Positions 1 through 64,000 of a stretch of DNA of 64,000 nt are shown piece by piece. The position numbers were made by a program, and so were the translations under genes. Source of the DNA: Cladocopium goreaui (taxonomy: Eukaryota > Sar > Dinophyceae > Suessiales > Symbiodiniaceae); the NCBI GenBank assembly GCA_947184155.2, contig CAMXCT020000371.1:196954-260953 (forward strand), given 5' to 3'. The notes below the pieces were generated by a model. The model was not told the DNA's origin. It saw nothing but the letters and a program-made list of their open reading frames with translations, and did not search any database. Every line of letters starts with the position of its first letter. Position 1 is the stretch's first letter.

Positions 1-139
1 GTCATATTGGCTACTCAAACGGTACCACCCCAATCAAACATCCCATTGGTTTCATCCAGACTTAACACTAAACATCTGCGTCATCTGAATTCAGATTATT
101 GGAAAATCACAGGTCCCCAACATTCCCCAAGCATTTGGT
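1..139. other. No feature recognised
   Basis: AT-rich non-coding DNA ahead of the first MITE. A short open frame here runs into the MITE and shows no coding character. Confidence 0.5.
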
Positions 140-265
140 TTACCCTCTGGCAAACAAACACAACTATGGAAAAACATCGTTTTTTATGGGTAAATCAACT
201 ATTTCGACTGGGCCATGGCTTCTATGTCGCAAACTGTTAGTTTAGATTAGTTTATCAGAGGGTAA
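140..265. mobile_element. MITE-A copy 1
   Basis: It begins taccctctgg and ends with a slightly degenerate cagagggta. The interior has the family's 'atgggtaaatcaactatttc' block followed by 'gactgggccatgg', shared with the copy near 38.7 kb. The right arm has drifted ('tttatcagagggta'). Confidence 0.75.
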
Positions 266-296
266 GGTCAAATTTTCTTCGGCCCATAGATTTGCC

Positions 297-410
297 ATGC
301 CTTTCCGAGAGGTGTTGCAGCAACTGCTCACCGTGATGGCCATTTTGGGCACGGTGACCTTCATCGTGCAGCTGGGCGGTGCGGCAAACGCCGCGATTTT
401 AGAGGGGTTG
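297..410 (+). CDS. Candidate exon with a hydrophobic helix
   Basis: A GC-rich island in AT-rich DNA is open in one frame from an ATG. It encodes an amphipathic start (FREVLQQLLTVM) followed by a hydrophobic stretch (AILGTVTFIVQLGG) that could span a membrane. A possible acceptor (catag) lies just upstream. The family is not recognised. It may belong to the same membrane-protein gene as the channel-like exon about 600 bp downstream, which is inference from proximity and strand. The 3' boundary is not fixed. Confidence 0.4.
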
Positions 411-449
411 GTTGCACGTAGGCGGTGGCAACATGTCCATGGAGACTTT

Positions 450-477
450 CATATATATATATAATTATATATATATG
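450..477. repeat. TA microsatellite
   Basis: Two TA runs separated by 'aat'. Confidence 0.9.
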
Positions 478-594
478 CTGGTTGGTGGTTTGGAACATTT
501 TTTTATTTTCCATTTCATATCTGGGATAATATCCTTCCCACTGACGAACTTTTTATATTTTTCAAGATGGTTAAAACGTTAAAACCACCAAGCA
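477..594. repeat. Dispersed repeat C, copy 1
   Basis: It shares 'ggttggtggtttggaacatt', 'ctgacgaact' and 'ttttcaagatggttaaaac' in the same order and spacing with a second copy near 8.8 kb. No terminal inverted repeat was identified. It is probably a short interspersed or non-autonomous element. Confidence 0.7.
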
Positions 595-851
595 GTTCTC
601 CATTGAAACGGCCAGCCATTGGGTGTAACGTGGTGTAACTGCCATAGATGGACGATGAAATCCACCCCCGGTGGACAAAAAGATCAACCCCTGAACGCAG
701 AGGAAGCTACTTGTACTGTATATAGACTTCTGTTCAACATTGAAACTTGGGGTGTTGGGTTTTTTTTACTTGGTAAATGTAGGGTTTGATTTTTGTGTCC
801 ATCTTCCCGTTAATCACACCCTTTCAGAAAATGAACCTCTTACCGGGTGGG
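595..851. other. Intronic/intergenic, nothing recognised
   Basis: AT-rich sequence without an open frame of coding character. Confidence 0.4.
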
Positions 852-957
852 GTGGAAAACGGTCGTTGCCATGTTTGCTTCAAGTTTACCACAGGGTCTA
901 GTAGAACATGTAGAACCCCTCCCAGAGCAGTTTTGTTACATGCTGACCCGGCCATCA
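852..957 (+). CDS. Candidate exon before the channel-like exon
   Basis: One forward frame reads KTVVAMFASSLPQGLV followed by HVEPLPEQFCYMLTRPSWG, with coding-like composition. It ends against a cccag acceptor for the next exon, so an intron would have to be very short or absent and the two islands may be alternatives. The frame choice is uncertain. Confidence 0.25.
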
Positions 958-978
958 TGGGGTTGCTTCGAGTCCCAG

Positions 979-1080
979 GATCCTGAATATGATCATTGCG
1001 ATTTACAGCAACGAGTATGGCCGCCTGGAAATGGAATCCGATCTGCTCTTCCAACGAGACCCTCGGCGAGTGGAGACGAG
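979..1080 (+). CDS. Exon resembling an ion-channel S6 helix and linker
   Basis: After a tcccag|g acceptor, the frame reads ILNMIIAIYSNEYGRLEMES and then DLLFQRDPRR. An asparagine followed by a hydrophobic IIAI segment, then a polar NEY and a charged linker, is the usual look of the last transmembrane helix (S6) and its cytoplasmic extension in voltage-gated, TRP or polycystin-type cation channels. Those families are common in dinoflagellates. No pore loop was found nearby, and the exon is too short to choose a subfamily. A GT at about 1070 (cga|gtggag) is a possible donor. Confidence 0.5.
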
Positions 1081-1584
1081 TGATCCCAAATCGGCAATTC
1101 CCAAATCGGCGAATGGAAATAGGTCCCTTTTTTGAATTCTTTTTCAGTGCATTGGGAGCCACGAAGACGGCGATTTTTTGCCTTTGCTTCCGAGGAGCGG
1201 GCGAAGTATTGCTGCAATTGCTTGTGCCCCGATGGAGATGAGATCTTACATTACGGCGTCCAAAGAAATTGTGACCCAAAAAATCGGCAGTAGTACTCTC
1301 AAGTGACTCAAGTATATAATATTGTCTGTAGATGTCTGTATTATATATGGTATTGCTGCAATCTTTGGAAAACTGACATGACTGCCCAGGACATCACCAT
1401 GTTCAAGAGGAAAATCATCTAGACTAGACATCCTTTTTAAAAAGCCAGCCATGTAGAACGGGGGGTCCTTTTGGTTTGGCCCAAGTCGCCCAGCGGGTCA
1501 GATGGGTCAGTCATGTTTCCAACCAATTTGTTGGTCAAAACACGGGTGGATTCTCCATATTTTCTCGAGATTTCCTCCCTTTTA
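1081..1584. other. Probable intron with an unclear island
   Basis: A weak GC-rich island around 1149-1255 follows a ttctttttcag acceptor-like string, but two forward frames are about equally open. It may be another exon of the channel-like gene. The remainder shows nothing recognisable. Confidence 0.3.
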
Positions 1585-1694
1585 ATCATTGGATTGGTCT
1601 AAGAGTCTAAGGGAAAATTTACCGGAAACCATAGATTTTCCCATTAAGTATGGGGCTTTCCTGTAGATTTTCCCTTAAACCAATCCATTGATTT
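1585..1694. mobile_element. MITE-B copy 1
   Basis: The left arm (ggattggtctaag...gggaaaatttacc) and right arm (gattttcccttaaaccaatcc) are inverted copies. They define a second fold-back family found at five places in this window. Confidence 0.75.
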
Positions 1695-1708
1695 AAAGGT
1701 TTTTCCTC

Positions 1709-1870
1709 ATGAGCACCATGTTCCGATGTGACTTCACCGGGAGATTTGAGCGTGATTTGACCGTGCCATGCCCTGGACCGCACCTCGAGGCTTGGAATGC
1801 AAAAGCTGCGCTCCCGAAACTGTTGCCTTCGGATGGCCGTGCGCATCGCTGTGCTCCTGGGTTCCCGAAT
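1709..1870 (+). CDS. Weak candidate exon
   Basis: A GC-rich island directly after a MITE-B copy has two overlapping forward frames open. One reads RFERDLTVPCPGPHLEAW, the other CCLRMAVRIAVLLG. It is not recognised. Confidence 0.2.
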
Positions 1871-2109
1871 GACAAAGCGAATACCCCAACCCGGTTACCA
1901 ATGTTTCATTCTGCGGTATGATAAACCATACCCAAGAGGGGTGTTGCTTATATTTGTTATGTCTATTGGGTTTGCCTCAAAGATTAGTTGATAGATACAA
2001 TGATCAGACTCATTGTCATCATAGTTGACAGACTCCCCTACCAGTGTGAGTAGCTCGTCATTGTGCCCTCGCTGCGAATCAAAAACTGGATGAAACGACG
2101 TGACCGGCA

Positions 2110-2196
2110 ATCAATGGATTGGTTGAAGAGAAAACCCTACAAGGCCCTGGCTTTTACCCCCAAATATGGGGGTTTCTGTACATTTTCCCTTAACAA
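2110..2196. mobile_element. MITE-B copy 2, degraded
   Basis: It opens with tcaatggattggttgaag and carries the internal 'cattttcccttaa' of the family, but the right terminal ccaatccattga is lost. Confidence 0.6.
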
Positions 2197-2235
2197 TACT
2201 GAGAGGCAAGGTGTGGTCGCCCAGATTCTTTGAGG

Positions 2236-2335
2236 ATATTATGCTCTGCGGGCGCTATTCTGCTCTTCATCTTCTTCCCTAGTGCCATGCTCAGCACAAG
2301 CTTTTGGTGTTTCCCTTGGAACACCTTGGTGAAAT
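2236..2335 (+). CDS. Weak candidate exon, hydrophobic
   Basis: The open frame encodes AGAILLFIFFPSAMLST, a possible membrane helix. There is no homology recognition and the boundaries are unknown. Confidence 0.2.
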
Positions 2336-2654
2336 GTGGGTTACTGGATCACTTTTGCCATAAAATGGAGGAAGATCAACATGTTGCGGCGAAAGTGGTC
2401 ATGCAAACTGTTAGCCTAGGGCTAGGTATGCCACTTTGGCCACGAATTGCGACTTTTCTCAAAGGATCTGAGCCATGGAAAATCTTGGTGTGAATCATCT
2501 TGAAGACATCCCCTCCCATGTGTAGATATTCAAAGTAATGATAAAATTTTCGATGAGAGAACTATCCCATCCTTTTCTATAAAAACCCCACAGAAACCAT
2601 GGTGGATGTAGGCCATTTACACAGCACCCAGCATGACCGGGCGTGTTTCATAGG
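2336..2654. other. Nothing recognised
   Basis: AT-rich sequence with no repeat or coding pattern that I can support. Confidence 0.4.
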
Positions 2655-2764
2655 ATGGGCCCCACCAGGCGGTGGCGATCCGCTGGTCACCGGCTCCAGT
2701 CCTACGCCTGCGGCAGCGTTTTTGCTCGCAGCGGCACAGGCGATGCCATCGGACCCAGAACGCT
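2655..2764 (+). CDS. Candidate exon, Ala/Pro-rich
   Basis: A sharp GC-rich island has an open frame reading APPGGGDPLVTGSSPTPAAA then FLLAAAQAMPSDPERW. It ends next to a gtgact donor-like string. The low-complexity composition suggests a linker. Function unknown. Confidence 0.3.
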
Positions 2765-4322
2765 GGTGGTGACTGGAACATGGCTGGATTATGACTTTCC
2801 ATATTGGGAGATTGGAATAAAAATAATCCTCCCAAGTGACTTTCGCGTAGATTTTTCAGAGGGATAGGTAAATATACCACCAACCAGCAGAGTTTTACCA
2901 TAGTTCTGGAGATGGTCATCATCAATCCACAGGGATTAAATGGCGCCAAGGATTCCCAGGATTCCCATTGTAACGGCCAAGGATTCCACAGAGAAAATGG
3001 GCGCCATGTGATCCCCAGGAAGGTGAGGCCCCAGCAACCTCCGGATCCCTCCGGATCCCTCCGGATTTGTTTCCGGTCACAACTTCCCGAAAAAGCGCTG
3101 GGAATTGACCCGGACCCCCGGGGATCATTGGTGGATCGTTCTTCCAGGATCGTCCAGGAAGATCCCTAGGCCCGAAAGCATGGTCTCATCCCAGGTCATC
3201 CCAGTTACTGGGAAAACGGCACCGTTTTTCGACGACAAAAAGTCCCTCCAAATGGAGAGCCCAGGAGGGCCCCCTGTTTTCGATAAATTTCGATAACACA
3301 GAAGATCGACCAAGTCACAGGTAGCCAGGTGTCTTTTTTGACAAAAATCCCAGATTCGAAAACCACTTAAGTTACTTAACTTCAATGAAACTGGGAATGC
3401 TGTCAGTTCTGGAGTAGTTCTGTCAGTTATCATCCCAGCAAGGTCGTGGATACGTGGATCATGTGGACCACTGCATCCCAGTTCGTAAGTGGGTTCTATG
3501 TGTCGACTGATTGACAGTTCGTAATGACATAGTAACCACCCTGAAAAAGGTAGAACAGGATCAACTCATAGCTTATAAGTCACTATAATTTAGTACAGTA
3601 AAATACCTGGACTTGAGATACTCAAATCATCTCAAATCAATCCAGTCCTGCTCGGAGTTTTCGTTTCCATTTTGGAGCATAAAGTGGATGGATTCATGGT
3701 ATTCCAGCATGATGGACTAGAGTGACTAGAAGGTAATGGCTTCGACTCATTCAGGTCATGTTACATTGTTTCATTCCCAGCAGCAGGAAGCTGTTGGGTT
3801 TCAATCTCTAGAGGCACGGGGTGTCGCGTTCCTCCTCCTTCCATGTATGCGCAGGGTTCCGGCAGGCCTTGGAACTAGGTGTTGTCTCCACCACTCCCAG
3901 TTGCCCGTCTCCCAGATGTAGTTTCCGAGATGTTGTCTCCCAGTTGCCTCCAAGGTTCCACTTCTTTTTAGTTGTCTTCCACTGGTCACCCAATTCCCAG
4001 TTGTATCCCAATTGTTCTCCCCTTGCCTTCGACTCTCCCACCACTCCACCGAAGAATGGCTTCCAATCGGCTTCCCCTTCTTTCCCAGTTGCCAGATGTG
4101 TCCCTTAGCAATCTGAAACCGTCCTACTGGCTTGCAAAGCTGGGCTAATATCATTTCATTCATTTTACTGGGTTAGCACTTTTCAAAAATCCATCCGCCC
4201 ATAAACTGAACGGATTCTTAAGGTTCTGTCAACTACCATATGATAGCTCTGTTTACTATCATGTACTTGACAGATCTCCATCCCAAATGTCAGTGCACTG
4301 ATCTAAACTGAATGAACCACAG
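2765..4322. other. Repeat-poor stretch; small 11-bp repeat
   Basis: Around 3039-3067 an 11-bp unit (ctccggatccc) occurs about three times. Several short open frames on both strands lack coding character. Otherwise nothing recognised. Confidence 0.5.
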
Positions 4323-4382
4323 ACAGCCCTGGGGACCCTGGGGACCCTGGGGACCCTGGGGACCGTGGGGACCCTCGGGACC
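4323..4382. repeat. 9-bp minisatellite (ccctgggga)
   Basis: Six to seven near-identical units. Both strands remain open across it because the unit is a multiple of three, so collagen-like translations (GPQGPQ) are artefacts. Confidence 0.9.
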
Positions 4383-4938
4383 GGACAGGTGGGAATGCAA
4401 GCTTTGATGATGCACAGCGAATGGTTTGCCGTGGGCCGCAGTGGTGCTGAAGGACCACGCGAGGAGCATTTCCTGTGGCACCTCGAGCGCGGTGGAACCG
4501 GGAACTGTGGAACGGTGTTCCAGTGAACGAAACAATGGTTACTGTAGGGTGATAGGGTAGACTGGGATTATCACAGCAATATCATGGAATATTTCATGGG
4601 GTTGTCTTGGAATGGACCTCAAAATTACCCAAAGAATTAGTCATAGGGAAAAGATGGGTGTGGGTGAACATGGGAGCAATTTTGAGAGCTACATGGGGAT
4701 GGGAAGTAGAGGATGTGGGAAACCATCACGTGATGCCACATCTATTGCCACTATGCCATAGTCTCCAAAATTTTCGATCATGGCATGGCATATGGGTGCC
4801 CATATGTCGCAAAAACAGTAACCCCTATGATTGCCATAATTATCGAATCATGTTCCCATAGTATCATATAGTATCCTATTCAATTATTCATATAGTATCC
4901 AGTTACATCCAACCCGTAACGGTATCCCATAATTCTTG
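4383..4938. other. Nothing recognised
   Basis: A GC-richer patch at 4390-4510 is not clearly coding in any frame. The rest is AT-rich. Confidence 0.4.
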
Positions 4939-5052
4939 GCTAAGTTGGTGCAAATAACTCCAATTTCACTATGGTTTATTGTAGATATATCTATACTTAA
5001 TGTGGTTTATAAACCAACAAACATCACTGGGGGGGGGCACCACTTTGTACAT
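4939..5052. repeat. Dispersed repeat D, uninterrupted copy
   Basis: It starts gctaagttggtgcaaataac and ends with 'aaaccaacaaacatcactgg' plus a G-run and 'caccactttgta'. A second copy at 22.7 kb matches at both ends but carries an insertion in the middle, so this copy shows the pre-insertion state. Confidence 0.8.
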
Positions 5053-5436
5053 AGAGCCGCCTTGTAGGGCCCTGAAAAGAATTCCGACCCGAGGATCGTG
5101 CGCCGCTGTGAGCAGCGTGACGGGAGTCGGTGTCCACGGAGGCTGTTGGATTTTTTGGGGTTGAGATCCCCTACAATGGTGAAACAAACCACTGATTTTC
5201 ATATTCACCCTATTAAAATTACGAAAGCCAGCTAGCTGGCTAGTTGCTGTTTGCGAACGAAGTGAGAATAGGGGGTGTGGGGGGGGGGGTTGCCGAAAGG
5301 GAACGAAATCTCGCCGTGCCCCTGTGTTGAGCGCCAGAAAACGGAGCATTTTGCTGGATTATGTACCACTAGGTAATTTGCTGACGGTGGGGTATCGATT
5401 CCCCCTAGGTCCGCCTTTTTGGTGGCCGGAGAGACC
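5053..5436. other. Unresolved GC-richer stretch
   Basis: A possible coding island at 5060-5160 and a G10 run near 5279. No frame is convincing. Confidence 0.3.
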
Positions 5437-6790
5437 ATGAGGATGTATTGGAAAATACAATGAAACTGCAGGAAAACATGATAACGATCAGAGGAAATCG
5501 TACAAAATCCCCTGGAAAACGGACGAAAACGGAGCGAATGCTAGGAACAAACCATGGAAAATCCCTTGGAAAATGGAGGAAACCGGAGCGAATGCTAGGC
5601 GTAAACCATGACGATGCAGTAAACACGCTGGAAAAATACAGTGAAAGTGCAGGAAAATGTGATAACAACGAGAGGAAATGGTGCAAAAAGGATCGGAAAA
5701 TGAAGGAGTCAGGTAAAACTCCTGGATTAATATTAATATTGAAAAGGTATGAAAATGCAGGAAACCAGAGGAAATGGTGCAAAAACCTATGGAGGAAAGA
5801 GGTGAAAATGATAGGAAACATGTAGTAAAAAAATGCTGGACAAAACATATTGAAAACCCACGAAGAGGATGTATTCGAAAATACAATGAAACTTGAGGAA
5901 AACATGATAACGATCAGAGGAAAATGCTAGGAACAAACCATGCAAAATCTGTTGGAACATGGAGGAAACCGGAGTGACTGCTAGGAACAAACTATGACGA
6001 TGCAGTAAACATGTTGGAAAAAGACAGTGAAAGTGCAGGAAAATGCGATAACAACCAGAGGAAATGGTGCAAAAACGATCGGAAAAATCAAGGAGACGGG
6101 TAAAACTCTTGGAAAAATACATTGAAAATGCAGCAAACCAGAGGAAATGGTGCAAAAAGGAGACGGGTAAAAATCTTGGAAAAATAGATTAAAAATGCAT
6201 GAATAGATTGAAAACCGACGAAGAGGATATAGAAACTGCAGGAAAACATGATAACAATCAGAGGAAATCGTGCAAAATCCACTGGAAAATGCTGGAAAGA
6301 TACAGTGAAGGAAAATGTGATAACAACCTAGCAGGAAAATGTGATAACAACCAGAATAAAGGGTGCAAAATTTGTTGGAACATGGAGGAAACCGGAGCGA
6401 CTGCTAGGAACAAACTATGACGATGCAGTAAACATGCTGGAAAAATACAGTGAAAGTGCAGGAAAATGCGATAACAACCAGAGGAAATGGTGCAAAAACG
6501 ATCGGAAACTGAAGGAGACGGGTAAAACTCTTGGAAAAATATATTGAAAATGCATGAAATGCAGGAAGCGAGAGGAAATGGTACAAAAAGCCATAGAGGA
6601 AAGCAGTGAAAATGGTAGGAAGCATGTAATTAAAAAAACTGGATAAAACACAGTGAAAATCTACAAAAGAGAAGAAAGTAACCACAGGAAATGGTAGAAA
6701 AAGCAGTGGAAACTGGAAGAAAAGTTGTGACAATATTAGGAAAACGGTGTACAAGCTAGGAAATGCTTGTAACAACTAGAGGAAACGATG
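5437..6790. repeat. Purine-rich degenerate satellite
   Basis: About 1.35 kb built from recurring blocks such as 'gaggaaatggtgcaaaaa', 'gaaaatgcaggaaaacatga' and 'atgacgatgcagtaaacatg'. The last block recurs near 5610, 6000 and 6425, giving a higher-order period of roughly 390-420 bp. The + strand is strongly purine-biased. Long open frames on the minus strand (FSSIFL-like) are translations of the repeat, not genes. Confidence 0.85.
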
Positions 6791-8795
6791 TAGAAAACAG
6801 TACAACATGGAGGACACGCGTGAACATGCTAGGAGGCATGTAACATGTTAGAAAAATACAGTGAAAACCAAGGAAAGTGTTATAACTAAAAATGCTTTAA
6901 ACATATAGTGAAAACCAAGACAATGTTAACGAGCGGAAACGTTGAGCAGGAAATCCGATTTGGTTTCTGTAGATAATGTTAGATGATGAGCAATGTAGTT
7001 TGGTGATAGGAAATAGTGGCTGACTCGCGTACAAGACATTGCCATGAAACCTTGGAGCAAGATGCGGATGGTATAGGAAAAAAGATGTATGAGTTGTAAG
7101 ATTTTAGGAGTTGCATGGGAAAATTGGTTTCATGGTAATCTGTGTGAAGTTAGAAAAGTGTGATTTCGTTCACAGAGTAAGAAAAATAAATACAATCTGC
7201 AGATTAGAGTATTTATAATGCTTAAAGCTGTTTGACGTTTTTTGGTGCCTCCCTGATTCTGGTAGTTTTGTGATAAGAACTACAAAAACGATCTACTGGT
7301 AAACGGAAGGAATAGTCTTTCCGGTTTAGAACTGAGTCGACTGTCAAGTGATGCATAGGCTCCAGGCCTCTGGTTATTGTCACAAAGCATTGGAATGAAG
7401 ATTGCGCCCAGGAGCCACCTAGGTTAGGAGACAAATGCTGTAATATCATTGTAAGAGGCCGTACTGAGAAGGCTGAAACAGAACTAAAAGTGAATCTTGT
7501 ACTAAAACATCGAGAAAGAATTTGAATCTTCTAATGGCAATGACGGGAATGATATGCATCTGTACGTCCGTGATAGTATGTGTGCCTTTTAAAAGGGATG
7601 TTTGGCGAGTGTGATAGCTGAGAAGATTTTCCGGGATGCCAAACAATTATCTCTATCGATGTCAGGGATGATGCTATTCCGCGACATTTCCTGTAAAATA
7701 TCTATTTTCCAGACCCTTGGGGGGTGGGGGGGGTACCCAGGTCTGTAAATGGCCTAAATATATATACTTTTGATTTGGACTGCGTGTTCGCCACTGTTCT
7801 ATATTTCCCGTGGGTTTTGCATTGTTTTCCTCGATTTTCATTCGTTCTTATACCCTTTCTTACGTATGTTATAATATTGTCTTGGGTTTGCACTGCCCAT
7901 TTTGCGAGTAGAGCTATGTTTTGATTTCTCACCGTACGGCCAAAATGTTGCGGAACTTCGCGGAGAAGCATGGACCACGATTCTGGGGAGAAAACAATTT
8001 AGACTGTGAGAGGTCACATGACCACTGTTCACACAAAAAAGCGGGTATTATTTATCTACAATAGGTGGGAGCAAACTTGCGCTGTTTTAAGATAAATGAG
8101 CAACCAAAGGCGGATTTACGGAACTTGAGATAGAACTTTTCACAATGCCGCAGTACATTGTAGGAAACATATTTGGATATAGAAGTTACAAAATCGTGGA
8201 GTTTACCCTAAAAAGGTCCATTTAATGATTGGAAAATTATGACCCGATAGCAATTGTTGATGTTGGGGCGCTTCATGTTTGAGCCATGCCATATGGATGA
8301 GGTGGAGTTTCACGCGCCCCCGCGCGAGTCAAAAAGCAAGCGCTGGCTTTCGTTCACCCCTTCTCAGGTCTATTCAACACCAGTAAATATTAATATATAT
8401 ATATATGAATAACCACTATGATTAATCTCACCCCCCTATTAAACACCCCTTTTTTTACCATTGAGGTGTTGAATATGAACGGGGGATGGGAGTGAACTGT
8501 ACCCCATGAGTTGCGATCGCAACTGGCTGGTGGAATAAGACTATTACAACTCAGTTACAAATGGTGAAACACGGAATTTGTAGGCATTTAACTCTTCAAG
8601 ATGGTGGTTTAACATAGTTTAACCGCTTTAACCATGTAAAACTGATGATATCAGCGGGACATTTTGTGGGGAATGGGTTGTTGATGGGGGGTATAATAGG
8701 GAAATATGTTTAGACAAGGTGCTGCCGCAGATCCTTTGCTAAGTTCGTAAACCGTTGGTAACTATTGGTATTACCGTATGCTGATCTATTATGAT
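6791..8795. other. AT-rich, gene-free
   Basis: The trailing edge of the satellite fades out by about 6950. G-runs occur at 7719-7733 and a TA tract at 8390-8406. Nothing coding can be supported. Confidence 0.5.
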
Positions 8796-8912
8796 CTGGT
8801 TGGTGGTTTGGAACATTTTTTCTTTTTCCCATCATATTGGGAATGTCATCATCCCAACTGACGAACTCCATCATTTTTCAAGATGGTTAAAACATGTTAT
8901 TGCACCACCACC
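8796..8912. repeat. Dispersed repeat C, copy 2
   Basis: The same ordered blocks as the copy near 0.5 kb, with small indels between them. Confidence 0.7.
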
Positions 8913-10292
8913 ATTAAATCACTATAAGATCCCATTAAATCATCCAATCATCCAACCAGTGATGTAGTGAATAGATCTGCAGGCAGCTGCAAGGCAACTG
9001 ATGTCCGACATCCGCGCCTCGGAGTTGGGGATCAGTGACCAACAGTGACACAGTTGTTGAAGCACAGCACGCAACACTCAATGGGATTAAACCCAATAAA
9101 CCAATAAACAAAGAACATTAAAACATATTAAAAGCAACAGGACTGGAATTCTTCAGTCTAAGCACAGAGAAAACAAGAGAATTGCTTGGTACAGTGGATG
9201 CTTACTAAACGAGGATCTCGGGCGTGCAAACTTGGGAGTTGAGGAATTTAAGCTGCCGACGTTTCCCCTGGCCAAGCACAAAGCGCTTCGTTTGTATCCA
9301 TTCTGAATTGCAATTGCTGGCACAACCTTACCGAAATTGGGAAGTCCATATTTGGATGACATTTCCTCGCAATTCATCTAGTGGCTCACGAGCAGTGGCC
9401 AAAATTATTTGATCATCATGGGGGCCTGGCCCTAATGTCTATTGATATCGTTCGCTTCTTTGAACCCACTACCAAAAGTCGGTTCGAGAAGATAGTTGGT
9501 ATACCCAAGTTTTCCAAGTTGCCTCTTCATTGTTCATAATTAGCTGAACATTGAGTGTATCCACTAGCTAAGTCTGAAAATTACATTTCATCATTTCAAC
9601 TGATTTATTCCAATAGCCTAGATTGATACCCCGGCTGTTGAACGTATTTGATCAATTTGACCTAACTTTCCAATATTATGAAAGGGAGTTACTGTTCAAA
9701 ATCCACTCGTTTCAGTTTTTTTTCCTCCTCATTGGCTCAATATTAGAGTTGTGATCAACGAATCAGCTGACTTTCTCCAATCGCCCAGGAGATCAATTGT
9801 CAGCCTCCGCACCTTGCGCTTCCAAGGCTCCGGAAGGGGCCAATGGGGCTCCATCTTGGGCCGATGGGGCTCCGGGAAACACACAGAAATGGTGACATGG
9901 TGGGAAAAACCATCTGGTTATGACTCAAAAAAACCATGGAAAATCCACCCAGTTTTAAAAAAGGTAAACCGTTAGGTAAACCATCTATTTCTATGGGCAA
10001 TTTTCCATGGCCATATTAAATAACCAGAGGGTAATGCTTGTATCATTTTGCTGTGGATATCATGGTGGTAAAATATGGTAAATTTTTGATGGGGATATAT
10101 GGGGATATAGAAGTGGATGATAACCAAGGATTTCTTTTATGACTTGCGACCTCGCATCGCGTCGCGACTGGAATCATGGGAAGTTGAGGACTACAACAGG
10201 ATGAGAAATAGCCAACGTCTCAGTGGGAGCTGGCAGCCCAAAACGTGGATTCAAGGGAAGGCGAATGTTGGATTGAAGCAACAATGGTGATT
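8913..10292. other. Gene-poor; weak islands
   Basis: Weak GC-rich islands near 9220-9320 and 9785-9880 are open in several frames without recognisable products. No element ends were found. Confidence 0.4.
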
Positions 10293-10387
10293 TACCCTCT
10301 GGTAATTTAACATAGCTATTGAAAATGGCCCATTTCTAGTTGATTTACATACTAAAGATGGCAAACAGTTAGTTTACCAGAGGGGTA
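10293..10387. mobile_element. MITE-A copy 2
   Basis: It runs from taccctctggtaatttaaca to a slightly altered end (accagaggggta). Internal 'gaaaatggcccatttctag' and 'gatttacat' match the family. Confidence 0.8.
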
Positions 10388-10559
10388 CCCATATTTGGGA
10401 ATCTTCACCACCGAGCAAATGGATCCCAAGAAACAAAGTCACAAATTCTCCAGCCCTCGATGAAATTTCAATGAGCTTTGCATCTTTAGACTTTAGACCC
10501 TTTAGATTTTGCATATCAGAAGTTTCGAACTTGTAATTGGAGGATTATTCTCTGATGTG

Positions 10560-10730
10560 AGACGTGCAACCACTATGGATACCATGGGATCGTGCTCCAA
10601 GCAGTCTACTCGATTTGCAGACCATTTGCGAACAGATCTTGAGGACCGAAGATACCTCCCATTTGTCTACGGTTTTTCCTTCGCTTTCCCAGCTTTCGAG
10701 TGTATGAAATTGCCAGGGCTAGGCTACGGA
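10560..10730 (+). CDS. Candidate exon, unknown
   Basis: It lies inside a 121-codon open frame. The more protein-like part reads SKQSTRFADHLRTDLEDRR then YLPFVYGFSFAFPAFECM. Boundaries and family are unknown. Confidence 0.3.
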
Positions 10731-10881
10731 TATCAAAATTGTGGAATTTGTAACCCTCCGATCCAACATTACAATGGACAAGTCCCCATTTTATCGATGA
10801 TTATGCCATATATTTGCCATATTTTAACCCCATTTTTCCATATTTTTTCCGGTGAACTCGTCCGGGGAATCTGACACGCCA

Positions 10882-10968
10882 AACAGGGCGTGTCCGCCGC
10901 GGGGAGCGCCTATGTCTCGAAGAAGAATACGGACCTTGCGGAGAGGCGGCGAAGAACAAAGTGCTGCA
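10882..10968 (+). CDS. Candidate exon next to MITE-A
   Basis: A GC-rich island with an open frame GVSAAGSAYVSKKNTDLAE then RRRRTKC. A MITE-A copy begins within a few bases of its 3' side, so the MITE sits in the flanking intron. Not recognised. Confidence 0.35.
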
Positions 10969-10975
10969 GTAGCAG

Positions 10976-11045
10976 TAGCCTCTGGTAATTTACCCATTAA
11001 ACATGGTGATTTTCCATGGTTTTTTCTATGTTTACCAGAGGGTAT
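10976..11045. mobile_element. MITE-A copy 3, short
   Basis: A 70-bp version running tagcctctggtaatttaccc...gtttaccagagggta. The left-arm centre is deleted. It directly abuts the next copy, sharing the junction TA. Confidence 0.75.
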
Positions 11046-11206
11046 AGCCTCTGGTAATGACTGTTACCATTGGAAAGTGATTTAATGATATTTTATGGTG
11101 ATGAATAGGTATTGAAGCAAGAAATTGATTTACCCATAGAAATATAGATTTACCCATGAGCATGGTGATTTTCCAGTTCGGAAACTGTAAACATTTAGCA
11201 GAGGCT
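11045..11206. mobile_element. MITE-A-like copy 4, abutting copy 3
   Basis: It opens tagcctctggtaatgact and closes 'catttagcagaggcta'. The interior has two 'gatttaccca' blocks and 'gcatggtgattttcca', typical of the family. Confidence 0.6.
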
Positions 11207-12594
11207 AATCATGGTGATTCCACCCGGAAACTTGGTAAACACGATGATCCCTTTTTAGGATCATCTTAAATACCCCCAAAAATGGACGCACATGTTGGGC
11301 CTTTTTTTTGGGCCCTGTGAAGCTAAAGCTGAAAAAACCTCGGCACTGAGCCGGCCCAAAATCCATCTGTTTCAGTTTGGTGAATCATTAGACTTCAACG
11401 ATAATTCACCTGCCTTTAGGTGTTACCGATATAGTATATATATATATATTTATTTATTATCATTATATATAATTATAACATGTACTAGTATATATATATA
11501 TAGATAATATGGTTATGCGTAGTCAGCAGAAAAGGATGGTATTTGCCTTCAACGAAATTGGCCGAAAAGGGACATTGTTGGCGAAGCGAAGTCTGTCGAA
11601 TTCATGGTGAACTCTCCGGGTTTTTTCGGGCCAAACTGATTTTTGATGGATGTACTGAGATGTGCTGAGTCCAATTAGCAGAAATGTTCTGCGAAAAACT
11701 CTGATTTTCGCTTTTCAAATTTGGCCAAGCCCTCATTTTTTGCGGGAAAACACCAGGGTTTCTGAGGGAGAAAACAGCGTTGCGGCCGCTAGGGTGCAGA
11801 CGCGTGTCTCCACAAGTGGCGCCTCCCGCACCACGCCGAGAAGGTCGCAAGCTGTTTGGATGTAGGGAGGTACCACAAACATTCGGGCTTTGACATGGAT
11901 TGACTCTCTAACTCATAAACATCATAAACACAAAACACAGGCATTTACCTACTCCAACAAAATTGAGGATATAATTCACACACACTGGCATCTAAGCAAT
12001 GAAACCTGCCCTGATTTTGTAGCAAACTGGCTGAGTGCAGACGTTTCAATTTGCAACAAACTGAGTTTTGACCACTACGCATCGGGATGTTGACCATAAA
12101 CCACTGAAACTCATGGATATGGACCTCACTGCACCGTCACTAGAAATACTGGCTAGTAGGAATCATCCCGAAATGGCTGACGTTTTCAGTTTTTTTTTGT
12201 TGCTGAATGATTGCAGTCGTTATTATATTTATTGTTGATTCATGATATATAAATATAAATATAAATAGATAATAATAGATACATATAAACGTATGTATAT
12301 ATATATAGAGCCCCGGGAAATCACCATTGAACCCCGATTCCACGGTTCCAATCCCCATTAGCCTCTGGTAGTCAAACGTTTCCAGCCCCGCTGGACTTCT
12401 GGTAAATTCCCCTATGAACCCCCCCATTGAAACACCATTAGAAAAAATTAGAACCCCTTAGATTAGATATCTTAAATCCTATGAAAATCCCGTGAAATAC
12501 CAATTCAAACACCTTTTTTTAACACAATGGAAATCCCATGGAAATCCGATGGAAATTCTCACCCCGAAGCCCGCCTTCCAGGGCTTCCAGGGAC
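11207..12594. other. Intergenic/intron with TA tracts
   Basis: TA-rich tracts at 11432-11505 and 12228-12312. A GC-rich island at 11745-11865 is possibly coding but its frame is undecided. The rest is unrecognised. Confidence 0.4.
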
Positions 12595-12690
12595 CGTCAC
12601 CGCATACTGCGGGAGCTCGTGGCCAAGGACGCGAAGCTCGTGAGCCTTTGAGGCGACGCCTGCGCAACGCGCCGCAAGGGGAAATCTGAC
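12595..12690 (+). CDS. Candidate exon
   Basis: A GC-rich island. One forward frame reads DRHRILRELVAKDAKLVSL and then meets tga, which may lie past a donor. The charged, helical composition looks coding. No family recognised. Confidence 0.3.
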
Positions 12691-13296
12691 AACAGATGGG
12701 AAGAGCATGGGACATTTATGGGATTTATATATATATATATGTATATATATATATAGATTGATAGGGGTTTTCGTGGGAAATTCATGCGACATTGGTACAT
12801 TCATGGGAACAATTGACAAAACATGGGTTGATCATGGTTGATCTATGGAGAATTCATGAGAATGTGGCAAAATCTGACAAACAACGGGTTGATTTCTGGG
12901 AAATTGATATCATGGCACTTTACCGAGAATCTTTGATATGGGTTGGTCCTAAAAATTGGGTGATTTACCCCCATTGAATCCCCTTGACACATTTTCTGGT
13001 GGCTACACGTATCAAGATAATTCTTTTACTATTGAACATGGGGATCAACAGCAGGAAGGTTGGGGGATTTTGGACAAAAAACAGAATGAAATGTGGGGGG
13101 GTACCCGGGGTACCCTATCTTGAGGCAGACCAAGTGGCATCCTGGAAAATTGCATCACAGGATGTGACCAATGAAAAAGGTTTGACAGTTGTTCCTCAGA
13201 AATCGTGGCCAGCGCCACGCCACGCCTCGTTTTCTCGAAATTTCCCGTCCCGTCCAAAGTGACGGCGCCTAAATACGTGGTGAAAAGAGAGCGGCG
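12691..13296. other. Non-coding with TA tract
   Basis: A TA microsatellite at 12726-12756, then AT-rich DNA leading into the retroelement fragment. Nothing else supported. Confidence 0.4.
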
Positions 13297-13911
13297 TTGC
13301 GGAACACTCCTAGGATGATTAATTGCTACGGCGACCATGCCAGGGTTTGCCCGTGTGGTGGCGACCGCACAAAGCGCCACCATAGCCTGCGGACGCTGGT
13401 CGCTGCCCGATCGCAGGCAGCTGGGTTCCACACCGAAGTCGAAAAACCTGGTCTTCTCCCACCCCGCCCAGAAGACGGAGGTGCTCCTGAAGATGGTGGT
13501 CGTGCTGGCCCGGGGAGGCGCCCCGCGGATGTGTGGATTGGCAATTGGGGGCTGCTTGGACCTGCTGCCTTGGACCTCGCCGTGACCTCAGGCATGCGGC
13601 TGGGGTCCCTGGCCCAAACAGCCGCCAACGGCCAACATGCTGTGGCTGAGTACGAAGTCAAAAAGTGCTCACACCAGAACACACTGGCCAGCTGCGGGGC
13701 AGAAGGCTTGCAGCTCTTGCCTATTGTCGCTGAAGCTTGTGGCGGGGGCTGGGGCCCTATTGCCTTGCAAACCTTCAAAGCCATTGCCACGGCTGTGGCG
13801 GCTCGGAGCAATGAGCCTGCCGGCGTCGAGTACGACCGCTTGCTTCAGTGCCTTTCCGTGGCTTTGCAGAGGGAGAACGCCAGGGCTGTCCTCCGAAGAG
13901 TGCCTGGCTAG
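13297..13911 (+). pseudogene. 3' end of a retroelement polyprotein (endonuclease-like domain)
   Basis: The open frame has a GDHARVCPCGGDRTKRHHSL segment (Cys/His cluster), then KPGLLPPRPEDGG, then RPADVWIGNWGLLGPAALD, and later a conserved-looking EYEVKKC. The order 'RPADV ... ALDLAVTS ... Y-x-x-K' is what I recall from the C-terminal restriction-like (PD-(D/E)xK) endonuclease part of dinoflagellate and algal reverse-transcriptase polyproteins related to R2-type non-LTR elements. The GC content is far above its surroundings. No reverse transcriptase domain precedes it, so the copy is 5'-truncated, as usual for target-primed insertions. The stop at 13909-13911 is probably the native end. The family is inferred from memory. 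Confidence 0.65.
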
Positions 13912-14709
13912 CGCGCTCCTGGTGCATCTTCATGCCGGTCGACCTCCCTATGGCTACAGGCAACTCAGTTCCCTACGTTCCTGAGCGTGGCTTTTGTTGC
14001 GGCACCACTCTTTGACCCCACGGATTTTCCTTTCCCTTTTGAATCTGCTTCACGGCTTCTGCGGCTGCATTTGCCCGACTGAATTCGCTGGGTACCTGAC
14101 CCCAGCTGTTGGTCGCAATGCAATGTAGCCTCATGGGGTGTTTGGTGCTTGTGTGGGACACGCTGCCTTGCTTGAAGCATGAGCACGCCGTCTGGTCTTT
14201 TTGAATTTCATACAGCCATGTTATACTATGTTCCTTTTTTGTGACCGTCCGAAGTGTGTAAAGTCCTATGGCTTTGGATCGGTCAATCTTTGATATCCAG
14301 GAAAAAGTAAAAACTAATTGCACGACTGTCATGATAGAAAATTGCCATTATATGCGATTTGTATATGTTTGTTGGGTGAAAACTCAGGACCCAAAGTGCA
14401 TTTTACTCTAATTTGACCCTAGCTCGTCAGGAACACACGGAAATACAGAATCACGAACCCATCAGTGCTGATCATCAGAGTCCACCTGTTTGTCTCCATA
14501 AGAGCTATGGTTGGTCACATCCGAACCATATTAGAACATTATAGAACCTAATCTTAGTAGGAAAACTGTTATATATATATATATGTATATATACAAATAA
14601 TTATAAATACATATTCGGTTGGTCCCTTTGTTGCCTGAAGAACTCAGCTTTGATTTGATGACTTTTGATGCCACAATGGGTTGCTCCAACCGGTCAATTC
14701 CAGCCAGAA
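13912..14709. other. Downstream of the retroelement fragment
   Basis: GC content stays high to about 14200, which may be the element's 3' UTR, and then falls. A TA tract lies at 14570-14600. No poly-A or simple-repeat tail was identified. Confidence 0.35.
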
Positions 14710-14815
14710 GCCGACCCTCTGGTGATGTCAAAATAGCTATTGAATATGGCCCAGTCGAAATAGTTGATCTACCCATGAAAAATTGTGATTTTCCATCGTT
14801 TTTTGTGTTAGTACC
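14710..14815. mobile_element. MITE-A copy 5, degraded
   Basis: It starts 'accctctggtgatgtcaaaa' and keeps 'tagctattgaatatggccca' and 'attgtgattttccatc', but the right terminus is lost. Confidence 0.55.
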
Positions 14816-14829
14816 GGGCCGGGTACCTC

Positions 14830-15000
14830 ATGAATCCTCTTGAAATCTCGCCATTCCCGGCCAAAAAAGGTCTCGGGTTGGTGGGCCTTGGAGCCGGCAC
14901 GTCTGCCCGACAACTGCTGCAGCTACTGCCTGAAAGGCTGGACATCCGGTTGACACACAGCTGGTGGCTATTTGATGATCTATTTGAGGTGCCATTTTTA
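14830..15000 (+). CDS. Candidate exon
   Basis: Immediately after a MITE-A relic. The open frame reads LGLVGLGAGTSARQLLQLLP then ERLDIRLTHSWW. A Gly-rich turn followed by a leucine-rich helix looks like real protein. Unknown family. Confidence 0.35.
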
Positions 15001-16194
15001 AAAGATGTTTCTTTCATTTTCTTTCCGTCCCCATGATAGACAATGTGCAAACATGTACAATCTCTACATTGTCTAGAGCACATTTCTACGTGTCTCGGAT
15101 TTCTACCCAAGAAAGAAAGATGCCATGTTTTTTCCCCGATGTTTTTCAAACATGTCTGAGTACCTGCTATATCTAGATCATTCTACATCTATCTCTATAT
15201 TGGGCATGGATCAAAAACCTGTACCCTGGTAAAATCTGGTGAACCAAAAATTGCTGGGATTGATTGATGTTTTGGGTAGAATAGTTTTTGACCCATCCCC
15301 ATCTTATCTACTGTTACCATTCTCCATGGTTTTCACAGCCCACAAAAATATGATCCAATACTCTATAGTCATCTCTAAATAAATATTTCTTTTTGGAATT
15401 TGAAAAAATCTAGAAATCTCTAAATAAATCCAATACTCTATAGTCATTCAAAATCGGATAGAAAAAATGGTCGAAATCTCAGCATCCACCGCAGAACGGT
15501 GAGGCGCCTAGTGGCCTGGGAGACCTCCAAAGCTGTGCTGATGGCTGCTGCACCTTGAATCGAAAACGCTGCGGTGCTGGGCTGCGTTTCATGATTTTTC
15601 TTTGGGAATTTTTGGGATATTCATGGATATTCCTGTATTTCCAGGAGAAAACGGAGAAAACTTGGGATGATTGGGAAAAATCTCGGAGAAATTCGGACAA
15701 GGAAAAAACGAGATCATACTGTAGGATATTGTGCGACATTCTGCGGTTTACGATCGGGAGCCACTTGTGATCTTTCACCATCCTTGACATATAATGATTG
15801 GGCCCCTAGCAATGAGAGGGGGCATCGGATCAAAACCTTGCAACTCTGGTTTTCACATCAAAATTTAGCTTCCAGCTGTGGATCTTCCTTCATTGATATG
15901 GTTGGTTTTGTGCATAGATCGACCAATCTCCAGGCAGGAAGTCTACCGATGATCATCCCCCACTCGCTACGGGTGGCCTTTTTCGTAGCTTTACGGTTAT
16001 CCCATGTTATTTTCTTTCATTTTTGGTGTGATGTCAGGTGCACACCACCTGACAAATCAGGAATCGGATGGAATCGGTGTATACCATACTTATGTTTGCA
16101 AATCATGTTTCAAACATAGTAATGAAATATGCTAAGTTGACTATGTACTTTACATTTTACCAATCACACGTGTACCATAAATTTGCACATAGAG
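15001..16194. other. Intron-like DNA with one weak island
   Basis: A weak island at 15480-15600 is open as QHPPQNGEAPSGLGDLQS or in another frame. A short direct repeat 'aatccaatactctatagtca' occurs near 15355 and 15428. Nothing else recognised. Confidence 0.35.
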
Positions 16195-16310
16195 AATCCC
16201 CCAGCTGCGCAAGCTGCGCAGCGCCACCTAGCGCCACCTGGCGCCCAAGGAATACTGCGGTGGAATCAGCTTCGAGCGCTTGGAGGTGCAGAGCTTCTGG
16301 TGAATTTTTT
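16195..16310 (+). CDS. Candidate exon
   Basis: The island starts 'cagctgcgcaagctgcgcag' and includes a frame APKEYCGGISFERLEVQSFW. It ends near a possible donor. Boundaries uncertain. Confidence 0.25.
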
Positions 16311-16727
16311 TCGGATCTTAGATGGAGATAGATGGAGATCATCTGTCAGTCATCCTGGATGACCCCAACATATGAATATGGGATAATATGGGTTGCTAGA
16401 TGTTGATCCAGAGGCTTCCAAGTCTGGCGTTGGCTGATGCCTCAAAGTTCAGAGGGTTTGCTTCTGGCTGCTTTGCGGAGAAAGCATACATGACACATGT
16501 GGACGTATATGATACTTATATGATCTTATATGTTCAACTATACGCATGGGTTGGTCGGGCATGAACTGTGTGAAATATGCCCATGGTCAGTAGTGGAACA
16601 CATTCATTTTTGCCAGCATCCAACCTACCATGGTTGACCAACCAGTCATCAATAGGTCTCCCAGCAGATTACCTTCTTCTGGCCTAGGCAATAGCATGCT
16701 GGTGAAAGTAGTGTGGCGATGCGTAGC

Positions 16728-17015
16728 CTAATTTTCACGGCACTGCTTGATAGATAACCCATGTTGGACCCCACCTAAACTGATTGTAGTCCACTGTAGT
16801 CCTCCATTTTTGCCGCTTGCTGGATGCCCGTGCTCTCGGCTCCAGTGTGCCATTTTTACCACCTGTGTGTGCTGATCGCATCCAGCCGCGATGACGAAGT
16901 TTGAAAAAATCCGGGCAGAGCACAACGCGACCAAAGCGAAGCGGGGAAGCCCAGCCACGATGGAGGCATTGTGCCCTGTTGCGGCCATAGTGTGGGAAGA
17001 TCCAGCAATGGCCAT
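16728..17015 (-). CDS. Possible antisense exon, WD40-like spacing
   Basis: The minus-strand frame reads ATGHNASIVAGLPRFALV and, after a gap, IAAGCDQHTQVVKMAHW. The GH...A...D...V..W spacing recalls a WD40 blade. The plus strand is also open here, so the strand is not settled. If correct it would be the only minus-strand gene fragment in this half of the window. Confidence 0.2.
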   Translation of the reverse strand: MAIAGSSHTMAATGHNASIVAGLPRFALVALCSARIFSNFVIAAGCDQHTQVVKMAHWSREHGHPASGKNGGLQWTTISLGGVQHGLSIKQCREN

Positions 17016-17111
17016 TGGCCAGGGTTTGGAGCAATGGCCAAGTTCAGCCGGTCATTTGGCTTCCAAAATTTCCAAAACACGTTGGCCATTTCTTCGGATC
17101 AAAGCCGGGTA

Positions 17112-17439
17112 AACATATTTGATCATATTTGATCTTTCATATCTGTCAAAATGGGAGGTGCCGTCAAAAAGGAAGTATCGAAGCAGCACTCGTGGCTCAT
17201 AGGCAAAAAGCGGAGCCAGATGGATGGTTCCGCCAAATGAGCCAAGGAGGAGTATAATTCAGGCATGCGGTGCATCACTTGACCAGTGCCTTGCTTGTAT
17301 CATGTGTTTTTATCAGTTTTTATCATTTTCAGGGTTGCCTCACTCAAGGGAAACTGGAGGAAAACCTATGGCCATTTCCGAAAAACTGTGGCCTTTGAAG
17401 GAAAACCAAAAAACCCACGAGTTGGAGAAACCCATGGAT
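17112..17439. other. Nothing recognised
   Basis: Presumed intron. Confidence 0.35.
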
Positions 17440-17568
17440 TTTAAACTGAGGTGGCAACGTGCACGGGATCTTGCCAAGCAACACTTGGAAGAAAGGAAGC
17501 AGATGTCGGGGGACCCAGCGTCCCAGTGGCCAAACATGGCTAGAAAAGCAATGAACATCCCCTATATC
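17440..17568 (+). CDS. Candidate exon, helical and charged
   Basis: The frame reads FKLRWQRARDLAKQHLEERK then QMSGDPASQWPNMARKAMN, a convincing amphipathic helix. A MITE-B copy starts exactly where coding character ends. Confidence 0.4.
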
Positions 17569-17671
17569 TCAATGGATTGGTTTAAGGGAAAATTATCAGG
17601 AACGTCCATTGTAAAAAAATGGGAAGATCCCATGGTTTCCGGTGAGGATTTTCCCTTAAACCCATCCATTG
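17569..17671. mobile_element. MITE-B copy 3
   Basis: A complete copy: tcaatggattggtttaaggg at the left and 'cccttaaacccatccattga' at the right, inverted to each other, about 100 bp. Confidence 0.85.
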
Positions 17672-18305
17672 AAGATCAAGACATTTGAATGCGAAAACCA
17701 TTCGGTGTCCAATCCTGTCCCTCTAATATTGTACACCTCCCAGACATGGTTTAGTAGAGGATTCACATAGATTTGGGACCACACAATGGGGGTGTTTGAA
17801 CGGTGGATGGGATGAAAAATTGCGGCGTTTTTCGCAGCAAGCCATGGATCCTCTAATGGTCAATGGCAGAATTTGGTACTATTTTGTGGGCTGAAACCAC
17901 CAATCTCATTGGGGCAAGTCTGTCGGTTTGTCTGAACCTTTTAAGGGCAAGTCGCCAAAATGTTGTGATTGCGAATATTAACGTTCCTACTGTTTTGTTG
18001 CCATGAATCAGTCATGAACAGGCGTATCGGTAGCACCTTTTTTAAACAAAATGCTGGCTCGGGATTGAATACTGTAAACGCTTGGGCTGTTTAAGGCAGG
18101 GTTCCATTTGTGAATTGGGTATACCCTCCAAATAACATTTTGTTTTATAAATTTTAAATGGGGATAATGCAACAATCCATTGGGATACACTATGATACAC
18201 TAGCTTCAGACAAATCATGGCTTCATCATTTTCCTATCATTTCCTATAGGTTTCCATCATTTTGCCATGTTTTTCATCTCAAAAATGGTCCAGCTTTTCC
18301 CCGAG
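17672..18305. other. Nothing recognised
   Basis: AT-rich, no supported feature. Confidence 0.4.
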
Positions 18306-18428
18306 GCAGGAGATTCGCCGCTCCGGCAAGGAAGCCGCCGTTACTTCGCAAGGCGACGAGGTTCCCGTGGAGAACCTGGGCTCCACAGGGTCGAAGGAGG
18401 CCTGCGAGGAAGTGGAGAGGCCAGGTCC
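18306..18428 (+). CDS. Candidate exon, acidic
   Basis: A GC-rich island with frame QEIRRSGKEAAVTSQGDEVP then VENLGSTGSKEACEEVERPG. It reads as a disordered acidic region. Unknown family. Confidence 0.4.
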
Positions 18429-18814
18429 ATGGGGTGAAAAATCCTGGCTGAAGGGATTCTGAATGGAAGGATTTTTGGGAAAATCTACCCATGGCTGGGT
18501 GGGAAAATCATGGAAAATCCACCCCTTTTTCAAAAGTCCGATGGTTTACTCATGAAAAGCGAATGAAAAGTATAGGATTCTAAACGTTGCCACGTTTGAT
18601 TGCTGGAGGGTAGCTAAAATTGGAACACTTGGGGGAACTGAAACTGAAACTGTAGTGCTTTGTGCAACTCGGGGATGATAAATACAAGTTTGCTCAAGTG
18701 AACATCCAAATTGGGGGGTTGTTGAGCGTGAAGAGTGCGGGCTTTTACACACCGTTGCACCAGACATCACCAGACAAAAAGATGCGGGCTGGCTGGCCCA
18801 GTGAAAAAAACGAA

Positions 18815-19868
18815 AAATTACTTTACTTCGTGTGATCCCCACCATGACATTTATACATTTTCTTACTGGCAAATCTTCTGGCATTCTATCTGACATATCT
18901 TCTGACATTCTATTTGGAATTCTATCTGGCATATCTTCTGGCATATGATCTGGCATATCTTCTGGCATTCTATCTGGCAAATCTTCTGGCATTCTATCTG
19001 GCATATCTTCCGGCACTCTATCTGACATATCTTCTGGCATTCAATCTGGCATTCTATCTGGCATATCTTCTGGCATATATTCTGACATATCTTCTGGCAT
19101 TCTATCTGACATATTTTCTGGCATATATTCTGACATATCTTCTGGCATATCTTCTGGCATATCTTCTGGCATATCTTCTGACATATCTATCTGGCATATC
19201 TTCTGACATATCTATCTGGCATATCTTCTGGCATATTTTCTGGCATTCTATCTGGCAAATCTTCTGGCATTCTATCTGGCATATCTTCTGGCATATTATC
19301 TGGCATTCTATCTGGCATATCTTCTGGCGTATCTTCTGGCATATCTTCTGACATTCTTTCTGACATTCTTTCTAACTTTCTTCTGCACATTCTTTGTCCC
19401 ATATCTTCCTACATGAGGTCCGGCAGGGAACACTTGGCGTGGATACTCGCGGTTGAGGTCCGGCAGGGAACACTGGGCGTGGATGGTCGTGGTTGAGGTC
19501 CGGCAGGAACACTGGGCGTGGATGGTCGTGGTTGAGGTCCGGCAGGGAACACTGGGCGCGGATGGTCGTGGTTGAGGTCCGGCAGGGAACATTGGGCGTG
19601 GATGGTCGTGGTTGAGGTCCGGCAGGGAACACTGGGCGTGGATGGTCGTGGTTGAGGTCCGGCAGAGAACACAGTGGATCGCGGGTCGCAGTTGAGCAAG
19701 GACGACGAGGACGACGAGGACGACGAGGACGACGAGGACGACGAGGAGGACGAGGAGGAGGAGGAGAGGAGGACGAGGCAGGAGGAGGCGGAGGAGGAGG
19801 AGAAGGAGGAGGAGGACGAGGAGGCAACTGACATAAAATCTAACAACCCTCACCTGGCAGGTGGGGAA
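18815..19868. repeat. Composite repeat unit, copy 1
   Basis: Conserved left flank aaattactttacttcgtgtg. Then a 12-bp array (tctggcatatct / tctggcattcta, about 18880-19385), a 40-bp array (ggtccggcagggaacactgg..., about 19425-19675) and a GAC/GAG purine array (19695-19830). It closes on a conserved right flank ending cctcacctggcaggtgggga, in which cacctg/caggtg forms a small hairpin. The same architecture recurs at 59.2 and 60.5 kb. Long open frames through it on both strands (MPEDMPDRMPE-like, SSSSS, PPRPP) are repeat translations. Because the flanks are shared, the unit was dispersed as a block rather than arising by local slippage. Confidence 0.9.
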
Positions 19869-20069
19869 CTATGAAATCTAAGCGATTTCACAAAATATGG
19901 ATAACCCAACTGAAGGGGAATAAACACTTTTTTACACTTTGGGCTCAAAATCATTTTCCTAACTTCTTTGGGGCGGAGTATCACAGATTAGCCATGGGAC
20001 GGATGGGTAACAGGAGGTGGATGACTCTGGATTGCTGGTCTTCCTTCTTTTGAGATGTTCACCTTCCCA

Positions 20070-20426
20070 GAGGCCATACCAAGGAGCGTGACTACGTGAC
20101 TACTTAATCATCAATAGATGTTGCGAACGAACGCTGACCCTTGACAATGCTGGTTGAAGATACTGAAGGATCTTGCTGCTTAGAGATTCGAAGATGCCTA
20201 TAAAGTAGGGGTACCCCAAGTGATAATGGTTTCATCATTGGAATACTGTATACTACTTAGTAGGGGTTTCATGGTTTCATGCATAACCTATTGAAGCTCA
20301 TGGTGACTTGGCCCCCCAGCTTTGGGAAACCTACGTCGCCGCCAGTCGGGCTCCGCAACCGATGGATAGCCTCACCTTGTCCGAATTCAAACCGGAGCGT
20401 CGCAGAAGCAGCGTGAGCAGCGACTT
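20070..20426 (+). repeat. Tandem segmental duplication, unit 1
   Basis: About 350 bp starting gaggccataccaaggagc and repeated almost identically immediately downstream. It contains an exon-like island from 20311: APQLWETYVAASRAPQPMD then SLTLSEFKPERRRSSVSSDL. Because the unit includes the exon and its flank, this is an exon duplication if the island is coding. Confidence 0.85.
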
Positions 20427-20762
20427 GAGGCCATACCAAGGAGCTTCGTGACTAACTCATAGTTCGATGTTGCGAACGCTGACCCTTGACAATGCTGGTT
20501 GAAGATACTGAAGGATCTTGCTGCTTAGAGATTCGAAGATGCCTATAAAGTAGGGGTACCCCAAGTGATAATGGTTTCATCATTGGAATACTGTATACTA
20601 CTTAGTAGGGGTTTCATGGTTTCATGCATAACCTATTGAAGCTCATGGTGACTTGGCCCCCCAGCTTTGGGAAACCTACGTCGCCGCCAGTCGGGCTCCG
20701 CAACCGATGGATAGCCTCACCTTGTCCGAATTCAAACCGGAGCGTCGCAGAAGCAGCGACTT
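20427..20762 (+). repeat. Tandem segmental duplication, unit 2
   Basis: Near-identical to unit 1. Indels are confined to the first ~40 bp and the last ~15 bp: unit 1 carries a 9-bp repeat of 'agcagcg' context ('agcagcgtgagcagcg'). Its exon-like island (from 20656) ends ERRRSSDLAHG. Confidence 0.85.
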
Positions 20763-21259
20763 GGCTCATGGTAAAATCCGATGTCCTGCAGATCCTGAAA
20801 AACCAATCTATGGATAGTTTGGGCGAACCACTGATCAGCCAACCAGGTTTCAGGATCTGTTTGGGCGAGGCCTTGCATATTATGACCTGCCTGACAGTTC
20901 AGATTTGTTTTTTTTAAGGAGATGTCTAAGAATATGTATCCATATCGTTTCCAGTTCACCAGTTTATACTGGAAAACATCTAGTATAATATTCTATTATA
21001 TTCTAGTATAGTAAAAAAATCTAGTTTTGTAGCATAATAATGCATAATATCCGGAAAATATCCATATAATGCCCATGAGATCCGTATAATGATCCCCCAA
21101 AAATCCAGAGGCTCCAGTTGTTTTAGCGGGCCCAAAAATGCTGAGGCAAGTGTTCCCAGTCCACGAGAGACAGCATCCAGTCGGAGGCTGGGTGTCCTGT
21201 TTATTGTTTAAGAGTTTAGAAAACCCCATGAATACATAATGAATACGATACGTCGTTGT
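20763..21259. other. Nothing recognised
   Basis: Short TATTATA runs near 20990; otherwise no supported feature. Confidence 0.4.
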
Positions 21260-21550
21260 ATTTTGTTATATTAGATCCATATATATATATAAATATAACA
21301 TACATATATATATTATGTTATATATATATTATGTTATATATATATATATATACATTAGGTTATATATATATAATATTGTATTATATTATTTTCTATAATA
21401 TAAAATAATATAATACAATATAATATTATATTCTTTAATATTATATCACATTATATTATATTATATTATATTGTTATATCATAATATATATATATATATG
21501 TTATATTATATCATAACGTATTATATTATATTATATTATATTATCAGAAA
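21260..21550. repeat. TA/TTATA satellite with cruciform potential
   Basis: Almost pure A/T built from TATAT and TATTATA units. 'tattttctataatataaaa' and neighbours form long self-complementary stretches. Confidence 0.9.
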
Positions 21551-22030
21551 GGGACGCCACCAGGGCCCACAAAATACATAGCTAGAAATTTGTGCTATAC
21601 ATATATCATATGTGATATATATATATATATTTACGTGCAGCGGTCTCGAAATCGACGATGAATCGCGCCTCACCAGGAACATCACCGGCTGATGGAACAC
21701 ATAGGAGACTCGCGACGCTATCTGCGATTCAGCGGCACTGGTTCGACGGGAATTCTGATGGAAATGTGAATGGTGCATGGTAAATTGTGGTAAGCTCATA
21801 TGATTCATATGATTGTGAATTGTGCCATTAGTTTTTTCAACTGTTTAGGTTGGTTTCAATGATTTCTTCTTTTCCATCCCACACGGAATGATATGGAATA
21901 ATGATTGCTGAGCTATCAGGTTACGAATCGATGTCTATTTTCCGAAGGGTTTCGTTGTGGGTAAATCATGTCTGACTGCCCATTTATTGGCAAACAAGTC
22001 CTTTACTCTTGGTGGCTAAATTCCATTTCT
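21551..22030. other. Weak island only
   Basis: A GC-rich patch at 21640-21770 is open on both strands without recognition. TA tract at 21617-21630. Confidence 0.3.
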
Positions 22031-22039
22031 TGATCACAC

Positions 22040-22082
22040 ACACATATACATATACATACACATTTACATGTACATGTACATG

Positions 22083-22114
<32 letters not shown>

Positions 22115-22126
22115 TATATATGCAAT
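22040..22126. repeat. ACAT/TACA microsatellite
   Basis: Mixed acacac, tacatgtaca and tatata units. Confidence 0.9.
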
Positions 22127-22426
22127 GTTATTGTATGTTATTGTGAATCGTTTGTTATCCCCTCCACATTGTTTTCATACCCCTTTTGTGGATGAGCAAC
22201 CACCAGAGTTTGATATCATTTCCGTTATAATGTTTTGCCATTTGCCCATCACCCTAGGTGAAAATAAACTAACATAGATATGAAAAAGCTATGGTTCCCA
22301 CAGAAAGTCATCTACAAATAATTAGTGGATTTTCCATCAAAAAAAATAAGTACATGGGATATTCTCGGCTGCTTATGGCAAAAAAATGGGATATCGTGGG
22401 ATTGTTGGGGTTTTTGATGGGGATAT

Positions 22427-22529
22427 ACCCTCTGGTAAACTAACATAACTATGGAAAATCACCATTTTTAATGGGAAAACTCACTATAAATGGCCATTTT
22501 CAATAGCTATGTTAAATTACCAGAGGGTA
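22427..22529. mobile_element. MITE-A copy 6
   Basis: A complete copy ending 'aaattaccagagggta'. Both arms are intact, and the inner arms include 'gaaaatcaccatttttaat' opposite 'aatggccattttcaatag'. Confidence 0.85.
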
Positions 22530-22535
22530 GTAGGG

Positions 22536-22660
22536 GCCTGTTTGAACTCCGCTGGCCCAGGTGGAAATTCGGCTACTTCCGAGACACGCAGCCGGAGCTG
22601 TCCATCCACGTCACTGAGCACGACGGCAGCCGCTCTTGGCGACTTGGTCCGTTGATGGTG
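22536..22660 (+). CDS. Candidate exon beside MITE-A
   Basis: It begins only a few bases after the MITE. The frame reads GLFELRWPRWKFGYFRD then TQPELSIHVTEHDGSRSWRL. The alternating hydrophobic/charged pattern looks like a beta-rich domain. Not recognised. Confidence 0.45.
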
Positions 22661-22680
22661 GTGCCCCATGTTTTTACTTA

Positions 22681-22900
22681 GCTAAGTTGGTGCAAATAAC
22701 TCCAGTTTCACTATGGTTGCAAATTATAACGACCTCACAGCGACCTCACTGGGAGTTAATAAGGGAAATCATCCCCAAATGGCCTTAATTCAGGTTTGTG
22801 AATTATTATAATTTGCCCAGATATCTATACTTACTATGGTTCATAAACCAACAAACATCACTGGGGGGGCACAACTTGTAACTGGGGGGCACCACCTTGC
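22681..22900. repeat. Dispersed repeat D, interrupted copy
   Basis: It matches the 4.9-kb copy at both ends (gctaagttggtgcaaataac; aaaccaacaaacatcactgg) but is split by a 98-bp insertion. Confidence 0.8.
22719..22816. mobile_element. 98-bp inverted-repeat element inserted in repeat D
   Basis: It starts gcaaattataa and ends ttataatttgc, a perfect 11-bp terminal inverted repeat. The sequence is absent from the uninterrupted copy of repeat D, which marks it as an insertion. Target-site duplication is not clear. Confidence 0.75.
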
Positions 22901-23118
22901 AGAAATGGAGGAGCCCCCGCTATTTTAAGAACCCCCCAAATGTAGATGGAAACATCAAAAAATGATTGATCAAGTTGGATTTGTTTGGGGTTGCAAGAAT
23001 CATGGATTAATATGGAGTTCAACGGGATTGAAGATGGATTAAGTTGGATTTCAGATAGCTTGAGATGGGCTTGGGGGGAGTTCAGAATGATGTCAGATGG
23101 ATAAGATGATTTATATGG

Positions 23119-23457
23119 ATGATGGATCAACACGAACCTAACGAACCACAACAACTGGCAGTTGACCAGAACAGGGAGGATACTGCAGCACCATCCGAGT
23201 TGCCTACCGAGGCTTTCTTCCTCCGAGGATCAAACGTGTCTTGGAGATGGAGATTCCAGCTGTACTCTATCACCAATCTTTGGGAAACGACGGGAATCCT
23301 CCGATTTCGGTTGGACAAGTGGTGCAATCCGAGGTATGACCTTCAGTGCAAGTTGAAATCCACCTTTTCACGGGGTGAAAGGGTGCGGGGCCTCAGCATT
23401 TGGGTAGACCTGGGTTCATTTCTGGGCCAGGCGGCCAGGGCATTGGTCTCGAAGTAG
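23119..23457 (+). CDS. Candidate coding island, 112-codon frame
   Basis: The frame includes EDTAAPSELPTEAFFLRGSN, then WRWRFQLYSITNLWETTGIL and GLSIWVDLGSFLGQAARALV. It is moderately protein-like, but an alternative forward frame is open over 65 codons. Function unknown. Confidence 0.3.
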   Translation: MMDQHEPNEPQQLAVDQNREDTAAPSELPTEAFFLRGSNVSWRWRFQLYSITNLWETTGILRFRLDKWCNPRYDLQCKLKSTFSRGERVRGLSIWVDLGSFLGQAARALVSK

Positions 23458-24024
23458 TTTTTTGTGTATCCTAAGGTTAGCCATTGGAAAGCATCCGGGA
23501 TGGCCAAACCATCGCCATGGTTTCCTCTGAACTGAACCGAGCAAGCATCGAAAGAGAGCGTGGGATACTTCATCCGCTATAATTATATCATATATAGTAT
23601 AGATCATAAAGTGTACGTATAGTGTACGTATGCAGCACAAATATAGACGTGTACATGTATACATTAATATATAATGTTATTCTTCTATTCTTATTAGTAG
23701 CATTTTAAATGTTATTATCGTTATTACATGTTTTGTGTAAACATACGTGCCACACTAGCATTGTAATATTCACAATGAGCATTATCAATTATAATATTCT
23801 ACTACACCACCATAACAATGTATAACAGTAGTGTATTTTACACCAATAAAAGCAATAATGTGGTTAACACAATGTCATAAACCATTCCCCAGTCATCACC
23901 ATTTTTATAGGTGGTATGTTTACCATTCCCTTAAATGTGTGGCAAAAATGGCATTGTTTTAACGACATTAACATTATTATGTCGTTATTGTTAATGCATC
24001 TGCAATATTGTGGTTACTATTAGC
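23458..24024. other. Nothing recognised
   Basis: AT-rich with TA and ATTAT runs. Confidence 0.4.
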
Positions 24025-24136
24025 GACATATGTCGGGAACGGATCACGCCGCAGATGGCCGAGTGGACGTGCCAAAAATCGCTGAGCGAGCTGCGAAGCA
24101 AGCTCCACGATCATGTGAAGAAGGAGCAATTTCATG
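24025..24136 (+). CDS. Candidate exon, helical
   Basis: The frame reads DICRERITPQMAEWTCQK then SLSELRSKLHDHVKKEQFHG. A strong heptad-like helix stands out from the surrounding satellite. The following tandem repeat begins directly after it. Confidence 0.45.
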
Positions 24137-24139
24137 GGA

Positions 24140-24665
24140 ATGTCATCAAAGATATTCAAACATGGGGATAATTTACGACAATTGACTGATAATGGGTCAA
24201 ACATGGGGATAATTTACGATAATTAATTTGATAATGGGGCAAACATGGGGAAAATTTACGATAACGCAATTGAAAATGGGACAAACATGGGGATAATTTA
24301 CAATAATTAATTTGACAATGGGACAAACATGGGAATCATTTACGATCATTTGATAATGGGACAAACATGGGGATAATTTTTGCGATAATTAATTTGATAA
24401 TGGGACAAACATGGGAAAAAATACGATAACGCATTTGAGAATGGGACAAACATGGGGATAATTTGCAATAATTATTTTGATAATGGGACAAACATGGGAA
24501 TAATTTACGATAACGCATTTGATAATGTGACAAACATGGGGATAAATTGCAATAATTAATTTGATAATGGGACAAACATGGGGATAATTTAGGGTAATTA
24601 ATTTGATAATGGGACAAGCATGGGGATAATTTATGATAATTTTGATAATGGAAAAAAACAGGCTG
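24140..24665. repeat. Approx. 40-60 bp tandem repeat (gacaaacatggggataattt)
   Basis: About a dozen diverged units containing 'gataatgggacaaacatggg' and 'ataatttacgataat'. The 151-aa minus-strand open frame (LSPCLSHYQ repeats) is a translation of the array. Confidence 0.9.
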
Positions 24666-25194
24666 GGGAGAATGTCGGATGGGGTACATTTCCAACTTGA
24701 TATGAGTTTTTTCCCCTATCGATAGTTTGGAGTGGACTTTGCCACGACCGAACCGCGACCTCCGATTTGTTCGGGATCTAGGAACTGGCATTACCTCTGG
24801 CTAAGAAAGATGAAATGGATATGAATAATATCAATCTATATTTATATATGTGCAATATCACCATCCGGGACCATGCCAAAATGTAAGATACATTTTTTGG
24901 GACCCCCCCTTTAATGTAAAATTGGTTGCTGAACGTTTCGCAGGTGTCGTTTTTGTCCGGAGGGTCTTAAGAATACCTTCAAAATGTAAGCTTACATTTT
25001 CAAGGCCCCCTCAAAAACACCTTGAACATGTAGCTTACATTTTGGGTACGTCCCACCCCCTTAAAACGGTGGTGATTGCACACTATATTATACGTATGTA
25101 TATATATATATAAATAATTGTAGAGCTTCGCACGCCGGCGATGCCTGTAGGGGTCGGGGGAGGGAAAGAGAGAGGGGGATTTCATCTGAACTAG
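24666..25194. repeat. Palindrome cluster (aaaatgtaagcttacatttt)
   Basis: A perfect 20-bp palindrome at 24981-25000. Imperfect relatives lie at about 24879-24897 (aaaatgtaagatacattttt) and about 25027-25042 (catgtagcttacatttt), each followed by a C-rich run. Confidence 0.7.
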
Positions 25195-25335
25195 GTAAGA
25201 ATCGTCATTGTCGTCGTTGTCGTTGTTGTCGTCGTCTTCGTCGTCGGCGGCGGCGTCGTCGTCGTTGTTGTTATTGTTGTTATAGCTGTTGCTGCTTGGT
25301 CCTGTTGTCGTTGTCGTTGTTATCTTTGTAGTTGG
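25195..25335. repeat. GTC/GTT trinucleotide array
   Basis: Irregular tcg/ttg triplets. The minus strand translates to poly-Asp/Asn. Confidence 0.9.
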
Positions 25336-25338
25336 TAC

Positions 25339-25520
25339 TTTTTGCAAACCCCCCAAAATCGTCAAACCGACGGTTTTTGCAAACCCCCAAAAAGCGTCAA
25401 ATAGGCGGTGTTTTCGCGATTTTTCACGTTCTCAGAACAAAAAAACACCGTAAATACCGATGTTTTTGGCTCCGCGCCAACGCAAAACCACGGTATTTAC
25501 GAGGTTTTGAGCCTCTGCTA
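25339..25520. repeat. Short direct and inverted repeats
   Basis: 'gtttttgcaaacccccaaaa' recurs twice. 'aacaccgtaaatacc' and 'ggtatttacgaggtttt' are inverted relatives about 40 bp apart. Possibly a relic of a small element. Confidence 0.5.
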
Positions 25521-26240
25521 CCCCCCACCCCAGCCACCCCCCACCCCTCGAACCCCCCCCAAGCAATGACAAACGTAGGAACATGTCTGTCACTTCATGT
25601 AGATGAACCATCAAGAGCGTACTATCAAGAACGTTATTGCTCCACTCTCCAACCCATGAACAAAGAGGACTTGTTCGAACATCTCTATGTCAAAAGATCA
25701 ACTTTAAACTCATGTTCATGTTACACAACATCAAAGCAGAAACATGCACAAAGATAAACATGTACAAACTATCTGGGGCCCCGAGTCACCGTGTAAGCTA
25801 AAAGTAGACCCTAAACTGTTGAACCTGTGCGGAGTAAAGTGTTCCATAAGTGCATATGCAAATGTCAACTCAGGTGGCCCGTTTTGGTTGGCACAAGTGA
25901 CCCTCTTACCCGCATTTTTTTGTGAGTGAGGGTCGCAGCTGATATGTTTTGCAAATATGAACCAGAATGAGGGCGTAAAGTTGTTTCTGTGCTCTTTGGT
26001 AATCCATCCTGGCAGTATGTAGCTGATTGTTGTCATGCGGTATTTCAATGAACATCAATGAACCGAGGGTTGAAGAAAAACAAGGATTCAAACGCTGTCC
26101 ACAAGTGGGTAGTGCAAGACCTACTCATTTTGCTGGCAGCGCTGCATGCTCAGACACCAAATGTGGGATCCCTTCTTGCTGTCGACATGACGTCATGAGT
26201 GGTTCTCTTCCTTATTCCGGGGTAGGAACGCAACCAAATC
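25521..26240. other. Nothing recognised
   Basis: Several short open frames on both strands without coding character. Confidence 0.35.
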
Positions 26241-26244
26241 AGAT

Positions 26245-26312
26245 TACCATACCATACCATACCATACCGTATGATACCATTACTTACCATTACCATTACC
26301 AATTACTACCAT
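26245..26312. repeat. ACCAT pentanucleotide repeat
   Basis: Repeated accat followed by diverged accatt units. Confidence 0.9.
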
Positions 26313-26324
26313 GCCATATATCAG

Positions 26325-26419
26325 AAATGATTCCAAGATCAGCTTCTTTGGAAAGGCTTAGCCAGGCTTTGCTGCCCCGCGTGCAGGAGCTTGGGACCGA
26401 CTACAAAACGCATTTCCAG
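26325..26419 (+). CDS. Candidate exon with a clear donor
   Basis: The frame reads MIPRSASLERLSQALLPRVQ then ELGTDYKTHFQ and runs into ccag|gtgggc, a good donor. It is helical. Unknown family. Confidence 0.4.
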
Positions 26420-27300
26420 GTGGGCAGTGATGGATGACGTGTGCATTTTTGGTCTTCGAAGGTTGTTTTTCAGCATGGCGCACGTTCCAATCTGCTATGA
26501 AAGGGGACGTCAGACACTTTTTGGTTTGTGGAAATTATCTTCAGATTTGTGACTGTTCGATGTAGGATTTGCTGGAATCAAGCTGCATGTGCAGATGCTC
26601 CACTTTGCTAGGTCCCAAATGTTCCCAAGGATTTTCCCACATCTTTCCGTGCCAAAAATGAGCCAACCAGGTGGCTGGTGCGAATTTCCAATGCCTGGGT
26701 TTGTACAACCACGTGTGCCCCAAAGGTCAGTTTGAAGTAATGGAGAAACAATGAGAACCATGATGGCCAGTGATTTTCTAGGGTTTTCCATGCGACCAAC
26801 AACTTTTTTTAATACCTCACTGGAATGATGGGAGTTGGATGGGGGTAGCAGGTTCCAAATCCGGACAGGACACGCGCTTTGCACATCATGGCGGCCTTCC
26901 TGGGACAACGAAAAGGTGCGGCTAGCCATGGCTGACCATGTTCGTCCAACATCGAGGTTTTCCCATTTTCCACAGCACATTTTCCATAGCACATTTTTCC
27001 TGACCTGAAGATTTTAAGGGAAGTACGGGAAGTACTCACTTTCCGCTCAAGTCTTGAAGCCATCTGTCATTGGTTTTTGCCGGTTTTTGCCGGTGAACTC
27101 TGGTGAAATTTGGGCTCTAAGTGTTGAGCTGACAGGTTGGACGCATGGTTTAAAACCCTTGCCAACGTGGCCAATGAAGGTGCGAACCCTGGATGGTAGG
27201 ACCACTACCGTAGTAGGTCACATCTGGTGTGGCCGGAGAGAGACTTAGGTCACTGGCTTAGCCACATGATGACATGAAATGCCACATTAGCTCGTTTTGG
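26420..27300. other. No supported gene
   Basis: A long open frame on the minus strand (160 codons) lacks coding character. Probably intron. Confidence 0.3.
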
Positions 27301-27420
27301 AAGCTCAAAGATGGCGGACGTGAAGTGATGGTCACACTTCCATTGCACCTGGGAGGGCACCTGAAGAATGATTTGCTGGCCGTTTTCCTTGACCAATTGC
27401 AGGCCGGCTCTCGAAACGAG
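27301..27420 (+). CDS. Candidate exon
   Basis: The frame reads GREVMVTLPLHLGGHLKND then LLAVFLDQLQAGSRNES, with convincing hydrophobic periodicity. Followed within 40 bp by a MITE-A copy. Confidence 0.45.
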
Positions 27421-27456
27421 AGCTTGGGGTGTTCGGATCAAAGGATTTACCAAATA

Positions 27457-27565
27457 TACCCTCTTGTTATTTAACATAGCCATGGTATAGATGGCCCATA
27501 GTAATAGATGGTTCACCTGTTAAAAATGGTGATTTTCCATGGCTAGGTTAAATAACCAGAGGGTA
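27457..27565. mobile_element. MITE-A copy 7
   Basis: A full-length copy in which both arms pair nearly perfectly. The centre reads 'tagatggttcacctgttaaa'. Confidence 0.9.
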
Positions 27566-28095
27566 TATTTTCCCCACATTTTGATCCCCAAACATTTACG
27601 ATTTGGAACCCGAGCATGGCAATCCAAGTGTCATCATTTTTCAGACCCAATTGCCCAATTCTTGTCCCATCTTGAATTTAAGGGCTGTAAAGAACAAGCT
27701 TAGCAATTTTGGGACCCTGAAGGCATAAACAAATTTGATTTTAACATTGATTTTAACAACAGTAGGGACAAATCTATGCAACTGTTTTGGTAAAGATTGT
27801 TCTGTTCCTGTTTTTAACGCAACTCACGAATTGAGAATTGGATGGGCCCTTTTTAGGGCCCATCCTGGACCAACTTCGATAGCGGAACTCATGAAGGCAA
27901 AATGGGCGATGAGTCGATGATAGATTAGCGAACCCCACGACTAGAATAGCTTGCATCATTTTGATGCTAAGTCATGCAAGTTCATGCGCACGTTATGTGC
28001 ATTATCGCGATTCGGGCGATTCGATTTCTCCCAACTGATTCAACCACTGGAAATTTGGGATCATAGCCACACACACTTCGAGTCTTTTTGTTTCA
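27566..28095. other. Intron-like
   Basis: A self-complementary 'gggccctttttagggccc' lies near 27845; otherwise nothing. Confidence 0.4.
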
Positions 28096-28288
28096 GATGG
28101 GTCCTATCAGATCTCCAGAGAATCCAAACCCCTTTCACACGCCACACGCGCAGGCTCCCGTGCCACAAGTCGATCCTCAACTGGAGCAATTTCGAAAGGA
28201 ACTCCACGTTGAGCCGGTGCCAGAAGTGCCCAAGGTGGGAGACGAAAGGATTGGGTTTAATGAATTGGAACTTGACGCTTCCGACTAG
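28096..28288 (+). CDS. Probable terminal exon
   Basis: After a strong acceptor (tttgtttcag) the frame reads MGPIRSPENPNPFHTPHA, then VPQVDPQLEQFRKELHVE and ends GFNELELDASD-stop. A Pro-rich start, helical middle and acidic tail with an in-frame stop suggest the 3' end of a gene whose earlier exons may be among the upstream islands. Family not recognised. Confidence 0.5.
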
Positions 28289-28409
28289 GCATTGGTTATA
28301 CATACATATGTACGTACGTACGTACCAAAATGCGTATATTAGGGCCCGTCGCTCGGGTGCGTCCGGTGGGCAATCTGGGGTTGCCAAATGAACCATGTTA
28401 GCATCCATT

Positions 28410-28447
28410 CACAATAAATGTATATATATATATAGATATGAATTGAT

Positions 28448-28478
<31 letters not shown>

Positions 28479-28970
28479 CCTATATAAATACATATACACA
28501 CATATATACCTATATATACATGCATATACAATATATATATATATGCATATCCTTATATTCTCATATTTACACACACATATACATACACATAATTATACAA
28601 TATTATACATATTTAAATGTGTGTATACATTTTTTTTGCCTATATACATGTTTATTTACACATGTATTTAGATACATACATACGAATATATATATATATT
28701 TACATACGAATGTATATGTTAATACATATAAATACACACATATCTATATATATATATATATCAATATCAAAAGATAAATAAATGTATATATTTAAGTATC
28801 AATACATATATATATATATATATGTATATCAATACATACATGCATATATATATATACATATAAATAAATAATAAATAAATAAATAAATATATATATATAT
28901 ATCAATATATCAATACATATGTATAGATCTCAACGCATATATATATATATATAGAGAGAGAGAGAGCCAT
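28410..28970. repeat. Long TA/CA/AAAT compound microsatellite
   Basis: Over 500 bp of tata, acac, aaat and final gaga units. Frames through it (YIYIYI) are artefacts. Confidence 0.95.
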
Positions 28971-29454
28971 CCTGGAGTAGATAAAATATCCGGCATTTAT
29001 CGACATTTTCATTTTCGATTTTCCAGACTTATAGTTGGAATATTTTCAAAACCCTAAATTTTACACGTTTTCGTCCCTGTTAAAGTCATTTTTAGCCAAT
29101 TTTGGACACGGGTCTGAAGACATATTGAAAAAACACAAAATCAAAAAAACATAAAAACATTGATAGAAGATCAAAAAATAGATTGAATAGAATTTTTCAG
29201 GGAATTGTGAACACGCGCAGACTCCACAGCAGCTTGAGACTGTTTTTCCACAGGATATGCGTTCTGTGAATGGGCCACTTTGAACAAACACATTCTATCT
29301 ACCCCTCAAAGCCATATTCCAACTACCAGTTTTCGACCTCCCCGGGGGGGTCGAAATATTCCAACTACTATTTTTCTTAAGTGGCCAACATCCAACATAA
29401 TTCCAGCATAAATCCCGCACCCTCCAAAAATATTCTATCTCCTTTAGGATCACT
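28971..29454. other. Nothing recognised
   Basis: 'tattccaactac' occurs twice around a G-run near 29317-29370. No genes. Confidence 0.4.
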
Positions 29455-29735
29455 GTATATTTATATATATATATATGTATATAAATCTCGATACATGCAT
29501 ATATATATTATATATATATACACATGCATATATATATATATATATATGTGTGTATATATATATACCAATGCATTCATATCAATACAAAAATGTCAACACA
29601 CACATATATATATACATATCACTACACACACATATATATATAGCTATACGTGTGCACACATACATGCATGTATACATATATGTATATACGTATATATGTA
29701 TACATTTATATAGATCATATATATATATATGTATT
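29455..29735. repeat. TA/CA compound microsatellite
   Basis: Alternating tatata and acacac units. Confidence 0.95.
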
Positions 29736-29775
29736 TTACACGGTGTTTTTAATACACAACCTTATTTGTGTTGTT

Positions 29776-29790
29776 ACCATCATCATCATC

Positions 29791-29824
<34 letters not shown>

Positions 29825-29835
29825 TCATCAGCATC
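29776..29835. repeat. CAT/CAC triplet array
   Basis: About 19 triplets; a poly-His/Ile/Thr translation depending on frame. Confidence 0.95.
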
Positions 29836-30324
29836 AGTATTTTCATGATAATCGTTATTTGTAACAAACCAGTAGGGAAGCTGGCTAGGTACTTTTGCGA
29901 ACGAAGAAACAATACGGGCTGTGGGGGGAGGTGTTGACGAGGTGCCCATTTTCTTCAGAATTAGGTGGTGTTCAGGCGGAGTTTGCTGGGCCAGGAGCAA
30001 ATAGGTGACGTTGGGGTATCAATTCCCCGTGGTTCCTGATTGTTCTGGGCTGGGGGGATCCAGGGGGATCAGGGGGTTAGGAATTGTTGCGAAAAAAAAA
30101 TATATATATATCTTTGACCTTCCCTGAGTGTTTTCCAAGATAACTTGCATATAGTTTGCATTCGTCTTTGGGACGAAATTCTAAGATGAAGGTGTGGGGT
30201 TGGGATCTTGTTTCCTAGCCCGTCTTCACAGTCTCACACTTTCGACCTGGTCTGAATGTGGTACCACAGGCGTGGATTTATTCGAACATCTTTCTCTCTG
30301 TACCCCTTACCCCAAAAGGCCTCA
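29836..30324. other. Nothing recognised
   Basis: G-rich patches near 29920 and 30050; TA tract at 30098-30110. Confidence 0.35.
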
Positions 30325-30425
30325 CAGAGCGGTCTGGGAAACGCTAAACACCCCTGGGGATTCCTCAAGGAGGTTCAGGCCGACAGGCGCAGCATGTTGG
30401 CAGATCCAAATCCTGGTCAAAATTT
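30325..30425 (+). CDS. Weak candidate exon
   Basis: The frame reads GNAKHPWGFLKEVQADRRSM then LADPNPGQ; coding-like but short. Confidence 0.3.
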
Positions 30426-31830
30426 GATGTTGGTTTTCGTTCCCCCTTCCCAACTTATGATTATCATTACTATTAGTATTATGCTTAATACTACGATTAT
30501 TTTACTTTATTTTTTGTTATTACATATTTTTGTTATTACTAATTATTCTGATTTTTGACAATTTTCCACTACATATGTATGCATCTACACATCATTTTAC
30601 ACACACACACATATACATATATATATAGATATACAGTATTCTAACTAGATGCCATTGGTCATCTTGAACTTGATGCTTTTGATGGTTCCCCACTGGAACC
30701 CGGCTTGCATTTGGTATTGATTTCCCCAACTGATCCAGTAGTTACTGGAGCGCATTAGAGCTTTTTTTTGCTGTATACTCATGAATGCTCATGGTCGAAG
30801 CGTTGCTTATGCACTTGATCAATTCATTTAATTCCTAGGTCTGAAAATGCTGGTTTCATCACCAAAACTGGGATCATTAAAGACAACCCAAACCTGGCTT
30901 TGGACCCATTTGGGCCCTACCAATCCCGAAAAAGGCCAGCCACCGAACCGCAGTTCGGTCACTAAACCCAGCTGCAGGTACAGGAACCTGAAGTTCAGAA
31001 GGCTCCAAAGGAGGTGGCACGTGCCTTGGTTGCAATTGAGGAACCTTCCAAAATGGGGACGGTTTCAATTTTGAGCTCCCGTAGCCCTTATCATCACTAG
31101 TGTCCGCAAGAAAAGCGGGACCAAAGACTTGGACTTGGATGATACCTTGGGCCCCCCCATGACTTTGGAAACCACTCTGCCTGATGACGTCGTGATCTGA
31201 GAAGATAAAATTTGACCACCTGCCTGGGGGAAATCAGTGACCAAATCTGAATTTGGAGAGTTGGACATTGCTATTTTGGTGCAAAAACGTTTTCTTTCTT
31301 CATTAAATGTTCGAACAGTTCCGGCACCATCTTCTCCGAATACCTGGGGCCTTTACAACCATATTTGATCACATATGGCTTTGCAACCGCATGGGGCCCT
31401 GGGATGCGGCTTTCAAATGTGCGAATTTTGGGCATGGATTGAATTTGAGACGACCCACATGGTGGGTTGATCATCAGTCTAAGTCAAACTAAATCATGGA
31501 GAGATGCCAAAAATTCTGGCCTGCGGGCTCTTTCTATTCACATGTTTGACATGTCACCGCTCACTGATCCGCCTGACGGCTTCAAAGAGTATCGACAGAT
31601 TGGGTGATTCAATAAAGAACATCACCCATATCGATTGAGGATAGATACCAGTAGTACCGCACAACGCGGTGGCGGAAGTTTCAAAAATAGGAAACCTGTA
31701 GGAGAGGTTGGTTGTTGTGAATCACGGATGGCAGAGCGAATCGCTGATGGACCGGAAGGTGGTTGGAGTTGTGTTTTTTGGAGTGGTTGCAATGGTTGCA
31801 ATGGTCACCTCACCACAACTGCTGGATGTA
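30426..31830. other. No supported gene
   Basis: TA tract at 30600-30630. Weak GC islands at 30880-31060 and 31660-31810 have undecided frames. Confidence 0.3.
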
Positions 31831-32180
31831 GTGTGGTGTAGTGCAGTTGTAGTTGTAGTTGTAGTCGCAGTTGTAGTTGTAGTGTAATCTATGTTAATTA
31901 GTGTAGTGTAGTGTTGTGTAATGTAGCGTAATTGTATTTGTATTTGTAGCTGTAGTGTTCTGCAGTGTAATTAGTGTAGTGTTGTGTAATGTAGTGTAGT
32001 TGTAATTGAAGTTGTAGCTGTGGTAGTGGTAGTACTGGTGGTGGTGGTGGTCGTGGTGGTGGTAGTAGTAGTTGTTGTTGTAGTTGCAGTTACAGTTAAA
32101 GTTGCAGTTGCAGTAGGAGGAGTAGGAGTAGTAGGAGTAGTGGGAGTTGTAGTAGAGTAGTAGTAGGAGTAGTAGTAGTA
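31831..32180. repeat. Degenerate GTAGT/GTTGTA-rich array
   Basis: Irregular gtagtt, gtagtgtagtg and aggagtagt units leading into the 10-bp array. A similar 'gtaattagtgtagtgtagt' patch follows it at 32560-32640. Confidence 0.85.
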
Positions 32181-32515
32181 GTTGTTGTTGTTGTTTGTTG
32201 TTGTTTGTTGTTGTTTGTTGTTGTTTGTTGTTGTTTGTTGTTGTTTGTTGTTGTTTGTTGTTGTTTGTTGTTGTTTGTTGTTGTTTGTTGTTGTTTGTTG
32301 TTGTTTGTTGTTGTTGTGTTGTTGTTTGTTGTTGTTTGTTGTTGTTTGTTGTTGTTTGTTGTTGTTTGTTGTTGTTTGTTGTTGTTTGTTGTTGTTTGTT
32401 GTTGTTGTGTTGTTGTTTGTTGTTGTTTGTTGTTGTTTGTTGTTGTTTGTTGTTGTTTGTTGTTGTTTGTTGTTGTTTGTTGTTGTTTGTTGTTGTTTGT
32501 TGTTGTTGTTGTTGT
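32181..32515. repeat. 10-bp tandem array (ttgttgtttg)
   Basis: About 32 nearly perfect units. Two 'ttgttgtgttg' interruptions lie 91 bp apart, which implies a higher-order duplication. With a 10-bp period all three forward frames stay open (LLFVVVCCC); none is a gene. Confidence 0.95.
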
Positions 32516-32811
32516 TGTGGTTGTTGTTGATGTTGTTGTTGTTGTTGTTCTTGTTGCTGTGTAATTAGTGTAGTGTAGTGTAATTAGATGTAACTAGATG
32601 TAATTAGTGTAGTGTAGTGTAATTAGTGTAGTGCAAGGGAACGTAGTATATTTGGTTTGCATTTGTAGTTGTAGCTGTAGTAGTAGTTTAGTTTGCAGAT
32701 CCTCTTCACCTGTCCCACGCCTGCCATTGTTTTTTAAAATGCGACAAAACCTCACGTTTTGCTCACTTTTGACGAAGTGCCAGAATCCCTACGACGCTTC
32801 AACGTCTATTT

Positions 32812-33390
32812 AGCATTTTGACTTCGAAATGTGTTTCGCCCCACAACAGCGTGCACTTTTTCGACATCTCAACTTCCAAAAGTGCTCCGAACATGAGGTG
32901 TTTTGTACCTTTTGACTTCGACATGTGCTTCGCGCCACAACGGCGTGCACTTTTTCGCCATCTCAACTTCCAAAAGTGCTCCGAACCTGATGCTTTTGTG
33001 CAGCTCTTGCAAGGCAAGGTCCATGACCTCTGGGCCTCTATGAGCAAGGACATACCGTCTCACCGTCACGACCCCTGGTGTGTTTTGTCCGGTTTGACTT
33101 CGAAATGTGCTTCGCGCCACAACGGCGTGCAATTTTTCATCTCTCATCTGGCCAGATGGCTCCGCACCCGCCGCTTTAGCGAGCCGACTTTTCGACCCTC
33201 CGGGGCCACAAATTATCGGAAAAACGCAGTGATTTGGACTTTTCTACCTTTTCGCCCACCTGCATGTTCTTTCTTCCGACTCTTTCTCTTCTCTGATCTT
33301 CTTTTTTCTTCTCTTTCTTCTCTGACTCTTCCCACCTGCTTTTTCATCTGTCCATATTGTCGGAAGTTTGACTTCTAAACTTCCTTCGAT
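32812..33390. repeat. Dinoflagellate dispersed repeat (gacttcgaaatgtg...)
   Basis: A ~92-bp unit, 'ttgacttcgaaatgtgcttc' + 'gcgccacaacggcgtgcac' + 'caacttccaaaagtgctccg', occurs twice in tandem from 32816 and once more, partly, from 33093. A conserved tail rich in tcttttctt follows. One strand is open for 186 codons. I recall virtually this translation (TSKCASRHNGV, DMCFAPQRRALFRHLNFQ) inside many predicted proteins of Symbiodiniaceae and other dinoflagellates. It is thus more likely a widespread repeat than a protein. The memory was not verified. Confidence 0.8.
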
Positions 33391-33624
33391 CATTTGATAT
33401 CAGATATTTGAGTTCCCGGAATTAGATGCAGGGGAAACCTGCTTGAATCCCCTATTTTGGGATGCCAAAACCAATGTACTCTCTGAGACTCTGGTCATTT
33501 CACATGGCTGTTAAACATCACTATTCTTAATAAGCACATCCTCGAACATGTCAAGGTTCATCATTGTTTTTCCATTTTCATTCATGATTCAATTTCATCC
33601 AACTTCACATCATCCCTTTTCAGC
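33391..33624. other. Nothing recognised
   Basis: AT-rich. Confidence 0.4.
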
Positions 33625-33720
33625 CCCATCCTCCGAGGGCATATCGAGGCGGAGCACCTTCTTGTGGCGTTGTGAGGCGCCGTCCGCAAGGTGGGAAATC
33701 CACTATCCCCAACTTTGGGG
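33625..33720 (+). CDS. Weak candidate exon
   Basis: A GC-rich island with frame SSEGISRRSTFLWRCEAP then SARWEIHYP. Unknown. Confidence 0.25.
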
Positions 33721-34391
33721 CTGGGATTCCAACCATCAATCCATATGGGGGGTTTATTGCTTTACTAATATTTATATGTATATATATATATATACATATA
33801 TTATGATATTGGTCACGCCGTGGGGAGCGGCGCTGGTGATTTTTCAGCTGAAGACACACCATGGTTATTTCTATCTGCGAAACTGCTCTGCCATATGACA
33901 CCGCGTGTCTCCCTGACAGTTCCTACCCCACTGCCAGCTAAATATCCAGTCCCAGAGCCTGGCATTGATCTTCTTTGATGTTTTGTTTTTGGTTCTGATT
34001 TTACATGGAACATATTTTTTCATATCTTGCCATGCTCTGTCCAGTGTTTGGGTTCCTGCCAGGACCTGCCTACTATGGGACATTCAACGTAACATCACGA
34101 ACGTGCTGAAATGTTTCATATGTTCATAGTGGCTCATAGCGTAGATGCAAAAGCGGGGTGGGAGTTGTTATGGGAATTGCAAAAAAAATCACCAAAGAAC
34201 GCAAACGATTAAACGTTATTAGCCCACCCCACCCCACCCCATGCAAAAGTTATCATGAACAGAAACATAAACGTCGTCAACATCTTTCGAACACAAAAAA
34301 CGTTAAATTCCTCAGCGCTGCTATCGACGGCGCGCGCATGATGCATAATCGACAGATATTATATATGAATGAGAGTGTCTTGTTGATGATT
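33721..34391. other. Intron-like with TA tract
   Basis: TA tract at 33775-33800. No clear coding island. Confidence 0.35.
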
Positions 34392-34513
34392 TACCCTCTG
34401 ATACCCTACTCGTGCCATAGCCATCGAAAATGAAAATGTTTTGAGATGTAAATCATCAAAAACCATCTGCACATGGGTCATTTTCCATGGCTATGTTGAA
34501 TTACCGGAGGGTA
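34392..34513. mobile_element. MITE-A copy 8
   Basis: taccctctgatac at the left, ttaccggagggta at the right. The right arm 'cattttccatggctatgtt' is well preserved and the left arm diverged. Confidence 0.75.
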
Positions 34514-34834
34514 AACTACTTAATTAAACTACTCAGTCCTAGAGAGATTGGCAGTCTGATCCGTCAAAAATGGGACAAACAGTATCTTTGCATTTATATG
34601 GAGGGTGATGAAAGAGCTTGACAAGACTGCCCGCGCAGCGCTTGGCACTCTGAATCGATAGATGTTGGGACTGCAACCAGCAAACATGGAACCGATATTT
34701 GACCCATGTATCGAAGGGAAAAGTGCTCAAAACGATGTTTTTTTTTGGGGGGCCAAAGTCATTGTGGATGTTTCTCTTTAAAAAAGATGTGATACCAAAG
34801 AATCATAGTTCAGACCCATCCGCGACGGATATAC

Positions 34835-35048
34835 AGCAGTGCAGCAACTATTGGAGTTTCCGACCCTTGGATCAATGGCCAGATTACCAAACGATGTGCC
34901 CAGGCTGGAACCACCAAGCGTGTGGCAGCACGACTGTTCTAATAACGCTCCAGATGAAGTGCGCCAGATCCACTGTGAGCGGCAACCTTTTTCAATGCTT
35001 AGCATACCTGTTCGTGAGAGCAAACAACCTGGCCGGCGGTTTCAACTA
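34835..35048 (+). CDS. Candidate coding island
   Basis: The frame reads VQQLLEFPTLGSMARLPN then DVPRLEPPSVWQHDCSNN and ends PGRRFQLII-stop. Two other frames are also open, so strand and frame are not secure. Confidence 0.3.
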
Positions 35049-35049
35049 A

Positions 35050-35785
35050 TTATTTAATTCACTGCTTTTATATGCGGTTGTCACCTTTTGTGTCCTTTTG
35101 TCATTTTGATCTTTTTATCTGGGCTGATTTGCCTCCAACTATTGATATGGCGGTTCCAAAAATGGAGGATACCCTCAAGTTTGGGATATCATTCTTTTAC
35201 TCCAAGATGCTTAGTTGGGGGGTTCAGCGGGATACACATCTTGGAGAAGTTGAAATCACCAACCACCCTGGCTGTTTTGCCCACTGGGGCGCCTTTGCTG
35301 CGTGAGTGGGCGGCGCGTTCGAAACTCTGAGTCGGAAAGTCTGGTGACAAACGGAGCTGATACCCGAAGTCAGTAGGTCAGTAAGTAGTAATTTTAGTAA
35401 TTATGGATGTGGGGTCTACTTTGTGTTGAATTGGGAGGAATATAGCCCAGGTATTAGTTTTAACATGTTTTAACTTCAGGGATGAAGTGCTTGACCCAAG
35501 ATGGTGCACTGTGCTTGACCCGGCCGGATCCATGAAAGAATTGCTTCGGTGACCGCTCCACGAACTGTAACTTGCAGGCAAAAGCAGCGATGTAACTCTT
35601 CTTTTACCTCAAGTTCCCAATGGATATCCCGTGATATCCCCAATGGATATCCCGTGGACTTCCCCAAAAAGGGAGGTTTGCCATTTATCCGCATCACTCA
35701 TTTCACTCTTATCGGCACTCTTGCTGGTTTCATCTGATGAAATCACGCCGCTTTCAGTAGCCCACACCTATTGTTGCAACGGTTC
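35050..35785. other. Unresolved
   Basis: GC-richer patches at 35220-35320 and 35510-35600 with competing frames. 'aatggatatcccgtg' occurs twice near 35620-35655. Confidence 0.3.
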
Positions 35786-35985
35786 AGGCTAGGATCAACG
35801 GCGAGTTTCAGCACGCACTCACGCCCGCGTTCCCTTCGCTGCACCCTTTGATGGCTGACTGGGACATGGAGACGGGCGATGCTTTCGCAATTGCTGCTGA
35901 CTATGGGTCCATGAAGGACGCCCCATTCAGTGATTCAGTGATTCAAGATATTCACGGAACATCCTGCGTCAAATCTTTCCTGATG
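35786..35985 (+). CDS. Candidate exon
   Basis: After 'ggttcag' the frame reads ARINGEFQHALTPAFPSLH, PLMADWDMETGDAFAIAAD and YGSMKDAPFSDSVIQDIH. It is one of the most protein-like islands in the AT-rich half. No family recognised. Confidence 0.5.
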
Positions 35986-36718
35986 ATTTTTGGGACGACC
36001 AGGGTGACCATGTCACAGCCATTGCATTTTGAAGACTGGGTTCTGAAAATCTGAAACTTGACAGAAAAGTTGGATCCCTAGGGTGACGATCGCTCATTTT
36101 TGATATGGGTTGAAAAAAGGGACAAATTTCTTAACCAGCAAGCACGATTACACAATTAATTATACGTGTGAATCTTAACCAGCTATCATTCTATATGAGC
36201 AACCGTAAAAACCCCGGCAATACTAAATATGTATTCGACGGACATTGGTTTATGGAAATTGATGGAAATTGTTAAAAACACGAGGTAAGCGATGGGACCT
36301 TCCCAAATTAGCGATACCCCTTTTCAAGGTTATGTCATCATATTTCTCTAATATCCACATTAGCGATACCCAAATATCACATATTATTCATAGTTCATCA
36401 CATATATATATATATATATATAAATGCAGCAGTTTCCTGCAAGCGATACCCCCCAAGTTTACCATATATCATTATTGTACAAACGTGTGGTAAGCGATGG
36501 GACCTTCCCAAATTTGTGGATGTCCTTTCCGTGAACCTAGGGTTTTCACAATCGCTCATATATATATATATATGTGTGGATAAGTATATACATATGTATA
36601 TAAACATATTTTCATGTGTATATATATATATAAATGTATATATATATATAAAAATGTATATATATATATATATATTCTGGTGATTCGATGTCAAGCTTCA
36701 GGACTGTTTGTCGCTGCC
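35986..36718. repeat. TA tracts and 'taagcgatgggaccttccca' direct repeat
   Basis: 'ggtaagcgatgggaccttcc' occurs at about 36282 and 36489. 'agcgataccc' recurs between them. TA tracts at 36402-36421, 36560-36575 and 36618-36676. Confidence 0.7.
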
Positions 36719-36891
36719 TTGTCTTTTCAGCAGAGAACGCTGCCAGCAGCATTCTTCGCTCTGCAAGGTTTTTTCGCTGGCCGAAGATGTGCGGCTCGCG
36801 GCTGTATCCACTGGTAGAGGAGGAAAAAACATGGGAGATGCTGGCAAAAGCCTCCAGCACTCGTGCGATCCGAAACAATAGCCAGTATCAA
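36719..36891 (+). CDS. Candidate exon
   Basis: Acceptor gtcttttcag, then frame AENAASSILRSARFFRWPKM followed by CGSRLYPLVEEEKTWEMLAK and ASSTRAIRNNSQ. Good composition. Function unknown. Confidence 0.45.
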
Positions 36892-36980
36892 TAAGGATAG
36901 CAGTTGTTAACCAGTTCTCTCAATCAAATTAATCGATTATGAAATATTATGATCCCTCTCTCAGATTTAAAACTGCCTAA

Positions 36981-37184
36981 ATGAAGGTGAACTGGCTTTG
37001 CCTGACATGCAGATCACAAAATTCCATGAGATTCTCTTGGGTTGTCAAAGGTCCTCCCCTGGAGGTTCGTACAGAGGACCTCTTGGACACGGGAGTTGAG
37101 GTTCCAAAAGGCCGACGGGGGAAATGGAGGTTCCATCATTCGGAGCTGATCAGAACATATCAGGACCATTTACACTTACCATGA
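36981..37184 (+). CDS. Candidate exon
   Basis: The frame contains GPPLEVRTEDLLDTGVEV then PKGRRGKWRFHHSELIRTY. Plausibly the next exon of the same gene as the previous island (same strand, about 90 bp apart). Confidence 0.4.
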   Translation: MKVNWLCLTCRSQNSMRFSWVVKGPPLEVRTEDLLDTGVEVPKGRRGKWRFHHSELIRTYQDHLHLP

Positions 37185-37369
37185 TTTGACCAACAAAAAA
37201 ATTACTTAATAATGGAGACATATTGGGGTTAATCTATGGTTGACTGGTTACCATTCGTGTGTTTGAGCCGTATACCGGTATACCTTAATTCAGGAATAGG
37301 GACAAGATCTAACCAATGATGATCTGGTTGGAGTTTTCCAATGTTTTCCCTCTATTTCAACCATTCCAA

Positions 37370-37480
37370 GATGGGATGATGATCCCTAATGACGACTGTC
37401 TTTTTGAGGGTCCGAAACCACCACTGATTGGTGTATTCAGCGAGCAGCTTGTTCCTGGCTTGTACATGAGAAGGCTGATA
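37370..37480 (+). CDS. Weak candidate exon
   Basis: The frame reads MMIPNDDCLFEGPKPPLIG then VFSEQLVPGLYMRR, and ends at a MITE-A copy. Confidence 0.35.
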
Positions 37481-37488
37481 TTTTTATG

Positions 37489-37597
37489 TACCCTCTGGTT
37501 ATTTGTTACATAGCCATGGAAAATGGCCCATAGAAATAGATTGTTTACCTATTAAAAATGGTGATTTTCCATGGCTATGTTAAATAACCCGATGGTA
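37489..37597. mobile_element. MITE-A copy 9
   Basis: Near full-length. Right terminus drifted to 'aacccgatggta'. Confidence 0.85.
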
Positions 37598-37849
37598 TAA
37601 CCCTACTGTGATTAATGGCTAGTTATCGAACTATAATGACTGCTTTTGTCCGGTATAGCAACAATGTAGCTGCCAAGAGGTCTACCAATTAACCAATCCT
37701 ATCCAGCCATCAAAAGTCATACACTGCACGATTGCAAACAACTGTGAAGGGCACGTGGGTCAGGTAGGGCTATTTGTATCTATTTCTTACTTGTAAACGG
37801 GCTGTCTCAGGTGGGGCATATTCCCTTCTTTTCATTGTATGCTAGTGAA
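37598..37849. other. Nothing recognised
   Basis: No supported feature. Confidence 0.4.
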
Positions 37850-38050
37850 CTGGTTAGTTAGTTGGGTTTTGATTGGGTTGGGTAGGTTAATTACGTTAGT
37901 TAGTTAGTTAGTTAGGTTAGTTGGTTGGTTGGTTGGTGGGTCGGTCGGTCGGTCGGTTAGGTAAGTAGTTCGTTAGTTAGGTCGTTGGCTAGATAGCTAC
38001 TTGGTTAGATAGTTCTTTCGTTCGCTCGTTCGTTACTTAGTAGGTCAGCT
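37850..38050. repeat. GTTA/GGTT/GGTC tetranucleotide array
   Basis: Successive runs of gtta, ggtt and ggtc with drift to gttc. Confidence 0.9.
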
Positions 38051-38681
38051 ACTGATATATATGTTATATACAATTCTATGCGCGCCTATTTTTGCCCGCG
38101 CGCATATAGCCCCTCCGACTTTTCTTCTCAGTTGCTAGTTTTTCCCGTTCTTACTCCTCGTATGGGAGAATGGACAGTATTGTCAGCTAGACAAGGAGAT
38201 GGGTACAACGACCATGATTTTTGGCACAGAAAGGAACCATGTCCGTGAGCCAGTACAGTTTTTCGGTCTAGGGGTCAAGAGATCAGGGCCCAAAACTTTG
38301 TACCATTGGGCCTCCAGGGCGTTATAGCTTATATATACACAGTGTATACATGTATATATATATACACATACTTATATATGTGGGGATGAACATAGACGAC
38401 ATTTAGCTGACAATGTTTTGAAAAACTGTTCTATTCATTTTCGCAATGGCAAACTGATGAACATATCATGTCATTTTCTTGGCGGATATGTATCACCATA
38501 CATACAGCAGTCCACATCAGCAGATCAGTTGTTTGCTCTTTCAATTCAAAGTTATTTGGCCCCCAGGCAACATTTGGATACCAAAAAAATCGAGAATTCA
38601 TACATTTAAACATACTAAGATTGGAACGTTCAAACTTTCGTTATGAACTTTCGGACTTTTAACGTACCTCCAAAAAACGGG
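38051..38681. other. Nothing recognised
   Basis: A palindromic TA/CA tract at 38331-38375; no coding island. Confidence 0.4.
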
Positions 38682-38772
38682 TACCCTCTGGTACACTAAG
38701 AGTTTGCGAACTGGAAAATCGCCATTTTTCTATGGGTAAATCAACGATTTCGACTGGGCCATTTCCAGAGGC
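38682..38772. mobile_element. MITE-A copy 10
   Basis: It starts taccctctgg and closes at ccagagg. It shares 'gtaaatcaacgatttcgact' with the first copy, defining a subfamily. Confidence 0.65.
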
Positions 38773-38885
38773 ATCCTGGCCAGGTGAATCCTTGGCTGTG
38801 CTGGTGTTGGATGTGCATGTGGATGGTGGAGATTGGGGCGACGGCCGCCTGCCAGAGGCGCCAGATACGTTAACCGTGGGGGGCC
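38773..38885 (+). CDS. Candidate exon
   Basis: The frame reads SLAVLVLDVHVDGGDWGDGR then LPEAPDTLTVG. Alternating hydrophobics plus Asp/Gly look like a beta-strand and turn. Unknown. Confidence 0.35.
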
Positions 38886-40016
38886 GGGGGGGACCGGGGG
38901 AACCATGGAAAAATCATGGGAAAACTGTGCAAAAAGTCATGGAACACATGGGAAATCGTGGGTTTCGCCAGGGAATTTTGATGGTTTGTTACTGATATCT
39001 ATGGAATCTATGGAGGTCATAAACCAACGAACCAGTAGGGTGTTATCATGTGTTATGTGTTATCAAATGTGGCTGGAACATCCCCAAACTAAATGGATAT
39101 TTTCAGCTCGGAAAATCATTGAAGTATATAAATAGTGTTGCAGCAAAGCCATGTTTGGTTACCGGGAGGTATCCAGAACTTGGAACGGAAAAACGACGAT
39201 CGAGTCCGACTTCTGTGCGTCATATTAGCCCATAAAAATCTGCCCAGGGGTATCTGGCAAAATCGATGGGTAACCAGATTGGTGAATGGATGGTTGCTAG
39301 TAAAATTTGTAGAGGAATGCCTTGAACAGACCAGATCAATCATGATAAATCTGCTTCTTGGATGGCATCATGGCTACATGAGGTCGCTGTAAAAAAATAT
39401 CCATGAGACGCTCAAACGTTGGAAGTCAGTCTCCGGGAGATCTGAATTCACCTGCAGGAACTGGAGAAAAAGGAGGTTTGGTTGAGTTGAGAGCTCAGGG
39501 TGGGAGCATCAATTTGCACACGGGCGTGTCTGAAAATATCTGAAAATTATGATTAACCAATAGTTTTTTTTTTGGAGGGGGGTGTTCCCTGAAAATGGGG
39601 TGCCCCTAAATCCATTGCTTAACCATGCTTCTCCCTAAACAAAATTGCCATTTTATGGGTACATTCCATGTTCAGACACACCCATATAGGCAATGTTTTG
39701 GGGACTTCCCAAAAATCACCAAGCATTCCGGGGTGGAGATTGATAGTGTTTTGCTTTGATTGCCATGAGATTTGCGTTGATTTGGCGTGATGGAGAGCCA
39801 ACACTAAACCCAAAAAAAACAGAAGAAGCAGCAGAATCTTTCCATAAGAAAGATCAAACAGATACTGATTCAATTTGATTCATATCATTACATCCACTTG
39901 TTTCGTTCAAGAAACCAATAGATTCAATAGACCCACAGAATTGCATTTCGGCATTTCCATTTCCAGTCATTTCCATATGATTTTTCATTAGATAGATACG
40001 ACATGATACTCATAGA
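38886..40016. other. No supported gene
   Basis: Short open frames on both strands; a T/G run near 39566-39590. Confidence 0.35.
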
Positions 40017-40110
40017 ATTGGATGATGGGAAAATTTACAGGAAACCCCTATATTTGATGGTAAAAACCATGGTTTCCTGTAGATTTTCCCTTAAACCAAT
40101 CCATTGAGAT
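40017..40110. mobile_element. MITE-B copy 4
   Basis: 'gggaaaatttacaggaaacc' and 'ggtttcctgtagattttccc' are near-perfect inverted arms around a short loop, the clearest fold-back of this family. Confidence 0.9.
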
Positions 40111-40399
40111 ACGAATTCACCACGAGTCGCAACGTTTCGTGGTGCTTTGGCGACCGCTGGCGACCGCGACAGAGGTCTGTTGTCCCGACTGGCTCCAGGA
40201 CACCGCATCGAGGTGTGTTTCACTGGGTAAATCATGGTTAGAAGGGGAAATTATATGAAATTATCCCAATAAAGATCAATAAAGATCAAAATTTCAGCCT
40301 TATTTAACAGCTTGGTGAATTAGCAAAATGATTTAATGATTTACCTGGATATGATGGACATTAGCTCTATCAAACCATGGTTCAAACCCTTTGCGGTTG

Positions 40400-40506
40400 C
40401 GCCGAAGATCGCCGGATAGGAGGCCGCATGGTGGTGAATCTGGGATCCACCACTCAAGGCGCCGAGCCGGTGGTAACGGTGAGAGGAGGGGCCAAGGTCC
40501 AATTTG
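40400..40506 (+). CDS. Candidate exon beside MITE-A
   Basis: The frame reads GGRMVVNLGSTTQGAEPVV then TVRGGAKVQFVGK and abuts the MITE. Strand-turn-strand composition. Unknown. Confidence 0.4.
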
Positions 40507-40516
40507 TTGGGAAATA

Positions 40517-40620
40517 TACCCTCTGGTAATTTAACGTAGCTACTGTAAATGGCCATTTATAGTTGATTTACCCATTAAACATGGTGATTTTCCATAGCTA
40601 CGTTAGTTTACCAGAGGGTA
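40517..40620. mobile_element. MITE-A copy 11
   Basis: A complete copy: 'taccctctggtaatttaacg' to 'gttagtttaccagagggta'. Confidence 0.9.
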
Positions 40621-40625
40621 GAGGG

Positions 40626-40760
40626 GCCAATCTGCTATGATTCTTTCCTAGAACTGGATGATGGGAAAATTTACAGGAACCCCCGATCAATTTTATGGAA
40701 AAAAACGCCCATGGTTTTCGGTTAAGATTTTCCCTTGAGCCAATCTGCTATGATTCTTGA
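40626..40760. mobile_element. MITE-B copy 5 with flanking direct repeats
   Basis: A MITE-B core (gggaaaatttacaggaac ... gattttcccttgag) sits between two copies of 'ccaatctgctatgattctt'. Confidence 0.7.
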
Positions 40761-41727
40761 TCAGGTACCTATGGGTTATCTTTGGTTCTTGAAAAAAAAG
40801 GGTGGTTATCTTTGGCCCTCGATGAATCCTTCGGAAAAAGTGAACGGTGGGCCTTGGGCCCCTTTGGACCTAGTGATAGGTGCATCATAGAAGCCGGTCC
40901 CTCAAGCACCCATCCAACATATATATATATACACACGTAATCACACGTATCACGTGTAATTCCTTTTACACATATCTATACATACTACTTGTATTATCTG
41001 ATGTGTTTGTATTATGCAACATCGATACCCCAAACGGATTCAAAAGGAGGAACGGTGCCATATGAGTGGGTAAACGTAGGTTGGCCTGTTTAATGCGAGC
41101 TGGTTTGCTTTGCCATCAACGGGAGTATATTCTTCTACAACTTTTCTTCTTCTTCTTCTTCTTCTTCGTATTTTACACACATATAATATACGATATACGT
41201 ATTTAACACGCACATGTATATATACTACGTAGAATAACCATAATACGGATATGTGTAACAATAGCAGTAAATAGCAATAACAATAATATATATATATATA
41301 TAATTGTATATGTACACACCCACAAAAACAAATAAATGAATAGCTATATCTATAATTGTGTATATATATATATACACTAAAAAAAACCAACTAGATAAAT
41401 GAATAACTATGGAGAGAGAGATATGTTCATCTGACCAGCTACTGCAGTTTTTTTGCCGCACCTGAGCTCAACCATGATACATTCTTTGGAGGGAATATGC
41501 AAGTATATAAGTTGAAATAGCATCAAAGGAAAGCCTACAGGAAAGTGCGATATTTGATATTTTGGGTTTCTGGTCTCAAGTCTGCAGCCAATCCATTGAT
41601 ATGCTGAAAAAAAAGTTTGCCATCTTCCACAAAACACTACAACCATCCCTTCCTCCATTCATATTCAACACCAGAAACCATGGTTTAGAAGGTCGGGAGT
41701 TCACTTAAATATTTGGGACAGAGGGTG
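40761..41727. repeat. Microsatellite-rich stretch
   Basis: TA at 40918-40935, CTT at 41140-41168, TA/AATA tracts at 41270-41380. No gene supported. Confidence 0.7.
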
Positions 41728-41833
41728 TACCATCTGGTTATTTAACATAGCCATGGAAAATCACCATTTTTAATGGGTAAATCCACTATTTCTATGGTCA
41801 TTTTCAATAGCTATGTTAGTTTACCAGAGGGTA
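41728..41833. mobile_element. MITE-A copy 12
   Basis: A complete copy with a mutated left end (taccatctgg) and an intact right end. Confidence 0.9.
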
Positions 41834-41871
41834 AACCATATCTTTGGGATTCCTCAAATATGTTGGTGACG

Positions 41872-41960
41872 ACCGACGAGGAGTGGAGGCCTTCATGGGC
41901 GCCTTGCTGGGGGCCCGGGACGCTGCAGATGAGCTGGAGGTGGAGGTCCGTAAAAGCCAT
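41872..41960 (+). CDS. Candidate exon
   Basis: A GC-rich island with frame GVEAFMGALLGARDAADELE then VEVRKS. The helix looks real. Unknown family. Confidence 0.45.
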
Positions 41961-43211
41961 GCTTTCCTTAGGAAAACCATCAACAAATAGTGAATTTTCA
42001 TGGATTTTTCCACATCATTGGCAATGAATAACCATGAAACATGGTGATATGAGAGGGGTATAATGAGATGAGATATCAATGAGAGGGATATGTATATATA
42101 TATATATATATGTACATATATGTATATAGAACTGCTGATTTAAGCATAAATCCCTTCCATTCATATTTAAAACACCCTAGAAACCACGGTTTAGTCAGGA
42201 ATTTGCACTGAAAATTGGGAGCATAGAAAGGGGGTGTTTGCCATATCTTAGCGGGATGGGAGTAGAAGGAGAAATTCGCTCCGACGATCACCTTCCGAGC
42301 GCTGCCCTTTGGCATACCAACTACCATGTATCTAAATGGCACAGGCCTGTTGTTCAAGATAATCAGCAACTTTCCATTCCTATTTGTGATGATTACTGCC
42401 AGTCGGTTCTATTCTCTGGATGGGTTGCAGCCACTGGTACAGGTATGGGGCAACGTAAATGTCTCAAAGAAGGCTGGGCATGGTATGGCATGGTTTTAAA
42501 ACTAATGCAGTCCCCCATTCATACTAACACCCCTTTTTTAAGTACCATAGCTTGGCAAGGGCTAAAAGCATATATTATTTGCAACGGGGGTTTAATGTGT
42601 TTTTTTTTATCGATTTTGGATTGTTTCTTCAGTGGAACTGATGGAACTGATAGCCTGGTGCCTAACATGCTGAGGGGAAATCCACGATGCCATGGTCCAA
42701 AGCTGGATTACATGTGTTGGGAGAGAGCCATGCCATGCCATGCCATTATTTATAGGGATATATATATATATATATATATATCAACACCCATAAAAAAGAT
42801 ATAACAATCATTGATTTATATGGTTTTGGGGGTTGCTATGCCCATCTGGAACGATTACTGCGCCAGGACGTTTCGGAGATGAGCCTCTTGGGTTTCCAAC
42901 TAGGGGCAGGGGTTGGATCATCAGCAAAACTGGAGCAGTTCACTGTAAAATCTGCTTCTTCTTATGCACTTCGGGTCAATTTGGCGATTTTCCTTGACAT
43001 TCTCTAGAATTTTAAATTCAAAACCAGATCCATACTTCGCCATGCTGTTGTGAAATTGGGGATCCCGCTGCGTATAAAACCAGTCCTGGGGAAGCTGCCA
43101 GGCCGTTTTTCATGGCCTGGCCAGCAGTCCACTGTCATGAGGTTTTTTTAATATCCATGGCCACAAGGTGGTCAGAATGGTCATTACTAAGATGATCATT
43201 ACTGTAATGGG
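41961..43211. other. Non-coding; a long but unconvincing open frame
   Basis: TA tracts at 42096-42128 and 42757-42782. A 188-codon forward frame (42238-42804) runs into the TA tract, has odd composition and competes with an antisense frame, so it is not called as a gene. Confidence 0.4.
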
Positions 43212-43308
43212 TACCCTCTAACATAGCCATTGAAAATGGCCCATTTATAGATGGTTTACCTATTAAAAATTGTGATTTTCCATGGCTATGTTAAATAACC
43301 AGAGGGTA
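43212..43308. mobile_element. MITE-A copy 13
   Basis: The left end is shortened (taccctctaacatagccatt) and the right arm is full. Confidence 0.85.
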
Positions 43309-43991
43309 TGTGAAATAGTGGTAACCATGCCCAAAAAATAACAAAAGGACAGAAGATGGTCTAGGTATGTCTAGGTCCACCGCTGCCGTCTTCCCATGTT
43401 TTGGACCCATTTCCACGCCCAGGGAATGGGAATTTGATGTTGCTCTTTGGCCCATTGCTAGTGGAGCGTTGGCAAGCGATCTGCTCCGGCCGGTGCCCAA
43501 GGGACGGAAAAACCATGGGTTTTTCCGGACATGATCTACAGGATTGGATTGTGAGTCATGGGTAGGAAAGCAGGCACAAGGTCCCCAGTGGTCCGCTTCT
43601 TGAAATTTCTGAGGGCGCCTGCAACGGTTGGGAGGCCAAGAAAGTGCACACTGTGCACCTGATGTGGTTCCTATTGATTTCAGTTATGAACATACTCCCC
43701 ATTCAATGATTTAACCCACGGAGAGCAGGTTGTTATGAGAATATTTCCCGTTTAGGTCCGTTTACCCGTTTAGGTAGATTATGATTTAATATACTCTCTG
43801 GAGCATTTGTTTTCACAGACACTTGTTGATCAAAGATAACATTAGTTCAGGGGTGACATTCTCCAGAAAACCCCGAACATGAGTGGAATTTCTACGGACC
43901 CAAAATGGGACTCCCGGACTCCCATGCTACTCCCATGTTCGAAACACCTATGGAATCCATATGGAAAGAGTGGGTTGGGGGTCCCATCAGC
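43309..43991. other. No supported gene
   Basis: 'gtttaggt' and 'gtttaccc' short repeats near 43750. Nothing else. Confidence 0.35.
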
Positions 43992-44095
43992 CAGAGGGTA
44001 GAGCCGGAGCCATGAGGTCGGCTGAGTGGGTTGATCTGCATCGCTTGCTTGAAAGTTCGCAATCCGTGCGCACGCCAGGGATTGCTGAGCAAAAA
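43992..44095 (+). CDS. Candidate exon
   Basis: The frame reads AGAMRSAEWVDLHRLLESSQ then SVRTPGIAEQK. Helical. Unknown. Confidence 0.35.
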
Positions 44096-44739
44096 AAAAA
44101 CGGCAAGACGCTCGAGCGTGATTTTGATGGTTCAGAATGGTTCGTGGTTCGTAGTTATCAACCAATTAAGTTTAAAGTTATTGATGGTTATTGACGGCAA
44201 AAAACTCTAGTTCTTAATGGCTATCGAATGTTCTACTTTGTTTTTCTATGGTTTTTAATGATCAATGGGTGCAACCTGATGAGGGTGGCATCTCCAAGAA
44301 CCTGAACCTGATGAGGACCAAACCATTGCCACAAAAGGTATTTCATTAGGACGATCCCCTTGCTGAATTCATATGAATTAATAAGGTTGAATGGATTTTT
44401 CATGGGATCTATGGGGAGTTATTTTTGATGTGTTGAAATATAAAAGTCGTACCTGTTTCCCGTACCTGTTGCACAGCTAGGACGGCAATGGAGAGAGGGA
44501 GGGGAGAGAGAGAGAGAGAGAGAGACAATCTGAAACATGGATCTCTGGTGTAGTGGTACGCGCTCAATTCTGCAACAACTGAATTCCCCATGTCCAAACT
44601 TTCCGAAGGGTATTGCTTTCAATTGAAGAGATCGTTCTGCCTATACATTGGTGGGCGGCAGTGCTCAAGCCCTTGCGATTTTGAGCTCCATTTTTTCTTG
44701 GACCCGATTTCCCTTGTTGTTAGTCAGGTATATCCTGCA
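44096..44739. other. GA microsatellite; otherwise unrecognised
   Basis: GA repeat at 44490-44526. 'tgtagtggtacgcgctcaa' at 44549 resembles a tRNA-type box A, but no box B follows at normal spacing. Confidence 0.4.
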
Positions 44740-45170
44740 CGTTTACATGGAACATCATAGAAATATGTTTATAGTTTATATACATATTCATATGTATGCA
44801 TGCATATGTTTGCACACATACACACGTGCACATATTATCTACATATATATAATTACACATGCACAAATAAATTGAATAAATAAATAAATGTAAATACATA
44901 AAATCATTAATAAATATAAATACATTCATAAATAAATACATAAACAAATACATAAATAAATACATAAATAAGTAAATAAATAGATACATACATATATATA
45001 TATGTATATACACGCGCACACACACACACATATATATATGTATACATATGTATACACATAAATATATATATATATATATATATGTATGAACACATAGATT
45101 ATAGATGTATATTTAATACACTATCATTTTAGGTATATATACAAATGTGTCTATATATATCTCTGTCTCG
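44740..45170. repeat. AAAT/TACA/TA compound microsatellite
   Basis: About 400 bp of cataaataaata-type units flanked by TA/CA tracts. Confidence 0.95.
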
Positions 45171-45979
45171 TAGTGTGTGCACTTTTTTTTGACGAATGTT
45201 CCAGCATGCCGGGGTGTCATGCGTCTTCCCCTCCGCTTTTGCGAGTGCGATGGCGCGATGAGGGATGGGAATTCGTGAGCCTGCAGGTGCGATGCAGCTT
45301 TGCGACAGATTTGTTTGTCCTCCTCATACCATGGGATACCTAACGATCTCTCAATTCGTTTATCTCCACAACTTGAGATTGGTGCAGCTTTGTAGCATCA
45401 AATTCTCTCAGCCATCCTATTTCGAAGTAGTATCGACGTATTTCATCTTGCTCCAGAGAGAGATTTTGTAGGTAATTCTTTCATTTTGTGATCATCAAAT
45501 TTCGGCGAGCCCTCCGCCAGGTGGAAAATCACTGGGTTACAAGCTGGACCTGCCAGTGCGAAGCTTCAACTCAGTCACTGGGCTGCAGGATCTCCTTGGT
45601 GTGGGTGTCCAGAGTGAATGAGATCGAACTTTGGTGGAAAAAGAAGCAGGGATCAAGTAGGATCTTCCAATCATTTCAAGGTGGTAATCTGATGTGCTAG
45701 GATCCTGGCCATTTGTATATTTGGGAATTATTGCGGGAATGGTAGATTTAGCGGCCCATCTTAGTATTGAGTGCTTGAAGGTTCCTATTGGATCAGTTGC
45801 AGGAACTTGTGTCAAGACGACTTCTCCCTGTCGTCTTGTTGGGGGGTATCCCAAGTGCCGATGCATCTTCAATCTGCTGTGACTCCGTCAGAGACCTTGA
45901 GTATTGGATTTGTTCAGAGGCCCATTTAGCTCGGTTCGGTTTACACGCACACACATGTGTGTGTATACATATATATATA
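45171..45979. other. Left flank of the four-gene element
   Basis: Competing short frames around 45480-45880 and a CA/TG/TA tract at 45948-45979 that abuts the element end. Confidence 0.35.
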
Positions 45980-46057
45980 CCTGGAGCCTCGAGAAGGGAA
46001 CAAATTTCTTGGATTTTGGGAATTTCTGGGTTTAACCCGGAAATTCTTCAAAAACCC
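45980..46057 (+). repeat. Left end: degenerate TIR and subterminal motifs
   Basis: It starts cctggagcctcgag next to TA repeats and includes aaatttct, ggatttt and a near-perfect palindrome gaatttctgggtttaaccc + ggaaattc. A further aaacccggaaatttg follows. Its inward order matches the reverse complement of the right end. Confidence 0.5.
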
Positions 46058-47596
46058 GGAAATTTGATTTAGCAGGGTTTAGTAATGTTGAGTGGGTATT
46101 CTTCCAATTTTGGGGTTTCTGAAGCCATTTGGCTTACCTGGTATGGTTCTCACTTCCCGCTTTTCTCCAGGTGCGCACCCTTCTGTGCCTGCTCAACGGT
46201 ACATGGACAATTACCCATCTTTATGATTAAGTAGAATGCTTTGACCAGCTCCAATCTCAATTTAATTGTCCATGTAGTGGCCGCATGTGTGCCTGATGCA
46301 AGCTCCTTCATTCCTGAATCTAATTTCTAAGGCAGCACGCATTGGCTCAATTTTGAATAGGCAAAATGCCTTTCACGCAATGTAGCCCTGAAGCTCTCAA
46401 AGTCTTAGCTGATGAAGGACAACAAAGGGAAGAAAACTTGAATGGAACCAAAGCATGTTCAAATCCTGTACTGGGTTCGCTTTGTATCTCATGGCCTTTG
46501 CCCCTGCTAGGATTGACGGGGTTCCCGGATAAGTTCTGGAATGAAGTGGCCAGCTTACTTTTCAAACCGAAGGATTCTCAGGTGGGACAGTGCCAATTTG
46601 AAACTCACACGGGCTGTTCTGTCCAATTGGAAACCCTTTGGATCTGGTAGTAGCCTAACCCCTCCAGGAAACCATGACCGACCAGATGCTGAACGATGCA
46701 GTGTCTAACTACAGACAGCATGGATCAGTTTTTGAACTGGCAACTTATTTTCGTCAGTGCACAGGCTTCTTGATTTAAAACAGGTCAGCACAAGTCAATT
46801 TAACACAATGTCATGGATTTGTTTTTTGAGCGCATGCGCACCCCAATCTAAGGTTCCTTGAAAGATTCCGAAGCCACACCCTCTGAGCCCCAGAATGAAA
46901 CTTCTGGGTCTGATCTGAAATGATCTCAAAAATGAGAATGGTGCACTAGATCGGGTCAGTGGAAAAAATCCTTTCTGCATGTTATGCCCTTTTCCTATCA
47001 AGTCTTTTCACACCTTTAGACTTTATCCTTTTGGCCAGTTGTCACATTGCTTGCCGCCCACGCAGGTGTGCCTACCTCAGCCCTATAGCGGCCCGGAAAG
47101 GTATCAGGTGCCACCCGCTTTGCTCAGTTCAGCTTGTGCCTTCAAGGGTGAGTGGAGGGGTTGACAACTGGGACACTGTTGCTCAAAGTTTGCCTGAAAA
47201 ATCCATAACATACATGTAGACGGCTCAAGGATCCTGTCCTGAGAAAGAGTGGTGACTGAACATGTCGCTTGACGGGCTGGATAAAATACTTGCCAATAGC
47301 CCACTTGCCCGGGAGCGCCTGCTTCACTCTGGTCGCCTGCTCGCCTGGCCAAGCAGCAAGACCGTTGGGCTTATCAGTGGTGATTCTTTACGGCTGAATA
47401 CACAAGTCATCAAGTTGCTGGCTGATGTTTGGTGTCCTCAGTGGGAAGGGCCTGCTATGGTACCCATTGACATGGTAAAAGACCAGGCCTATGAAGTTTA
47501 AAATCACCACTAATGTCTGTTAGTTGCAAAATCTATATCGGTGCAATATCCCATCAAACACCCTGTTAGGTGAAACTCCTCCGAGATTCTTTGAAC
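46058..47596. other. Leader region of the element
   Basis: Open pieces such as 46366-46650 (EALKVLADEGQQREENLNGT) and 47262-47501 (LDGLDKILANSPLARERLLH) could be exons of an upstream or fifth gene. They could not be joined in frame to gene B, whose own ATG lies downstream. No TATA-like promoter signal is expected in dinoflagellates and none was seen. Confidence 0.35.
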
Positions 47597-49574
47597 ATGT
47601 CGAACGATGTGGCTAAGATTCATTGCGATGGGACGGCGTTGAAAGGGTTCATGACCTTCATCAACCAAACATTGCATAGGAATGAAAAAAGCGAGACACT
47701 TGCTCATTGAACATGCTTAATTTTTGTTTGACCTTTCCCTCTTCTACAGCATAATTTTTCTATTTCTGTCAGCTTTCTCATGTTTACCCCCAGACAGTCA
47801 TCCCAAAGGATACTCTGTTGGATGAGCTCTTCGCTCACATCCGTGGCTACTAGCCTTTGAGCAACTCACAGCTGGCCAAGCAGGCCACAGAGAGCTATGA
47901 GGGTGTGCAGCCGGAGGCAGAGGGAGGTGGGGAAGCAGTTGAGCGGCAAGCTGAGGAGGACATGTTAGAGGACACAGAGTTGGCAAAGGCTTTGGGTGTC
48001 CCTGATGAGTTGGTTGCACGCATGTCACCGTCAAAGCCCAAGGGGTCACTCCAAGATGCCCCCAATCCTATGGCTGCAGTTGCCCAGCCAGAAGTTTCAT
48101 GTGAGCCAGCCCCGGTTGAGAAATCTGACCGCCAGAGGCGAATTGAAGCCTTGCAGTACCCTGAAAAAAACAAAAAAAAGTTTTTGCACACATACCCCCA
48201 AATACCACATCGTGTTTCCATGTGTCCGTATTGAGCCTAGGCAGATGTTGGCCGCAGCCAAGTCCAAGAAGGAGTCCAAGAAGGAGTCCAAAGCCCCGCT
48301 ATGTCCGCAGAGTGTTGATCCCAACAAGGTGGATACCCTCGAGATGGACTTGTCCCCCATTGCCAAGGTTATGTCCAACACATTGGCATGTGATGTGATT
48401 GGAATTGAGGATGAAATTAGTGATGATTGCCCTGAGAACATGGAGGGACCTGTTGACGAGGATTCTGTTCCGCCCACCCAGCCTGACCCGGTGCCGTCTG
48501 ATGATGTTGCTGCTGCTAGTGGTGAACAAGCTTTAGACCCTGGTGCCTCCAAATCAGTCTTTGACCAGGAGGCAGTTAGTTGTGATTACGGTGCGGTTGA
48601 ATCGAGACAAGCCATCATTGGCCAATCTTTGGGGTTTAAATCTAAGTTACATCTGTTTTTCTCCAATGAAAACCTTCCTCCATTAACCTTCTCTCCACTC
48701 AATGCTTTCTTGCTTGCAGGTGAACATCACTCGCATGGACCAGCAGAAGTGGAAGAGGGAGCTTGACGACGAGGCTCGCCGGAAGGAAAAGGAGGAGGAT
48801 GATAAGGAGAATGCCCATCAAAACAAGCCCAAGGGGGAAGGCAAGGCCAAGACCAAGCCTAAGTCGAAAGCCAAAAAGTCTCCCAAGGAGAAGGACACAA
48901 AGAAGGACACAAAGAAGGACACAAAGAAGGACACAAAGAAGGACAAAGCCAAAGCCTACTCCGACAGCAAAGTCGGCGAAGGCTAAGGCTAAGCCTAAGA
49001 CCAAGCCTGAACCACCACCGGCTGATGCTGAAGCTGAGATGAAAACCCCTGTCCGAAAGCACGTGCCCAAAGGGCCTTCGCCGACAGGTCTCCAGAAGCG
49101 CAAGTCTGCTGCTGCCTTGGAGCCGGGGGACCATGTGACCCCCCCCAAGGAATCCAACCGCAGGAAACGGGGCTCAGGTGAAATTCCCAAGACCTTTGCC
49201 CGTCGTTACAAGCCAAGCACATCTTGGGGTGGCTTCAAATGGGAAGCATTGCGTTCCGTTTTCCAGTCCATCATTTCCATTCGGGTCAAGGGCCTTTCCA
49301 AGCATGAGGCAAGGTTTAGAAATTTGAAAACATTGAAAACAAATCTTTTTTGGTCCAAAGAACCTATCAAGTTCTTAGGGTTTTGTCGCAAGAAACATGT
49401 TTACCCTTCTGGTTCTGCCATGACCATGGGGCTTTCCAGGCGGACTTTTGGGACTTTGCCTCCGAGAAGTTCAACTTGTTGGACAAGAAGGACTACATGA
49501 ACTTTACTCAGAAAGATTGGGACCGGGATGCTGAGCTTGTAGCCCATGATTACCTTGCGTCCCTGGAAGGCTAG
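47597..49574 (+). pseudogene. Gene B: Lys-rich protein, disrupted copy
   Basis: The proposed N-terminus is MSNDVAKIHCDGTALKGFM. Exon 2 (from 47794) reads TVIPKDTLLDELFAHIRGY, then an in-frame TAG (47851-47853), then continues as LSNSQLAKQATESYEG and an acidic stretch. Exon 3 (about 48240-48600) is acidic. Exon 4 starts 48720 after cttgcag and has a KKDT-repeat Lys tract, inside which the frame shifts by one near 48950. It resumes KPTPTAKSAKAKAKPKTK through FARRYKPSTSWGGFKWE. A frame-checked GC-AG intron (49309-49439, gag|gcaagg...ttccag|g) joins KHEADFWDF and the end, DYLASLEG-stop. The stop and shift argue for decay, unless readthrough or an unseen intron rescues it. The C-terminal ARRY-P-T...FW...DY layout resembles a Symbiodinium family I recall. 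Function unknown; the Lys-rich middle suggests nucleic-acid binding. Confidence 0.6.
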
Positions 49575-50231
49575 TCAGGGAAGATTGCACCAAATGGTGC
49601 CTGAAAAGGGATACCATGCTTCGAAAGTTGTTTGTTAGCTCGCTGGCCTTCCTAGTGGATGGGATGGAAAAATCCAGACTACTGCATTGCAACAAAAACC
49701 CAACAGAAGTTCAAGCCCCTTTGAACAAGGTGACATCCCCAACTTGCGTTGGGGTGCCAAGTAAAGGTACTCTAGCTGTTCTTTACCCAGGGGTGCTGTC
49801 AGCTTTTCATCCCTGGCTGCTGGGCGTTGTCTGCAGATCAAACATCTGAGCGCAAATCTGAAAAAATGTGTCTTGCGGAACCCAATCTAAGCCACCATCA
49901 CTTGTCCACCCAAGCTACTTGGCCCCCTCGCTAGGTGCCAATGCCACGCCGTCGAGCCTGCAGCATGGTCTTTGCAAAGTATGGCGAGCTGGAAAGTACT
50001 TCTGGCTTGTGTTGTATTTATCTTTCTTGGGATTTCTTGGCAGCTCACGAAGATTATCACATCGCTCATGAAGCCTTTTTTGATCAAGGGTTGGGATCGG
50101 CTGGCCTAAAAGGGAGGTGAACGCAATGGGCCCACAAGCTCTTGAACGTGTCTTGAAAAGACTGATATTTCTGGGTGCTCCAAAAGACCCTTAGCTCAAC
50201 CAATTTGTATGTTGTGAGCTTCATAACACAT
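49575..50231. other. B-A intergenic space
   Basis: Contains 49935-50120, open as MPRRRACSMVFAKYGELE..., which might hold the first exon of gene A. No proven splice. Confidence 0.35.
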
Positions 50232-51922
50232 GACTTGCATTCATAGAAACTGTAAAGGATCCAAAACTGTATTCCTGGACAGCCAAGGCATTTATCCTTG
50301 TCATTCTTTTGGCAAGTTGGCAGACCTTTTCGCCTTATTCCGAGGGTGCCCAGTATGAGGTGATTGAATATTATGCCGGTGTTGGCCGGATTGCTCGCTT
50401 AAGCTCAGCATGTGGGTATCAGTCTACAGCTTATGATGTCTTGTACCAACCCGGGCCTTCCAACGCAGCCACAGGTCCAGGGCCAGGTTGTGGGAAAAAG
50501 GTGCCTAAGGGCAAACGGGTCATGGACCTAAGCCAACCGTCTGGCTTTGCGTTGCTCTAGATTGAGCCCAGTTAGCGCATTTTTTACTTCCCCAAAACTA
50601 CCACCTTATATTGCGTTAATCAATGTATAACGTTATCATGTTATTATTGCTTTTGGGGGGTGACCCTTGACCAGGTTGGCCTTACACCTATTGATGCAAG
50701 GAAAGTTCTCAGAATTGCTGACGTTCTGGGGTATTTGCTGCTCCAGTTGGATCCATTTAAATTCTGGTACTTCAAAACGGGACTATGCAACGCCTATGGG
50801 CTGCGATGTTCCTTCCGTGGTATTAGCCAACTTGCTTACATCAAGGAACTGTGATGGGGAAATGGTCGGAACTGCTTGGATGTTAATCTTAGACTAGAGA
50901 GCCTGATGTTGGGAGTTTGCCCCACCCCCATTTTACCTTTTACTCCAGCTGCACCCCGCTGCCCGCTGCCAGGAGCTGCTTTCTGATCCTCTTTGTGATT
51001 TGCATGGAAGGAGTGCCCGTAGTGGAAAACCCAGGCTCATCTTTGATTTGGCTACATGATAGGTTTCAATGGCTTCTCACCCTACTTGAAAGGGCTGGTT
51101 TGAAGGTGGCTTGGTTGGTGTTTGCAAACTGTTGATCCCAAAATATTGTGGGAAACGTTCCTGTGAAAAATCTATCAATTTTGTTTTCAATGATTTCTTG
51201 GACCAACTAAGATGTATCGTCAAAGCTTTTGGATGCGTGGTTTCGACCATTTTTCAATGAAAAGAACAATTTTGTGGAGCACTAGTCCGGCCATCATTGC
51301 CTTCATGCAGTTTGCCCACTTCAAGGGAAAGAAAGACAAGAGCCCAGCTTCCAAATCAACAACAAGGCGTTACATAAACCGTTGGGGAGAAGTTGCATAC
51401 CATGGCACAAAAGATTTGAAGCGAACCCAGAGCCGTGAAAGCATTATCATATATTTTGTTCGAAATTTGGTGCAAACCTTTCAAAACACTTTTATTGATA
51501 ATAGCAGTTTATCTAATGATTCGATTTCTCAGGTGCTGTAAACCAAAGGGTTTGGCAGGGCTGCATGGTGTCAAATCTGAGGATATATACTCCAAAATTT
51601 GCATCATTTGTGGTGAGACTTGTCCCAAAGCTGCATGAACAAAAGCAGAAGTTTCCAGAGGTTCTTTGGCTGTATATTATTCGTGGAATTGGGGAATTAT
51701 TTCAAATAAAAATTGTATGGTGAATCTGAAGTAGCTGATTTGTTTGATCACCAAAAGACCAAGGTTGAAGATAACCGGCCCCTCACCCTGATGTTCGCCG
51801 AGATGCAGTACGAGGATTGGTGCGATGATGCGCGGTTCAGAGATGTGATTAGGTACCTTCGTGGTTCCAAAGGGCTTTCCATTCCCCCGGAATGGAGGCC
51901 ACTCATTCCCGACTATATTTAA
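50232..51922 (+). CDS. Gene A: Rossmann/C5-methyltransferase-like protein
   Basis: Six exons join in frame with no lesion: to 50550; 50675-50845; 50973-51105 (or 51108); 51212-51434; 51533-51660; 51764-51922. The product is about 370 aa; the true start may be in an upstream exon. Introns are GT-AG except 50846-50972, which is GA-AG (tcaag|gaactg...tgccag|g). Motifs in order: EYYAGVGRIARL (50366), an acidic AYDVLY, GICCSSWIHLNSGTSKR (50730), then VVENPGSSLIW (51019), and later FWMRGF...KRTILWS. AG-x-G, a Cys in a turn before SSW, and ENP match the order of C5 cytosine-methyltransferase motifs I, IV and VI, although IV lacks the usual PPC. The end, EYDWC-like to RYLRGSKGLSIPPEWRPL then IPDYI-stop, resembles the C-terminus of a Symbiodinium family I recall. 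Catalysis is inference. It may modify or bind DNA of the element, or only keep the fold. Confidence 0.7.
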
Positions 51923-52346
51923 ATCCAATTTGTCCTCATATCCTGATGCCTCAAGTCTGCAGAAAGGTTTCCAAACTCTAAGCATAGAATTTGGGGAACT
52001 AATAGGGAAAACATGTAGCTTACTCCAAATCATTGCAAAATTTGCAGATTTGAACCAATTAGCTTGCCGTTGTGTAACAACGTTCAAAACGGGCGGAAAA
52101 AAGAACCCGGAAATCCCCGGGAAAAACCCGGAAATTGGCGGGAAAAACCCGGAAATTGGCGGACTCCTGTTTGCATGTTTTTTTATTGTTGGTCAAAATC
52201 AATTTGATCTCAAGACTGGAAACAAAAATCACGAGGCTATCCTTTCCCATAGTCTTTGTGCCCAAAAGATGTCTGAGAGACTTCAAAGTAGGGCTTGGTC
52301 CTGTTCAACCCTCCAAGCTGGCCTTCAACTCGCAAGTGACTTGCCA
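51923..52346. other. A-C intergenic space with internal motif cluster
   Basis: Contains the acccggaaatt cluster and an open frame that may carry an upstream start for gene C (ATG at 52269). Confidence 0.5.
52104..52163 (+). repeat. Internal acccggaaatt cluster
   Basis: Three spaced units (aacccggaaatccccggg, aaacccggaaattggcggg twice). The same motif as at both ends of the element. Confidence 0.8.
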
Positions 52347-55300
52347 ATGTCCTTGAGTGCCTTTGGCGATGATGATGTCGCGGCGATGGAGAGGGAACTT
52401 GCCCAATTGAAGGTCAGTTCTTGGGGGTGGGGGAAAATTAAACCCCAAATTCAAATTGCAATCCATTTATTCTAGAACCTTTTGAATGTGGACAACCCCT
52501 TTCAAAAGCAATCGGAAATTGGGATTGCTTCCAACATATTGGGGTGCAGATTATATCGAGCATGCACGTTTCACATGAAACATTATGAAACTGTGCCCAA
52601 AGTCCAAACGGTTGATTTTCTTTTTTTGAAACAATACCTATTCTGGTAAGATAGTGGGGTGCTAAAAAGGCTATGTCGATAGTACACAAAGATATTGTAT
52701 ACTACAAAATTCAAATCAGGAATCCACAGTGTAGTGCATAACTTGTTGGGCCAATTTCCCTTGAATAGACAAGAAGAACCATTAGGATCCCATAAAGATA
52801 ATATGGTTGCTGCCTGCCAGGCAGAGGAGGAAGCTGACCGAGGCAAGGGTATTGGGGGCCCTGGCGCTGGCAAGGGCTTTGCTTTTCTCGCCGAAGCAGT
52901 TGGTGCATCATTTCTGATCGATCTTGAATCTGATGATGAGGGTTTGAAGAGCAACTTGATCAAATTTCTTTTCCCAGGTGATTACCATCCAAAAGATTTA
53001 TGTGCTATATTGAAAAATTGGTATTTATACCCTGGGATCTTGGAAAACCCTGTAGCCATCTGTAGCCTCAACATTCTTTGAGCAATCGATGTCCTAACAA
53101 AAAACAATCCAGCGGAATCCAGCGGGATAATGTGCTTGGACCATCTTGGACCCACCAAACCATCGGTTTCAAATCTTAAAATTCAAGGCTGATTTTATCA
53201 AGCTTCTGGTTGGATTGAACCCTAAAAAATAACCTGCTTTCCCGCCGCCCAAGGTCCCACGGCGCCTACATCGACTGGCAGCAGCAAAGGTTCTGCTCCA
53301 AAGCCTTTGCTGGTCCCGGTGAGTGGACATCGGGTAGGTGGTGATGGTGGGGCCACTGAAAGTTGCACTCTACCTGACACCCCACCTGATTCTGATGTTG
53401 AAGTTGATGAACAATCCCCGAAATCAGTGCCGCCTGAAGACTCCAACAGTACCCCTGTTTCTGGGCTATGTTTTTTTTTGGTGGGGAATGGTTTGTGATT
53501 CCAGGTTATTCTTGTCCCATGTTAAGTATCCCCATTTTGTTCTTATTGTTCATTGTTTTCCCTTGTCAAGTATCCACATCTCAATAAAGATTATTATATA
53601 TCGGTTTGAGGTGTAACAACCACAAAAAAGCGGGATAATATTATTGTACATCTACCCTGAGTTCTTTTACTAGACTTTGGACTCTTGTGGGGAAGGGTTG
53701 ATTTTTTTAACATTTCACCACGTCTAAGGAAATTCTGAGACAAGCACATTCCCAAGCAGATCCTTTCTCTAAGTCAAAGGAGGCATACGAACTTGTTCGG
53801 AGAGAGATGCCCCAATCAGTGGTTTCCCAGACGCCACCAGCTTCCGAGCCCAGCCAGCCAGGCATGCTGGGTGAAGGCACTACCAATGCGGAGAGAGCTG
53901 ATGATCGTCCAGGGTCCTCAGCACCGGTTCCGGCCATGTCAAAGGGCGCCATTGACAAAAGGCTGAGACGTGTTTTCACACCTTTGAAAGATGGTTCCTA
54001 CAGGGTCCCCGAAGAGTTCGTTAAAAAATGGGATCGACCTGGTGCAGACAGAGATGGATTGTTTGTCCTCTTCGAAAAATGCAACTACGAACCGGACTGG
54101 TTTGTTGTAAAACACTGTGATTTGTTTTTTTTAAGGGAGTTCCATATACAATAAACGTGGTTAGAAGGCCTTGTAGGGTAAACCTATGGAATGAATAATG
54201 AAATTACTGTATGTTTTTTTTTGCCTGTTTTATTTTCAACATGTCATCCCAACATTTCCAATCTCCATTCCTGGAGGATAAATTCGTCACCGTGTGCCAG
54301 AAGATCACCGAAGAGATTGATGAAGCAGCTTTGAACGTAGAGTTTGAATTTCAAACAGAGAAGGACATGGTGGACAATGGCTATTCGCAGTGCCATGACA
54401 AAAAATAATACTGTAGGTTCACATCTATCCCACTTATGCAGTTCAGATTATCAAGATTAGCATCCTTGCTCTTCCCCAATGCTGCTGCATTGAGGGAGAA
54501 GATCGACTGCATCAAGGAGTCATGCAAAGATGACCCAACGATGACAAGGCAAAGCTCAAATCAAATCAGTTTCAAGATTGTTTGACATGAGTTGGGATAG
54601 TGCCCATGTCCCCACAGCCCTGCCAGGGAATCGAAGTATGGCGGTGGAACTATGTATTGGGTGGAGACGGCCGTGAAAGGAAATCTGAAGAAACTAGGTT
54701 TTACACATCTATGCTCATGGGATTGTTTTATGATGTGCCACTAGTCTAGAATTCTCTCTTCTCTGCTGGTGTCTTGGCTTAGGAATATCAAGCGCGACAT
54801 ACTCAAGAAGATATGTTCTTCGGAAGAAGAGGGCAAGGTTCAGGATCTCGACATCAAATCTGTTTTCAATGGGACGTCCGTTGCAGGCCATCTTAATTAT
54901 TCGATATGCATTCCTTGTATGTGCTGTCATTCTGCTCCTTAATGGGTCTAGAGTCTAGACTCTAGACCGTTCCAGCTTTGCCCCTGACCGGGTCTAGACC
55001 ACACCCCGCAAGGCCAAGCCCATGGAATCTTGGGCGCCGTGCCGTCAGCTTCGCCCAGCCAACCTGCAGAGAATGAGATTGCCAAAGCTTTGAGACTGTC
55101 AGGCTTTCCCGAAGTAGAGAAACCGATGGTGGCATCCCAGCACGCTACCAAGGTTTTAGGTGGCATACAAAAACGGATTGTGAAGTTGCATGAGCTGTCC
55201 GACAAAATCAATGCAATCCATGGAGAACCCAGTGACCTTCTGAAAAGGAGGGGTGCTCAGAACTCCGGTCTTGTTCCCATGTTTTGAAATTTCAGGATGG

Positions 55301-55968
55301 CTTGTTCAATTTAATAGCATTCTGTAGCCCAATAATGACACAAACCAAATCCCACTATCCCAGGATGAAGGAGAAGATTGACGGCTTAAAATCGACCTTG
55401 ACCAAGAATGTTGATGAGCTGAATGGCTTCTACAGTGATGGCGTGGTGGATGGATTTACTGAACAGCTTCTTGACATTTTGAGGTAACAAATCAAATCCT
55501 TCATAATTGGTCACACATTGTAATCATTTAGCCAAGGTTGGAGACATCTATGAAGGCCATCATGGTGTCAGCCAAGAAAGTGTGCCAGTCTCAGGAATAA
55601 AAGGGCATTGAATTGAATGAGATCTTTTCTACTTCCTTTCTGAACCGTGAAAAAAACTTCGTCTAGGTAGTGGATGCTCAGGTGCAGCGAAGCTTTGATG
55701 TTGGAGCCACGTGCCAGGCAGTGAGCTCAATGCCTATAAGTTTTCGAACACGTCATAGATTATATTTAATTGCCTACATTAGCTCAGGTCTCTGATTACT
55801 GAGCATGAGAAGCAACGCCGCAGAGCTTTGGCCGACCAGCAGCAGCAGCCGCCCAGGAAACGGCTCAGAACAGACCAAGGAACCCCCAAGTCCAAGGCGA
55901 AGGCAAAAGCCAAAACGGCGCCGAAGCCTGCCACCAAAAAGCGCTCCACCAAAAGGGAGGAGGACTAG
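52347..55968 (+). CDS. Gene C: multi-exon charged protein with basic tail
   Basis: The first exon reads MSLSAFGDDDVAAMERELAQ and ends at 52412 (aag|gtcagt); an earlier ATG at 52269 is possible. Middle exons near 52824-52977 (AEEEADRGKGIGG) and 53250-53465 (Pro/Ser/Asp-rich) are approximate. From 53728 (KEILRQAHSQAD...) to 54094 the core reads IDKRLRRVFTPLKDGSYRVP then EEFVKKWDRP. Frame-checked exons follow: 54277-54386 (DKFVTVCQKITEEIDEA), 54495-54548, 54627-54697, about 54990-55247, 55364-55483, 55537-55587 and 55788-55968. Introns include GA-AG (54095-54276; 55248-55363) and GC-AG (54387-54494; 54549-54626). The exon around 54782-54850 is uncertain. The tail is a Gln run, then PRKRLRTDQG and a Lys/Ala-rich nuclear-localisation-like end, KREED-stop. 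I recall the core from Symbiodinium gene models; no biochemical function is known to me. Confidence 0.65.
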
Positions 55969-56215
55969 GGTAGGGGTACACCTGGCTTGAGTGTTGATCT
56001 TTAATTTGCCTTTTCAACGCACATGATAGAATAAACAGTGCGTTTGGCTTTTCCCTTGGGATGTTCCAAGGATGCGATGTGGAACCAGTCGGGGCTGAGA
56101 AAAAATCAAACCTGCAGTGCTGTTGCTACTTGACATTGCCTAAGCCACTCCTTCCCAGCAATCTTCATTCCCAGTAAAAAAATCTTTTCGGACATCGATG
56201 GTCACTTTGCCAGGT
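55969..56215. other. C-D intergenic space
   Basis: About 250 bp with no frame of interest. Such close spacing fits co-transcription, with spliced-leader trans-splicing to separate messages (inference). Confidence 0.5.
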
Positions 56216-58181
56216 ATGATAGAAAGTGATGATGATGCTAATGAAAGTCATCTCATGCAACACTATGCTGAAGAAATGGGCCGTGGGGCCTAGGCCTCAG
56301 GAATAATTGTGGCATGAAATTGTCTTAGCTGCCCCATTCGAACCTGCCCAAGGCCCCAGCAACATCCATCGCTCGAAACCTCAGGGCGGTGAAGGGAGAT
56401 TTTGGTAGAACCCCTTCCTCCACAACTGGGGGATGTGACAAGAACGCACAAAGAGATGTCCAAACCATGTTAGAAAAAGCTGGGTATTCCTTGACAGTGG
56501 ACAAATCTATGATTTCTTTCACTGCTGAAGATGGTAGTGTCATCGAGCTGCCACTAGTGAAACCTACGTCATGGTTGAGCACTTTGCTTAGCAACTATTC
56601 GTTTCTCCTTCAAGGAGGTGATGGCAAGGACCTACATCAACAGCTGGCTGCCTTTTGGGAATGCTACAAGTTTGTTCAACCAGGCCATGAAGTCTACAAG
56701 TTGGACCCCGGAAAACTTGCGTATACGCTACCTCTCCTACTGTATGGCGATGAGGGACGATACTTGAAAAAGGGCAATTTCATGGTTTGTACTTTTGAAT
56801 GTGCTCTGGGAAGTTCACCGAAAAAACCGAGCCTTGCAATTGCTCCTCAGACCCAGTGCTTCAAAGGTATGGGGCTATGAACTGTGGCTCCCATGGAGTG
56901 GCCATTGATCAAGCTGCGGCACTAGCTTCAACACAACAAGTTAACGATAGCGGAAACGAGTTTTTGTCCAAATTCTTGCTGTTTGGCATAGCATCCCAGG
57001 TGTACCGAAAGAACAAAGGTTTGATTACAATGGCTTTCGATGAGGTTGTCTCTGACCTCTCTGAATTGTTCTGGCATGGCATCGTGGTATCTGGGTCTAC
57101 CTACTTTGGTGCAGTTTTGGGGTGCAAAGGGGATTTGAAATTTCATCACCAACTGGGAAACCTACAGCGCTCGTACTACAACGTTGGTGTCAAGAAGAAC
57201 CACCCTATATGTAGTCTGTGCTTGGCTGGTAAAGAAGGAATTGAGTTTGAAGATCTTTCAGATCATCCAAAGTGGTTGGCAACAGAATTTCAAAAACCTC
57301 CTTGGGAAGAGAACATGGTGCCATCATTGGCCAAATTGCCTTTTGAGACTGGAAAAGCTGAAGGTATATTCCGATTAGATTTGTTCCATTGCTGGAAGTG
57401 CGGCCTTGGCCGAGATTTGATTGGGTCAGCAACAGTGGTTCTGTGCCTCTTGGGGTACTTTGATTTTCCAGGTTTTTCCGAAAACTTTCCTGACCGTTTG
57501 GAGAGGGCATGGAGTTCATTCCGCCTTTGGACACTTGCGAACCAGAAAACACCTGCGATCCATTACTTCTCCAAAAGCCTGTTCAATACGCCTAACCAGC
57601 GGTCTTTTGCATGGGCTAATGTGAAAGGTTCTGACACAACATTAATGACCCAATGGGTTCTCCATGTTGTTCGTCTCTCCCGAGAAAGCCGTGGGCCAGT
57701 GAATGATGCGCTAGAGGGTGCCCTGATTGAAGCTTGTGAGAGTGCAATCGCTTTGTTTGCTGTGCTCCATTCTCACCCCTTGTGGATGGACCGGGTTTGT
57801 GGCCAAAGGTGCCAGCATCATCTACTTGTTATGATCCGAGCCTATCGATTTTTGGCCCTGGAATCGAGAAGGTTAGGTGTAGTTGGTTTTGGTTTAAAAC
57901 CGAAGATGCATGCTTTGCATCACATTTCCAAAAGTTTGAAATCTCAATTGCAGTCAAACGCACCCAGGATTCTCAACCCTTTAGTATTCTCTTGCGAAGC
58001 AAATGAATCAGTGGTGGGGCATGTTTCTAGAATTGCCCGAAGGGTAAGCTCTAGGACAGTCAGCCTCAGAGTCTTGGAAAGGGTCCTGATCAGAACGAAA
58101 GCCCTCATCCGAAAGCGAAAGGGCAATCTAAGTTCCAGGCTTCGGGCCTATTGCCGAAGAGCTCGACGAATGAACGCTTGA
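56216..58181 (+). CDS. Gene D: transposase-like protein, D...DxxH...E layout
   Basis: About 625 aa if exon 1 (56216-56287, MIESDDDANESHLMQHYAEE), exon 2 (56329-56866) and exon 3 (56914-58181) are joined. The joins need a 41-nt GC-AG and a 47-nt GT-AG intron, both very short; one-base frameshifts are the alternative. Landmarks: LPLLLYGDEGRYLKK with Asp at 56749; NHPICSLCLAG, a CxxC; FRLDLFHCWKCGLG with Asp at 57378 and His at 57387; KGSDTTLMTQWVL; and LVFSCEANESVVG with Glu near 58005, followed by basic SRIARRVSSRT. A first Asp after a hydrophobic strand, CPxC-like, then DxxH, then Glu with a basic tail is the order in CACTA (Transposase_21), KDZ and Plavaka transposases. This match is by layout only. 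The protein strongly resembles an expanded Symbiodinium family I recall as unannotated. It lies 140 bp from the right end of the element. Confidence 0.7.
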
Positions 58182-58210
58182 GCTGGAAAATGGAAATTGA
58201 CTGAAAGAGA

Positions 58211-58321
58211 CAAAACCCGGAAATTCACAGAGAACCCGGAAAATCCCGGAAATTCACAGAGAACCTGGAAAATCCTTCAAAAATGAAGAACATAGAAATT
58301 TCACGAACTTGAAGTTCAAGG
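58211..58321 (-). repeat. Right end: subterminal motifs and degenerate TIR
   Basis: aaaacccggaaattcacaga, gaacccggaaaatcccgg and aattcacagagaacctgg form a direct array. It is followed by aaaatcc, agaaatttc and the palindrome cttgaagttcaag, ending in gg next to a TA tract. Read inward it mirrors the left end. Confidence 0.5.
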
Positions 58322-58777
58322 TATATATATATAGTCACACACACATATAATATACTGTAGGCTATTATATAGGTATAGACATGTTCATACGGATATATGC
58401 AGTATACACTATGCACTATACAGTATAAACATAAATCTATTCTTGTTTTGCGAGGCTTTTCGAAGTAATAAGAAGAATTTCAGGGGCAAAACACCGCGGT
58501 GCCATTTTGACTCCAAGCCGGAGGCATTACTGTGCGGAGCTTTTTTTGTTTAAAGCTGGAACATGTGCGAAACCCAAGCGCCTCTTTTTTTTCCTCTCTC
58601 TCTCTCTAAAATTATATAATCATAATGATAATGATAATGATATACTACATATATATATATATATGTATATTATAGTGGCGTATAGTCATAGTCAAGCATA
58701 GTCATTTGTATCACTATTGAGTTTTCATGAGTTTTCCATGTTTTCCAATTGTTTTAATTCCTCAATAGCGATAGCTT
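58322..58777. other. Right flank of the element
   Basis: TA and CA tracts at 58321-58350, CT run at 58592-58608, TA at 58648-58668. No gene. Confidence 0.5.
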
Positions 58778-58985
58778 GGGGTTGTTATCGCCGTCGGGCT
58801 CCCGGCTGCCGGCCTGGGCGGGGTGTGTCCCGGTGTCTCCGTGGTCTCTCGGTGGTATTTCGACGGTGTCTCTGTGGTGCCTTGGTGGTGTCTCGGTGAT
58901 GTGTGGTGTTTTTTCGGTGGTGTCTCTGTGGTGTCTCGCTGGTGGCTTGGTGGTGCTGTTAGTTTTGTTGAGTTGTTGTGTTTGC
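58778..58985. repeat. Degenerate ggtggtgtctcggtg repeat
   Basis: Irregular units of ggtgtctc(t/g)gtggtg. Both strands are open (TETPPRHHRDT on minus) as a repeat artefact. Confidence 0.75.
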
Positions 58986-58987
58986 AG

Positions 58988-59119
58988 CATGAATGAAAGC
59001 AACGCGTGTGGCTTCCACCCATTGTGTTTCTCAACTCAGGATATGATTCGACCTGCTCTGAGCATTCATGAGAGACATGGTCTGTCTCAGGAGGAATTTG
59101 ATTGTTTGAGACATTTATA
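58988..59119 (+). CDS. Possible terminal exon
   Basis: After gtttgcag: MNESNACGFHPLCFSTQDM then IRPALSIHERHGLSQEEFDC and LRHL-stop. An alternative acceptor, aactcag|g, lies inside it. Helical and coding-like, but no upstream exon was identified. Confidence 0.35.
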
Positions 59120-59208
59120 GAGCCCAATTTCAAATTGCTGCGCGTTCATCAACGATTGAAATTATGATATCGATCAGAGGTCTCCCACTTGTACGTTGGT
59201 TCGTAGCC

Positions 59209-60186
59209 AAATTACTTTACTTCGTGTGATCCCCACCATGACATTTATACGTTTTGTTACTGGCAAATCTTCTGACATTCTATCTGGCATATCTTCTGGC
59301 ATTCTATCTGCCATATCTTCTGGCATTCGATCTGGCATTCTATCTGGCATATCTTCTGGCATTCTATTTGGCATTCTATCTGGCATATCTTCTGACATCC
59401 TATCTGGCATTCTATTTGGCAAACATTCTGGCACACTATCTGGCATACCTTCTGGCACTTTATCTGGCATTCTATCTGGCATATCTTCTGGCATTTTATC
59501 TGGCATATCTTCTGGCATTCTATCTGACATTCTATCTGGCATTCTATATGGCATATCTTCTGACATATCTTCTGACATCCCATCTGGCATGTCTTCTGGC
59601 ATATCTTCTGACATCCTATCTGGCATTCTATCTGGCAAATCTTCTGGCATTCTATCTGGCAAACATTCTGGCATTCTATCTGGCATACCTTCTGGCATTC
59701 TATCTAACTTTCTTCTGCACATTCTTTGTCCCATATCTTCCTACATGAGGCCCGGCAGGGAACACTTGGCGTGGATACTCGCGGTTGAGGTCCGGCAGGG
59801 AACACTGGGCGTGGATGGTCGTGGTTGAGGTCCGGCAGGGAACACTGGGCGGGGATACTCGCGGTTGAGGTCCGGCAGGGAACACTGGGCGTGGATGGTC
59901 GTGGTGAGGTCCGGCAGGGAACACTGGCGGGGATGGTCGTGGTTGAGGTCCGGCAGGGAACACTGGGCGTGGATGGTCGTGGTTGAGGTCCGACAGAGAA
60001 CACTGTGGATCGCGGGTCGCAGTTGGACGAGGAGGACGACGAGGAGGACGACGAGGAGGACGACGAGGAGGACGACGAGGAGGACGACGAAGAGAACGAC
60101 GAGGAGGAGGAGAGGAGATGAGGAGAGGAGAGGAGGAGCAGGCAACTGACATAAAATCTAACAACCCTCACCTGGCAGGTGGGGAA
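59209..60186. repeat. Composite repeat unit, copy 2
   Basis: The same flanks and internal order as the 18.8-kb copy: 12-bp array (about 59265-59705), 40-bp array (59745-60010), GAC/GAG array (60025-60145) and the hairpin-bearing right flank. Confidence 0.9.
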
Positions 60187-60461
60187 AAAGGAACATCGAT
60201 AAGATAACAAATAATTAGTCAGACATGAATATTTGAACCAACCTTACTCATTAACCATGACCCCGTAGTGATATATACCTCTATATATTACTTATTGCTT
60301 TGGCCTCTTTCTGTGTTAGGGGCCATTACCCAGGATCTATTTATAGAATCCCAGAACCTATTTACAGAATCCCAGGAACTATTTGTGGAATTCCAGGAGC
60401 TATTTACTGCATTATACTGATACTGGGGTTTATTTATTTCCAAACTCCTGGACCTATTAAG
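60187..60461. repeat. Spacer with a 24-bp repeat
   Basis: Between composite copies 2 and 3. 'ctatttatagaatcccagaa' and variants recur about four times (60340-60410). Confidence 0.7.
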
Positions 60462-61330
60462 AAATTACTTTACTTCGTGTGATCCCCACCATGACATTTA
60501 TACGTTTTGTTACTGGCAAATCTTCTGACATTCTATCTGGCATATCTTCTGGCATTCTATCTGCCATATCTTCTGGCATTCGATCTGGCATTCTATCTGG
60601 CATATCTTCTGGCATTCTATTTGGCATTCTATCTGGCATATCTTCTGACATCCTATCTGGCATTCTATTTGGCAAACATTCTGGAACTTTATCTGGCATA
60701 CCTTCTGGCACTTTATCTGGCATTCTATATGGCATATCTTCTGACATATCTTCTGACATCCTATCTGGCATTCCATCTGGCATATCTTCTGGCATATCTT
60801 CTGACATCCTATCTGGCATTCTATCTGGCAAATCTTCTGGCATTCTATCTGGCAAACATTCTGGCATTCTATCTGGCATACCTTCTGGCATTCTATCTAA
60901 CTTTCTTCTGCACATTCTTTGTCCCATATCTTCCTACATGAGGTCCGGCAGGGGACACCTGGCGTGGATACTCGCGGTTGAGGTCCGGCAGGGAACACTG
61001 GGCGTGGATGGTCGTGGTTGAGGTCCGGCAGGGAACACTGGGCGGGGATGGTCGTGGTTGAGGTCCGGCAGGGAACACTGGGCGTGGAGGTCGTGGTTGA
61101 GGTCCGGCAGGGAACACTGGCGTGATGGTCGTGGTTGAGGTCCGGCAGGGAACACTGGGCGTGGATGGTCGTGGTTGAGGTCCGACAGAGAACACTGTGG
61201 ATCGCGGGTCGCAGTTGGACGAGGAGGACGACGAGGAGGACGACGAGGAGGAGGAGAGGAGATGAGGAGAGGAGAGGAGGAGCAGGCAACTGACATAAAA
61301 TCTAACAACCCTCACCTGGCAGGTGGGGAA
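60462..61330. repeat. Composite repeat unit, copy 3
   Basis: Nearly identical to copy 2 over its first ~200 bp. It then lacks part of the 12-bp array and one to two 40-bp units, so it is shorter by about 110 bp. Recent duplication with array contraction. Confidence 0.9.
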
Positions 61331-61849
61331 TAAAAACACATAGTGAGGCCAAAGCAGTCGCCAAACCATCTGTCTACAATATTAGTACGTTTATGGGTTT
61401 TGGGCCCCAGTGCTTTAAGGTAGCCCGACTTTTGGTGGTTTATTATTGAATATGATTCCCATACTCTAAGTCAAGTTTAAGACCACCAGAAACAATGATT
61501 AGTGGATTTAAAATTTTACACGTGTTCTGAAGATAAATTATATGCATTAAGTTTTCAGCCCATAGAGCATTCATTCAGTATACATGCCTCTGCTACAGAT
61601 ACAGTACATACCACGATATGACTTGATGATTCGTGTAAACATACGATTCGATTCGATATGCTTCACTGTGATTGTGCATTACGCTAACCCAAATTTTCAG
61701 AAAAAACGGAATTCAGAAACCACAAGTCTTGAACTTGTTTACACGTGTATGAACTGAATTGAAGGGAATTGAAAATGTCGCTATGGCTAATGACCAAATC
61801 AAGTAACTTCTGCAAATTCAGAAGTGGAACGCGCATACTTGATAACTAT
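61331..61849. other. Nothing recognised
   Basis: AT-rich, no supported feature. Confidence 0.4.
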
Positions 61850-62262
61850 ACAGATCAGGACGGTTTGGAACGGTTCCAGTCTACCTTTAAGATCCTGTGT
61901 GTAGACAGTCTTGCAGATAGATCGGAACGGTTTGGAACGGTTCCGATCTATTTATACATCCAAGTTTATAAAAAGATCAGAACGGTTTGGAACGGTCTCG
62001 TTCTATTTGTAAGCAGGAACTATTTGGAACTGTTTGAAACTATTTGGAACTATTAGGGCTTTTTGGCTTTGGATAGACCAGACCGGTTTGGAACTGTTTC
62101 GATTTTCGATCTATTTTTGAAATGTGGCGTAACAATAGATCAGAACGATTTGGAACGGTTTCCATCTATTTATAAACCAATGGTTTGGAACGGTTTCGAT
62201 CTACTTATAAACCTTGTAAAGTGCAAAAAGAATAAATAGCTCAGAACGGTTTCGATCTATTG
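61850..62262. repeat. Degenerate repeat (gatcagaacggtttggaacg)
   Basis: Seven or eight units of 'cggtttggaacggttccgat' + 'ctatttataa', spaced about 40-70 bp and diverging toward 'ggaactatttggaact'. 'ggaacggttcc' inside each unit is near-palindromic. Confidence 0.85.
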
Positions 62263-62902
62263 TTAATCTTTGCTGCCTCCTCAACTTTTCTAAAATCTAA
62301 AATCAGAAATCAAAAACAAAGAGCCAACCCAGCTTAGCCCAGAAAAAGCGAAATCCAGGATATGATATGCGGACCTATTACTGAAGACTCATTGACAATT
62401 TTTGCTGAACCTGCGAACTCAACACAAATCAAAAAAAAAGATCTTCAACCCCAATCAACCTTCTTTCAGGTTTGGCTGTTGGTGAGTCTAGTGTTTTTGG
62501 TATGTTTGGTGCACTTCTGCAGTCAATATCTTCTGAGTAACGACCAAAGAAACAAATTAAATGTCCAAAATCCCTCAATCTGCAAAAAGGTTCATGATTT
62601 CCGGTTAGGTGTCCGAAAGTTGGGTTTTCAAACGGTCGACCCGAACTTGTCCCGGCAGTCCTTGACAAAGTGTGGTTGCTCTAGGACCGTGAAATGTTTG
62701 CAGATATCCTTACATGCTGGCCTCTTGCTGTGGTCCAGGTTGTATTGTTTGTATTTAACATCAGTTGGTATGAAAAGGAACCTGAAACTGCTAATGTCAA
62801 GTTCGTGTTAACAACCCCCCCGGAAGGTCTAGATCATTCTAGATCCATGAGAAGGTTTTCACCCCCAAAATTGACCAGCAAAACCAACAATGTAATTCAT
62901 TA
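62263..62902. other. Unresolved open frames
   Basis: A 149-codon forward frame (62362-62811) contains a hydrophobic stretch (WLLVSLVFLVCLVHF) after a ctttcag acceptor. An antisense frame reads DCRSAPNIPKTLDSPTAKPE. Neither is recognised. Confidence 0.3.
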
Positions 62903-63316
62903 GATTTTCCTTTTAAATCTCAAGGATAAGTAAGGAGGTCAGTTAAAATCCATTTGTTTTCAATTGATTTTCCTGTTAAATCTGCAGGATAACTAGGGAT
63001 TTCAATTTAAACCAATGTACTTTCAATTGATGTTCCTTTGAAACCTAAAGGACAAGTAAGGAGTTCAATTGAAACCAATTTACTTTCAATTGATTTTCCT
63101 TCTACATGAAAAGGGGTAAGAAAGGATTTCACCTGAAATCAAGTTGCTTTTACTTGATTTTCCATTTATATAAATCTAAGTGACAAGTAAGGATTTGACT
63201 TGAAATCAGCTTTAAATTTACATAATGAACAAAAAATCCACTTGACATCCATTTACTTTCAATTGATTTTCGTTTTAAATCTAAGGGATAGGATTTCAAT
63301 TGAAGTCAATTCATTG
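62903..63316. repeat. 63-bp minisatellite
   Basis: Units begin gattttccttttaaatct at 62903, 62966, 63029, 63092, 63156 and 63265, i.e. three exact 63-bp steps, one of 64, then one of 109. Each includes 'aaggataagtaaggatttca' and 'tttactttcaatt'. Confidence 0.95.
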
Positions 63317-63890
63317 CCAGAAAGGCTGGGTGTTCCCCTACTGGGGGTGCATATGCACATGATTTGGGGCGGAAACCCACCTAAAGGGGTACCCTTTAAG
63401 AGCTTCTCAAAATGCATTTTTTTAATAAGAAAATAATAAGGACAATTCATTTTTTCAGTTGTGAATTTTGGGACTTTCCTAAGTTTTGGGAATTCTGTGC
63501 GTTGAATCTCTTCAATGTATCTATATAAATTTATATTAATATATATACAATATATATATATATACAGTATATACATAACTAATAAAACATCTTCTCCATT
63601 GACTCTGCGCAATACATCTCCTTTCCCGAACCATTTGTATCTTGCACCCCTTTGAAGTCAGCAATCAGAACCATCAGGTCAGAGAGATGCGAACGAACGA
63701 AATGATTTTCTCACCACCAAAAAAACAGGATTTTCCAGAAGGGTTTTTAATAGGGGGTGACCCCCCGTGTTGATTAATAGCGGGGAACCAGCCCAAAGTA
63801 ATATTGCCAACAAGTTTTTGGACTGTGGATGTGGCTTAATTCGGTTTATCAACATGAACTTAGCATTATTGGGGTTGCATGCTGGGTGAT
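63317..63890. other. Nothing recognised
   Basis: TA tract at 63537-63572. No coding island. Confidence 0.4.
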
Positions 63891-64000
63891 TTTCCCCCCC
63901 CCTCTCTCTCTCTCTGTCTCTCTCTGTCTCTCTCTGTCTCTCTCTCTGTCTCTCTCTGTCTCTCCTCTCCTCTCCTCTCTCTCTCTCTCCTCTCTCTCTC
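63891..64000. repeat. CT/CTGT microsatellite at the window edge
   Basis: ctctct runs with regular ctgtct interruptions, running off the end. Confidence 0.95.

Follow-up and report, generated by a model that had tools for sequence, protein, structure and literature searches.

A probable four-gene DNA transposon with phased internal half-sites in the dinoflagellate Cladocopium goreaui

We analyzed a window of 64,000 nucleotides (C371:196954-260953) of the Cladocopium goreaui genome (1.17 Gb, 6,202 contigs) and conclude that positions 45980-58321, ~12.3 kb carrying genes B-A-C-D, most probably represent a DNA transposon of the autonomous type, a single copy out of a large multi-gene family. This family is apparently undescribed as well as large, since we found no description of the element in the literature that was searched (Repbase, Dfam, and most subscription papers lay outside that search). 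Its probable mobility is supported by the structure of the element and by one empty site. The features of the window copy are collected in Table 1. The preliminary description of this DNA had proposed four co-oriented genes here; B, A, C, and D are indeed present in that arrangement, and all four have conserved counterparts at other loci.

Table 1. Features of the element copy in the window (window positions)
Feature	Position	Strand	Remarks
Left TA target duplication	45978..45979	.	4/4 visible left ends read ATA and then CCTGGAG; duplication by comparison with the empty site for C4537
Left terminal repeat CCTGGAGCCTCGAG	45980..45993	+	Homology between copies stops here; resembles the ends of other lineages
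Left subterminal cluster (AACCCGGAAATT)	46021..46064	+	Half-site cores at element coordinates +57 and +76
Gene B	46366..49574	+	Several exons; exon borders by eye
Gene A (methyltransferase-like)	49981..51922	+	~7 exons; motifs EYYAGVGR, WGICCSSW, ENPGSS, KRT, in a C5-methyltransferase-like order
Gene A exons 1-4	49981-50089, 50247-50550, 50675-50845, 50973-51103	+	End of exon 4 set by eye
Gene A exons 5-7	51212-51433, near 51603-51690, ~51713-51922	+	Exon 6 by eye
Internal half-site array CCCGGAAA/GGCGGGAA	52092..52157	+	Spacing 14, 10, 11, 10, 11 bp; centre at 49.8% of the element
Gene C	52269..55968	+	Numerous short exons; basic tail at the C terminus; start and exon limits set by eye
Gene D (likely transposase)	56216..58181	+	Main frame 56329-58181; short first exon from ATG 56216 by eye
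Right subterminal cluster	58212..58269	+	29-bp tandem duplication in the window copy only
Right terminal repeat, inward CCTTGAACTTCAAG	58308..58321	-	Ends of copies; likeness to other lineages
Right TA target duplication	58322..58323	.	Right flanks of copies; empty-site comparison for C4537

Copies were sought with the C-terminal 424 residues encoded by gene D as the query, and among the best 99 of 1,110 candidate places, which were scored, 4 places other than the window were 99 to 100% identical to it. Comparison of ~18 kb of sequence around the three near-identical copies and of 13 kb around the fourth, at a contig edge, gave three full copies besides that in the window and a fifth broken off by the contig end, all within the same genome and at 97.7 to 99.5% identity. 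The match to the window was single and unbroken in C1114 (45972-58330, 99.5%) and in C4537 (45977-58327, 99.5%), whereas that of C2602 came in two pieces (together 45963-58327, 98.5 to 98.7%) with a 151-base insertion; the contig-truncated copy in C1335 (97.7 to 98.7%) ended at 58332. The ends had been predicted at 45980 and 58321, and it is at exactly these bases that similarity stops in the other copies. Discrete copies with identical ends at unrelated sites, as expected of a class II element, were thus found. Genome searches with a left-end probe (916 bases) and a right-end probe (922 bases) returned 4 and 5 places, respectively, all of them known copies, and these probes, which short derivatives would escape, detected no nonautonomous copies.

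All of the ends seen (4 left and 5 right) adjoin TA: each of the 4 visible left flanks has ATA immediately before CCTGGAGCCTCGAG, and the 5 right ends read TTCAAGG and then TAT. The proposal that the element duplicates a TA on insertion was upheld for the C4537 copy, for which we also found a related empty site. When the C4537 flanks were joined with one TA, they gave an uninterrupted 80% match to C2646:140998-141247, and alignment of the filled site (AAAATA-element-TATTTACAGG) with the empty one (AAAATA-CTCACTGG) indicated that the element had added itself plus one TA. The empty site is a relative at ~80% identity and not an allele. Such a site was found for one of the three insertions with a search result; the genome search gave only separate flank pieces for the related element in C2201 (described below), and the joint of the window copy was bridged solely by microsatellite matches, its flanks matching only themselves outside the microsatellite stretch (among the best 40 of 189 candidates, scored for the window copy).

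The C2602 copy has the same right flank as the C4537 copy and a different left flank, which implies that one of the two was recombined or misassembled, C2602 being the likelier because the empty site fits both C4537 flanks. A right flank in common, as recombination or assembly error would give, is also what might be seen if we were dealing with a host gene cluster or segmental duplication that had spread by recombination instead of transposition. We regard this explanation as extremely improbable, however, because copies in different places lose homology at identical bases on either side, at TA, because an uninterrupted related site exists in C2646, and because the ends are alike across lineages whose D proteins are ~34 to 59% identical to that of the window family. 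A mobile element, on the other hand, is supported by the common ends, by the TA duplication at one insertion, and by the gene order in relatives.

This gene order was followed in 14 to 18 kb of sequence around each of six more distant loci, in which gene D is 51 to 61% identical (C5925; C2201; and C899, C1258, C5550, and C4057). A and C precede D on the same strand and in the same order in 6 of 6 loci, and B precedes A in 6 of 6 (C5550 has only the 3′ part of B, as the contig begins there). The expectation that the four genes would recur together is therefore borne out by six further loci of three other lineages. Genome wide, a gene C search gave 90 matches (best 150 of 240 candidates), collapsed by hand to 67 loci; a gene A search gave 133 (best 103 of 1,474 candidates), collapsed by hand to 71 loci; and two D queries (best 99 of 1,110 and best 73 of 1,211 candidates) gave 109 distinct loci. 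Of the 67 scored C loci, 37 have A upstream (1.5 to 3.9 kb) and 47 have D downstream (2.8 to 5.3 kb); 63 have a same-strand A upstream and/or D downstream, with both present in 21 and neither in 4, and one C-D pair less than 20 kb apart is arranged differently. Among the scored places, C or D accompanies 41 of the 71 A loci (30 have neither), C or A accompanies 51 of the 109 D loci (58 have neither), and a same-strand scored A lies upstream of D in 25 of the 99 loci from the first D query; because only the best candidates were scored per query, these counts do not establish that a partner is absent from A and D loci.

The inverted end motifs that had been reported do exist, as a 39-nt pair (45955-45993 and 58308-58346) that is 79% identical and partly TA microsatellite. 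The 14 bp of this pair that are internal to the element match at 10 positions, a score equalled by 0.05% of 200,000 random TA-anchored element pairs. Inverted termini, another class II feature, are short and imperfect in this family, with 10, 9, and 10 of 14 positions matching in three lineages, and a CCTGGATCTTCC-like sequence is common to 13 ends from 10 lineages. With a slash marking the element boundary, elements of the C899 lineage (14.6 to 14.8 kb) end in TATA/CCTGGAAACTC and TTTTGTAGG/TATA, and the C2201 element (12,585 bases) runs from TA/CCTCTATCC to GATCCAGG/TA, its left end having been placed by likeness to the C899 lineage and not from a second copy. In 9 of 12 lineages, a right-end motif, GA[AGT][AG]NTNNAGG/TA, lies within 650 bp past the D stop codon (versus 3 occurrences across the 128 kb of both window strands), a count that describes and does not test, since the motif was built from these same lineages. 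The exceptions are C899, whose copy-mapped end differs from the motif, C215, and C575.

The subterminal motif noted at both ends in the preliminary description is there, and to it must be added a third, internal cluster that was absent from the earlier list. When ≤1 mismatch was allowed, AACCCGGAAATT occurred nine times in the window, versus 0.72 expected, and all nine occurrences fell inside 46021-58254, in clusters at both ends and in the middle. Half-sites (CCCGGAA, GGCGGAA, and similar) were scanned across elements and then per copy. In the gap between A and C, their spacing throughout the window family is that given in Table 1; in the C899 lineage and in C5925 it is 10, 11, 10, and 11 bp, and in C2201 it is 10, 11, and 10 bp, such that all four lineages have a 10/11-bp spacing here, equal to one DNA turn per half-site. 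Half-sites also begin at +56/57 and +76/77 in each of the three lineages whose left end is known (the window family, C899/C4057/C1258, and C2201), the C2602 copy having only the first of them. On the right they begin 77 and 58 bases before the terminus in C4537, C1114, and C2602; in the window copy, with its tandem duplication, these distances are 106, 87, and 77 bases; none was found at the right end of the C899 or C2201 lineage elements scanned.

As a fraction of element length, the centre of the array lies at 0.498 to 0.499 in three copies of the window family, 0.504 in C2602, 0.502 in C899, 0.5025 in C4057, 0.508 in C1258, and 0.501 in C2201. The array is thus near the midpoint in the three lineages with both ends known, a position that may be due to chance, given the common ancestry of the lineages and the post hoc recognition of the pattern. 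The phased half-sites between A and C, together with the similar ones at the left end, are new here. We take GGCGGGAAA to resemble an E2F site, as a lead only.

Gene D likely encodes the transposase, with catalysis that would be of the DDE type. Its main part had been described as split by introns, a structure ruled out by the other four copies, in which it is a single 617-codon frame open straight through. Near 56.83 kb the window copy differs from these copies by one base in length, which breaks the frame, and it would be unable to make full-length D in one frame unless this difference is a sequencing error. Residues that are invariant or nearly so among 15 diverse members include H139 (Y in the window family), G140-D141, G268-D269, C295xxC298, E308-D309, D351xxH354, D436, K524-P-K526xH528xxxH532, and C556xxNE560, and invariant residues were also seen in an 11-sequence comparison. 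Synonymous differences were near saturation (0.73 to 0.87 per site) and nonsynonymous differences were 0.24 to 0.36 per site in six of six pairs, showing that gene D is under purifying selection; furthermore, 92 of the 99 matches to the first query (best 99 of 1,110 candidates, counted by hand) have no internal stop.

Neither the 15 D proteins nor a D profile had a credible Pfam or PDB relative, and viral contigs contained no D relatives. The weak Pfam matches were to two unrelated families (E 0.025 and 0.1, one D member each); those in PDB were to haemoglobin and others with D alone (E of at least 0.16) and to two chains with the profile (E 1.3 to 1.4). That D has no profile match to any transposase might mean that the element is mobile while another of its genes or a host enzyme does the cutting, D being noncatalytic. 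We consider this unlikely in view of the invariant acidic residues, the CxxC motif, and the purifying selection on D; across the same three lineages, D is also slightly better conserved (59, 52, and 48%) than A (49, 48, and 46%). In addition, the residue layout of D (D, D ~130 residues on, CxxC, DxFH, KPKxH, and CxxNE) may resemble that of CACTA/Plavaka/KDZ transposases.

Gene A may act as a methyltransferase. Four lineages have in common E-[YF]-[YF]-[AS]-GVGR, D100, D130, WGICCSSW, ENPGSS, KRT, and a C-terminal YLRG, and the order and rough spacing of these motifs presumably fit cytosine-5 methyltransferase motifs I, II, III, IV, VI, and VIII, with CC where motif IV has PC. Searches with the single sequence and with a profile gave no Pfam match and no credible PDB match; the best weak PDB match of the sequence was to a haloperoxidase (E 0.27), and the profile had none. 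Viral contigs yielded two pattern matches and no relative of A. One intron of gene A is of the GA-AG type, and a search of the window for the spliced leader at ≤3 mismatches found none.

Gene B, which starts earlier than first placed, near 46366, has a conserved FWNEV..LLF in its first exon, a Lys-rich middle, and a conserved FARRY region near the C terminus; the window copy shows a 4-bp length difference near 48946 from the other three full copies. No Pfam family was above cutoff for B or C, the sub-threshold matches being DUF2459 for B (E 0.071), DUF3807 for C (E 0.0042, below its cutoff), and GatF for a piece of C (E 0.26). A length of 12 to 15 kb, four genes of no known family, and a basic tail on C that could suit a DNA-packing protein would be compatible with an integrated virus or virus-like (Polinton-like) element. 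We think this very unlikely: nothing exceeded a Pfam cutoff in the scanned pieces of the four genes, which thus gave no sign of the hallmarks of Polinton/Maverick or polinton-like elements (capsid, packaging ATPase, polymerase, and integrase; profiles may miss a very diverged capsid), and the 2-bp TA duplication and short termini also argue against it.

If the element is a DNA transposon, D would cut the CCT.../...AGG ends and insert them into TA, often in TATA-rich DNA, with catalysis through the invariant acidic residues D141 (HGDEGR motif), D269 (KGD), and E560 (C-x-x-N-E). The helically phased half-sites at the end and in the middle would be binding sites for a basic protein, B or C, which would assemble the transposition complex and might also control transcription of C and D; in maize Spm, TnpA plays a comparable role in binding and transcription control. 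Gene A, in turn, would modify the DNA of the element or its flanks. More tentatively, and with somewhat less than an even chance of being right, we suggest a new superfamily of eukaryotic DNA transposons with four genes in a fixed order, an uncatalogued transposase, a methyltransferase-like partner, and phased half-sites at the left end (both ends in the window family) and at the geometric centre. In such a superfamily, the two arms might be kept as loops of equal size by a protein complex while the element transposes.

Much of the repeat content of the large dinoflagellate genomes is unclassified. Should D be similarly abundant in other species, some of the unknown gene families that are expanded in dinoflagellates would consist of transposon genes, and gene counts and comparisons would change accordingly. 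These findings, if correct, would also add a transposase family and provide a DNA transposon with a methyltransferase-like gene, to be set alongside the retrotransposon cases of PMC5890265. The element would, moreover, be a concrete one to try as a genetic tool.

Among known systems, the CMC group (CACTA/EnSpm, Mirage, and Chapaev) would be similar in that its helper and transposase proteins come from separate genes and in having short motifs in subterminal arrays, short termini, a 2-bp TA duplication (Mirage), and comparable DxxH and CPxC spacing. The element differs in that its ends are CCTGGA-like and not CACTA and in that it has four genes, one of them methyltransferase-like, and an internal phased array. 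None of the 15 D proteins matched Transposase_21 of Pfam at E ≤10, a search in which HMMER filters drop most weak matches, and PF02992 had no match in this genome, an uninformative result given that the control likewise had none. Plavaka/KDZ (Kyakuja-Dileera-Zisupton) transposases would share PKxHxxxH and, after it, an acidic residue toward the end of the protein, and no KDZ/Plavaka-type Pfam match (models presumably PF18758 and PF18759, taken to be in the searched library) was found for the 15 D proteins.

Two comparisons can be made within dinoflagellates. SymbioLINE-Dnmt and SymbioDIRS-Dnmt3 are reported to be Symbiodinium retrotransposons that have reverse transcriptase and carry a cytosine methyltransferase, with the SymbioDIRS-Dnmt3 domain clustering with eukaryotic Dnmt3 (PMC5890265). 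Like the element, they would be mobile units with a methyltransferase or methyltransferase-like gene; unlike it, they are retrotransposons, whereas gene A matches no Pfam family. The introners of Symbiodinium microadriaticum, as described in PMC9860276, likewise have inverted termini, but they are short (one example spans 115 bases) and make 4-bp duplications.

The window copy of the four-gene element (the DNA transposon carrying genes B-A-C-D) has its right subterminal motif duplicated as a 29-bp segment (window 58238-58266), an arrangement found in only one of the five copies. At the insertion in C4537, a contig with another full copy, the left flank is itself present twice, the second copy (C4537:18849-18956; 83% similar) lying less than 1 kb upstream of the insertion.

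A palindrome of about 105 bp is also repeated in the window, with at least six copies. Its approximate sequence is TACCCTCTGGTTATTTAACATAGCC ... GGGTA, and with TA at its edges it looks like a MITE, its ends being unlike those of the four-gene element. A dispersed repeat of ~1 kb combines a TCTGGCATA minisatellite with a GAC/GAG run and a 40-bp tandem repeat. This minisatellite was also matched ahead of gene A within an element of the related C899 lineage and directly past gene D at C575, a locus of another gene-D lineage.

Repeats in the window
Feature	Window positions
~105-bp palindromic repeat	9909-10033, 22426-22529, 27457-27565, 37489-37597, 40517-40620, 41728-41833
~105-bp palindromic repeat, partial copies	near 141-202, 10293, 10988, 14714, 43219
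Dispersed ~1-kb repeat	18815-19868, 59209-60186, 60462-61333
Tandem repeats, 42 bp and 63 bp	24157-24641 and 62888-63193

The half-site of the internal array between genes A and C (window 52092-52157), GGCGGGAAA, is similar to the binding site of E2F; the four-gene element may be under host cell-cycle control.
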